A DNA stretch of 64,000 nt from the NCBI GenBank assembly GCA_020736575.1, contig JAGPYM010000080.1:24726-88725 (forward strand), written 5' to 3'. A program made the translations under genes and the position numbers. The notes under the pieces were generated by a model. That model made no database searches and had not been told where the DNA came from. It worked only from the letters and a program-made list of their open reading frames with translations. Shown one piece after another: positions 1 through 64,000 of the stretch (positions are counted from its first letter, which is position 1; each line of letters begins with the position of its first letter). This DNA is from Thelonectria olida. Lineage: Eukaryota; Ascomycota; Sordariomycetes; Hypocreales; Nectriaceae.

Positions 1-617
1 TATGGTGGGACAGAAGTTGTATGATGTGATTCTGCAAAAATTTGGGTCACGCTTGTCCCCTGAGGATTTTTGTAGCTATGTGTTTAAGCCCTCGGACTCA
101 CGCTTGGCTTCGGTCTGTTCTTTGCCGCTGAAGAGGAACAATTGCTCGGCGGCGTTGTGGACGAATCCGATTACTGGCGTATCCTAAAGATCAGATTCGA
201 GTACGGGTCATGTATGACCGGCCAAACTCCTTTCTTGGAAGTAGTGGTAAGGATCATCCAGAATGACCTGAGCGTTGGCATTGCAGGTTGACTCCAGCGA
301 CGAGCGACTCACTGGCTCTGCCAATGCCAGGGCGACTAATTGGTAACAAGGGTCGGAATTGATACGAGAAATAGGTTAAGTGACCGGCTAAGAACACTCG
401 CCAAGCCTCACAGGGTAGTATTTCAAGATGTAAATAGTCAAAGTGCTATCGGCATAAGGAAGGTGGATATACTAATACGAGCACCTTGATTCTTGTGATA
501 ACGCTTGATCAATCAGGCCTGCTTATAGGTACAAGTAGACGGATCGCCGCACCCATTTCAGTCCGCTTGGTTGACCTTCTAGCAAATTAGATGCAGAGTC
601 GACGGAGCGGTTTCAAC
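1..617. other. Left edge, no supported gene
   Basis: A 61-codon open frame runs from base 2 to 187 on the plus strand and could be the tail of a gene cut by the window edge. It has no motif I recognise. From 188 to 617 I see only short open stretches. The last part presumably holds the promoter and 5' leader of the protease gene that follows. Confidence 0.3.
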
Positions 618-1596
618 ATGATATCCGGTTTCGTTCTATTCGGTCTGGCTGGCGCTGTGGCCGGCTCTGTGGCCTATGCCGGCCAAACCGCACCTCGTGG
701 TCGCGGATGTCTGGTCTCCAACGAGGGCCTCGTGCAAGATGCAAGCCTTCACAAGCCCAGCGGTCGCCAGAATCTTCCCAATAGCATCACTGTAGATGTG
801 ACTTTTCACCTCGCCAGCACCGAGGAAGATGAGAATCTCATCACCGATGCCATCGTCGACGCCCAGTGGAAGATTCTGCACGACGCTTTTGCCAAGTACA
901 ACATCAATCTCGTCCTGAACTCTACAGAGCGCGTCGTTGATAACCTCACCGGCCACTCGTTCCTCATCTACGAAGGACCGGACAAGGGCTGGGTAAACTA
1001 TGAAGAGGAAGAAAGGAAGTACTTCACAAGCACGCGTAAAGGCGGCTACGACGCGCTCAACTTGTACTTCTTCAGCAAATATTCGCCAGGCGCCACGGGA
1101 TATTGCAACTGGCCTACCGTCATTGCCGAAGGAGACGATGTGACCTTTGGCTTGGACTCATGCCAACTGAGTGCAATGACCATGCCGGGATTCACCGTCG
1201 AGCAGGGCGCATTCGAGGACTGGAATCAGGGTCATCTTGCGGTGCACGAAGCTGGGCACTGGTTCGGCTTGAACCACACTTTCGCCGGAGGTTGTTCGGA
1301 GCCTGGTGACTTTGTCGCAGATACACCTGCGCAGAGGACCCAGATATTCGGGTGTCCAGTTGGATCGGATAGCTGTCCGGATCAGCCAGGCCTGGATCCG
1401 ATTCACAACTTCATGGGCTACACACAGGATAACTGGTATGTCTTCCGTCAGATGCGCACCGCCGAGAGGTTGGGTAAACGCGAATGTAAGCAGTACAGTA
1501 GTTAACTTCTTCTTCCTCTCTAGCACCAACGAGTTTACTGCTGGCCAGAAAGATCGTATGTTTGAGACATTCTTCGGATACAGGAGAGAGCTGTAG
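618..1596 (+). CDS. Secreted M43 (pappalysin-type) zinc metalloprotease
   Basis: CDS join(618..1435,1524..1596), about 296 residues. The second in-frame Met (618) is preferred over the one at 591 because it gives a clean signal peptide (MISGFVLFGLAGAVAGSVAYA). The zinc site HEAGHWFGLNH starts at His210 and is followed by a Cys-rich loop and the Met-turn NFMGY. The intron 1436..1523 (GTATGT...CTCTAG) restores the family C-terminus DNCTNEFTAGQKDRM by joining TG to C, which is strong support for the splice. The protein should be a secreted endopeptidase of the fungal MEP1-like class, about the usual length. It is isolated on its strand, with an unrelated gene downstream. No defect is seen. The family is confident; substrate and role are not readable. 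Confidence 0.9.
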
Positions 1597-1902
1597 TTGT
1601 TGTGAGATGCTTGGACTATCCAGCAAGGTCGGCTCTGTCAATTACCAAGTTTGATCCTACAGCTTGCTAGAGAGAGCATCAGCCGGTGTGGTATAGCTCT
1701 TCAGAACATCGGCTACGTAATTGAATGTGAATTGATCTAGTCTAATAAATAGGAACCTACTTCTGAATAAGACATTACCATTCAGAGGCGCGCTACGTCT
1801 GCGGTGACTGCAACTGTGATGCCAGTGTAGAGCCCAACAAGTCGATCTAGAAGCTGTCACATTGCTGAGTCTCGATCATCTCTCCACCCAAGTCGGCAAG
1901 TG

Positions 1903-3347
1903 ATGTACTCGATGAACATCAAAATGTAAGAGCCGGAAGTCGCCTGTAGTAAGTCTATCTTCTCACGCGCGTTTGATATTTTCGTTACAGAGTTGCTCAG
2001 AGTGTTCAAAGTCTTTTCAAGGACCCCTTTAGATATCAGAGATGGCTAGTCCCTGAATCAAACCTCATCCTGCGACCTGAAATTCCCAACTCAACCGGAA
2101 TCGGACTCAATATTAAGGCAATTCTAAGTTCTAGGTATCCAGCGGTAAGGAATGCTAGGACCTTGATGTTCGGCGTACATGTAGACTTTCGGCCAAATCC
2201 ATCCGGAGACAAGAACGGAGACGGCAGCAAACTATTCAGGATTCCCGATCTCGGCGAGTATCAGATCATGTGGACTGCTACCCGGGACACGGCGCCCAAC
2301 ATGAGGTCGGCTTGGAAATCGGTAAACTATTTCAGCACCGTCCATGGGCAAGACAGTACAATCCCCAGCAGCGGTGTTGAGTTTCTGGCGCAGTTTATCT
2401 GCCACCTGGAGAAAACATGGCTCGAGTTGTGTAACCGAGCGGATGAACATTTTTGGCAATGTGTAAGTGGGCGAGGAATTCGACGTCTGATACTCGCGTT
2501 GCAACTCGCCAGAAACCTGGCACGTTCTATTACCTTCATGTACTAACCATGGCTATCGTAATTCAGCGCGAAGATCAGCTCAATGACGGTGGAACCAACC
2601 CTAGACTCATTCATCGCCTCGCAGCAGATGCACAGACGTGGTCGAGCCTTCGAAGAATTCTGCGGAGCCACGTGGAGAGGTCGAGCGCCTTCATTACAGA
2701 GTACTGCAAGCATTGCGATGATGCAGGAGACGGAAGCGAATTGGTCGAGGCCCTTGACCAGATGCAGCTGCAGGTCAATGCTCGCCTCGACAAGCTTGAT
2801 CAGACGGGGAGGGATCTGCTACAGTTTGTACGAGCATGCGCTCGAAAGTGGGCATTGGACTGGCCAAGGCTAATGAGCATAGGAGTTCGCGTGGGTTTCG
2901 ATCACTGAGGCTACGAGCATGAAGCGTCTGAGCTGGATTACGGTACGCTCTCAACATACGTGATACGTTTCGATACCCCTGTACATTAGCCAGTGCTGAC
3001 GTGAGGCCGTGTAACCCAGTTGATCTTCTTACCTCCCATGTTCGCGTCGGTAAGGCTTCTCGTGCCGTATCCTTCTTATGCAATCACTAATACCGTCCAT
3101 ATAGAGTCTATTTGGCATGAACGTCAATTTGTTTCAAGACAATCCCGATTGGCGTTGGTACATACTCGTCGCAGGGTCAATAGTTGTGCTGACCATTGCC
3201 GTATGGCTCATATTCAAGTGCATTCCGGTTCGTGGCCACCCCGAGGACATGAATTCATCGCTAATCTCTGGCAAGGGAATCGAGTCGAAAATCGAAAAGG
3301 TCGCAGGGAATGCATCGCGGTTCTTGCGGGGAAGTCCTCTTAGATAA
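1903..3347 (+). CDS. Fungal protein with CorA-like C-terminal membrane domain
   Basis: Model: join(1903..1925,1991..2462,2567..2827,2883..2942,3020..3049,3105..3347), about 362 residues, every junction in frame. Acceptors include a perfect TACTAAC branch before 2567. The diagnostic part is assembled from the last exons: SMKRLSWITLIFLPPMFAS, then SLFGMNVNLFQDNPDWRWYI, then a hydrophobic helix ending near VWLIFKCIP. This is the two-helix CorA-like ending with the GMN signature, used in many fungal proteins as a membrane anchor or channel-like tail. An Arg/Leu-rich coiled segment precedes it (residues about 170-240). The 5' end is uncertain: the first exon is only 23 bp and more exons may lie upstream. 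It is not necessarily a magnesium transporter. A role at the plasma membrane is inferred. Confidence 0.7.
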
Positions 3348-3798
3348 TGTTGAGAACGGGGGAAGAGATGATAGGCTCAGGTGATGCCGGGGTAATTTAA
3401 TGGCTCGATATGATTCCAAGAGTTCTTTCCCTTCTTTACATTGGCTAATTAGCCATAGCGAGCATTTGTTCCCTCGATTTGTTCTTGCACGCGATGTATT
3501 ACTCTGAAAGGCCATTAGACTGAAGCCCCAGCCATTGGCAGTTAATAATAGTGACATACAACGCTGTTGAACAATCAAAAGACAACTGTTTAGTGAGTTT
3601 TGCAGACGTGAGAATGTACTAATGAAATGAAATAGACATGTGCAAAGCTCGACATCCAGTAAGGCAATAACGCAAAAGATCGAGAGTGAAAACTTGATCA
3701 GCCAATGTCCACAGTTTGCATATATCATTGCCCTATACTAACTCGGGAGTATTATAAAGGCAAATAAACAACTTCTCTCTTATATCTGTGTTCTTAGC

Positions 3799-4639
3799 TT
3801 GGAGCTATTAAAAACATCCACCTGTCACCGCTGTGCCCCGGAGAAGCCGAGTCGCAAGACGACCGGCCAAAACACATTCTGGTTCCGTGACCCCGTCGAA
3901 AACACCAATGCGAACCCTCTCACAGTCCCCTTCTTTGCTAAGCTTAGTTTGGATTGCCAGCACATCTTCACTACGCATGACCGTCGTCTGGTTGTGTACC
4001 CTTGTCACCGTGGGAAGCTTCTTCATATTGTCGCGATCCATCCGTCCAAAGACATTGGGCTTGAGTCAGAATGGTCGAAACTCGCGGGAGGAAAGTTGGA
4101 AGTTTTATTCAGTAGATACAGCGAATTCTCTCCCGAGATCATAGAGATGTGCAGTCTTGCCGAGGATGTAAAACAATGGAGCTTGGCGACACGAGATTCC
4201 CCAAGCAGTTCTACTTTGGAAAAAAAGGTGTTAGTAGGCAATGCTGCTCATCCCATGCTTCCCTGTAAGGGGTTTCTATAAGTTTCTATAACTCCAAGGC
4301 AATCTATATGTTAGGCTAACTGCAGCAGGCCAAGGTCAAGGGGGTGCCCAATCACTGGGAGACGGCGCGGCCCTAGGCGCTCTATTTCCCGCAGATACCA
4401 CCGCAGAACAGGTCCCCAGAAGGCTTGGGCTTTATAACAAGCTCCGTTATGGGCGGACAGTTACTATCATGGTTATGTCAATAGATAATAGCAAAAAGAG
4501 AGGGGAGATAGAAGAAGATTTGCGCAAATTTGTGCCGGATACTAAACTTCCCAGGGATGCGTTCCAGTATGCCGGGGATTCGCATATAGTGCGAGGTGCT
4601 CAACCGATGCTTTCCAGGGAGTGGGACGGGAGACTGTGA
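3799..4639 (+). pseudogene. Truncated FAD-dependent monooxygenase (salicylate hydroxylase type)
   Basis: Open frame 3799..4264 joins 4326..4639 across intron 4265..4325 (GTAAGG...TGCAG). The joined product carries the middle and C-terminal signatures of class A flavoprotein monooxygenases: DRRLVVYPC near residue 60, then GNAAHPMLP running into GQGQGGAQSLGDGAALG, the motif that closes over the FAD pyrophosphate. The N-terminal Rossmann motif GxGxxG and about 150-180 residues that should precede are absent, and the frame has no ATG near its start. Less than 500 bp separate it from the previous gene, so the missing part is not nearby. I call it a 5'-truncated relic. A distant first exon cannot be fully excluded. 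Confidence 0.75.
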
Positions 4640-4927
4640 CTGTTTATAGATGTCTCTGCATTTACTGGTTTTTTCCTCATTAGAGAGATGCGTAAATAAT
4701 GCTAAATGTTGGTGTTGCGTTCACTAAACGCTTAACTGAGAATGAAAATAATATCTTATTCAGTTAGTTTCTTTTCCACACACGATATAACAAGATAGTA
4801 CTCCTGTAGAGTGCGTGACCTGCCAGACGACGCGTCCTTTATCTACATACCAACTGTACAACCTTCAAATGAGAGATATGTTGTGATTCATCAATTACAG
4901 AGACTCTGAAACCTTTCAGTATCCGCA

Positions 4928-7029
4928 TTAGACATTCCACGTCAGATCCAACCCAGTCTCATACGCTTCGCGCCCCTCGGACCAAAGTAGATGTGAGAAA
5001 TCACCATCCGTCAGGGGTCCAAAAGCGTCAGGCCCAGAAAGCCCCAGGTCCCCAATCTCAGTTGCGTTTGGGGGCTCCCCGCTGGCAATACCTTCAATGC
5101 TCGACTGGTTCTCAAATGCTCCTGGTATCGATGCAGAGGGTCCCGTCAGCACTGGAACGGAATAATCCTGCATCGCCGCGGTTGGATCGCGCGGTTGTTG
5201 CAAGCCGTAACTGTCCGTATCCTCCGGGATAATCTCACTGATCACATTGGGATCCAGGGTTTCGCTAGGGTAAGGATGCTCAATCGCTTGATCGTCGTCG
5301 TGATCCTGTTCGACCGACATATCATCAGAAGAGTGCACCTCGTCGTCGGGAGCGTTGTGTAACCATGCGTCTGGGAGGAACTGATGGAATACGAACTTAA
5401 AGATCTTGGCTCTGCTCTCGCCCTGAAAGCCCATATCCTGCATCCCTTTTTGGAAAATCATCTGAGCCCTTTCGGAGCGCAAGTATTCCTCTGCATGGCT
5501 CAGCTTCTCCTCCTCGGCGTTGTTCAGGTACGGGTTGAAACAGGGTGGTTCGTTGGGGAATAGCACTTTGTAAAGCCGCTGCCACTGCTCCTTGGGAGAC
5601 TGACGCCTGTTGGCACGCTTGTCGATTTTTTTGAGCTTGTCGGCTGTGATGAGTGCGACTGGGGCGGCGGGCTTGGAAAGACAGGTGTGAGGTTGTACTT
5701 GGTCCTGTCCGAACGTTTTGTAACACCGAGGACAGTACGTCTGTGTGTGCATCTTCTTGAGATGATGCTTCACGTGGCTGGTCGTCTTGTGCCTCAAACT
5801 GCACATTCTCTTATACCTTTGCGGCTTCCACTTTAGAAGTGGGCAAGCAAAGCTGCGAGAGCTCCTGGATCCTCGGGCACTGGATGTGCCTTGCCCGGCG
5901 CCTCGAGATCCTTCGTCCTCGCTCTCTCCAGAGCCACCGACGGTTTTGCGTTTTTGCGGTCCGGTTTTATTCGTGATCGATGTATTGGCTTTTCTCCTTT
6001 TGGTACCCAGATCGCCAGCCGTGGGGTACGCATCCTGATTCCGTGCTGTACTCTTCCGTCTCTGAGACCTCCGTGGTGCGTAGGACCTGAAGAAATCGTC
6101 AAGAAGCAAATTCACCAACCAATCGATATTTTCCTGCTGCCCCAGCATGTTATGTACGGGATCTGGAGCCTGTGTGTTGAGGTTTCCTGTGGAAATGGTG
6201 TCGGAGCTGGAGCTAATACCAGGAGCCGAACATGTTGCAGACGCCATCTCTAAATCCTGGAGTAAATCACTTGCAGCCCAGGACTTGACGGAATCACCGA
6301 AACTACCGATGCCAGCAATCATAACGGATTCAACCTCAGTAGACTCAAGGAGATGGGTGTGGGGCCTGGGATAGGATGTCGAAGATGTCGTAGATGCGGT
6401 TTCTGGATCTGGGCTGGCTTTGGAATATCGATCCTCGGTTCCTCTGACGACATCAAAGGGCTCGCCAGCGAAACACAGGCGAGAATGTTCCCATGAGAAT
6501 TCATACTCCCATACAAACGGAGCAGCAGCTGTGTTATCAGTGGTTGACTGCCTTGTCCGCGCTTCGGGGTGCGAGACGCTTGCCGACAGCAGGCTGCCAG
6601 TGGGCAAAGAGAACGATACTCCAGCATCCGACAACTCGGACATGGACATGGCCTGCTGGGACAACGCGGTCGGCAATCCCAAGGGAACCAATGGCAACAT
6701 GCTCGTCTCTGTATGGTGATGGTCCAAGTCCTCGAATACAGGCTCTGAGCGCAGGTCGGAGGCAGAATGGATGGTGGGATATTCGTGCCCGCCAGCCCCG
6801 GTACCAACACCCAGGAGTGAAGGGCCATTGGCCAGGTCCTCCTCACGCGTAGCTGGGGCTGCTGGGCCTTGATCCAAGACCTGATATTGATTGGTCTGTT
6901 AGTTTGTTTCCTGGCGTATCGCTGGGCAAAGCCAAGTCGACTCACTCTAAGGGATGGCTTCTTGTGTGCTGAGGCGCTTGCTGAGCTGACAGCGCCGGTG
7001 GGTGTCTCAGTGTCCATCGGGTTGGACAT
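4928..7029 (-). CDS. C2H2-type zinc-finger protein, putative transcription factor
   Basis: CDS complement(join(4928..6880,6946..7029)), 678 residues. Intron 6881..6945 (GTGAGT...TATCAG) joins the first 28 codons, starting MSNPMDTETPTG, to the long exon. A Ser/Thr/Pro-rich N-terminal third and a basic patch (APRRSQRRKS, then TKRRKAN, a likely nuclear signal) precede a zinc-binding region at about residues 371-430. It reads FACPLLKW...CSLRHKTTSHVKHHLKKMHTQ followed by YCPRCYKTFG and a further His-x-Cys. This divergent C2H2 pair is found in many ascomycete proteins of unknown target. The C-terminal third is acidic (runs of D/E around EVHSSDDMSVEQDHDDD), suggesting an activation region. It stands alone on the minus strand. 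A nuclear regulatory role is inferred. Confidence 0.85.
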
Positions 7030-7637
7030 GGTGTTGATGATGCAAATTTGCAGCTATTAGTAGATAAAGCAGAGAGAAAGAAAGAAGTTGAAAAGATCGA
7101 GTCAATTGTGCGGCCAGTCGTCCGTTAAATAGAAGCGAATCGCAGTGTCAACGGTTTTTCTGCGCCTTCTCTGGGCTTTCTCTGCGATTTCTAACCCCTG
7201 CACAGCGCTCTGTGGCTTGAGGTGGGACCCAACGATTGAGCCAATCAGTGCGAGGGAATAGTGAAAGCTGCAGAGGTACAAGGGAAAAAGTGAAAGTTGC
7301 AAGGGAATAAGAGTACAGGGCACAGTCGAAAATTAATTAAACTGTTTTGGTATCGTTGCCGCTAATAAACGCTCCATGGCGATAAACCAGAAGACGGGAG
7401 CCCGCTCAAGTGCGAAGATGAGACGATGAACCTATTCTACCGAGAAACAGTTGCTACACGCAGATGCACAACAATGTTAAAGTCGGACATTTAATCGATT
7501 CTGCTCTAGGCTGAGTCTGGGGAATAGGAAAGGACGAGAACGGTACGTTCACCACCGATGGCTACAGAAAGAAGTTAGTCGGTGGCCGGGCTTGCTCAAT
7601 AGAGATGCTATGTTTACCCTATTGAGGCTATTGGAGT
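7030..7637. other. Intergenic, upstream of the C2H2 gene
   Basis: Six hundred bases without a supported gene. The part nearest 7030 presumably contains the promoter of the minus-strand zinc-finger gene. I see no tRNA, repeat or recognisable relic here. Confidence 0.4.
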
Positions 7638-8390
7638 CTACAAGCGAAGCCCGCACATGAGAGGTGCTTGGCAATCGCTCTTCTGACCTTTCACGTAGTA
7701 ATCCAGAAGCTTGGCTAGGTCCTCAACATTCGCTGGATCATACAGATCAGACCACTGCCATCGGCGCCGTTGCGACCAATCATGGTGTTTTGAAGTAATT
7801 TCCACTTGATATCCTAGGGGTACAGAATTCCACCTCAACAAAGCGTATCACGGTATAAATCGGCTACACCCTTCTAGGGAGCAAGGAAGGCCAATGATGG
7901 AGGTCGCTATGCAGCAACATTCAATTAAACCAGAGCGAGCCAGTTGTTGTCAGCGACAGCAACTTTACTGGAGCACCAGCCCAGGGTAGCCACATGCTCG
8001 ATGGTGTCGCCGCTATCTTTCCTGTCTTGTTCACTGAGCCATCTGTAAGGTTGCCAGCTCTCTCCTCACTTGATAATGTTCGCGGTGCCGTCGTCCATCT
8101 TGTGAAAGATCATAGCAATGCATTGAGTGTTCCAAGAGCGACCAATGTCACATCCACAATGGCGTAACCTTGAGCTGACCAAACCGCAGGGTTAAGACAC
8201 TCGAACTTCTTATAGCTACTGACTTGACTTTAGGGAATTCGAAATCCATCTGGGACCATGCCGGGACCATGCAGGCTTGAAATTAGGAAATATGAGTATA
8301 TTGATCGTAAGGGTCAGGGCAAAGAAATAATACCCACCATTTCCAGTTTTCCCATAAGGACTCCAGATCAAAATAGCCGGGACTTACTTC
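7638..8390 (-). pseudogene. Relic of CocE/NonD (peptidase S15-type) hydrolase
   Basis: Read on the minus strand across frames, the segment keeps the order of the S15/CocE alpha/beta hydrolase fold. VPAILIWSPYGKTG lies near 8385, then KFECLNPAVWSAQGYAIVDV, then IGRSWNTQ, then DTIEHVATLGWCSSKVAVADNNWLAL where the nucleophile elbow should be GNSW. Next come RPPSLAFLAP, KGVADLYRDTLC and finally DLYDPANVEDLAKLLDYYVKG. At least six stops (for example within IP*SQ, IIK*GES, AP*KG, LC*GG) and frame breaks interrupt it. The catalytic serine codon at 7943..7945 now reads AAC (Asn). Many lesions fit C-to-T or G-to-A change. The remainder of the N- and C-termini is not recognisable. It is clearly non-functional. 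Confidence 0.7.
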
Positions 8391-10252
8391 CTTAGTCGTC
8401 TTATACATCAACATGTGTGGCCAGCTCTCAGTTGCACCGGATATAAGCGTAAGCAGAACTAAAGCCCCAAGCCTTGAAGGACCCCATGAGTAGTAGCTGA
8501 GTACAACAGATCCACACAGTGGCTTTCTCTGACCTTAGACACAAGTCAAGTTCATGATCCCAGGCAACCCGACTCGACTCCAGCCTGATTGAATCCAATC
8601 CTTCTGGGCAACAGCCTTCAAGAGTTTCGATCCCAGTACGACAGTACTCGCGGGAGGAGGCAACAAAGAGTCGTCTGGATAACGGCCAGCGAGCATGGAA
8701 TATATCCACAACAAGGACACGGCCCTGATTAGAGAGATTGGTGGGTTCTAAACTATGCGCATACTGTAGACCGCACCACACGAAAGATCCAGGCCGCATA
8801 GAAACATGCCAATTTTCCCTATCATGGAGAGGCCTTAAATTAGTCGACTAGCTAGGTCAGTTTCCCTAGGGCTACCTCGGCAAGAAAGCGTACTTCTGCC
8901 GACGACGATTTCGAGATGTACCGGTATGTATGTATTCCTCTGCTGGAGACGATTTCCCCTTCAAGTCTGTCTGGGTCGTTTCCCTAGTTAGACTACCTCC
9001 TGGTCAAGGGACTTCCCAGCGACGAGTTTTGCCTGGGGATACTGTATATGGTGTTTCTCTCTCGCTTTCGTCGTCTGCTTCGCCCAATATTTTATTAACT
9101 TAGGGTTTGTCGACATCCGACCAACTGGCCTCCGTCTTATCATTCCCCTCATCTCCATTCCTCTCATATTCTTCACCATCTTCTTCTCCTTCTGCACGGA
9201 TCTTGTCCCAGTCAGCCTCTATGCTTGGCTTTTTGGGCGACCTGATCAACTTCCAGAAACCCCCAGTCGAGGAGCACTTTTGTGCCAAATATCGTGATCC
9301 CATAAGACTGCAAACTACCGAAGCGGAGGTGTTCTAAAGCGCATACCTGCTTAACCTCGTCGAACGCGGAGAGACAAGCGGAACACTCCGAAAACTATGG
9401 CTACGAAGCGTTTGAGGAGGCGAATGTATTTATTTCTACTGGCAGTCTTGCCCACAAACGTAAATGGCTTTGCACAACATGCGTAGGGAGGTACACTACG
9501 TAGCCAGCATTATAGGCTTGCATCGATCCGTAACCACACCCACGGCGCAAGAAGCGCTCCAATCTTACGATGATCATCGCGGAGATTGTCAAACGCTCAA
9601 AACAGGAACCGTTCCTCACCCCGCTCAATACAAAACCGTCTTTTTACGTGGCAGGGAAAGACCAAACTATAGTCAGCTCCCTGAGCAGTTGCCGATCAAC
9701 GTCCTTGTCGTCTGCTTCCATCCCGCCGCTTTAGCCACGGTTTGAGATCTGTGAACGCTATTCCTGAGTTTGGCCCGGTGCCTGCTTGTTCTTGTGTGCC
9801 GATATCATAACCCGAGTTGTCCGCGCTTGAACGCATCCTCGAGTTGGTGCTCACCTATCCTAACGCCTCCTATTTAGAGGATGGACTGTGGCCCTTCATA
9901 CTCGACAGTCCAGTAACATCCTCCCGAGGGACTTTTGGTTCACGCTTGCACGAATGCAGCTTCGTAGATGGCCTCTCTTTGAACTCCCAGCTGAGTATTC
10001 GCTTCTCATGCGTCCAGGCTATGTGACGAGACATGACTTGGGAGCTTCCCGTACGTTCGGCGTACTTCTGGTATGTATGATTGAAGTTGGTCACTTCTTA
10101 ATTCTTCCATACCGGCCCTTGCACTCCTTAGACTACTCTATCCAATAATAACTCAAAGCTAACGAGATACTAAACCTCCACTCGCGCAATCACGGCTTGG
10201 AAACATTGTTTAAGAGTTTTGAGAACGACTGCTGGAGGTATATTATACCGCT
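8391..10252. other. Gene-poor stretch with possible decayed coding sequence
   Basis: No intact gene is supported. A minus-strand open frame at 8428..8799 (123 codons) may be the ruined N-terminal end of the S15-like relic. A minus-strand stretch from about 9303 to 8900 is coding-looking but unrecognised: a charged segment rich in E and D, interrupted by TAA and TGA. The rest shows only short open frames. Confidence 0.3.
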
Positions 10253-13200
10253 TTAGACTGACAGTAGATACTCTCCAAGGGCAGTCAATCCTTGCTCCTC
10301 GGCAAGATCGGTGGGTGTTTGGCCAAGCTTGTTCCTAGCACGAGGGTCGGCACCTTTCTCTACCAAAGCTTTTGCCATGTTCCTCATCGCTAAGTCCAGT
10401 CCGCTGGCCGATAGACGTGATCTCCTGCTTATGAAAGAGCTAGCCTTTTGAAAAACTCCGTGAAGTGGAGTGCCCCCATTGTCATCGGTGAGATTGGGGT
10501 TTGCGCCTGCTTCAAGTAACATGTCGACCGTTTCTTGGTCCACGTCAGCTACTGCTCTGTGTAACGGCGTTCCGCCATCCGCTGCAGCACAATTGATAGC
10601 CTTAGAAGCGTCTTCACACTCAAGAAGCTCCCTGATGACATTACAACATCCCTGTTCAGCCGCGTTATGTAGCGGTGATCCCGTGATCCCCATGGGATTG
10701 GATATGGCCGGAGTATCTTGGCGCCTTTTCTGGCGCGCGTCCGAACCAAGTCCACATTTTCTCTCGCAACAACAAAGTCCAGCGCGGTTGAGCTCGATTC
10801 GCCGTGGGCGTTTGGATCCGCACCTGCCTGAAGTAGTTTCTCTGCAATTTCCGGCTTGTCCAGGCGAAGGGCCAACAATAAGGCTGTCTCGCCGTACATG
10901 TCGGTCTTGTCCATATCCGCAGACAGTTCGATGAGCTTCTGAACGACATCGTCCTTGTTATGCATAACGGCTAAATGAAGTGACGTTCGGCCACGTGCAT
11001 CCGCCACCTCAATGTCAGCCTCCAGCTGCTGTATGACTTCCAGGTGGCCCTTCATCGCGGTAAGTGACTGTCGGTAGTTCAATACTGAGCTGGCGTCCTG
11101 TCTCCTTGAGGAGCCGCTGAAGTTCGCAAAAGAATTCGGGTTTCACTTTCGACTTTTCGACGCTGCCGCTAATGCAAATCTGGAGCTGGGAATTTAAAGT
11201 CCTCATGAAAGAACTCTTCACTATATCGTCATTCAGAAAAGGAGCTTGGTTCGCGGTGTCATTCTGCGCTTCCAACAGCAACACTAGAGTGGATTCGTAA
11301 AGGCCGCTATTCCCTGATGCATAACGCTCAGTCTGCTTCAACAGGTTCTTGTAGATATCAACTACACGAATCACATCTTTCAGTGCATAAGCCTCTGCGA
11401 CTTCCATGCGTATTGATTCGAGCAAGGGATGTGGAAACGGCAGAATCTCCGCCATGCTGAGAGGCGCGATGATGTTAATTAGGGCTTCCTGATTAGGTCC
11501 AAAACCCCTCGAACAAAAGGCGTCCGCCAGTTTTGTCAGCTCTTTATTCCAGAGGAATTTGGGGCTTTGATTGCTTCGATCGCCAGCACCGGCTGTCCGC
11601 AACTCAGCTTCGCCCTCGATGGTTACTCCAGTTGTCTTTGCAGCTGAGCACATGAAGGAGAAGAGCAGATCCTTGGCGTAGAGGTGTCTAATGGATCCCG
11701 GGACTCGACTGCCAGGGCACCATTATTGCTTTCCATGTTTAGAGGAATGATCCTGAAGCTGCGTTCCTGGGCCGTGGTGTGACTGGTTGAGCAAGAAGGA
11801 CTACAGCCAACCACTCTGACCCTATGGAAGTCTTTGAAATCCGTGGGCTTCGTCACTCCCTTCCTCGAGTCTGAATGCTCTTCGACCTCTGACAGATGAT
11901 CAACGCTTTGCGGTGCCCACAATTGTAAGTCTTGGAGGAGCTGTCCTTTGACTCCCACTTTCCCCGGACCAATCAATCTCAAACTTGGCTGCGGGACTTT
12001 GCGACGGAGCCACTGATCATTCTCTTCGCCCACGCAAGTGACATGTTGATTTTCGACCCTGGCTGACTGCTGCTTCTCTTGTCCTCGAATGGTGTAGACC
12101 CAGAGCGACAGCGCTGCATCAAGGCTGTCCGCCAACACCTGCCAGGTATTATCACTGTAACGCAGATCAAACCACACTTCTGTTTGGGTTTCTAGCTCCT
12201 TACTATTGGTCAGAATTGAGCCGTTGTGGGTGACGTTGAGGAACCATCGAAAGCCTCTACACTTTGTTTGAGGAGATGAATCGGAGTCGGAAGATTCTCC
12301 GCCAGGTGATTTATCGGTAGGACCATGTGGAAATAGAGTGTTTAGGGCTTCTTCAATTGCCATGGCGAGATTGATGGCCTCAGTCGATGTCTGGCCTTGG
12401 AAGTTCGCGAGCTTGCAAAGCTCCCGTCGTGCCTCCAATACCTTATGTGCATTTGTTTTAATTTCCCCCCTTTCTCTGAGCGGCTCCAGGACCCTGCACT
12501 CAATTTCTCTCCCAGTGATGACAGCCCACGATCCAGGAATCAGCCTGGCAGCTTTTGGTCGCTGGTTCGATTTCGATTGTCCATTGCCTTGGGCAGTTGG
12601 AGGTTTTTCGTCCTCCATCACCAGCTTCCAGGCAAGCCAGTCTAGCTCGAACCCCGAGAGGAGCTCCTTTCTCTCGAACTGACTCGCGAATCCAGGTCGG
12701 ACTAATACTCGACATACGGTCATGATCCCGACGGCTCCAATTTGTGCGAGTGGCGCAGCCGAGTTCATAGCTCTGAGACCGATAAACTGAACGATGAAGC
12801 CAAGAAGGCCAATGGCAACACCACTTATCGTCTTAATGTGTATAAAGCCATTGTCTCCACCATCCCTGGAGCCGTTGCGAAGTTCTTGGTGCCGAGTAGA
12901 CTTGGTGATGCTTGCAAGACGGAGCTTTTGGTTTGGGAAGGTAGCAAAGGACTCGAAAACTTGATCACTGACTGTTTGGTTCTGCTGAAGCCAGTAAACG
13001 CAGATCTCGTGGCCCTCCTTTGCCTCGTGAATTACTTCTTCTGTGCTGTTTTCGACGACGAGAGCACACAGAAACATTCCAAAAACTAACAAGAGGGTGC
13101 CACCTGCTGCTAGAGGGAAACCGTAGGGGGCAGCGGGTTGGCCGTCTTTCTAAAAGTCGGGCTGAAGTTTGGGGTGGTAGCTCATGGCGCCGAAAAAGCC

Positions 13201-14156
13201 AGGACTCCTGCTTGCCGCACGACCCCGAGTATTGCAACGAATCTGATAGCTGTTCGATCATGGCTGTCTTGTAGATTGAGGGTTATATTGGGCGCATTGG
13301 AGGTGATTTCTCGGATGACTGTGATACATCCTCGTGTCGTCTCGGGTTGGGTATCTTGGTCTTCCTGAGTGTCTTGTGTTTCCTGGGTGTCTTGCACTAA
13401 TGGGGTCCCTTGCACGGTTTGCGTCTCTTGCGTCCCGTGGGTGCTTGGCATGTTCTGGGTTTCTTGTACTAATTGGGTCTCTTGCATCGTTCGAATCTTG
13501 TGTGAGGATGAATTTGTCAGTCGTCCCTCGAGATCACTGTCATTCCTTGCTACTCGTAGTCAAAGGATCTCTAATTAAGCCAGTTATTATTTCATATTCG
13601 AACAGGGCTCAATGACTCAAATGCAGTAGACCACTTACGAGTCTGAAACCGTCGTTTTGTTGCACTCCAGATGCCTTGAGTCGTGTTGCTGGTACCACGT
13701 GTGAAATCCCTCTCTCTGGACTCGACAGCTTCATCTCGCGGGGTTTCTTGCTGATTGCATTGGATGTCACGGGTCGGGTGTGGCTGTGTGCCACCGTCAT
13801 GTCGTGATAAAAGGCCCTTCGTGACAGCGTTTGTAAGTGTCATGAACTACAACGGCCTTTTTTCCTAAGAATTGTCGCTTGTGGGGATTATACAGATGTA
13901 TTCCCAAACAGGGGCTATTTCCTTGACACCGGATGAAACTGTTGCCATTATAGAGCTCGCAAACCTCTTCAGATGTCGACGACATCAACTCCATCTCTGC
14001 AGCGGCTGTGTTCTCCCGTGTCCGACCGATGACGGCTCTTAGCCACTGCTCCCCACCTACTCTAATAGCACTGACTAGGATTGTGATGATCCCGAGAGGA
14101 GCCATTGCCAGGGCAATACAATCTGCCCAGCCCATGGCTTGACTCATGAATTGCAT
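10253..14156 (-). pseudogene. Ankyrin-repeat protein of the fungal NACHT/ANK-associated family, disrupted
   Basis: On the minus strand the gene begins at 14156 with a conserved family N-terminus (MGWADCIALAMAPLGIIT, then SAIRVGG, then MELMSSTSEEVCELYNG). A middle part contains membrane-like segments (AAGGTLLLVFGMFLCALVV; GVAIGLLGFIVQFIGLRAMN). A linker near 11650 reads HLYAKDLLFSFM, and ankyrin repeats fill 11080..10253 (GRTSLHLAV, GETALLLAL, GGTPLHRAV, GGTPLHGVF, LGQTPTDLA). The frame changes several times. The breaks near 13840, 13180 and 10745 leave no room for a normal intron. An in-frame TAG at 13150..13152 interrupts a conserved stretch (DF*KDGQP). The breaks near 11715 and 11100 could be introns (for the latter GTGAAA...GACAG, 49 bp, in frame). 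At full length it would be a signalling or incompatibility-type protein of about 1200 residues. I judge it a decaying gene, though assembly errors could mimic some breaks. Confidence 0.7.
13352..13495 (-). repeat. 18-bp minisatellite coding TQETQx hexapeptides
   Basis: About eight imperfect 18-bp units lie head to tail inside the ankyrin-family gene. On the minus strand they translate to six-residue units such as TQETQL, VQETQN, TQETQT, VQDTQE and TQDTQE. Most units keep the CTTG and GGG positions on the plus strand. The repeat adds a Gln/Thr-rich insertion between the N-terminal domain and the membrane-like segments. Copy number probably varies between strains. Confidence 0.75.
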
Positions 14157-16655
14157 TGTGACGCGTTCTCCAAAAAGGGCAAGAATTCTGGAGAGAACCA
14201 GATCAGTGTCTAGACCACACGCACACTTGAATTACTTATGGGGCCAAGTCGGTAAAGAGGTTGTTGGTAAAGTCATCCAAATTATCAGCCCGGACGCAAG
14301 CGACCAGCGTCGCCAGGATGATGCATGTCCTATGTATGGGTTGAATCATGACTGGATGGTCGAAATAATGGTGTCTTTGGGCGTCTACGTGTGTACAAAA
14401 AGAGAATGAAGTTCTATTTATGAAAAGGGAATATTTCGCTGGTAGGATATTTGAATAGAGAACAGGTCGGAAGAAACTGCTCCTGTAGAGCCTCCAGTGA
14501 GAGTGCAGGCCTCAGAATTAACCGAGAAAGCTGCGTGCCCATCATTTATGTGAGCTGACAGTCCAGCATTCGCCCAATTGGGAGATAATATGCCAATGCA
14601 TGTATTGCTGCTGCACGTTGGCTGCGCGCACTTTCAGAGCGCAGTCAGCCACGTGTCCCCGCGAGCCTCCAGTAACACCGCACCTCAGCTGCGACAAGGT
14701 GAAGCCCCGACGGCGAAGTGCATACTTGCTGCAGTCGAAGTTCTAGGCAGTACCGCGTGACTGTCTTTGTGACGAACTTGGTGCGGATATTATTCCCTTT
14801 TCCGCAGCCACGGACCAGAGACAGGCCGCCTCGGCTCGACCGCCCATTGTCTGCAATGCTCCTGCAACTTTGCTTCAATCAGGGCGAATTGAATTGAATG
14901 ATACAGATAGGCTCTACGCCACATTATTTACGCGCCACTGAGGAATGGAGTTGGGGGGTCGCCTATGAAACGTTCAACACCGAGGTGCGCCCCCAACCCC
15001 CTACTACGTATGACTTGTGCATGGAGGCTGAATTGTCTGACGTGGACTTGCGTCGAGCTATCGAGGCCATCAGCAAGGATCCCTAGTCAAGCCCAAATGG
15101 ATAGATAGGCGCCGTTGTCTCTTTTCACAATGGCGGGCCCAACAGTCGCCTGTCTTTTGAAGGTAGGAAGTAGCTAACAATTTGTTGCGTAACGGTGAGC
15201 AGCCCGCATGACGCATATTGAGAGGAGAAATTCTCCAACTGTACATGGATCACCAGTCTGTGCATTGGCACATCATTCTCGATCCTCATGTTCCGAAACC
15301 CTCCAACGACCTCCTTTGGAAGCATGGTCTCGCCCGATTCGTCGTCTTATTCCCGGGCGTTTTACAAGCGGTAATCGAATTTGACCGCCAAGACGACCGT
15401 AGGCGTTTCTCCACGGTCTGTCCACTCCTCCGTTTTCCCAGATTGAAGACGTTGATGCTACTAAGGGGAATTTGTATCTTTCCTTCTCCAGCGCAAACAG
15501 ACACTCCGAAAATATTTAGTTGGGTAGCATCAATCTTACGAACGGGCATAATGCCTGGCCTGCTGTGCTCAAAACCATCCGTGATAGCCTAGATGTTGTA
15601 TATTTTTCTATAGTAGTGAGCATAAGAGAAGACATGCATTTGCAAAGCGATGCCCTTGCTGCTATTAATGCAGACAGTTTGACTCAGATGATTAACACGC
15701 TCAGACTCTGACATTGCGTTTTGAAATCCAGCCACTCATCCTTATGCCAGCTTATTTACAGCAGGTAAGGCATTTTAACCTGTGCAAAAACATATTGTAT
15801 ACATGAGCTTGTTGAGCGAACCGGTCATAGGAAGACCAATCTCACGTCGAGATCTATCCAAAACTGCGACCAAATCCACCTTTCTAACGCCGCGCCTCCT
15901 CTGACCGCCTGGTGGCGATAGAAGAAGAGGATAAAGAAACTACAATGGTCGTTGTTGTTGCTCCTGCACTGAATCATCCTCTTCTTGATGAATTCCTCCG
16001 AGCTGTGCACGACTATGAGACTGCTGGTGGCATGAGCCATGCATGAATCGAGTGCTTCAGACAGTCTTTAACTATGATTGCGATTGTAAGTCGTTGACCA
16101 CTCCCAGCTTCATCCATTTAAAAGTTCCCAGTCAGATGCACTTTAGCCTAAGAAGAATGCATGAGTTAGAAAGCTCATGCCTCGTTTCCATCACTGCCTT
16201 CCCACCACATCAAGTGGAAGACACGGTCCCAGCCCAGCGCAGCAAGCGGCACTGAGACTTGATCGCAAATCTAAGGTACGCAATGTCGGGAAGATAGCGG
16301 AGAAACTGTATCGACAACAAGTCGACAATGGAATGCCGACAGAGAAGGGCGCCATTCCTCTGCTCAACAGGACTCCTCCCGAATCTACCATGAGTTGTGA
16401 TGATGCCACTGATAATATGAGAATATCAGAACTGCTTCCATCCTCATTTCTCCGTGCCACAGGCTCACAAAATCAGGCTCCATGGGGCTCATTCTACTGT
16501 ACAGCATTGTGGCAAGCGCTCTGTGTAGATCAGCGACATTAGTCAGTCATTCAGTAAATATGGATCATCAAAAAAGAACCTCGATTAAGCGGCTGCAAAT
16601 CAGCTCAATTGCCTAATAAACCCTCCAAGATGCCCCGAGCAACATACTCATGGAT
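14157..16655. other. Gene-poor interval
   Basis: About 2.5 kb with no supported gene. Open frames such as 15218..15592 (plus) and 16177..16542 (plus) lack recognisable motifs, good start context or splice partners. I see no tRNA, transposon ends or long repeat. Confidence 0.35.
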
Positions 16656-17216
16656 CTACTCCATAAACGTCTCTATCCCATCACTGCATCCCCAACTCTC
16701 CCGATTATGGCCAACCTTGCTCTCCAGCTCGTCATGGTTCTCTTGTATGAAGCGTAATGCCTGAGTGTGCTCGAGCTCAATAACGCATGTAGGGACGATC
16801 GTAGTGAAGTTCTTGTTGACATCGAAGCCCAGTCGAAGAAGGGCGATAGGACCGAACTTGTCTCGGGCTGCATCCGGAGGCATTGTAGTTGGGGTATTCT
16901 ATGGATAGCAAGGGATGAAAGAGATGCCTACAATTGGGTCCTCGCTCTCATTCTCTCAGGTCGTCAAGGTCGTGAAAATCGCTATATCCTTCACAAGACC
17001 AAACAATGCGCCGGTTGCCTCAATCTGCTGACAATAGCTTGATGCAAAGGTACAGTAGTCGCAGTGTTCTCGATGCTTGGTGATGTGAGCCTTGGTATGA
17101 TGTGCCCTGACATCGGTGTGGTGCACAAAAGCAGGAAGCGTTTTATTAGTCAGATTGGAGACTGAGTACACGTTCTCGAAATAGCAAAGGAAAATATCGA
17201 CACTCAAATAATGCAT
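16656..17216 (-). CDS. Small hypothetical protein, two exons
   Basis: Model complement(join(16656..16898,16995..17216)), 154 residues. Intron 16899..16994 (GTGAAG...CCATAG) is in phase 0. The first exon is His/Cys-rich (HHTDVRAHHTKAHITKHREH followed by CDYC and SSYCQQ), which could bind metal or form disulfides. The second exon is Cys-poor and mixed. There is no obvious signal peptide, although the N-terminus is mildly hydrophobic (SVDIFLCYF). A TATATATA-like run lies 22-32 bp upstream of the ATG, which supports a promoter. I do not recognise the family. The first exon looks like real protein; the splice is less certain. Confidence 0.45.
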
Positions 17217-18556
17217 AAGTATGAGATGTGCTAATGTTATATATAAAAGGTCAACTCTGAACTCCTTATTGTAGTTTGTGCCCGGCTGGAATTATAATGT
17301 CAGCCACCTTTAGCTGGGACGCTTCACGCAATTCCGAACATATGATAACTTAAGACCGACTGTAAGATAAAAGATCAATAAACCAATTACTAATGAGATA
17401 ATACTACTACTAGTGAGCAAATTCTAGCAAATGTCCATGTATGAATCACCGCAGCTGTCACCATCTTCATGTGAGTAAGGATGCCACCAGCTAGGCTTAT
17501 CACAGCGCCAATCTTTAAGCGGTGGCTTCAGACCTCGGTACATACAAGGCTAGATTTATTATTGCCACTATCTTACATCCAATATTGGGTGTGTTTATAA
17601 ATGCAATTACTCCATAGAAATTATATCCTTGGTTCCAAAGAACGCCAGACACAGCAATTGAGCGGAGCGTACCCAAGGAGATTGGAAGCCCTCACTCTTG
17701 GCACTTCGGCTTCAGGGACTGGATGAAGACCTCACCGGGGGACTGGGCTCCGTTTTGTCGGCATCAGATTGAAGCATACCATAAGGCCAAAGGCGTATGT
17801 CTCTCGTGTTGTTAATGGGAGCTGACTGGGTTGACACTTTTGCCCCTTGAGTGGTAAAGGCTCATCCCGCAGCGGGTAGAAGTTAATTACGGCGTAGCAG
17901 TTGAGATAAGCGCTTGACTCTCGAGAGGCCGTCGCTATCTTGGCAGGGGTTGGGCGCCGCAGGCGTGCATATGCATGCTGCATGCCACAGGGATAACGGA
18001 TGTTAGTTCGGGTGCAAGCGGCGAGAACCGCAAGCTACAGATAGCAGTTTTGAGCAGACAGCCTCGCATCCTTTCCTGTACTACGTCGTATCTGCATGCC
18101 CATCTTTTTGGGTGAGCGCCGCCGCGGGGCCGTTCAGGGGTCGGGCCAACGCTCGCTACCTTGTCCACCTTGATTGGCCATCTCCTTATCGCAGACAGAT
18201 CTGAGATTCCCGATCAGGCCGTTGCTAATCTGAGCAAGTTGCCGCTCGAAAGACGCCATGGCTGCTCTGGTTGGCTCTCGCCCTCTCTCCCGTTCGTCTA
18301 GGTGGCCCTTCAAGGCTGAGCCGACTGGAGCTATCGGAAGACGGGACGGGGAAGAGGAAGCTAGGCGAATTTGTGAGTTCGCATAATCGCGCGAGGGCGT
18401 ACCTGAGAGATATATCTATGTGGTTCATGTGTGCAACCACAAGACTTTCCCTTCCCTCCTTCCTTCATCCTTGCATTGTCACGGAAAGGTCTTTGGCCTC
18501 TCATCCATTCGTTTGTCCCTAATCTTCGTCCACGCTTCTTGGCGTGCCGTTTCAGC
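17217..18556. other. Intergenic and promoter region of the glyoxal oxidase gene
   Basis: No gene is supported over 1.3 kb. The last 120 bp before the ATG at 18557 are strongly C/T-rich on the plus strand, as is common for leaders of expressed fungal genes. A GC-rich patch lies at about 18090-18160. Confidence 0.4.
17238..17248 (-). promoter_or_regulatory. Candidate TATA box of the small hypothetical gene
   Basis: On the minus strand the run TTATATATAAC lies about 25 bp before the ATG at 17216. Position and sequence fit a core promoter element. No other support. Confidence 0.35.
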
Positions 18557-21500
18557 ATGACCTCCCTTCGCCTTGCTGTACTCGGTGCAGCTCTCATTCG
18601 TTTGACTTCGGCCAGTATCATTCTCCGCAGGGACTTGACACCGCCTACCAGCCCACAGGAGGGCTGGAGCTATACCGGATGCTTTGTTGACAGCGTTGAC
18701 CAGCGTTCTCTTAATGGCGCTGTCCACTATGATAGCACCGGCCTGACGGCTGAGACCTGCGTCGCCTACTGCGCCAACGCCGGCTATATCTACGCCGGCA
18801 TGGAGTACGCGGTCGAATGTTGCAAGTGACCACCTCCCAAGCGCGAAGCACATGTACCTGATGGCTGACCATGACATCTTGCAGGGTGCGGTAACACGTT
18901 GCCGACCACCGAGGCAGCTGAGTCCGACTGCAACATGCCATGCTCTGGCGACAGCAGCCAACCCTGCGGCGCCGGCAATAGGTTGTCGGTCTTTGGGGGT
19001 TCTGCCACAGACCCCACGTCGCCTCCCACGATTCCAGGCTGGTTCTATGTTGGCTGCATCAAGTGAGTACTCAAGCATTCTAATGACGCTGTGATGTGTC
19101 ATATCCAGCACCACGGGCTAATCCCGTGATGTAGGGAGGGTTCTACGGGCCGCACCCTCACCACCCAGGTCTTCCTATCCGGGGGATCCGGTTCCATGAC
19201 CAACGAGCTCTGTGTCGCCGCCTGCGAGGTTGATGGCTTCACCCTCGCTGGCACCGAGTACGCTGGCGAGTGTTTCTGCGGCACCCAGTACGCCAACGGC
19301 GGCGGTGACCAAGCCAATGGCTGCAACATGAAGTGCTCCGGCGATGAGACCCAAATATGCGGTGGCCCCAACCGCCTCAGTGCCTGGGCCTTTGGCGATG
19401 AACCCGTTTCCTCAGGCAGCCCATCCTCGGTGGCGGCCTCAACCACCATGTCAAGCTCTGTGGCTTCGTCCTCGGACGAGGGGACGCATACTTCGAGCAC
19501 TGACGAGACTATTTCCAGCAGTAGCACTGCCTTGTCAAGCTCTGTGGCTTCGTCCTCAGAGGAGGGGACACCCACTTCGAGCACTGACGAGACCATTTCC
19601 AGCAGTAGCACTGCCTTGTCAACTTCGTCCGCTCTTCCCAGCACCTCAGGACTGCCTGATGGCTGGGCCTACAAGGGCTGTTACATCGACCCTCCTGGAC
19701 GTGCCATGGCCGCCGCTCCAGATAGCCCTTCGGCAAGCAACACTCCCAAGACTTGCATTGCCACGTGTATTGCCAACGGCTTCACCATCGCTGGCATGGA
19801 GTACTCAAACGAATGCTACTGCGGCAGCGAGCTGATCAACGGCGCCTCCAAGACGGATGAGACGGACTGCAACATGTCCTGCTCAGGCGACGACGACCAG
19901 ATGTGTGGTGCCGGAAACCGGTTGTCCATCTACTCCAAGGGCGACTTTCTCATCTGGCCGGTACCCGAGGCCAAGAAAACCGGCTTGCCAGGCTCTTGGA
20001 AGTATAAGGGCTGCGTCTACGACAACCCCTACATCTTTGAGTGGCTCTGGGAGGATGCCCCTGACAACGCCAGCAGCAACATGACGATTAACACGTGCCT
20101 CGAGCGCTGCCAGAAGTTTGGCTACCCTGCTGCTGGTGTCGAGTACGCCCGCCAGTGCGTCTGCGGCGATATCGGCGCTGTCCAGACCCGGGACGACGTT
20201 TTCAGGGACGACTCGTTCTGTGGCATGGTTTGCCCAGGCGACCGCAACCACACGTGCGGTGCCGGCAACTACTTCAACTACTACGAGTGGGATGGCACGC
20301 CATTCAACACGTTCCATTACGCATCCGGCTACATCGCGGGTGAGTACGACTTCTTCTCGACGTCGCCCATCGTACCCTTGATCAGCTCTGTTGGCATCAA
20401 CGACAAGGTCGTCTTCGTTGAGAAGCATGGAACGTCCCTGGACAACACGGAGGGCTCATTCGAATTCGACTACTCGACCGACACGTACCGCGAGCTCGCC
20501 CTCAAGACCGACGTTTTCTGCTCAGCCTCCTTCACTATGCCTGACAAAGCCGGCCGCATAATCAACATTGGCGGCTGGTCGGCCGACTCTATCTATGGCG
20601 TCCGTTTCTTCACCCCCGACTCACCGCAGGGCGTTGACAACGGCACCAACGTCTGGGAGGAGGACTTCACGCAGCTGCACCTATTTGATCCCCGCTGGTA
20701 TCCCACGGCCCTGATCCTATCCAATGGCTCGTTGCTCGCCATGGGCGGCGAATCAGGCTCCGACGCGCCCATAGTGCCGACGTGCGAGGTCCTGCCACAC
20801 CCCGCCGGCGTCACCGAGTCCACCTACCTCGACTACCTCGCCCGTGCCGACGAGATCAACCGCCGCAACTCGTATCCCTTCATGGCCATCCTGCCCTCGG
20901 GCAACATCTTTTTTGCCCAGTTCAACGAGTCGCGCATCATCTCCCAGGCCGACTTCCAGTCCATCCGGAAACTGCCCGACATGCCTGGCGCCGTCGACAA
21001 CCCTCTGACTGGCCGCAACTACCCTTTGCAGGGGAGCATGATGATCATGCCTCAGAAGGCCCCGTACACCGACCCTCTGCGCGTTCTCATTTGCGGAGGC
21101 ACGACGGTTGAAGATAACACAGCCCTCGATAACTGCGTCAGCTTGACGCCTGATGTCCAGGGCGCCGAGTGGACTATTGAGAGAATGGTAAGACCAAGCT
21201 TCCCGGGTTCCTCTTTCACATTATGCATGCTCACTCCCACACAGCCTTCGAAGCGCGTCATGCCCACCATCGTGGCTCTTCCTGACGGCCGCTATCTAAT
21301 CATCAACGGGGCCCAGAAAGGCCGTGGCGGCTTCGGTCTGGCTGATAATGCCAACCTCAATGCCGTCATGTATGACCCTGAGCAGCCGCTCGGCCACCGA
21401 ATGACCGTCCTGGCCAACACTACCATTGCCCGCATGTACCATTCTGAAGGTGTTCTCCTGAGCGATGGCAAGGTGCTCGTCTCGGGCTCTGACCCCCAGG

Positions 21501-21931
21501 ACGAGGGCAAGCACCCCCAGGAGCACCGCATCGAGTATTTCTGGCCCGATTACCTGCTGTCTGGTGCTGAGACACCGGAGTTTTCTATCGCCGATCGCGA
21601 CTGGGCCTACGGTGAGGACTACAGTTTCACGCTCGACTCAACCCTGGCCGCCGGCGCCGCCAACATGCGCGTTTCCCTCATGGCCTCGATCGGCTCAACC
21701 CATGGCGTCACCATGGGCCAGCGCACCCTGTTCCCAGACTTCGCATGCGACGGCAGCGATTGCAGTGTCACGGCGCCGCCTGACGCCTTCGTCAGCCCAC
21801 CCTCGTGGTACCAGATGTTCGTCCTCGACGGTCCCACGCCCTCGCACGCCGTCTGGGTCCGCATCGGTGGTGATCCGGCTGCCCTGGGCAACTGGCCTCA
21901 GATGCCGGGCTTCACTACCCCTGGTGTATAG
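18557..21931 (+). CDS. WSC-domain glyoxal oxidase (copper radical oxidase, AA5_1)
   Basis: CDS join(18557..18821,18885..19062,19135..21187,21245..21931), 1060 residues. A signal peptide ([20 protein letters not shown]) leads into four WSC domains beginning [24 protein letters not shown] and SWKYKGCV; a Ser/Thr linker separates WSC2 and WSC3. The C-terminal half is the copper-radical oxidase propeller. Visible active-site residues are Cys610 and Tyr670 (cross-linked Cys-Tyr pair; DVFCSAS, RWYPT), Tyr897-His898 (ARMYHSEG) and His985 (STHGVTMG). Their spacing matches glyoxal oxidase. It should oxidise aldehydes outside the cell, releasing H2O2, with WSC domains binding wall glycans. Intron 1 is GC-AG and restores the motif ECWCGN. 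Intron 3 is 57 bp and open in frame. The gene appears intact; the ATG at 18557 is chosen for the signal peptide. Confidence 0.95.
18822..18884 (+). other. GC-AG intron
   Basis: The exon ends GAATGTT and the intron starts GCAAGT, ending TTGCAG. Splicing here gives T+GG, a Trp codon, and completes the conserved WSC motif Cys-Trp-Cys-Gly-Asn. No GT donor nearby does this. GC donors with an otherwise perfect consensus, as here, are a known minority class. Confidence 0.85.
19451..19618 (+). repeat. Two tandem 84-bp copies in the Ser/Thr linker
   Basis: Bases 19451..19534 and 19535..19618 are near-identical 84-bp units, differing at only a handful of bases. Each encodes 28 residues beginning SSSVASSS and ending SSSSTAL. 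The unit lengthens a probably O-glycosylated stalk between WSC2 and WSC3 of the glyoxal oxidase. Being in frame and recent, it may vary in number between isolates. Confidence 0.9.
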
Positions 21932-23880
21932 GGGGGGCAAATTGAGGCAGCAGGCACATGTTAGATGGAGAGTGAAGAGGACGGTTTTCCGTTGGAATTG
22001 CATCACAGATGGCAAGCGCATGGTAGCCAGGGGGCCACCGAGGTTCATCCCAGGAAGAGTCTGTCCAATGCAAGGCCCCTCGTGGGTGCCATCAAGACCA
22101 GAACGCCTGTCGTACCTAGCAGGGTTTCAAGTTATCAAGCAGAGCGACTTATTTGACTCAGATGAACGGGCATTACCAGTAGTTTCCTGGCGCAACTCTT
22201 ACACCGGCGCTAACCAGTTGTATGTACTGGGTAGTGCCAAGAGGCGCGCCATTGACCGTGACGCCGTAGGGGGAGGTTATGGGTTGGGAGTGCCGTTGGG
22301 GGATGGAAGTAGTATAAGCTGTTCATAGTGGGTTCTGAGACATTGTGTGAGAATTTCATCCTAGCCAAAGTGAAATGGGAGGGTGGTTACGCTGGTAATA
22401 GATATAATTGTTGATGGTGTTTGCAAATTGCGGAGCTCTGTGAACAGGGCTATTTGAGGGCTGGCCAAAGAACAGCGAGTCGAAACTGGAAGACGCTGCT
22501 CTAAACCCAGGTCTAGAGGGGGCAATCTCTTCTTCTGGGTCAGCCCACCGAGGGGTACGGATGCGCGTCCCACGACAAGAGGCGCCCTGGGAACGTGCGG
22601 GACCCCCCCATCTTGCTCGGGGGCTGTGAAGCGTGGGGGATCAGGCAATGGAGTCCTTGGAATCGGACGCTGAGCCATGTCTAGAATGAACGGCACCGAA
22701 GGTGAAAGATCGGTCCTGGGCTGGTAGCTTTCTCTGCGACTAGCCTTTTCTGTGTCAGATACAGCCTTTTAGGGATTGACTGTCGCGTAAGCCTCTGCAA
22801 GATTGTTGATAATGCGGTGTGGTTCCAGCTCTTGGGACTAGTCGACAATGGGGACAAGATGCGCTTGGGTTTGCCAGCCAGGTCTTGATGCATACGCCGC
22901 AAAATATGTGCTGGCAGTCGACGAGTTTGACAGGGTCAAAGAAAATAGACTGGCAGATCTAAGGACGCCATACGTGGCTGCTCAAGGGTTAGGCTATAGT
23001 AGACATACACCGCAGGTCAGTTCTTGCTCCATTTTGCTGAATGAGCGACGCTCGAAAGATGGCAAGGCCTCTGACAGGAATTATACCACGGATCCTTTCG
23101 AGCTGCGGTCCATTTATGCGCTTGACCTTGCAGGACGTCGGTGGTGGTCGAGGCCCAAGCCGCAAAGCCTTATTTAGGAGCCCTGCAGATAATAGACTTC
23201 ATTTACTAGCCAGAAGAGATGTTAGACCGTCTAGTCTCAGGTCACATGAGAAAACCAAGCTACAAGGGTCCAGGCCAGATGCGTGTCCCTGGGAATCTCC
23301 TCACCGAAGGAGATGGAAGGTCAAATTAGCGGGACATGATGTTGCGGCGCCAGGAGGTTGTAGGTAACTGAAGGTCGAGGCATATTGACTCGCTGATATA
23401 AGGACCTTGGGAGTGCCGGTTCTATGAGAATCATCTCCTAGGCCGGCCAGCTATGACGTGTATAGATAGTAACTTAGTCACGCCTAAGGCCTTGCGTTCT
23501 TTTCTAGGTGTCCGAAAGTATTATTATATTGCCCTTTGGCTTCAGACAAGCGCAAAAATATATTACTCCCCTGGACCCTTCTCATTCTGTCTTGTACACG
23601 TGATTCCATCCAACTCCCGCTTCGGGACGGAGTATCAACCAGGCAGTTTTTATTCACCCCAGCCCTGAGGGTGCCTTGCCGCCCAATAAGATAATGTTAC
23701 GCTGAGGATTTCGCCCCTCGACCCCTCAAATCCCGCAGACGGCGGCGCCTTGGCTGCTGCACCTTGCAAGCCACAGGGTATCCGATGGCTGTGGCTGTGT
23801 TCAGCTTTGGCAATTGTGCAGTCACGGGTGGCGCCACGGGCGCCTGGCGTTCATTAGTCTATGACTTATTTCCAACTAGA
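21932..23880. other. Intergenic, no supported gene
   Basis: Nearly 2 kb downstream of the glyoxal oxidase. Open frames (for example 22848..23177 plus) have no recognisable motif. Composition is ordinary until about 23880, where the AT-rich block begins. Confidence 0.4.
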
Positions 23881-24490
23881 CTGAGTTTAAGTGAAAGCCA
23901 GTTTTATTATTAGTTAGCTGGCCTACTAGTAGCTCTAATAGCCTAGTATATATAAATTCTTTTTATAAATAATTAGCTATAACTAATAAAATTTAATTAT
24001 TAGTTTAAATAATTAATTATATAATTAACTATTTTAAATATAATAATAAATATATTACAATTAAAACAAATTATTTAATAAAATAAAACTATTATTATTT
24101 ATATTTTATTTAAAATTTATATTTTAATTTTAATAATTAAATTTATATTATTTATATTTTAAAAATATTATTTTTAAATTTATTATTTATTATATTAATT
24201 ATTAAAATATTAGATATATATATATTTTATATATTTAAATTATAAATATTTTTAATTATAATTATAAAATATTTTATAAAACTTATAATTAGTTTATTAA
24301 ATAGCAATTATATATTTTTAATAATATAAAAAAGTAATTTATAATTTATTTATTTTTTTATATTTAAAAATTATATTTTATATATATATATTATTATTAT
24401 ATTATATAAAAAATATAAATAATTTTAAAAATATTTTAAAGAAAATTATACTTATATATAAACAGCTATAGCTTTTATTCATTTAAGCCC
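23881..24490. repeat. Small AT-rich island, RIP-like
   Basis: About 600 bp of almost pure A and T, packed with TA, TTAA and ATTA, begin and end abruptly within DNA of normal composition. No open frame survives. The sharp edges and depletion of C and G fit a short repeat copy mutated by RIP. The original element cannot be read. Confidence 0.75.
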
Positions 24491-24770
24491 TCGTTTTAAA
24501 GCCGGGCTTATACAATCCACTAATAACCCAGCTCCCCAGGCTGTTCTTCAGCCGCAGCACTTCCTTGTGTTACGTGGAGCCACACCGGCTCCCTGCATGA
24601 AAGCTCTGTTTCTCTACCGAATGCTGCTAAAGCCCTTTGGAGTGGTATAAGAATGTCCATGAGAGGCATCCATTGTAGAGCCTTCGGGTGCTCCTTTTGT
24701 CCCGCCTCACTCCTTTTCTTTTAACACGACACCAACAAACCAGACGCCATTATCCACTAACACTAGCAAG

Positions 24771-25523
24771 ATGGAGAGCGAGATTGGTGCGTAATATACC
24801 TCGGTGCGGTTTGATTTGTTTAGATACCTGCCCTAATTACCTTGGAATAGGTGCAAAGACTGTGCCCACCAACCCGGCACCCGCCTACTCCAACTACCCA
24901 GCTCGTCCCACCGACCCTACCTACATCTCTTCTCCCGCCGTCCCTCACCAAGGCTTCACCCCTGCTCAACCAGCAGCTGTATATCAACAACAATCATTGC
25001 CCGTGCAATACGCAGGAACCGCACCCCAGCAGCAACAATTCTTCCCTCCGCAATATGTGACATATCCAGGGCAGCAGGGATTCGTCCCGCAGCCCATGAA
25101 CGCGGCACAGGTAGTCCAGATGCCTGCCGTAAGCTCACAATACAGGACCGCGGCTCCGATTGCGGCTCTTGGCCGATCCCCCGCTCCAGTGGACTGCCCT
25201 GGCTGTGAGCAGCGAAGCTTGACCATTACCAGCTTTTTAGTTGGCAATACCACCCAGTAAGGATATATCTGGAAGACGCATGGGCCTGGTGTGTTTAGCT
25301 GATTGCCTTCAGTGGCTGGGCTGCTGCTCTTTGCTTTGTGTTCTGCTTGGGTTGTATTCCATACCTCTTGAACGATTGCAAGGATGTCGAGCATAAATGC
25401 GGAAAGGTCTTGATTACCCCCCTTGAACTTGGTGTCTGTGTTTGACCTGACGTGATCCAGTGCGGTATCACACTCGCTATTTGGCACCGCAGCGGAAGTA
25501 CTGAGGTTCGTTACCATGGGTAG
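24771..25523 (+). CDS. LITAF-domain protein
   Basis: CDS join(24771..24786,24851..25256,25313..25406,25461..25523), 192 residues, all phases consistent. A tiny first exon encodes MESEIG. Residues about 10-130 are rich in Pro, Gln, Tyr and Ala (QQQ and PQYV runs). The LITAF domain follows: PVDCPGC, then GNTTHGWAAALC leading into the hydrophobic hairpin FCLGCIPYLL, then HKCGKCG and the closing WHRSG. The CxxC...CGxCG pairs bind one zinc and the hairpin dips into the membrane, so a peripheral membrane protein of endosomes or plasma membrane is expected. Intron 3 has a weak donor (GTCTTG), but only that junction joins GK to CG. The gene is complete and of the usual length for fungi. Confidence 0.9.
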
Positions 25524-27759
25524 GTTGTCTAACGTCCGGTGCTATACACTGAGACATACTGTGGGAGGGAGGCGTCAGGATGAGAGTTGGTAGGGTTTGG
25601 GGTTGTGGTGATCGTAAATGCTTTTCATCTAAATCGGATACCTGTATCTGGGCGACGTTGTAAGTTCTATCATCTTGGAGCCTAGTCTGTAGGTCTATCT
25701 TATTAAGATAGTTTAATAAACCTTTCCTTGGTTAGGAATACTCTTAACGTTTGTTAAATAGGTATCGGCCTCGTGATAGTTAGGTCTGAAACCCAAACAA
25801 AGCTAAGCGGCTGGACAATAAGGGTGCAACTCTCAACATGCCGAAGCCATGCCCCTAAATCCCAAGCCAACTGTTGCTGATCCAACCGGCAAGTGGAACT
25901 CAGATTTGGTGGGGGAAAGTTTCTGTAGTTGGGAGCTCGTCGAGGTAAGTAAGTGGGCTTGGAGGAGAAACACGATGTGGACGGCTGAACAGGCTGGGGA
26001 AAGGGCTGTTCCAGCGACAAGAGGTGGTCAAAGATGCCAGTGAGGCTCTGGACCATATTCTTCACGTCGGCTCGCTCAACCCCACAACCGACGCCATCCT
26101 CTGCTCCGTCCTCCTCCACTCGCATCTGGGCTTCCAGTAGCCCGCCCGTCACAGCGATCTTCGTAACGTTAACAGTTGAGCTCGCCTCGAAAACCTCCGA
26201 CTCCGAGTGCGACTCTAATGGCGAGCCTGCCAAATGCCCCCAACTAAGCATTTAAAACTATCTAACAGCATGAAACTCCTCCGCTTCGCCGTCCACATGT
26301 ACCGTATTTGCTTGAGCGAGTTGTGATGAACAAGGCTACAAGATGATGCGACCACTCAGCGCAAAAACGACAACGATGTTCACATCAGCAAGATCATTAT
26401 GGTCGGCGTCTCAGCCTCCTGGAAGCAGAAGGAGGTTCAAGTAGAGTCGGAGGGCAAGACGTGGTCGACCAAGTGTGCATTTCGACCGCCTCGACCGAGC
26501 TCGATAGTTCTTCAGCAATGCTCCGCATACAGGGCCAATAAACCCGTCTTCCTCTGCGTCACGACTCTTTACGGTCGTCTACATTCCGCGTTGTTTCAAC
26601 TTGCCACCCATATCCACTCGAGCCAAGGACGAGAATACTCGGATGAGAGTCGGCTCCCTTTGAGGTCGTCCGGAACGACAAGCGACGACTCGTTAAGGGC
26701 GCATTCTCATTCATCGTCAGTAATGGTGTGCTCATGTGAGTATAGTGCCGCGTTCATGTGAGCCTTCATGTAACTGGATCTTTAGTAATGCAGAATCGCA
26801 TCTCTTCCCCGCATTGATTGCATTCCCACTGAACCGGCCTGTCGGTATTGGTCTAAGGGCCTTAATTTGCAAAGCTGCGGAAGAAAGATCGCAATAAAAG
26901 CCCACCTTGCCCTATCGGTTCTCGGTCGATTTATCCGCCTTCGTCCTGGTATGCCGGCTGTCTATCGCCTTGACGACGAGCGTCGACATGCCATATCAAA
27001 TTCTCAGGCGGATACTCGAAGACTGGTAGAGTTATCTGTTATTGAGTTGACTCTGATCATTGCTCAGCCAAATTGGCGTGCCTGGTCCGGGGCATTTCTT
27101 TATTTTTCACAGTACTCTTTAAAGCAGCTTGTCATAACGAGGCTCATGCCTCAACATGAGGTCAAGTCTTTACTGATAGATATGTACATTTTCTGTTGTT
27201 TGTATTTGGGTTTTTAGAGCACTCCCATCTCAAAAACTACGGAGAGTGAATCGAGTTTGTAACGATCTCTGCATCATAAGATCTTGTTGTCCAGGTGTCA
27301 TGATGTTAGGATCGAGTACGACCTGGGCCTCTCATTGTACGCCCAACGAGCAACTAAGCCAATACTGGCGTCATTGAACCACTTTGATCCGGGGAATTCA
27401 TTAGTCTATTGTGAGGATGATGAAATGAGGGCGTGGGGCTGAGGCGACCTAATGGAGAGGTAAACAATGCGGTTCATGATTTTGATGTCTGATACAGAGA
27501 AGTGTCATACAGAACCGGAGGATCTCGCAACCCGAACCTCGATCCACAGACCCGGGCCAAGGAGACTAGCATAAAAAGGACCTGTGCGTGACGACTTAAC
27601 CCCTTGCAGTCTCTATACGTAACGAGAAGGCTAGTGCGTGTTGTCATATTGATACTTCATAGATGATAGAATAGTAGACACGCAACGATTCCGAGCTATT
27701 TAATTCTTTTTTACATAAAACCAACTAATCACCAGAGTGAGTACCGCCAGCCAGGTAGC

Positions 27760-28075
27760 TCACGATCCTTCACTCTCACTCACAATTATATGACCTGTGC
27801 TGTTAAGGCAGATCGACCAACCCTTAGCTCGCATATAATCAAGCCAAGTAGGATCCGCTTGCATGACAGACATGCTCTCCATCAAGTGAATAAACCGCCT
27901 TCCTACGCTGTCTTTGAAGAGAGTGCCAGAGTTCTTGTTTAATGCGGCCGACCTGGCGATCACTCTTCATCTTCCTCTGCACGGAGAATAGATCGAGACA
28001 AGTGTGTAAGAATGCGTTCTTGCTTTGCCATTCACTACTTGTATCAACGCTGGAAAGGGTCTTGCAACATAACAC
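27760..28075 (-). pseudogene. Unrecognised coding-like fragment with one frame change
   Basis: Two overlapping minus-strand frames read like one protein: MLCCKTLSSVDTSSEWQSKN onward from 28075, then, after a one-base shift near 27960, SAALNKNSGTLFKDSVGRRF and MRAKGWSICLNSTGHIIV to a TGA at 27760. The second part has ordinary protein composition and no low complexity. I do not recognise the family. It may be the C-terminus of a larger decayed gene, or chance. Confidence 0.3.
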
Positions 28076-29619
28076 CTTGCCATGGCTGAATAGACGTCGA
28101 ACTCATGTCTAAGGGTGCGACGTTCTCTGTCTGTGGATGTCAACTTGGTACTTAATCGACGATAAAGCTGAATATGTGATACAGCCAGACCTTTGGCGAA
28201 TCCCGATTGATTATAAGACGAAATCTATAATATAATCTGATGCATCATACAACCTGAATATGACACAAGCTGATCTCTGAAGGAACATTCCCTATGAAAG
28301 AACACGATCCATGGTGCTGTTTAACGTATGAAAGTTCATGATAGCATGAAGCCCTTGAGACCCCTCCTTTAAACAGATATGCCGCGCATCTTCTCTCAGG
28401 CCTACCACTGGATCAACGCCTCTCTATTCTAATGGCCGGAATCTCACTGGCAGTCGTCCGCGTCGTGTGCTTTGCCATGATCGAGAGCAACGAAGCCATC
28501 AACAACGCCGATGAGATTTCAGCAGTCGAAGGCGTATATATATAGACAGTACAATCGACAGACTTCGCGGACTCAGTTGTAGGCGCGGTGTGTCTTGCAG
28601 TTGAGCGCCTAGAAAAGGGCAAAGGCGAACTCGGCAACAGCCTCAGCCACAGCCGTGCGTCATCCACTGCGATATTCGCCCCGAGAACTTCCTGATGCAC
28701 CAAACCTCTCTGGACTCTCTGGACATTCGTATCTGTGACTGTAGCGGCTCTTCTGCAAGGGAATAGGAGCATTTGCTTATGTTTTTAAGGCTATGTTATT
28801 GTAACCCTCACGCTCAGCAACCTTGGTAGTCTGGTGTGCTACTAATATATGGCGCGTCTCTAGCGTGATGCCTCTATTACTGTATTTGACAGTTCTCCCA
28901 AGAACACAAGACAAAACCACCTGCTCTTTTTGTGTTCTGGATATTGCACTGAAGGTTAAACCTCGTCATCTGGTGACCTGCGAAAAGGCCCCCAGTCGTG
29001 GCCGAGCAAGCAAGAGATCTACCTCTCCAGGGCTGAATGCGACGCCCCTCTCTAGAATCCGTTTTCAGAGGTGTAATTCTTGGCTATGTTGGCAGGAAAC
29101 TGGGGCTTGGGAGAACAACGCAGCCAACTTCCAAGTTCTAGAAAGGTGAAAGGTCCTCAAAGTGGCTGTTTGGGACGGATGGGCAATATCCGTCACTTAA
29201 AACGGCACACTTCCCCGCATTCATTCCATATTTGTGCGTCGGTTAAGATTCCATTGCCTACTCGGTAGCTATAAAGCAATGGAGGGCAAAAGATCCTGGT
29301 CATCCCCGCAATTCGTGTATTATTAGGCATCGCTATAAGCTCAAAATCTGGCAGTTAAGTCCGTGTGACAGGGATAAAATAGGCTTAATGGTAGGCATAT
29401 TGGGAAACACGCCAATAACTTCACCCACCACGTCCCATATGCAGGACAATTGCCGGAATGTTAGCATAGATCAGCTCTGCTTATCACATGTTATGCATCT
29501 CGTACACGGCATTTCAATGTAGATATAGGGACTCGGGAGTCTGGCGCAGCCTCGGCTGTGATGTTTGTGATAGAATGCGAGGTCGGTGGTCATTGACTTG
29601 GACCAAGACAAACCAAGGC

Positions 29620-29627
29620 TATAAATA
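29620..29627 (+). promoter_or_regulatory. TATA box of the FAD oxidase gene
   Basis: TATAAATA lies about 65 bp before the ATG at 29688, the expected place for a core promoter with a short leader. Confidence 0.55.
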
Positions 29628-29687
29628 CTCTCGTTAAAACTGATACTGGGCAACCCCACGGTCAGCTTTCCTCAGTCAGTGGGAATC

Positions 29688-31395
29688 ATGCACCGTCTAT
29701 GCTCCCTTCTGGCTCTTGCCGCCCTCTGTGGCCTATCCTCTTCCTTCGAGTACAACACCTTTGATGGTGAAGGACATCCTTCTTGCTATAATGTCACTGC
29801 TGTTTACGATGCAAGGAGCGTCGATGAGATTGTAGATCTTGTCAAGGACGCGGCCAGTAAGGGTCTCCAGGTACGTGCCGGAGCGAAAGGGCATATGTGG
29901 TATGATACTCAATGCTCTGACGATGAGACCGTCATCATTCGCACCGAGTATGTAAACAACATTTGGGACTTGGACCTTGGTGCGGGAACAGTGATGGTTG
30001 AGGCCGGGGTCACGTTTTTCCAGTTAGCTGAATACCTTCACGAGAATGGTGCCAACATTGGAACGGGTCTGGTCAATTGGAACATCAGTCTAGGAGGAAG
30101 CATCGCCATGGGAGCACATCGAACATCTCTCAGAGAGGACGCAGTCGTCGTCGGAGGGGTACTTGCTATGGATATCATTGACGGCAAGGGAAAAATTCGA
30201 CATATTGAGCGTGATGAATCAGACGACGATTGGCTAGCGGCTTCAACCTCTCTCGGGCTACTGGGAATCATTGCCAGGATCAAAATGCAGGTGTTCCCAG
30301 AGACAAAAGTGTGGGCAATGCAGAAAACGTAAGTTGCCAGAGTTGTTCGATCTATTCTGCCGCTGATTGCAGGTAGACTGGACGAAGATGATGTCCTTAA
30401 TGGAGACATCTATGGAATGATATCGCCATATCTTACAGCAAACTTTTGGGTATGTCCCCGATACTCTCACCAGGAGTAGGCATCCTAACATGAACCAAGT
30501 GGTGGCCGTATAAACGCAAGTTCCACTGGCGCTACTATGACTCCGTTCCCATAGATGAGAGCGACCAAGAGGGATTCCAATCTACCTTCTCCATCTCTGA
30601 AATTGAGGCAGTTGCGGCACGCACGCTTCTCGATAGTGGAAAGTATCTGCCGTCTTCGAACTGGCTGGCGGAAGAAATCTTCTTTGGCCTGTGGGAAAAG
30701 CCCAACTTTCACGACAAATCCACCAACGAAGAAATAAAGGAGTGGCCAGTGTACGGATACAACTACGATGTCCTCATTGGAGGGCTGTATCCTGACCAAA
30801 AGCCGGAATGGGACTACAATCTCCGCGGATACACTCTGGAGCTAGCATTCCCCGTCACGCGAGCAAACGAGATGTTCAAGAGAGTCCGCGCGCTGTTTGA
30901 TGCCGAGGCAAAGAAATTGATCTTCATGACCTCGACTTACAGAAGCGGCATCAATATTAAATTCAGCAAACCGCATTACGATTTCCTTGGCCAGTCGACC
31001 TACGACACCGCAGATGGCCAAGACTGGAGCAAGGGCGCCGTCATGTTTGACTTTCCCTCGTACCGACCAACCGTCGGTGACCACAAGAGATACAATGAAG
31101 AGTTCTGTAAGTTTACCACGTGAAATACAGAAACATGCTGATCGAGTAGACATCAACCTCGCCAACACATTGGTGAACGAGTTCCCCTGCAGGCCTCATT
31201 GGACAAAGAACACTCGGGATGTATTCAAGAGATCGGTCAAGAATTTGGATCCAGAGGTATGTGCCACAAATTGAACAAGAGCTCAGCGGTTGACAAGTGT
31301 AGAATCTGGCCCGGTTTAAGGCTGTGAAGGAGAAATTTGATCCTGATGGTATCTATAGGAGCGTGGTCGGCGAGATTCTAGGCATGTACGACTGA
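29688..31395 (+). CDS. Secreted FAD-linked oxidase with ALO-type C-terminal domain
   Basis: CDS join(29688..30328,30377..30449,30500..31106,31150..31256,31303..31395), 506 residues. A signal peptide (MHRLCSLLALAALCGLSSS) precedes a PCMH-type FAD-binding domain: YDARSVDEIVDLVKDAASKG, then RAGAKGHMW where the flavin-linking or flavin-contacting His sits, then GTGLVNWNISLGGSIAMGAHR. The C-terminal half matches the D-arabinono-1,4-lactone oxidase domain and ends with the signature RPHWTKN (His457) and FDPDGIYR. It should oxidise a sugar, sugar lactone or polyol with O2, giving H2O2, here outside the cell rather than in mitochondria. The final exon is recovered only by splicing, and all phases agree. 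Substrate is not readable. Confidence 0.88.
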
Positions 31396-32371
31396 GGCCA
31401 GGCTCGGCACTTCAGTACCCCGCGTCTTCTACCAGACGTCTGGAGAACCGGATGGGCTTTTCCGGAGATCCCCGCGCACGAAGAGTCGTTCTATCAAACG
31501 TCACTCCAAGACATACATGGCCAATCGGTGGGATTAGCACGGACTTGAGGCTGTTCCGGCAGCCGTGGTTCCCCGCATCTGGGCGTCGCTGCTTGAGCTA
31601 CCCAGAGGCACTCTTTATTTTTATGTGAAGGCAATGGCTATTATTGGTCTTTTGAACATGTTGTGATAACATGTGAGCACTTGAGTATTCTTCCCCTGTT
31701 TCTTCCTGACCATGCCGTATCACTATCCCATTCCTGGTCAACATTCCGTGCGGCATGTTCATTGAAGTACTCATGACCACGTTCTAGAGGTAATGCCAAT
31801 GTACGGATTAAAACTTCCCTGATTCAGTTTGGTTCAGGCCTTTTTAGCGCAACTAACTGGTCGTCATACACGTCCCAAGGACCTTTAATAACGAGGCTGG
31901 ATTCTTGCGGCTTGCCATGATCTGATCGAGGTGAGAAAGGAAAGAGTTAAAATCACCTTAAAAGAGGCAACTTTTACGTCTGAATCCGGATAGAGTAAGC
32001 AGATAGGCAATTCTCACGGATACTGATGAGCGAATAAGTTGAAGGGCATCATCTCTTACGCCGAGGATAACTGATCGGACCCGATCTAACTGCAAACAGC
32101 TCGCGGCAGCCTCGGAGTTCGGCGGAATGCACCAATGACTCTTGGCCTGGTGGCAAGGCGAATTTGGTCTCCAAACTTGCCCGATCGCGATAAGTGCCAC
32201 CGATTTCCAGATCAGGCAAGTTTTTAGGCCCGACTCGTGTGTGAGACTACAAGTGTGCGTCTCTGTGCCTCCTGGACGCAGCTCAAATATCTGTTGAGTG
32301 ACTGTAAACACACTGGACATTATCCTCGACTCATTCTACCACGACACTGGAGCGTTACGATTCTTAGAACT
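31396..32371. other. Intergenic
   Basis: Nearly 1 kb between two plus-strand genes with no supported feature. The minus-strand open frame at 31958..32320 has no recognisable motif. Confidence 0.4.
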
Positions 32372-33863
<1,492 letters not shown>

Positions 33864-35508
33864 TTAAGGTGAATTCAAGGGCCTTTTATGACGAATCAAG
33901 GAGAAACTTCAAGAAACGATCGCAAAGGCCGGGGAACCACATAAAAAAGTGAGGGCTGGCCGGTTGGCAATTGACGTTTTACGATGGTTGTTACCCATCA
34001 CGCAGAAGGGAGAATTCAATCCAGAATGCGAGTTTAGATGCGACGATAACAATCCTTTGAAAATGTACTGCATTCATGATTTATCTACCATCATGATGGA
34101 TTATCCCGCTACACCTGTATCGACCTCCTAGCACTTGATCATGGCGACTGTAGAAGCCGGCTCTCCGATACTACAATCTAGTCGGGTTATGCGAGTGATT
34201 CAGACATGAAGGGTCAACTTACTCTTTCTCTCGCAGACCACATAGCAAACAGTGCATGAGAAGAGAATGCCAACCAAGACGACTGACGCCTAATTCATCT
34301 ATACAGCTGTAACTGACAAGGCAGTGGGCATACTGAAAAGAACCATTTGGAATAAAATCCAAATCACAGTAACCACGTCGCATGTAGTACAGAGGTAACG
34401 TGCCATCGTCCTCGGATAAGATGGCGGCCAAACTATGAAAGAGTGACCCTAGATTACGCATCTTGGGCGCGCCTCAGCTTTCAGTGAATTAGATCGAAAT
34501 TCACTCGAATACATAGTGAATGATACATATATAATGAATTCCAACTCATGCAATAAGAAAACCTGCTTCATGAAAAATCATAGGGATAGAATTGGCATGG
34601 ATGTTGCGCGTAAACTCGTCGACGTCAATATACAATGAGAATAAGGTCCCCACAAACGGGTTAGGGGAATATTACTTTCCTTTAGTTGCTCATCTTGTAT
34701 TGGCATGAGACGCATGTTCTGCCCCTTGGCACTATGAAGCAGTCGAGATGGGTATCATAGCCTAACGCCTTGGACAGACTCGGACGATCGACAATCTGCT
34801 GGGTTCGCGCAGTCACAACGACCGTCGCCATCACAAAGGAGGGCATTCAGGGTGGCCAGGGAAGCCAGGGTGTCAGTGATGGCAATGGGGGCAATGTCTA
34901 TGGCTGCACGCCGTGCACCGCCGAGAGCAGCTCTGCGGGTTGCAATAAAGCCGTGACTGCACGACTTTTGACCATGGGACGATTTCAGATTTACAAGGGA
35001 AATAGTTACTCTCTTGTCGGTTGAATTGATTGATGTACGTTTGGGAGGTGTCATGGTGTTGTAGAGTGAGCTGGCCACTTCCGTAAGAGAAATGACTGCA
35101 GAAGAGTCTCAGTAGTGGAGATTGCGACCTGAAGGGAGCTTATAATAAAAATTGCAAAAGACCAGTATGAAGCAAAAGAATCTTCGTGTTCTTTATTCAT
35201 CAAGTTAGTGCACTGACTAGATTCAACCTTGGCCACATTGACCCGCAGGGCTTTCTTGCCTTGTCGCACCCTCCCACGCCTTCGAGTCAGCTCCAGCCCG
35301 TATCTTCAAGTTTAACTTGTCTCTGTGGAAGTTTTAGTTCCGAAGATAGATATATTGGTACGAAAAAGAGTTCAATGAACAAGATATGCCTCCATTCGCT
35401 ATCCCCCATTTGCCCAACAACCAGCAGCACTCTTCATCACTACATCTTCTTGCGCCTAAGACGAACCCCAACTCCTTGAAATCTCTTCACGTGGGATGCC
35501 CTCTTCTC
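33864..35508. other. Intergenic, no supported gene
   Basis: About 1.6 kb. Opposing open frames at 34755..35078 (minus) and 34770..35024 (plus) overlap almost completely and neither has a motif. Nothing else is recognisable. Confidence 0.35.
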
Positions 35509-36501
35509 TCACAGGCGCTTTTCAGCCCTGCTGAATGCCTCCCAATATGGTTCGTCAACGGGATCGTCCGCCTCATCTGGCATTTCCTCAGGTCCACGCA
35601 TCTTCACAATAGCGCCTTCAACATCTGAGTCTGCTCGAACTCCCGCAGACGGTAACGTAATGTCTGCACGAAGCTGAATGGTCTGCAGTGGCGCTGCTTC
35701 TTGCGTCGCTAGTTTTTTTATGTACTCGGCATCCAGTTGTTGAAACCGCGCTGCCCATACACTAGGCCCCGGCATGCGAATGTCGACGTCAAGTGTCTTG
35801 CCGCCCTCAAACGGCCCAATGGTAAAGCCCAGAGGGATCGCGGCCACGGGGACGGCGGCGCCGATGGTGAAGGAACCTGATTTACCACCGGATATCTTGG
35901 CCTGAACGTTTCGGAGCTCGTATACTCCCGTGACGCAGTATATCTTGGGCTTACAGAGTGTGACCTTCTTCCACACCAAATAAGCGCTTCTGGCCACGGT
36001 GAGCCATCTAGCCAGGGCATCTCGTGTCTCGGGCGCTTTCATGACTCTCTCAAGGAAGAATGCTTCCGGGCTTTTCGGATCCTTAAAATCAATACCACAA
36101 CTGGACTTTATCGGGTGACTCACTGTTTCAAGGTAACACGGCGTCCGCTTTCAGCGACAATGATCTTGCTTCGTTGCCTTGCAAGTTCAATGTTCATCTT
36201 GGCCATCTCGATGGCTTCGATTCCGAATCCAAACTTCCGGCCAGATTTAGGAGTAAAAGAGCCACTGATCGGCTGTGAGAAGACCAGTTCGGTGTTTCCA
36301 AGATCGTCCTCGCTAGACATGTTAGCATGCTCTGGTCGAAGGCATCACACTGGGTCCCGGAATGTACCTCAATCTCGGGAAAGTGCAAAACCGAACATCG
36401 GGTTGGGCATAATTGCCATATACAAGCGTGCCAAGCGTAAGCTGGTCTAGGTGGTAACCCGTTCCATAGAGGTAAAAGGTTGGCTCGTCTTTGGGAGACA
36501 T
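35509..36501 (-). CDS. Gasdermin-like pore-forming protein
   Basis: CDS complement(join(35509..36070,36124..36312,36368..36501)), 294 residues. Starts MSPKDEPTFYLYGTGYHLDQ. Acceptor 36070 was preferred because it keeps the frame and joins TLK to HPEAFF. The pattern at residues 147-222 resembles the gasdermin N-terminal beta core: KPKIYCVTGVYEL, an amphipathic strand, a Gly/Ser/Ala-rich turn (GGKSGSFTIGAA), then GKTLDVDIRMPGPSVWAARF, comparable to the VTEVLQ...KTVTIPxGS...AFRV run of animal gasdermins. An acidic C-terminal tail (PEEMPDEADDPVDEP, residues 268-282) could mask the basic pore domain. The adjacent, divergent CHAT protease strongly supports the call, since fungal gasdermin-like genes (RCD-1, HET-Q1 type) are often paired with proteases. 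Expected role: membrane permeabilisation in regulated cell death after cleavage. Assignment is by eye. Confidence 0.72.
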
Positions 36502-36921
36502 TTTGCAGGCTTATGGAGAGTGACGGTCCGATATTGTTACAATGGACGGCTAGTTAGTTAATAAATGGATGGTTTGGTAAGGTCTGCGAGGAAGCAGGCC
36601 AGCCCCCAGTCGAAAGGCGAACCCTAGCTCTGTGCAGTGATGCCCAAATAGCAAAGTTCGGCGCTTGCCATGGAGAGCTTTTAGGCCAATCGAGCTTCTG
36701 CATGTTGAACAGCTCCTTTTGCATGTGACAATGTGCAATGTGCATCCCATGACAATCCTCCTACGTCACCCAGGCCAGCCACTCGCCGGCAGTTCAACAC
36801 TGCAGAACATCTCTTTGGTACCTGGGAACTGGCCAAACAAGAGTGAATTTATCACCTAATCAAGAGTCAAGAGTTCACGAACTCGACCTCCCGATATTCG
36901 CACCAAACCGACACTCCTACA
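36502..36921. promoter_or_regulatory. Shared divergent promoter of the gasdermin-like/CHAT pair
   Basis: The two start codons (36501 minus, 36922 plus) are 420 bp apart with no other supported gene between them. A head-to-head layout of this size suggests coupled transcription. I see no unambiguous TATA box or palindromic operator. Confidence 0.5.
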
Positions 36922-39900
36922 ATGGACTTCACCCAAGTGATTGAGGTATTCGGCGGCACGATATTCGCGGAAGAGTATCGTACCAACTTCAAGGACTCCG
37001 AGGACTGGATCCAGGCGTTTGAATCCGCTACCGCTACCAACACTCCAACAAATGAGGAACGTGCTGCTCTTCTTCTCCTGCGAGCGATACAAGATGCACT
37101 ACGTGGAAATCTTTCTGGTGCCGACAAGTATTTGATGGATTTGCAACGTTTGGCACAGTGTGGATTGGGCAGTGCTTGGGTCTCGCGCTGCCAGGCTTAT
37201 CAATCCTACTCGCTGTCTCTGAAGAGAGCCTCTCCAATTTTGCGATTCTGGCCGGACGTGGAAAGCCAGTCTGGAAAATTGAGAGACGCGAAGCTTCAGA
37301 TGTTTGAGAGCAAGCAGCAGCTACGAAGCCAGCGGAGACAAAGGGCTTCGAACTGGTCCGTCGTTGAGGAACTCGAGAGCAACTTGATCTGGAGCTCCTT
37401 TGGGTACTACGACAATCTGTGGAAGGCGTACGACCACCACCCAAGCTATCCCAACAGCACGTGGGGATTTACATTCGAAACAACAGAGATTTACCCCCCT
37501 GAGACCCGCAACCTCGCTGTTGTCCTGGAGCTTCCTACACTTGAGGCTTATCTGGATCGCCTCCAAACAGAGTATCAACGGGGTGGAGGAGCCGAGCGGG
37601 TGCCTGTCTTGCTGCAACAGTCTTTCGAGACATGTATCTCGGCGGGAGATCTCGCAGGAGCGGCTAATGTCAGAATTCTACAAGGGGACCATATACTCTC
37701 TCCCCCATTTACAAATCCTCTCGCCCTCAATCTCATGCCTCTGGATCACGGTCTAAGCTGGAGCAATAGCGCTTGGGATCCGCTCGAACCACAGTTCACG
37801 CTTAGGCACAGCGATGCAGCAAGTTCACAGTATGAGGAGGCACTGGGACTCTTTGAGAGAGCCGGGAAATCGCGTGGACAAGGAGCCGTTCATTTGCGTA
37901 TGGCATGTGTCATGCACGCAGAAGCCCTTTACCAAAGCTCTAATGGCCAGGTTGGACTGGAATTTCTTCAGTCAACGCTGGCCAGTCTCGATAAAGCACA
38001 CGGCCTCTTCCGAGGAGACTTCACAAACACACAATTGGTCGCCTGTCACCGCTTGCTTCTTGACATTACCTCCGATCCCGACTGTTCGGATTTGATTGAG
38101 AGGGCCACCAATCTCGGTTCCTGGGGCCGTCAAGCAGACAACGATCCCGTGTCCCGATTCATCGGTTTACTGGTCCTCCGCTTCGGCCGGAAATTATACG
38201 TAGAGAATGGGAACACGGATGCGGCCTTGAAGTGCTGTGCTTGCGCGAGAGCTTGCTTTCACGGACTTGGTGACAAAGTTCTCGAGTTGCTTGCTCTCAT
38301 AGCACACGCGGAGCTTCAAAGAGATTGCGGGAACCTTGCCGTGGCTCGTGTCCTTGTCGATCAAGCCAGAGAGCTATTTCCGCAGTCGCTCGCGCAGCTG
38401 GACTCACTAATCGAAGCTGTCTCTGGGAAGAATTGCGCCCCAGATGCTCAGACGATCCAGCTCTTGAAAACAAACTATCGCCTAGAGCTCAATCGGGTGA
38501 TGAATTCCATTGAGCAGTCCAGTACGTCCGCCTTTGCGAGCCGGGGGGCTCATGAGCGCCTCACCGGAGGCTCGTCACTTCCAGCTGTGGTTGAAGCGCT
38601 CGCAGGATTGGTGGCAGACTATCCGGGCTTGAGTTCCCAATTCGAGAACGCAATTGCAAACCCTGCCAAAGAGCTTGGAGATTTGGAGTCGGAGTATTTC
38701 GAGGTGCTCCGTCAAAGCCAAGAGGCTCTTCTACAGCATGCGGACGCAGATGCATCAGAAAAGATCTTCAGAGACTTCCTTTCCAGGCTCGATAGTATAT
38801 CTGGGTTCAAGTCTAAAATCCTTGACACGCTTAAGCTAGCTACACTGCACCATCTCGGAGAATTCGGAAAGGCACAGCACAGTTTAGACAGCATCCTCCC
38901 GGCTGACTACGGCGGCAAAGCCGATTATCCATTCAGCCTATCACTTCCTAGCGGCGCTGCTTCAGACCTGCGCCTTGCTGAACAACAGAGGAGGGAAGGC
39001 AACGTCAGGGATTACATTGGGAAGTGCTTCATTGCGAAAGCATGGCGGCAAGGCGCAGCAGTTCTCGAGAACGCGAGGAGGTTCTTTCCAGAGCTCCTAA
39101 AGCTGGAGAATTTGTCGAAGGATGCTGACAATTGGACGTTGATGGTTTGGATCGCCTGTATCGAGGAAAACAATGGACACCTCGATACCGCTTTCGAGTG
39201 GTATCTGGCTACGCTTCGACTCGTGGAATCGCAACGCAGTCAGATGCAGGACCCAGACGCTCGCCGTGACGTCCTCAGCACCATCAACTCTGGGGAGCTA
39301 ATTTCCGGCCTCTCTAGAATTTCGTTGCGGTTCTACGCAGCCAGTGAGTCTGAAGAAAGCCGCGAACGCTTGGGGAAATGGAACCTCCCTGGGCCGACTT
39401 GGAAGGACCAAGCCCTTCTTTTCCTCGAACAAGGCCGCGCGCGAGCGTTGCTCGACCTCCTAATCATGGAAAAGAAAGTCACCAGGGAGACATTGCAGGA
39501 ATGGTCAGACGAGTCGTACCAGATACGTCTGCTATCTGAATCCCTAGCCTCTCTCGGCGACGAGCGTGACAAGGCTGCTGCTGATGTGGCGAAGAGATTG
39601 GGAGTTGAAAAGACGAAGCTGTCGGCCATACAAGCCAAGCTGGAGACGCAATCGAAGGGCATGGCTTCCATGTTATCCGAGTCAGGGTTTTCTTCTGATG
39701 CTGAAGGATTATATTGCTGTATTCCCCAGGACGCGGCGGTAGCATACATCACCTTGTCGAGAGAAGGTCTTCTGCTGCTTGGCGTCACTTGCAGTGGAAT
39801 TGAGATTGTGCACCAGGGCGATTCGACTGACCTTGAGATACAAAAGACGGTCCTGGCCTGCCTCAAGTTGCTGGGAGCCCCTAAAAGACAAGACGAACGA

Positions 39901-40902
39901 CCAGCCGCCGCAGAATGGATGGCACTCCTAGAGCCAATATCCGCAATTATTGTCGAACCGCTTGCGCCTCTCATCAGACGGAAGAACCATATCATCTTTG
40001 CCCCATCCCACTCCTTCAACAAATTCCCATTTTCCGCACTGCTCTTTGATGGAAAGCCCCTGTTTCTCCGAACAGCCATCTCTCTCATACCCAGCCTATG
40101 TTCCTTGCAACGCCTAGTTGACAAGCAAACTACTAGCAATGAGATTGCAGCTACTGTGATTGTAAAACCCGGAGTCAGGGATGGCAGTGCCGGAGGGCGT
40201 CCTCTACCATTCGCTGGAATTGGAGGCGTTAACCTCGGTCAGGTATTTAATTCCACTACAAGAAACGCGAACAACGTCAGCCGGGAAGAGTTCAAAGGCC
40301 TCTATCAGTCATCAGACATTGTCTTCATTGCCACGCACGGCCTGCATACGGGAAGTTCCCCATGGCAATCCTCCGTTCTTCTGCAGGAACCGTTCCGCGT
40401 CCTAGAGCTTGCCGAGTCGCGCAGCAACGCCGCAATAGTCATTTTCGCAGCATGCGTCAGCGGGCTTGGAAAGGAGACCGTTGGGAACGACATACTTGGA
40501 TTCTCGCACGCCGTGCTCGCTTCCGGAGCTTCATCCTATCTCGGCGGACTATGGAAGGTCAACGACCAAGCGACAATGCTGTTGACACATCTGTTCTGCA
40601 CCCGACTCAAGAATCGCCAGCACGGCGTGTCTTTCGCGACGTGCTGGCGCAACGCACAGATTGAGCTCTATGGTATGGATCAGGGGCGAGCTATCGAACT
40701 ACTGGAAGAAATGGGAAATGTTTGGGACGCGGAGGCTAGCAAAGGGAATATTCTTGAAGAGATCCCTTCGTGGATAAGGGGTCAGATTGATATTGCAATC
40801 GAGGACATTCAGGAGATGGGTTTGGACTATACACATCCTTACTTTTGGGCTCCGTTTGTTTTGATAGGCCATGGTAGCTCAGTACTTCACGACAGAGATT
40901 AG
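36922..40902 (+). CDS. TPR-CHAT caspase-like protease
   Basis: One uninterrupted exon of 1326 codons. Residues about 30-900 are helical and TPR-like (repeated A/L/G patterns such as ALKCCACARACFHGLGDKVL, VARVLVDQARELF, TAFEWYLATLRLV, DQALLFLEQGRARALLDLL). The C-terminal about 370 residues are a CHAT domain: HIIFAPSHSFNKFPFSALLF, then the His of DIVFIATHGLH (His1139), then the Cys of VIFAACVSG (Cys1178), then NDILGFSHAVLASGASSYLGG and WKVNDQAT. The His/Cys dyad of clan CD is intact, so it should be an active cysteine protease, with the TPR arm sensing an activator. It is divergent from the gasdermin-like gene, which is its likely substrate. The full length suggests tight autoinhibition. No frameshift or stop is seen. 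Family and dyad are clear; the partner is inferred. Confidence 0.92.
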   Translation: MDFTQVIEVFGGTIFAEEYRTNFKDSEDWIQAFESATATNTPTNEERAALLLLRAIQDALRGNLSGADKYLMDLQRLAQCGLGSAWVSRCQAYQSYSLSLKRASPILRFWPDVESQSGKLRDAKLQMFESKQQLRSQRRQRASNWSVVEELESNLIWSSFGYYDNLWKAYDHHPSYPNSTWGFTFETTEIYPPETRNLAVVLELPTLEAYLDRLQTEYQRGGGAERVPVLLQQSFETCISAGDLAGAANVRILQGDHILSPPFTNPLALNLMPLDHGLSWSNSAWDPLEPQFTLRHSDAASSQYEEALGLFERAGKSRGQGAVHLRMACVMHAEALYQSSNGQVGLEFLQSTLASLDKAHGLFRGDFTNTQLVACHRLLLDITSDPDCSDLIERATNLGSWGRQADNDPVSRFIGLLVLRFGRKLYVENGNTDAALKCCACARACFHGLGDKVLELLALIAHAELQRDCGNLAVARVLVDQARELFPQSLAQLDSLIEAVSGKNCAPDAQTIQLLKTNYRLELNRVMNSIEQSSTSAFASRGAHERLTGGSSLPAVVEALAGLVADYPGLSSQFENAIANPAKELGDLESEYFEVLRQSQEALLQHADADASEKIFRDFLSRLDSISGFKSKILDTLKLATLHHLGEFGKAQHSLDSILPADYGGKADYPFSLSLPSGAASDLRLAEQQRREGNVRDYIGKCFIAKAWRQGAAVLENARRFFPELLKLENLSKDADNWTLMVWIACIEENNGHLDTAFEWYLATLRLVESQRSQMQDPDARRDVLSTINSGELISGLSRISLRFYAASESEESRERLGKWNLPGPTWKDQALLFLEQGRARALLDLLIMEKKVTRETLQEWSDESYQIRLLSESLASLGDERDKAAADVAKRLGVEKTKLSAIQAKLETQSKGMASMLSESGFSSDAEGLYCCIPQDAAVAYITLSREGLLLLGVTCSGIEIVHQGDSTDLEIQKTVLACLKLLGAPKRQDERPAAAEWMALLEPISAIIVEPLAPLIRRKNHIIFAPSHSFNKFPFSALLFDGKPLFLRTAISLIPSLCSLQRLVDKQTTSNEIAATVIVKPGVRDGSAGGRPLPFAGIGGVNLGQVFNSTTRNANNVSREEFKGLYQSSDIVFIATHGLHTGSSPWQSSVLLQEPFRVLELAESRSNAAIVIFAACVSGLGKETVGNDILGFSHAVLASGASSYLGGLWKVNDQATMLLTHLFCTRLKNRQHGVSFATCWRNAQIELYGMDQGRAIELLEEMGNVWDAEASKGNILEEIPSWIRGQIDIAIEDIQEMGLDYTHPYFWAPFVLIGHGSSVLHDRD

Positions 40903-42380
40903 TATCCCCAACGCGTTCTCGCGATTTTTGCAACGTTATTACTATCAATCTACGTGTTGGCAGTCCAAAACTGGTGTAATGTATCGTTTATTCACGTCAG
41001 GCTGCTGGCCACGTGCACAATTGAGCTGGATGAGCCCACCAGGTCGTCAACTGTCGTCTTCTTTCCGTCTTGGCGGTTGTTTCCATCTTGGACTGCCACT
41101 GCTCGGCCCGTCTGGGTCGTGGGAATACCGAAACCCGAACTATGAGTTCTTCCACCGGAATCAAAACCCCCGAACTGACAGTTGCAGGGTTCATTTTACG
41201 CTTTCCAGGGGCTCGAGAGGAGACGAATTGCCATCGTTCGATCGCTCCCTTTTTAGATCAGACTACTAGGGTTATGTGTCCGGCCTCGAGCAGAGGTTTG
41301 GCAAGGAAGAGGCTTCTTCCAGGCAGTTCGTTAGTTCAACACTTGGTAGAATGCTACCGGCATGAGATGGGAGAGCTTGTCATGCTGGCGGTTAGTCGAA
41401 TCAGGACTTGAAAGGGACTAGTTCATGGATCTGGGACACGGAATTCAAGGGCTTCTGCATGAGCATCTCGTAAGCAATAGATCTTTACATGAGAGCAACA
41501 GCAATAGACGACGTAATCTATGGCACTATGCGGCCGGCTTCGAGACGGTCACCCTCAAGCCGTCACCATCGAGTTTCATTATGACTACGCGTTCAGAACT
41601 TCCTAGTTAATTTACACTAGCGGACGTTCCTTGGCCGGATGGTTCCCGGCATCACGCAGCTGCACGAGTGCAACGTTGGGTAGTAGCCACGTCACAGCCT
41701 AGCATCTGAGTACTGGAGGTTCAATCTCCCAGCCCAGGCCATCCTCTATTGATGAATGACAATCGACAGATTCCTCCAATTGAAAGAGCTCTTGCTGAGT
41801 TATTGCAAATGGTTCAATCGGGCCTCTTCCGCCCTGACAACGGAGGTGAAGTACCAAACCAACATTTGAAACCCCCGAGTAAGCCAATGATATACGCCAA
41901 TGTCCCCTCCACTCTGCCAAGGCCAGCTAGTCACCGAGTTAACTTGATGAACTATCAGCAGCTTGCATGACACTGCCACGCGGGGTGGAGCTCTCTCGGC
42001 TCTATTCGAGCCGATCGCTGGGGATCCATGGTTCGATCAGGTCCAATTAACCTCAGTCAAACGCGGCTGTGTCCGTGCTGGGAGCCTCTACCGTCCATCC
42101 CTTGACCACAATAGAACGGCCCAGCTTCGATTCAACCATGAATAGAAGACGACTTCACGCCCAAAGATGTCGAGCGACGCGCGGCCGGGCTCCTACAGAG
42201 CAGGTCCCCTATTTTGCATGATAACTATGACGTAGACAGATAGGATCGCAACAACTATAAAACTGGCAATGCGCAGCCTGATATAGCGACATTTCATCAG
42301 GTTGACGACATCAGCTCTTACAAGTCAACCGCCTCTGTATGTGCAGCCAATACCGACACCCACAGCACAGCACCATCAAC
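40903..42380. other. Intergenic
   Basis: About 1.5 kb with no supported gene. Only short open frames without motifs occur on either strand. The last part contains the promoter of the secreted hydrolase. Confidence 0.4.
42256..42262 (+). promoter_or_regulatory. Candidate TATA box of the secreted hydrolase gene
   Basis: TATAAAA occurs about 120 bp before the ATG at 42381, within a C-poor promoter stretch. Distance allows a leader of 80-90 bases. Confidence 0.45.
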
Positions 42381-43415
42381 ATGTTTGGATGCCGCACTAT
42401 CGCCCTCGGCGTACTGACGCTCGTCAACGCCATGGCCGCTACGGCCCAGAACCTGTCGTTCGGAGCCGATAACTTCTACCGTAGCGAGAGCGTCCAGATC
42501 CAGCCCATCACGTTCCCGACCCAATACCACACTCACGTCACGGGCAACCTCTTCTACCCGCGCAACCTGAGCCGCAACATCGAGACTCCTGCCATTGTCG
42601 TGGGCCACCCTATGGGCGCCGTCAAGGAGCAGAGCGCCAACCTCTACGCCACCAAGCTCGCTGAGCAGGGCTTCATCACCGTCTCCATCGACCTCCCCCA
42701 CTGGGGCGGCAGTGACGGCGAGCCTCGCAACGCCGTCTCGGTCGAATACTACGCAGAGGCATTCAGCGCTGCCGTCGACTACCTCGGCCTCCAGGACTTT
42801 GTCAACCGTGAGCGCATCGGAGGTGTTGGCATCTGCGGCAGCGGCTCATTCATCATCAGCGCCGCAAAGATTGACTCCCGTCTTAAGGCTATTGCCACTG
42901 TTAGCATGTACGATATGGGTGCCGCCGCCCGCAACGGCCTCCAAAAGTCACAGACCCTGTCCCAGCGTAAGGAGCTCATTGACGCCGCCGTCGCCCAGCG
43001 CTGGAACGAGTCTGAGGGTGAAAAGCCCGAGTTGATCGGCGGCACCGTGGACAGGCGCGAGGATGCTACGGATGCTATCCAGCAAGAGTTCTATGACTTC
43101 TACCGCACAACCCGCGGTGAGGTTACACCCCCAGGTGCTTTGCCCAACACTACGACTCACCCGACGCGCTCGAGCCTAGTCAAGTTCTTCAACTTCTACC
43201 CTTTCAACGACATCAGCACCATCTCACCCCGTCCCCTACTCTTCATCTCCGGCGACCAGGCTCACTCGCGCGAGTTCAGCCAGGACGCCTACAGGCGTGC
43301 TGCCGAGCCCAAGGAGCTCATCTGGATCCCTGGTGCTGGCCACGTTGATCTCTACGACCGTGTGGAGCTCATCCCCTTTGGCAGACTTGCCCGCTTCTTC
43401 AGGCAAAACCTGTAA
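42381..43415 (+). CDS. Secreted alpha/beta hydrolase, dienelactone-hydrolase-like
   Basis: Single exon, 344 residues. The ATG at 42381 is preferred to the upstream in-frame ATG at 42339 because it begins a signal peptide (MFGCRTIALGVLTLVNAMAATAQ). The fold shows PAIVVGHPMGAVKEQSANLY (oxyanion strand and loop), GFITVSIDLPHWGGSDG, the elbow GVGICGSGSF with Cys152 as candidate nucleophile, an acid at Asp292 (FISGDQAHS) and His321 (PGAGHVDLYD). The GxCxxG elbow resembles dienelactone hydrolases rather than serine esterases. The family is widespread in moulds and listed as uncharacterised alpha/beta hydrolases. Codon use is strongly C-ending, suggesting good expression. It appears intact. Substrate unknown. 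Confidence 0.85.
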   Translation: MFGCRTIALGVLTLVNAMAATAQNLSFGADNFYRSESVQIQPITFPTQYHTHVTGNLFYPRNLSRNIETPAIVVGHPMGAVKEQSANLYATKLAEQGFITVSIDLPHWGGSDGEPRNAVSVEYYAEAFSAAVDYLGLQDFVNRERIGGVGICGSGSFIISAAKIDSRLKAIATVSMYDMGAAARNGLQKSQTLSQRKELIDAAVAQRWNESEGEKPELIGGTVDRREDATDAIQQEFYDFYRTTRGEVTPPGALPNTTTHPTRSSLVKFFNFYPFNDISTISPRPLLFISGDQAHSREFSQDAYRRAAEPKELIWIPGAGHVDLYDRVELIPFGRLARFFRQNL

Positions 43416-43642
43416 AATGGCCGTGTGAGGTGTGCTTGGCAATGGAGGATCGTCTCATGACGGATAGGCCGTGTGTCTTCCGGGGGCGCTGGTTGTGGTG
43501 GCATCTGACCTCGCATTAGCATATTATTCTTCTCTTGTTAACTATTGCCTTCGGGATACTTTTTTACTAGACTTGTGGACATGTACTCTGCCTACATTTT
43601 AGGAAACTGGCATCCTTTTGTTACTCGATAAATTTGTAGTGT

Positions 43643-43918
43643 CTAAATTGGAATAAACATGAGCAGCAGCTGTGTGATTTCCACGTCTCTCACTGAGCTC
43701 CAGGGTGCATATTCGTATTCTGCGGCGGTGTTGGAACTGGCTCTGGCTTCTAGCAATACTTTTGCCAATGTATTGTGTGTACCGACTACCGCGGCCTGGA
43801 GCGGAGTGTGGCCGTACTTATCTTTTAACCCATGGAATGTTAGGCGGCACCATTGCCCCTTACCTACCACGCTTGAAATGGCCCCTCGGATCTCGGATGC
43901 GAGGTCAAGCACAGTCAC
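43643..43918 (-). pseudogene. Ankyrin-repeat remnant
   Basis: About 90 codons on the minus strand include one good ankyrin repeat (DKYGHTPLQAAVVGTHNTLA then KVLLEARASSNTA) and part of another (EITQLLL). There is no start, no N-terminal domain and no further repeats on either side. It is a C-terminal scrap of a lost ankyrin protein. Confidence 0.5.
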
Positions 43919-43937
43919 GCGTGAAACAAAGCGCTTA

Positions 43938-44325
43938 CCTCACTGGGGTTGATGCAGACGACCGATACGGAGCCATCATTGCCCTAACCTTTCAGTCATC
44001 ATATATGCCCGATGACATGATGGGCTTTATTGCAATGATGCGTGGCTGGATGCTCATCTCGACTACTATTATCACTAAACATCGGACTTCAATACTTCGT
44101 CAATTCACTCGCAAGTCTTTCGTTAGCAGCATGGAGAAACATACTAAAGACTGGTGCAACCTTAAAGATAAAATAGCTATAGTGAATTTTATCGTATCTC
44201 TCAGAACTGTCTTGCCGCTGTATCGAGGCAAGCCGGAGCGGCAGTACCTCTCCACGCGAGAGAGGTTGGCGCTCCTGAGCAAGACATCATCACGCGACGG
44301 TTGGTTTGTCCCCGTTCAACTCTGA
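43938..44325 (+). pseudogene. Fragment resembling the C-terminal part of a fungal Zn-cluster regulator
   Basis: The stretch beginning GVDADDRYGAIIALTFQSSY and continuing MMGFIAMMRGWMLISTTII, then FVSSMEKHTKD, LRTVLPLYRGKPE and LALLSKTSS has the pattern of the C-terminal half of many Zn(II)2Cys6-type proteins (ALTF, GFLAIMRGW, SLRAI, LSKTS). There is no Cys6 finger or start codon nearby, and unrelated scraps flank it. Assignment is by impression only. Confidence 0.35.
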
Positions 44326-44708
44326 GCTCTCATGCTGATCAAGTTGACAGCGCTTCTCGAGCTGGTACCTTACTACACCCTGACGAACAAGATGAACGAC
44401 GTTTGAACAAGGCGCGGGAATCTGAGTTTGTTGACTATGGTTCAATTCTCTCGAGATGAGACGCGCCATGGTTCGTCGTTTTCTTACTTCAAAGCAACGA
44501 CTGGCTGTGCTGAACATGCCAAGAAAGGGAGCCCGTTCCTCGACCTTGCGATATGCCTTACGACTCTCATCATGAACACGCAAAAGAAAGTTTTCGCTGC
44601 CTAGTATAAAGACACGGCACGACCTCAGTCTCTCGCCAGTCTTCATCCCCTGCCACTGACAGCCACCTGCTCAAGAACAACGACATCCACCTGGCCTACT
44701 CCGAAAAT

Positions 44709-45291
44709 GTCAACCATGATACCTACACTGACGGCCTTCGATAAATGCTATGCTTACTACGCTAATGCGCCTATCCAGTCTTTCCGCCGGGCTATTGTAA
44801 TGGGCGCCTCTTGGGAATGCGTCTGCTTCATCCTCCGTTCCTTGGTCGCGAGACACCAGCAAGAAACGACCTGCGGTTTGTAAGTTCCTCCACATATGGC
44901 CTTTCACACTGGAGTTGCATCTCATTCAAGATTTGGCACTGTAGGGATTAACGCCTTCATCTTCGTCAGTGTCCATGCCCTCTTTTATCGCTCTCTCCTG
45001 GAATGCCCACATCGGAAAGCTCGAACCTCGAAATCGTTGGACCAAGCCACTCTTCTGGGTCATCTACCTTTGTTGTAGTAAGCACACTTCCAATTGTGAC
45101 GCATATATACAAAAGCTAAACTTGGTGCGGCTAGGTACGAATCATCTTCCGTCTTATCGAGTTCGGCCGGGGTATCTTATTGTCCAACACGATCCTGCGC
45201 CATGAGGAATTCCAGCTATATCTCAATGCCTTGCCAATGCTGATTGCGGTATTTGTACTTAACAAGGTACATCTCGGTATGGTCCTGAAAT
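44709..45291 (+). pseudogene. Decayed RTA1-like membrane protein
   Basis: Pieces of an RTA1 protein occur in order but in changing frames. First comes RRAIVMGASWECVCFILRSL followed by RHQQETTCGL. A donor GTAAGT at 44881 and an acceptor near 44943 lead to INAFIFVSVHALFY. Then, in another frame, WTKPLFWVIYLCC, and finally IIFRLIEFGRGILLSNTIL, then LNALPMLIAVFVLNKVHLG to a stop at 45291. The middle transmembrane helices are missing and the frame breaks at least once. The last part is a clear RTA1 C-terminus. An intact RTA1 gene lies 5 kb away. Confidence 0.55.
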
Positions 45292-45783
45292 AAATAGGGC
45301 ACCGCAAATAGATATCCTGACAGGGCTGCGAGATAATCAGTTGCAACAAACCCCAGACATAAGAAGAACAAAGCCTCGAGCTCTTTTTTCACTTTGATGC
45401 AGTGCTTAACGCTAAGGTTACGCTAGGTACCGCCCGAGAGCTTGAAGACCTTCCGGAATCTCGGCACCGTGGAGCACTTAAAAGGCCAACTGCAAGGGGA
45501 GTTGCTATAATGCCTTATGCAACATGGAGGCCTCCAAAGGCCACATTTCGAACCAATTATAAAGCAGCAAGAGACCTTGTGGTCTGTGTTGCGTCGGGAG
45601 ATTGCACCGGTGTCTCAAGCGACACAATAGCTCCATTCCGCACTTCTAGGATCGTGTGAGGATAGTTGTCCTTCCAGAGACGCCTGTGTAGAGTTCTCAC
45701 CTTCCGATTGAACATTGAGTCACAGAAGCGCATTTTTAATCCTCTTAATATAATAGATTCATTCTACGCCCATAAAACACCTG

Positions 45784-46964
45784 CTACTTCCAGGCCTTAT
45801 TCACCGCTCTAATAGAGGGCAGGCTCATTAGATGCTCGTACACTCTCCTTCCTCTCCACTCAAGGACTTCATGAGTGTAAGCCTCCAGTGTAACCCCTAT
45901 AATGTCAGGATACAAATCTTTGGCCAAGAGGTACCCCAAATACTTGGCGTTTTCAGGGGTATTGTCCCCGCGAATGCCACATGAATACCAGTATTCCAAC
46001 TGGGCCAAGGTCACGAAGTCAACCGTGTCTGGAGCGGGATTCATCGCCTCCACATCATGTATATGAGATTGAATCTCTTCAGCAGTGACCTGCGCCGCCT
46101 CGTCAGTTCCGCTTCTCGGGTCGCCGATAGTCCAAACGGGAATACTAACATATTTGCGTTGAAGCTTCTCCCCGCTCACTCTTTCTAACTAGTCGTATAT
46201 CTGATTGTGCGTAAAGACCTCGTTATATGCGAAGACCATACGGTTGAGAGTGCGCGGATCAGAAATGATACGCACAACGTATGTCCCAACGTCGCGTAAA
46301 TCTGTCAAGGCAATTGGGATGTTCCCACCGCCAGCGATGCCATCAGAGGTTTCCATTACGGCGTAATCGATACGGCCGGAAGGAAGGCGAGGCAAATTGA
46401 CCTGATACCACCACCCAACATCGATAACAGTATGCGGCAATCTGACATTCTTGATATGGTTTAAGACATCTTCTTTCTGCGAGTTGAATTAGTATAATGG
46501 CTTTACAATTGGTTTGATAGTAGGGGCAGTTTACCATCTCTCTAAGCAGAAGAGCACCTTTTGGAGGTGCAATAGTTGCAAAAAAGCAGGGCAGATATCG
46601 TTGAATACCTGCAGCTTTAGCAGCATTGATCAGGGGGATTTCGTCTATCACGCTACCACCATAAATGGCAGATATAACAGCATCTATGCCAAAGAGCGCT
46701 TTTGCAACTTCATCCTCTGTGCCGGCAAGATCAACAGTGACGATTTGCACGCCTTGCTTCTGCAGTTCCAGAACTGCCGGCTTCTGCAGGGACGAATGTC
46801 TTGTGAGCGCTGTGACTTCCTAAACAAATATTAGAACTGCAATCCAGGGGGAAGGGCATAATGGGTAGGGAAGACTGTACGAATCTCGGAGTTTCTGATA
46901 GTAACAAAGACTTGACAATAACCGAGCCAGTTTAGCCGGTTGCGCCCACGATGGCAACCTTCAT
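45784..46964 (-). pseudogene. NmrA-like/isoflavone-reductase-like protein with two premature stops
   Basis: Exons: 46964..46881, then 46819 to about 46535, then about 46475..45784, all minus. The Rossmann start MKVAIVGATG is followed by TAA (46932..46934) where the family has a polar residue (GATGxTG), then TGSVIVKSLL. Intron 46820..46880 leads to EVTALTRHSS. Later come GIDAVISAIYGG, RYLPCFFATIAPP, VIDVGWWYQVNLPR and ALTDLRDVGTYV. A TAG (46189..46191) interrupts QIYD*LERVSGEKL. The rest runs unbroken to 45784 (SLPSIRAVNKAWK). Apart from two nonsense codons the gene looks complete (about 330 codons). Both stops could arise from Gln codons by one C-to-T change. NmrA-like proteins bind NAD(P) and act as regulators or reductases. 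Confidence 0.8.
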
Positions 46965-47301
46965 GGCGCCAGGAGTCATGATTGATGAATGTTGATCGAA
47001 GAATTCAGACCGCGACCGAAGTCTACCGCTATTTATCTCTTGTCAAAGTCTGTCCACATCCGAAGGGGGTGATTGCTCCTCACTATGGAATTCCATCGAA
47101 GCCATGGAAGCTCCTGCTATTACAAATCATATGTGAACGGCTGGGCCGCGGTATCATCCAGCACTTCCCCACGCGTCGGTGCATTTACCTCAAGCTGAAG
47201 CAGGAGATGAATCAAAACGTTCAGCAGCAGTCCCAGAACGCACTGGACGAGTTGAACCGCAGGTATCATACATAGCCCAGCCAGGGCGTCGGTGCGACTG
47301 A

Positions 47302-48285
47302 TCACGGAGCAAAGCCGCCTATCTCGGCGATCTTCCTCTCACCCCTCTTTTGACGCCAGGAGTTCGTCGCCTCCAATAGTTCTAGGCAACCTTGCAGCAA
47401 CCAACCCCATTTCCGCAAGAACGGTACACTCGCTTCCCATCCTCGAGGGTCCCAAGCATCGCCCCAGACGATAAGAGAAGCTGTATTACTTCCCTTGTCT
47501 TGAACGTTGAGGACGTCCATGCCCAACGCCTTGTTGTCGAGGAGGCCAGCTTCCACCGCGCGCAGGATATTGTCGCGCATGCGGGGGAAGGGGATCAAGT
47601 CGATCCACGGATGGTGTCTCACCGCGATCTGCAACGGGGATGGGCGAAGCCCATCCGGGCAAGCCTGTGACCGAGGGTATGCGCAGGGAAGGTCGGGGCA
47701 GTGTTGGTTAAATGGCGATAGCAGCTCAGGACAACAAAGCCCTTCGGATGCAAAACCAAGTATTGCTGCATTGCATGAAATAGCATTAAGGACATTGAGT
47801 CGTATTATTATGCCAAGGTGTTCCAGTCGCGGCGTGCTATAATTGTAGTCCTCATATGCTCTTTGCGTGAATCTCTGAACCTGTGTGCGTGATTCGGGAG
47901 TGGGCAAAAGAAGATGGCCTTCTGGGAGAATATTGCTGATTCTCCCGTCTTCCCCCATCTCCTGCCTCATAATCTCTCCGTTACCATCCGTTGCGTCGCT
48001 TGCTGTGTATGTGATATGATGCTCCGAGATTGGCAAAGAGATAAGGCCAGCACGTCTCCTTTTCCCTAAACCGCCGCACGCGGCTATCAGCTTTATGGAA
48101 CCGAAAAGGACAAATTGGAGTTGTGACCGACGATATGCCCTTTGATGGAGCCGATTCTGACGTTTCTTTCTCTCAGCCGTGCTTGTGACGCCTGTCCAGT
48201 CATCGTATAAGTTTCTCGCCTCCGACTGCTGAGGCATTGGCTCTAGGGTCACCGTTGGAAGGTTCTTGTAGAGCCGCGGATCCAT
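47302..48285 (-). CDS. bZIP regulator with DUF3425 C-terminal domain
   Basis: Start 48285 (MDPRLYKNLPTV). The basic region DWTGVTSTAERKKRQNRLHQRAYRR is the AP-1-like form (N-R-x-x-Q-R-x-x-R). An intron at 48066..48131 (GTCGGT...TTTAG, 66 bp, open in frame) would turn the following hydrophobic insert into AYRRKRRRAGL, giving 305 instead of 327 residues. I prefer the spliced form. A leucine zipper is short or absent, as usual in this class. The C-terminal half is DUF3425: HLGIIIRLNVLNAISCNAAI, LQIAVRHHPWIDLIPFPRMR and a final W-rich helix (WDPRGWEAS...KWGWLLQG). Probably a nuclear DNA-binding regulator. The NmrA-like gene starts about 340 bp away, transcribed in the same direction. Confidence 0.8.
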   Translation of the reverse strand: MDPRLYKNLPTVTLEPMPQQSEARNLYDDWTGVTSTAERKKRQNRLHQRAYRRSQLQFVLFGSIKLIAACGGLGKRRRAGLISLPISEHHITYTASDATDGNGEIMRQEMGEDGRISNILPEGHLLLPTPESRTQVQRFTQRAYEDYNYSTPRLEHLGIIIRLNVLNAISCNAAILGFASEGLCCPELLSPFNQHCPDLPCAYPRSQACPDGLRPSPLQIAVRHHPWIDLIPFPRMRDNILRAVEAGLLDNKALGMDVLNVQDKGSNTASLIVWGDAWDPRGWEASVPFLRKWGWLLQGCLELLEATNSWRQKRGERKIAEIGGFAP

Positions 48286-49907
48286 GGCTCAGAGAGCCTG
48301 TGGGATGGACAAATGGAATTGGCGATTGTGACATGCATGGCTGGACTCTCGGTCAATTATATGCAACCTGCTTACCCCTCGTTGAACCCCAGGCAGGGGT
48401 AACGGCCCCTGTGTCCGACCTATGACAGAGCGGAGTGCGAACTCCGTAATCAATATCCGCACGGGAGTCCTTGGTGAAAGGCAGCGTGTCGCTCAGCACA
48501 CGTCGGCAGCGCTAATGCAACCCCCTTACGCACTAAGGTAGCGTCGGGATCTGTGCGGAGTATTGATATATGCTTAGATCCAAGCCCCTCCTCAGATAAA
48601 CAGTGGACGGCGAGGCGAGGTGATGCGATGCAACCTCGTAGTCCTCGGATCGAATCAACATCTGCCCGACTGGAGTGACGCATCCTTGCAAGCCCAGACA
48701 AACGGTACTGGAGCCTTTGATTTTCTGTCACCCTTTCAATTCCCCGAAAGAGGCCTATCCCAGGGGTGACGACAAATGCAGAGGTGGAAACGGACTACTT
48801 TGGATGCATCTCGAGGCTTTCTAAGATGTAGCAAGAGATTGGGGTGTAAACTAACAATCCGGACACTTACATCTTGCCTTCTCGAGAATGTTCGCCCCGT
48901 GTCTCCCATCGCCTTTGACTCAACCTAGATCGAGCGTCCGGAGTGGGCTGAAGATCCGACCTCATCGTTTGCGGGTGGCTTTGTGACCTTCAGGAAGATG
49001 TTTGTCCTCCATCGCGTCCCCTAAAATCCTGTCACAGTACAGGTCTCGGCCCACACTAGGTACGAAGTCGACATCAACTCTCGCTTTGTTCACGCCGGCC
49101 CCGTCAAAGATGACCAGCAGATCCGGCTTTTTGACGAGTTCGACATGCAGAACACCTGTAAGCCGGCGTGAAAAGTGTTGCCATGCGCGTGCTATGCTTC
49201 TGCTACGCCAGACGACTTGCGTCAAGATTCCCCATAATACCTTTTCCCGACCTCCCGTCAGCCAAATTCCATCGGACGATATTGCAGCAGCCTCATCCTC
49301 TCTTGGCCACCTCACTGCCGCAGGCCCATGAGATATTCTAATCGATATGATCTCGGCACGGCTAAGTAGGGAACACAATAAAATTCATCGTCTTTACGCT
49401 TCTCGTGTCTTCTGAATCATTGATCCTGTGCCCCTGACCGACTTCATTTGCAGCCTCAACTGCGCAGAGAGCCCTCGAAAGCTCAGAACGGGGCGGTGAT
49501 CTCTCTCTCACTATCACGGCCCATGCATAACCCGACGCAGGGTGATCAAGCACTTCAAATATTCACCAAGCATGACATTACGGAAGCTCTCATGTGGCTA
49601 CCTTCGCAAAAGGCCGAATGATGACGATAAAACCGTCTAGAATATAAATTTTTCATTTGCACATTAGCTAGAACATTATCTATTACTATTCTAACACAAC
49701 TTGGCTTCGTCAAATAGACGTCTTTCAAATTGCCAGGCGAACTATACACCTGTACCTTTTTTTGCTTGCCCAGCCCTGAGCGGCCCCAAACAGCTATCGA
49801 ATAACCTGTAGTTACTGTTTTACTAATGAGAAAAAGAACTAATAAGTACATCCTTTAAACCATTTATAGATGTTCTGCCTCCCTCCTTCAGAGACTTACG
49901 GCGCAAC
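48286..49907. other. Interval with possible decayed ORFs
   Basis: No gene is supported. Minus-strand open frames at 48962..49378 and 49362..49553 are coding-looking and nearly continuous in different frames, but without a motif I know. A minus-strand frame at 49555..49851 is described among the rejected items. Confidence 0.3.
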
Positions 49908-51044
49908 TTATGCCCCGCTGTCGGTCACCGTAGCCGAGTCATCCCAGCGCTCAGAATTGATCCCTCTTTCTCCTAGCTCAGTCTGTTCGTAAGCCGATTT
50001 CAGTTTGTCGTCTTGACCCCATAACAGGAAGACCGGGTCGAGGAAGGTGAAGACTCCTACAGCTATAACCATGGTGGCGCCGTCTAGACCGATAAAATAT
50101 CCCTCATGAGTAATCAAATATCCATCCCAACCCTGTAGAAGCTCAATAGTTCGGTAGATACTTCGTATAAATATCATAAACAAGGAAATAAAGACTGCAA
50201 GCAAGAGCCAGGTGTAAGCCTTCGGCAAATCGTTGCTGTTAGCAGGTCCCAGTTTCCTCCCCTCTAAGTAGGATTTCTTCAGAAACACTCTCCTCAGAAA
50301 GTCTAATACCAAGATAGTAAATACTACCATAGCTGCCATCTGGAATATGATCCCAGCAACCTATTAAATAAGTTAATATCAGGTTATTGGTGCTCATTAA
50401 CAAGACCATTCCTACTCCACCATCCACAGAAAGAATAGAATTAGGCATACCATAATGTTTGTTCCCGGTTTCGTATTACCATTAATCTTGTCCGACTCAG
50501 AGGAGGCCATGGCTCCTCCAATAGCTTGCACGACGAGGGCGAGAAGATCACACGTCAGAAAGACAATAGCATACATCTTAGGGCCCAGCATAGAAGAGTG
50601 ACGACCTAGCCGATTGATGAGAGCACCAAGTATGACGTATAATCCTGCCGTGAAGAAAGTCGGGGCAATGATAAGCGTTGTGATCTGCATGAGAAAGGCG
50701 TTGTTGTTATATGGACACTCGCTTGACCACGTACGGCCAGCCCAGCCGAGGGTTTCAGCTAATAAGAAGGCGTTAAAAGGTGTGCATTATTGAACAGGAT
50801 TTTTGGACATACTTAGGGCTCCGAGACCAAAAGCAAAGGAGGTCCAATGACGTTTTCTGATGAACTGGGCAAAGTGGCCAAGAAGACTAAGCCCGAACAG
50901 AGCACAGAATGCAATCCCAACCCCCAACGTCGGGACGTAACCGTAAGAGGTATCGATTCCTGGTATTAAACTGCGACATCCTTTCTTTAGAGCATCCATC
51001 TGCTCTTGGGTGAACTCCCCCGGCACTTCCGTAGTGTTGGACAT
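49908..51044 (-). CDS. RTA1-family multi-pass membrane protein
   Basis: CDS complement(join(49908..50360,50451..50758,50813..51044)), 330 residues, phases consistent (introns 50759..50812 and 50361..50450). Seven hydrophobic segments are visible: LGVGIAFCALFGLSLLGHFA, FAFGLGALTETLGWAGR, LMQITTLIIAPTFFTAGLYV, YAIVFLTCDLLALVVQAIGG, IIFQMAAMVVFTILVL, TWLLLAVFISLFMIF and ATMVIAVGVFTFLDPVFLL. The RTA1 signatures IIAPTFFTAG, FLTCDLLALVVQAIGGAMAS and FIRSIYRTIELLQGW..YL..HE are present. The family (RTA1, RSB1) handles lipids or drug resistance at the plasma membrane. A signal peptide is lacking, as usual. The C-terminal tail is charged. It appears intact and full length. Confidence 0.9.
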
Positions 51045-52583
51045 GTGAGGAGGTAGCTCTCGGCCGTGTTTCGTTGGATATTGTACAACTGCGGGTGCTG
51101 GGAGAGGAAGATAACGAAGGGGAGATAGATGTCACGGATTGTTCTGGATTGGGCGTATGGCATATTTATAAATTTTACCATATCCACCAGTTAAATGGTA
51201 TCCATACGGCGCCCTCGGAGGCCGGTACTGGGGAGGCTCTGCTTTGGAATCGTCATCGAATTGGACTCCCTGTAACAAACAGAACGGCACTGAGCCATAT
51301 TTGCCGGTCCCGCTGAGTCATATGAATCGCCGGAAGAGGCGGGTGTGAGTGGGATGGGAGGGCCGAGGGCTTACTGAGGGTGCGGCAACAGCCAATTGCA
51401 TCATCAATAGTTACAGGGCTCGGCTGGAGATAGCTCAGCCGTGTAAATAGAGGAAACGAGCAAAAATCGAATATAGCACTTCTTACCCACGCCTATCTAT
51501 TTCTCGCAATGCATTGTTCATCTTCCAAGATCCTCCGGGCCACCAAGGTTTTCGAGTTGGAACCAACCCTATAGAATAGAAATAATAGGGACTTCTGCCT
51601 TGTCGCACTCGTAAGCCGCAGAGTATCTGCTGTTGTTGTCATTTACAGAAGACTCGAACGAGCTGTTGCATATAGGTTCTATGGACGCAATTGATCGTCG
51701 AGGGGGAGAATGACTGTGTTGTATTGACCCCAGCACCCACCCGAGCAGAAAAGACTCAGCTATATACACCCAACTCCGAAAGGTCATGCTATTAGAGCTA
51801 GGCCGAGAGAGCAAACAGAAAAAGGCGGCGAAGACGAAAATCAGCCATACTGAACTGTGCTTTCGCAGGAGAGCTAATCATGATCGGGCGCCGCGGACGC
51901 CAGCGAAGACTGTGCTGCGTGGTAGAAGGAAAGGTTACAAAGTTAGCACGATGAGTTGTCAGCAAATACGAACCAAATCAAATGAGGCCAAAAAGCAATA
52001 AAAATAGCTCTGGGGGCACGCACATTCCCGCAGGGTGTACCCTAGGGGCGAAGCTGTCTACGTCATCTCTCAAGTTTCAAGATGTCATCGGTTGATACGC
52101 GTAAAGTCCGACTCCGGGCTGTGTTCGCATTCACTTGTCGACCGAGAAATCAGATATTAAAATGGCTGAGAACCTAGCAGAGCAAGTTATTGACCCAACG
52201 ATAAGTGACACTGATCGCAAGGTGAACCTGCTATCAAACTGGGGGACTTTGATGAACGTACGGCTAAATGCTCATCAACTGACGATTGAACATGCTTTAA
52301 CAAATTCTCCACTGCGTGGGCGATATTATAGAATAATATTACCTCGTTCCCAGGAAACGTGAGCAGTGACTCCGTGCCCAAATACATGCTTCACTTAGCC
52401 CGTGGATATTAAAGACTGGAGAAGATAATCCTAACCCTCACCCTCATTGCGAAATATGGGCCAGTTGGCATCATTCTGGCCAGTAATGCGCCCCTGAGAG
52501 TCATTATTGTGACGAGCATCGGCTTTCGGTTCGGCCCCCCTCGATTCGAGGACCAGAGCTTTGATTTATGGAAGCGTGCAACC
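51045..52583. other. Intergenic
   Basis: About 1.5 kb. The minus-strand open frame at 51569..51814 has one hydrophobic segment (SFLLGWVLGSI) but nothing downstream completes a known family. Otherwise I see no feature. Confidence 0.35.
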
Positions 52584-52925
52584 CTATTCAACATGTTTCA
52601 GATATGCCGACTGCCAGTTTCTGCATAGGAGGGCAAGACTGACGATCGCTGGGTTAGGGTTACAGTACGTGGCCGGTCTCGGCACAAAGGTCCCCCAACT
52701 ACGACCGTGAAAGTGAATTAAATCCAGGCAGAGCCTAAAGTTGTCACGCTTGACAGCTTCCACATCGCGCAGGCTATCCTTCCAGAGACTGTGATGTCTC
52801 ACAAAGGCTACTGCTTCATGCACGATGCTGATTCCATACTCAGTGGCCAGGTCGGCGAGGGCTTGCAACTCCGGAATGGTGGTTTCCTCATCCCCAACTG
52901 AGTCTGTCACAGATTGTGAAGGCAT
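52584..52925 (-). pseudogene. Fragment of a xylose-isomerase-like TIM-barrel protein
   Basis: The minus-strand frame contains ELQALADLATEYGISIVHEA, then LWKDSLRDVEAVKRDNFRLC and LDLIHFHGRSWGT. This is the pattern of the sugar phosphate isomerase/epimerase family (including fungal 3-dehydroshikimate dehydratases), covering two metal-ligand strands: the Glu in HEA and the Asp in LCLDLIHFHGR. The N-terminal half and the remaining barrel strands are missing and no start fits the family. It is a short relic beside the broken SDR gene. Confidence 0.6.
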
Positions 52926-53188
52926 TAGAGCACTTCTTTCCCTGGCTGCACAGCAATGTCGAGACGCTCCTGCGCCAATTCGAGTCTCTGCTACAGTGGC
53001 ACGCTAAGGTTGCCTTTGAAATTCTCAAGAGTGTTCAGTGTGAGCACTTCTAGATATAAGGAGCTGCAGATATTCTTGACAATCTCTTTATATCCAACGT
53101 TTACATACCAGCAATATGTGATTTAAGTAATGTTATGCAGGCACATATGTTATCTATCCGCCACCCTGTCTATAGTTGGTCTCGGCCT

Positions 53189-54067
53189 TTAGAAGCTCAT
53201 AGATCCTCCATCAATTTTCAAAAACCCGCCCGTCATGAACTGGGAATCATCGCTAGCCAGGAAGCTGACCACACCATCTATGTCGCTCGTTTCAGCGAAT
53301 CTACCCAGTGGCGCGGCGGCTTTCAGCTTTTCCATTTGCTCTGGGCTCCAAGATGCCTTGAACATGGGCGTATTTACACCACTGGGGTGAATGGTATTCA
53401 CTCGGATCCCAAATTCACCCAATTCGGAGGCAGCCGTCAAGGCCAGGCCGCGAAGGGCAAATTTGGATACCGAGTACAGTATCAGTCCGGGAGTTCCACG
53501 CAAACCAGCGATGGATGAGGTTAAAACAATACTCCTGCCACTACGTGGATCCTTCATAGCCTTTGCCGTATGCCTGATTCCTAGGAATGCTTTTGTGAGG
53601 CAGTCGCGTCAACATGCAACCCAAGACTGACTCAATCAGCAGCGATACATACCTGACTTGACATTTACTCTCATAATCTTCTCGTAGCTCTCCTCGGTGG
53701 TGTCAAAAATTCTTGTAGAAGACTAGCTGATGCCAGCGTTTAGAAAGGCACAGTCGAACCATCCGAATATCTCTAACGTCTTTTATATGTATTGTTCGAC
53801 CTCGGCCTCGGACGTCACATCGGCGGTGATGGTGAGAAGTCTTTGGTCGCTTGCCTCGGCTGGTACGTGGCTTCTCAGCTTGGAAGCAGTAGTCTCTAGC
53901 GCCTCTGCGTTTATGTCGATGAGACTGAGATTTGCGCCTTGTTGAAGGAGACGAATGGAAGTCTCCAGACCGATGGCGCCACCAGCACCAGTGAACAAGA
54001 TTGTTTTCCCAGCCAGCCGCTGGGAAGGCAGCGCCGCCTTGCTCAACACAGCGGGTTCTGTAGCCAT
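53189..54067 (-). pseudogene. Short-chain dehydrogenase/reductase with two premature stops
   Basis: Exons complement(53653..54067) and complement(53189..53589), intron 53590..53652 (GTATGT...AAAAG). From MATEPAVLSK the classical SDR plan is complete: TGAGGAIG (cofactor loop), DINAEALETTASKL, ADVTSEAEVEQYI, FLNAGIS, NVKSAFLG, TSSIAGLRGTPG, YSVSK (catalytic Tyr and Lys), IRVNTIHPSGVNTPMF and a C-terminal GGFLKIDGGSMSF. Two codons break it: TAA at 53783..53785 (QYI*KTLEIFG) and TAG at 53723..53725 (GIS*SSTRIFD). Gln fits both places and would need only CAA/CAG. No frameshift is present. The rest is as well preserved as an active gene, so loss is recent, or the stops are tolerated in some way. 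Confidence 0.85.
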
Positions 54068-55281
54068 GGGATGTGTGAAACCGTTCAAGAGTTAGTTGTA
54101 AGTTGAGAGAATGTTATTGTTGAAGAAAACTATGCAAACAGCAGACGACCATGTCGAATGACTGTTTACTATGAATGAATGTAGCCGGAAACAATCCCAA
54201 TACCCATTGCCCGGGACTTTCATTATCCTTACCGCCCATGTCCCACATCGCCTCTCTCACTCGCCTGTCTTTTAGAGCAGCAAGTAATTACATTGCTCAC
54301 CAAGATTATCGCTTATTCGATCCTTGGTTCCCAGCCGGCTTCCAGAGTGTCCGCAACAGAACAATAAAGACCCCAGCATGACTTCAAGTCGACCTGCGTG
54401 AAGGGACGCCAGGATGCGTCAGTATTGGGAGTCGGTCAGTAACAAGCAGGCACCCTAACACAGTACACATACCTGGAATAATATTTTGGCCACTTCGTGG
54501 GGTCGGAAACGCCTTCATCCTCTTCGCCGATGCACAAACACTTTAACTAAACAAGATCAAGCTGCTAACACTATCGCCCGCTAGGAGAGGCCGAGCACTT
54601 ACGGCCCTGGAATGGGAGCCTCGTCAACCATGGTCCATGATACCCATTTAGATTGCAGAATGTAGTCCTGCCATGCCATGATGTACCTCCACGCCATCTT
54701 CTAGTAGGTAGTAAATAAATTAACTAATACACGAACTAAGAGACAGGGAATAAAGCGCTGGACCGCCGGCTAAAGCCACCTGCTCGAGTTTAGATTATGG
54801 ATGGGAAACGTTCACAACGGCTCTGTAAAAATAAGAGAAATAGATGGATGTGACAATTGTATTAGCCGCAAGTATCCGTACTTAGCATCGATATTTTGAA
54901 AATCTTCCCGGGAGAAAACCTATTGAAGTGGATGCTCTTAAACAAGCTTGCCAAACGTGCACGAGTCCATTCTCGTGGATGATTACCTTGATGTTCTCCC
55001 CGGCACACGGTAGGTGGGCAGCCACGGTGGCTATTGTTAAGCAAGGCGTCGACGTCGTAGACGAGCGTCGTTAATGCGATCTCCTGGTAAGCAAGAGTGC
55101 CTTACCTACCCTATACCTTACGCTGACTCAGCGTTGCGGGTTGACGCCAGCGGGCCCAATGGTAACCCCGCTTTCACTTAGTTGACTCGCCAACGGACCC
55201 AACCATTATCATCAAAACAACACCGCAGACAACGTCATCCTCGCGAGCAGAAGATGCAATCCATCGCTCGACGTCGAGACC
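54068..55281. other. Intergenic
   Basis: About 1.2 kb between divergent relics, with no motif-bearing open frame. Short C/T-rich stretches lie just before 55282. Confidence 0.4.
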
Positions 55282-56785
55282 ATGTCTCTTGATCACATCA
55301 TCTACGCCTGGCTAGATGCCCTCTCGGATGAATACGATGATAAGACCGCCGAAAAACCTCGATCCCAGAAACACAAAGAACACCTGCGAAAGCGAAGCCG
55401 AATGAGCCCCCCGACGCCCGAAACATCACAGAGCAGCCGCAACAGCAACAGAAGAATGGACTCACCCTGCCGCCAGCCCGTCCCGGAAAACGCGGGCACT
55501 TTGGTGGCCATGATGAGTTCGGGGACGAGTCTCAAGAAACCCCACGCGCGCACGGCAGACGACTCAAAGCTCCACTAAGCGAGTCGAGTTACTCTTTGCC
55601 TTCGTCGAGTTCCACAAGATCCGGCTATTCCTCTCCGTCCAAACAAATCAGTGCACTAGAACGCAGTGCGAGAGGCGTTATCTCGCGAGAGCTGAGCACC
55701 TTTCAGCACCAACCGCCGTCTTTAGAGGCCCTCCTCGATCGAATAGACTTGATTTCCGCGGGACAAGGTATCATTCCGTCGTCTACAAGAGCATCCTTCG
55801 ACGAGCTGGACGGTGAAATATATCACGACTGGAAATGGACGCGAAGAGGAGCTGTCAGCAACATGTACTTCTCAGATAAGCGACATGAACTCGGACATAC
55901 CCCCTCTCTTGAAACAGTTCATCAAATCCTCTACCAGGCAGCTTTTTGTAATGGTAGTGGTAGCTCAGAGGCGGATTGGAACATGGAAGTTCACCACCGG
56001 GTTCTCGAAGCGGCGCTCCGGCCTTTGAACCGACCTGGTGCCAATCAACCCGTCGATTTTCGATCGAGGTGAGTCTCTTTGGTGTCATTCACCCCTTTAC
56101 TCGACTGACCACGTGGCTCCAGCACTACTGCATCCATCATTCCCGATTACCACATGGCAACCTCATCGTCAAAGAAGATTGACTTCTGCATATACCTCGA
56201 TCCAAGTTGCGACAGAAACAATCTAGAAGCTTCGCGGACGATAGGGTTCTTCAAGATGCTTTACCAGATGGAATGTTTAATCATACCAGCTTGATCACCC
56301 TGCGCGATCGACCGATTGCTCTCAGCATCGAAACTAAAGGAACGGGCGAGGGCTGGGATAATGCCAGGTTACAAATGGGTATATGGAACGCCGCGCATTG
56401 GGAATTCCTCCGACGCCTGTAAATAATGAGACACAGGGCAGCAAACGAGCTCTCGAGAATGACGCAACAAGTAACAAACATGCCTGGCTCAGCTCAGGAT
56501 GCCGTGTTAAGTAGTCTCGACCAAGCCGCACAGCTTCCCGACTACTTGCCGGGCATCATCATCCAAGGCCATGACTGGCACCTTGTCATCACCACGCGAG
56601 AAGGAGACAAGACCATGTTCTGGCAGAAGATGACGTTTGGATCTACGTCCAGCTCAAAGGGAATCTACCAGATCATCTGCACTCTACAACTTTTGGGCCG
56701 ATGGGCGAGGGATGAGTACTGGCCGTGGCTACGGGGGGTGGTGTCGGAATGGCCATGTTATGATGGGCAGACCCTAATTATATGA
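55282..56785 (+). pseudogene. Broken PD-(D/E)XK nuclease-like protein
   Basis: The N-terminus MSLDHIIYAWLDAL is followed by a basic and Ser/Pro-rich linker (SPPTPETSQSSRNSNRR). Then, in another frame, SESSYSLPSSSTRSGYSSPS and KQISALERSARGV, a helical region, an intron 56070..56121 (GTGAGT...CTCCAG), and PDYHMATSSSKKIDFCIYL. The frame slips once more near 56215 to reach NHTSLITLRDRPIALSIETKG and LQMGIWNAAHWEFL. A TAA at 56420..56422 is followed in the same frame by IMRHRAANELSR, then DYLPGIIIQGHDWHLVITTR, YQIICTLQLLGRW and a stop at 56785. The KxD...ExK pair matches the large fungal PD-(D/E)XK-like family of unknown function. At least two frameshifts plus one stop make it inactive. Confidence 0.7.
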
Positions 56786-57470
56786 TGCGAATCACAAGGT
56801 GTTTTTGGCTGGTTAGAATTCAAGGTTACCTCAAGATACTCATATAGAACCATTGGAATATTTTTTGTTTTACAAAGCTGGTGATAAATAGTAGACCTGA
56901 AGAAGTAGTCGACCTCAGATGGGAGAGACTCCAAGTCGCCATTTCCACCACCGTCGAGTAGTAATTGATAACTTGGAAGTGGTCGGGCAAGAATCAACGC
57001 GCTAGGTGGTTCGACTGTTTCTGCTCCCATCAACATGCGTTTCAACACGCTCACATTTGCCATTCTGGCATTGGTGCGAATAGAAGGACACGTTTGAGAG
57101 TCGGGCCGAGCTATTGACAAATTTGCTAGGTTCTTGAATCGGTTTCTGTATTCGTGCTACACTGCGAATGGACTCGTAGCTGATCCGCTTGACATGAAAG
57201 AATCTCCAGCTTTTATCGAAGTCCGTGATCGCGTCATTCAGCTATGGAAGGGGCATGTCGTACTCTCCGCCTTCACTTAACAGCTTTCCCTAGACGAGAA
57301 CGGTGTTCAAACTCTCCTCGATCACATGGATAAGCTGAAAATGAGGAATCCATCCTTGTTCCATCTCGGATTCTTAAGATTATGAGTGATGGCGCTGGGG
57401 CATCTTCAGATCATCGCCCGAGGTTACCAAGAAGGGAAGACTAAGATGTTAATCATGTGCTGTTAACAGT
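56786..57470. other. Decayed coding remnants at the edge of the AT-rich block
   Basis: On the plus strand about 57130..57388 reads FARFLNRFLYSCYTANGLVA, DPLDMKESPAFIEVRDRVIQ, then a TAA (57278..57280), then DENGVQTLLDHMDKLKMRNP and SLFHLGFLRL to a TGA. This looks like the end of a real protein that I cannot name. A minus-strand open frame at 56758..57120 overlaps the preceding part without a motif. From about 57471 composition turns abruptly to A+T. Confidence 0.4.
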
Positions 57471-60400
57471 ATTACAGGTTACTTAATATCCTGAAATCGC
57501 TACTATAAAACACTTCCTTATAAAGATTTGCTTTAAATATTTATATAAATAATTTAATTTTATATAGTTTTTTAACTTATAAGAATTTATAAAATTATTA
57601 ATTAAAATATAAGACTTTTAAAAGTTTTATATTTTAAATACTATTAATAAAAATTATTTAATAAATAGTATATTAAATTATAAAATATTTAATTTCTTTT
57701 TATATATTTTATTTTTTAATAGAGTTTTAAATATATTTATTATTTTTAATTTATTATATAATTTAAAAAAAGAATTTATATATTTATTTAAATTTTAAAT
57801 TAAAACTATTATAAAAAGTATATAATAAAAATTTATATAAATTTAACTTTAATAATATATATATTAAATAAAAATTTATAATAAAGTGTAATAATCTGGT
57901 TAATTTCTAATAGATAAAACTAGAGGGTTTTAAGTTTATATTAGTAGAAAGATTAGGGTATTAAGGTTTAAGTAATATAATAAGTTATTATATTTAATAA
58001 TATACTTAAAGTAAATAAGTATAATTAAATTATATTAAAAGCTAAAATAGCTATATTTATTTAATATATTAAATAAATATATATATATATTAAAAGTATA
58101 CTTATAAGCTTATTAAATAGAAGTAAGTCTAATTAAGTAGCTTATTATAAGTAAATAAGTTAAAAGTTTTAGTTTACTTATATAAAGTGAGTTTAGGATC
58201 TAATATTATATAAAAACTAGGTCTATTATAGTTTTACTAGTTATAACTGCCTAGTTTTAGCCTAAGCTATAATATAATATCTCTTCTCTTATTAGTTATA
58301 CTCTTATAGCTATTTTTAAAACTACTTTTTAAATATATATTAGTATATTTCTAACTTGCTTTTTTAATTATTTTCTAATATATTAATAGAATATCTAATT
58401 AAGTTTTAAAGTGTCTTTTAAAGTTTTATAATATTTTTAAATTTAAAATAAGTAAATTAATTTTAATTACTTTTATAAAGGGTTTTAAAATTTCTATTTC
58501 TAGAATAAATATACTAGTTCTTATTATAACTATTAACAAATTTAAGTTTAAAATAATACTTTATTCTTATTATATTTCTTATAAATATATATATAAAATA
58601 TTAAATAATAATTTTAAAAAATATAGTTTTTATATTAATAAGGGCTATTCTTATAATATAATTAGTATTTTCTTTTACTTATATAAGTATTCTTTTAGTT
58701 TTTTTTTGTTTTTTTTTATAATTTTTTATTAAATAATTATAATAACTTATATTATTTCTAAAGTAAAATACTTTAATAAAAAGAATTAGAGTTAGAAGAG
58801 AAGTTTTTTAAAAAGTAGGCTGCTTTTTAATTTCTTTAAATAGAGTTTAATTAATTTTTAAATCTTTTAAAATATATGTGTTATTAGTATTAGTTTTTAA
58901 TAATAAGAGGTTATAAAATAACTTATTAGAGTTTTAAGTTATTAAAAGAATTAGAGTTATTAAAATAGGTAAAATATAAGGCTACTATTAATTTTTAGTA
59001 TTAGTTTATATTAATATTATTAATAAGAATTCTATTAATTTTAATCTTTTATTTAGTTTTAATATTATTAGTAAAAGTTTTTTAAGAGGTATTATATATA
59101 AGTAAGGTTTTTTAATATAATATATTTTTTTTAATTAATAAGCTATTTAATTTATTTATTTATTTATTTTAATTATATTAAAAATTTCTTTTATTTTATA
59201 TTTTTAAAGTTTTTAATTTTAATTTCTAGTTTATTACCTATTTTAATTATAATTATTCCTTTTATTAGTTTAAATAAGAAAATATAAAAGATTAAATAGA
59301 ATTTAACTTTTAATAGTAAGTTTAATTTATAATTATTTTTTAAGATTTTCTTTAAGATTTTATAAGGTCTAATATATTTATAATTAAGTTTTTTATTTAG
59401 TTTTTTATATTAATATTTTTTATAATAAGGAGTATTATATTTCCTTCTAAAAAGATAAGTCCTTTTAACTTTTTCTAATTATAATATTTTTTATATATTT
59501 TTAAATAAAAGAAAGTTTTATATATATTCTTTTATATAAATTTTTAAATTAATTTAATACAAGAATAGCTATTAGTATAAGTAGTTTATTTTTTAATTTT
59601 TATAAGTATTTAAAGTAAATTTAAAATTTATATAATTTAATATAATTTTAATACTTTTATTAGTAATTATATTATATACTAATTATACTATTAGTAACTT
59701 TTTAATTTAATTATTCTAAATATAATTAATATAATAATAAAAGTAAGTTTTTAAAATTTAATTTATTTATTTAATTTGCCTATTAATTTATAATTTTTAA
59801 ATAGTAATTAACTTATAATTAGTCTAATTCTTATTATAAGGTACTATTAAAAGTTTAAAAAAAAGGGTAGTTTTCTATTTAAAATAATTATATTAAGTAA
59901 TTTATATATACTAATAATATTTTATAAGAAAATATAAGAAAATCCTTTTATATTAGTTACTTTTTAATATAAAATAAAATAAGAAAATTTAATAAGTTTA
60001 TTTATAATAATTAGAATATTATTATAAGCTATACTTATAATAGGTTTAGTAATAAAAATAGTTTTATAATAAAATTTATAATATTTAAATCTTATAATTA
60101 TTCCGTAACTAATATAAGTTATAGTTTTTTATAAGATTTATATTATTATACTTTTATTTTATTATAAATAAAATATTATTTAATTATTTTTTAATTATTT
60201 TTTTAACTTTAGGAAATAAAATATTATTTTAACTTATTTAAAGGTTTTATTAATTTTTTAGAATTTATAAAATGGGTATTTATAAATCTCTTATATAAGG
60301 TCTTTTATAAGTATTTTAATACTTATTACTTATTAGTCTTTTTATTATTTAATAATTATTTATTATATTTTAAAATTTATTTAAATAGTAGACTTTTTTA

Positions 60401-63400
60401 TTTTATTATATATACTATTATAAGGGTTTATTTTCTTTTTTATATTATAATAATATATTTTTATATAAAGTGTTTTTTAAATATATAGTGTAAAAGCTAT
60501 TTTTTAATTTTTATTTTACTTATATTAAAATTAGATTATTAGCTAATAGTATTAGCTTTACTATTTTTAATCCCTTTTTATATTTAATAATATAATTAAA
60601 TTTAAAAAGGTATTTAATATATTTAAATTATTATCTGCTAAATTATAATATAATAGTAAAATATAATATATTTTTATAATTTATATAAATTATAATTTAA
60701 TAGTAGCTTTTAAGTAAATATTATTAGAACTTTTTAAAAGTTTAAATTATTATAAGAAACTCTTTATTATAAATAGAGTAGTTAAATTTTATTTTATATA
60801 ATTTATAAGAGTAAAATATAATTAGGTATAATTTTCTATTATTAATATATTATCTAATTTAGGCTTTTAGGGTGAAATTTAAAGAGTCTATTTTTAATTT
60901 AATAGATTATATAAGGTTAAATATTTTAAATATTAGTTTATTAAAAATAAGATTTTTAATTTTATTAAAAGCTTTTTAAGTATTAAGTTTTTAAATAAAT
61001 ATTTAATCTTTTTTTATTTATTTTATAAGAGGTATAACTATTCTTTTAAATTTTTTAAAAACTTATAATAGTAACTTATAAATTTTAAAAAGGCTTATAC
61101 TTTTTTAATTATTATTAGTATTAGCTCATTTTTAATAGTTAAGATTTTCTATTTATTTATTTTAATTTCTTCTAATAAGATTTTATAATTTAAAAATATA
61201 ACTTTTTATATATAAAATTACTTTTAATAAGTTTAATTAAAAGCTTAATATTTTATAACACTTATAGTACTTTATAAATATATTTTATATAATTATTTTA
61301 TTATTTAAAAAGATTAAAATATTATTTAAATAGTATATTATAAATATATTTAAATATTTTATAATATATAATTAATTATTTATTAGAATATTATAACTAT
61401 ATTAATAAGACTAAAAGGTATAATAAATTATATATAAAATTTAAATTTTATTTTAAATATAATTTTCTATTTATATTCTTTTTTAATATAGATTAGGTTA
61501 TAAGCTCTTTTAAATTAAATATAGTAAAGATTTTCTTACCTTATAAGTAATTTTTAGTTTACTAATTAAAAGTAAAAGTATATAATTTTTAATTATAATA
61601 TTATTAAGCTTATAATAATTTATAATAAGTTAGAGTTTATTTAAATAAGGCTTTAAAATAAATATAATTAAGTAGCTAGTAAATAATTTAAAAATTTTAA
61701 TATATTCTTTTTAATATATTCTTAAAGTATTTTTTAAGTGTTTATAATTATATTTATTAAAGTTATAAATCTTATAAAATATTATTAATATTTATTTTTA
61801 AGTTAAATCTTATAACTTATTCAAAATGCTCTAGTAGACCTATTTTTAGTTTTTTAATAAATAATTTCTTATAAACTTAATATTATATTAGTATATTTTT
61901 AAGTTTATTATTAGATAATACTTTTTTTTATTATTTAAGGTTTTTATTTATTTATATATATTTTTTTAAGAAATATAATTATTTATTATATTATTATACT
62001 TACCTTTTTTATATTTATATTATATTCCTTTTAAAGGTTATATCTTTTATAAGTTAGGGAGTGTTTTTATTATTATTTTATTATATTTTTTATTTTTTTA
62101 ATAGAAGTTTAAACTTTTATATTATTTAAATTGTTATTTATATTATTAGTTATATTATTTTAAAAGGTTTATATTTAGTTAGTATACTAACTAATAAGGG
62201 GGTTATATTAGTAAAATTATAAATAATTTAAAAGTAAGTTATATTTTTAAAGGGGTATAGTATTAAGATTAACTTTCTAATTTTTTCTTTTTATAAATAT
62301 TTTAAAGTAATTAATCTTATAAATAAGTTATTTATTTTTATATTTAAATAGTTTTTTTTTTATATTAAATATTTTATAAGAAATATTTTTATCTTTTTAT
62401 AATAGTTTCAAATAATTAACTACTTATAAATTAACTCTATTTATTTCTATTTTACTATTTACTAATATAATACACTATTATCTTTTAATTTATACTTATA
62501 ATATTATTTATTATTATAATAATATATTATTAGGTTTTTATATTATATATATAACTCTTTTTAAAAGCTTTATAACTTTTTTTTATTTTAACTAGTCTTA
62601 TTATTTTATTATAAGTAGTATTTATTATTTCTTAACTATTTATATATATTTTAAACTTAGTATTTTATAATTTTATTTTATAAATTATATATATTATAAG
62701 GTTATATTATTTATTTTAAGTGTATTTAATACTAGTTTACTATTTTAGCTTATTTATATATAAAGCACTTTTAATATTAATATTTAAATATATTATCTAT
62801 TTTATTTATATACTTTTTAATAAGGGGTATATATATTTTATAAAGATAGTAATATTTAAGTATAATAGTCAATTTATATTTTTTAATATATAAGGTTTAT
62901 AATTTAATACTATTTTCTTATAAAATGTAGTTTTAATTATATTAAGTAGTAGTTATTTTAAGTTTTATATAGTAGGTGCTATATATATATATAATTATAA
63001 TATAATACTTATAAAATTATATAATAGTTAGGGTATATTATATTTAAAATAAGTATATTATTTTTATAAACTAGTATAATTTATAATTTCCTATTTAGAT
63101 TATTTATTAGTTTATATTATAAATATAAAACTTTTTAATAGTAGTTTATTATTATTTAATAATTAATTTATAAATTAAATATACTTATTAAGTTTCCTTT
63201 TTAATATTTTCTTTTAAAATAGTATTATTAGTTTTAAATATTTCTCCTTTTTTAATATTTTATAATTATAAACTTATTATATTAGAATACTATTAGTAAG
63301 TAAGTTTAGAAATATATATTAAATATTAATAGGCAATTTAAATTCCTATATTTATTTTAAATTTAATAATATTAAAAATAGTTTTAAAATGTTATTTTAT

Positions 63401-64000
63401 TTTAAATTATAAGTTTTTATTATATAAGGTTACTAAGGTTTTAATTTACTAGGTTTAATTTAAAAGCTTTTATAATAGTTTAGCTTATATAGCTATTTTA
63501 TTAGGGCTTTATTAAATAGTTATATATTTTAATAAGTTATTATAATATATTATTATAAAGAATATTACTTCCTTTTAAGCGTATTACTTTAGGTTTTTAG
63601 GCTATTATAAGAATATTTATACTATTTTAATTTATTAGGTTTACTTTTAATAGTTTAAGGATTAGTTTTTATATAAAGTATTTAATAATATTTTATTTAT
63701 ATAAGTTAGCTTAAGTATTTTATTAAATTATTATATTAATATTATTATATTAGCTTTTATTTATTTTTTATATAAACTTTATAATATTAAAAGTATAGTA
63801 CTTTAAGGGATTCTTTTATTATTATAATTACTTTATATTATTATAAGGGTTTTCTTTAGAATTTTCTAGTTAAATTTATTATTTCTTAATATATTAATTA
63901 GTACTTTTATTTATTTCTTATTTTTATAAATCTAATAATCTTTTAAGTAGGTTTTTTATATATTATAAGTTATATTTTCTATTTTCCTTTCTATTAAAGC
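57471..64000. repeat. AT-rich, RIP-like block reaching the window edge
   Basis: Over 6.5 kb of DNA is dominated by A and T with TA, TTAA and ATTA everywhere. The few G or C bases sit mainly in AG, GT, CT or AC contexts. No open frame survives on either strand. The left border is sharp. The extent and the near absence of CpA/TpG-derived coding sense fit one or more transposons destroyed by RIP, as in the gene-free isochores of filamentous ascomycetes. No terminal repeats, target-site duplications or reverse-transcriptase motifs could be read. A centromeric or subtelomeric location is possible but not shown. Confidence 0.8.

Follow-up and report, generated by a model that had tools for sequence, protein, structure and literature searches.

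Reviews put a protease gene within 10 kb of about 80% of fungal gasdermin (fGSDM) genes. For 19% of the fungal genes a CHAT gene is reported within that distance (PMC10197012), and among the clustered proteases CHAT is present in about 17% (PMC10989679). The combination of a TPR-bearing CHAT protease with a gasdermin has, as related in PMC12881547, been tested in Podospora anserina, and a repeat array that replaces the NLR domain is a described sensor type (PMC12881547, PMC10989679). HET-Q1 (278 aa) is described as being activated by the loss of about 40 C-terminal residues (PMC10989679), and RCD-1 as acting by the pairing of alleles, without cleavage (PMC12881547). In Aspergillus fumigatus, Auxier and colleagues report hetB, whose product is a 1,327-residue protein with a CHAT domain, as a heterokaryon-incompatibility gene (PMC11138114); its counter-allele is given there as a 149-aa protein, and the authors raise the question of whether a gasdermin is involved.

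The locus discussed here is a head-to-head pair of genes from Thelonectria olida, which likely specifies a gasdermin-fold protein, as judged from structure models, and its CHAT partner. The window, by which we mean the whole stretch of 64,000 nucleotides that was analysed, is the right-hand 64 kb of a contig of 88,725 bases. The features of the pair are as follows:

36368..36501, reverse strand: exon 1 of the gasdermin-like gene, start codon 36501-36499 (splice model; agrees with relatives P0002 and P0003)
36313..36367, reverse strand: intron 1, 55 nt, GT..AG, with a CTAAC branch-like site (splice model)
36124..36312, reverse strand: exon 2 of the gasdermin-like gene (splice model)
36071..36123, reverse strand: intron 2, 53 nt, GT..AG (splice model; also fits the deposited protein)
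35509..36070, reverse strand: exon 3 of the gasdermin-like gene, including the stop codon (splice model; conserved columns)
35914-35940, reverse strand: YCVTGVYEL, within exon 3
35812-35874, reverse strand: hydrophobic stretch, within exon 3
35734-35760, reverse strand: VWAARFQQL, within exon 3
35656..36486, reverse strand: predicted gasdermin pore-forming core, residues 6-246, spanning the introns (P0001 range 6..258 aligned to RCD-1-2)
35512..35655, reverse strand: acidic C-terminal tail, residues 247-294, candidate inhibitory segment and cleavage region (from its charge and its place outside the RCD-1-2-aligned range)
35512..35547, reverse strand: conserved helix motif of the tail, residues 283-294, YWEAFSRAEKRL, candidate plug (helix in both structure models)
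36502..36921, no strand: divergent intergenic region, 420 bp, between the two start codons
36922..40902, forward strand: gene for the 1326-aa CHAT protease, one exon, with a long arm at the N-terminus (weak TPR likeness in some relatives)
39931..40869, forward strand: CHAT domain, residues 1004-1316; His1139 codon from 40336, Cys1178 codon from 40453

Joined across two GT..AG introns, the three exons of the small gene yield a protein of exactly 294 residues, intact as the preliminary description had stated, and the motifs quoted there are found in the translation. The deposited T. olida protein (P0001) has 306 residues and is identical to ours save for 12 extra ones; fitted to the DNA, it implies a 19-nt intron 1 (36350-36332), which is probably an annotation error. 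Relatives whose sequence extends over this part have gaps opposite the 12 extra residues, and for this reason the 294-aa model is preferable. A genome search at E<=1 reveals no paralogue of the small gene, the sole three matches being its own exons.

Sequence comparison does not place the small protein among the gasdermins: Pfam gives no gasdermin match in it or in any of the 10 family members, NCBIfam none in two members, and the sequences of the PDB none, whether searched with the single protein or with a profile. The Pfam model PF04598 has no match anywhere in the genome, from which we surmise that it may simply not reach the fungal members. The preliminary description had called the protein gasdermin-like and proposed a profile or structure search; the structural half of that search agrees with it, the profile half returned nothing. 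Two structure models of low confidence, made for proteins that are 41% identical, have gasdermins as their top matches, above CDC/MACPF and all else, and the best VIA-align match of both is fungal RCD-1. The aligned identity to RCD-1-1 and RCD-1-2 of Neurospora crassa (8jyx, 8jyy, 8jyz) is 10-16% in the VIA rows. Both models also match the fold of bacterial gasdermins (7n50, 7n51, 7n52, 8sl0), the genes of which are described as clustered with protease genes (PMC12881547, PMC10197012), as here; those proteins are prokaryotic. The 10 members of the present family match no model in PADLOC, whatever its kind.

Alignment to RCD-1-2 extends as far as residue 258 of P0001 (residue 246 in the 294-aa numbering), and beyond the predicted pore core there is a short C-terminal segment of 48 residues that may be inhibitory. 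This tail is acidic, as had been claimed, with a net charge of -7 against +7 for the core. It is net negative (-5 to -27) in 9 of the 10 family members, namely those with a tail in the alignment; the cores of the same nine range from -1 to +9, so that a basic core is not general. Within the tail motif the Tyr and Ala are nearly invariant in the family alignment, and a helix is predicted in both models. The motif forms the very end of the 294-aa protein; most relatives continue beyond it.

The large gene runs for 1326 codons without a stop (chance approximately 2e-28 at 61/64 per codon), so the protein is intact at the length given in the preliminary description. Its CHAT domain scores 118.9 bits in Pfam, where the curated cut-off is 24, and CHAT is matched at E<=1 in all 23 of the proteins scanned (the window protein and 22 relatives). 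H1139 and C1178 are found where they had been placed and are invariant columns in the 23-protein alignment. The long arm had been described as a TPR array; no TPR model of Pfam matches it in the window protein, and the description fits, weakly, some of the relatives, TPR_2 being matched in 10 and TPR_12 in 6 of the 23 proteins at E<=1 (best 7.8e-7). The separase family C50 is matched in 13 of the 23 at the same threshold. At E<=0.1 Pfam finds CHAT above its cut-off, DUF7273 below its cut-off and nothing else in the 1326-aa protein, and hence no NACHT, NB-ARC or HET domain, in keeping with the earlier statement that the sensor arm has neither NACHT nor HET. An NLR-type gasdermin protease (NACHT or NB-ARC) was considered and rejected, there being no nucleotide-binding domain among these matches. 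The TPR-CHAT protein of type III-E CRISPR systems (Csx29) was likewise rejected: its model gives 20.4 bits against a cut-off of 300, over residues 1117-1227 only, a weak match that covers the catalytic region. One partial CHAT relative, P0018 of Cryomyces minteri, has a match to the hAT transposase dimerisation domain, seemingly at its start, which may stem from an inserted transposon or from a gene model in which two genes are fused.

The small gene lies within 10 kb of the protease gene, and the head-to-head arrangement over 420 bp is as originally described, with 420 bases between the start codons. The preliminary description also proposed looking for conserved pairing, and the two families do appear linked in three other genomes. 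Relatives of both proteins apparently share contigs of 1,404,641 bases in Dactylonectria macrodidyma, of 258,754 bases in Tricladium varicosporioides and, in the third case, of 10,629 bases. On the last of these both must lie within about 10 kb of each other; on the two long contigs the evidence is linkage (inferred contig sharing) and not adjacency. The identities of the small and CHAT proteins to the window pair are, in the same order, 77 and 86%, 41 and 42%, and 37 and 26%, and thus fall in step for both, the 37%-identical small protein being a fragment aligned over 109 residues. Both families occur on three of the nine contigs outside the window that carry the small protein, and the other six yielded no CHAT relative; conversely, for 22 of the 26 CHAT proteins no small protein was found on the contig, and long contigs are among these. 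Since scoring in both searches was limited to the approximately 8000 candidates with the most words in common, and P0033, a linked partner, is already at 26% identity, these absences weaken the argument for pairing without deciding it. In a tree of the 26 CHAT proteins P0033, the most distant of the linked ones, has a very long branch and an unsure placement, so the tree provides no date for the association.

We consider it probable that the CHAT protease cuts the acidic tail off the gasdermin-fold protein and that the resulting membrane pore kills the fungal cell; for this pair we infer the cleavage, the pore formation and the cell death. Until its long arm senses a trigger, the CHAT protease would be restrained by that arm; candidate triggers are a parasite or the fusion of hyphae with those of an unlike strain. 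Residues up to 246 would form the pore-forming core and residues 247-294 the inhibitory tail, in which the conserved YW..F..A...L helix may serve as the plug and the variable acidic stretch ahead of it as the cut site. By analogy with HET-Q1, the layout would be core, cut region and plug. Loss of the tail would release the pore and lead to death of the cell, a suicide switch with a mode of action like that of HET-Q1/HET-Q2 and of the TPR-CHAT/gasdermin pairs of Podospora. In the P. anserina system as described, HET-Q1 with its 278 aa is comparable in lying beside a protease gene and has about 40 residues beyond its core, as against 294 aa and 48 residues here; HET-Q2 is a 388-aa S8 subtilisin-like protease, whereas the protease here is a CHAT protein of 1326 aa.

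The small protein could also be a gasdermin that its neighbour does not activate, one triggered in the manner of RCD-1 by a different allelic form after cell fusion, with the CHAT protein acting in another pathway. That RCD-1, to which both models align best in VIA-align, works by allele pairing and not by cleavage, unlike the mechanism proposed here, is in its favor (according to a review), and so is the finding that most relatives of either protein were found without the other. We nevertheless hold it to be unlikely, given that four contigs link the small protein to one particular family of CHAT proteins (as far as contig sharing is correctly deduced) and that it has an acidic tail of 48 residues beyond the pore core, as described for the cleaved HET-Q1. 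The structure models might, being poor, have pointed to gasdermins falsely, and the protein might be some other membrane or lipid protein rich in beta structure, for example a pore former of the MACPF/CDC kind; two models of proteins 41% identical both put gasdermins ahead of CDC/MACPF, with a fungal protein as the best VIA match of each, which makes this quite improbable.

An incidental neighbourhood, in which one of many CHAT genes has come to lie beside the small gene by chance, has to be weighed against the number of such genes. There are 38 CHAT-domain matches in the 52.5-Mb genome, the one in the window included, some of which may be parts of one gene; this number speaks for chance, as does the fact that on the two long contigs we have linkage (from apparent contig sharing) and not adjacency. 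Of the 37 matches that lie elsewhere in the genome, 20 had their surroundings searched with the family profile and a motif pattern, which revealed no second copy of the small gene, the best match having an E of 4 compared with 1.5e-71 for the window's own exon. The window exons served as the positive control in this search, in which introns could hide a gene of short exons. The probability that one given gene falls on the same contig is about 0.027, 0.005 and 0.0002 for the three linked contigs, if a genome size of 52.5 Mb is assumed for the other genomes, and we give chance placement hardly any credence.

If the CHAT protein does act on a gasdermin-fold partner, the pair belongs to a kind already documented in fungi. 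It resembles the TPR-CHAT/gasdermin cluster of P. anserina (Clave et al. 2022, as described in reviews) in having two genes, a CHAT cysteine protease on a long arm and a gasdermin-fold neighbor; it differs in that the small protein has no sequence match to any gasdermin in Pfam or the PDB, the likeness resting on those descriptions. The preliminary description overstated the novelty of the arrangement, since gasdermins with a TPR-bearing CHAT protease as neighbour are already on record (PMC12881547, PMC10197012, PMC10989679); a repeat array that takes the place of an NLR domain is likewise a sensor type described before (PMC12881547, PMC10989679). The literature matches listed include no report on this pair, subscription papers and preprints lying mostly outside the search. 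What novelty there is, which we would call moderate, rests on a divergent clade missed by sequence models. This would be a strongly diverged gasdermin clade, overlooked by the models used and linked to a protease in at least three named ascomycete genera (Thelonectria, Dactylonectria and Tricladium); if this is right, fungal gasdermins may have been undercounted.

The finding bears on the question posed by the authors of the hetB study, whether a gasdermin acts downstream of that CHAT protease. The protein of hetB, at 1,327 residues as reported, is close in length to the 1326 residues of the window protein, and P0030 and P0031 of A. fumigatus are relatives of the latter with 31 and 35% identity, related but not equated with hetB. 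A bolder reading is that the pair represents a hidden gasdermin clade, invisible to sequence models, which is the dedicated executioner of the CHAT family of approximately 1,300 residues, hetB included. If true, the "CHAT incompatibility" of fungi would be a pyroptosis-like death driven by a gasdermin, the product of a partner gene that has escaped detection. The 22 of 26 CHAT proteins that have no small protein on their contig lower the odds, and we regard this reading as rather doubtful.

Elsewhere in the window, an open frame of 911 residues (19196-21931) combines WSC domains (three matched stretches) with a following part that is glyoxal/galactose-oxidase-like. An M43-type metallopeptidase (591-1505), an alpha/beta hydrolase (42339-43415) and a DUF3425 protein (47302-48285) are also present; none of these three looks tied to the pair. 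The end of the window coincides with the end of the contig, and over its last 6 kb (58001-64000) the GC content is 10-12% with a GC skew of about 0.2, possibly marking a degraded repeat or a chromosome-end region.
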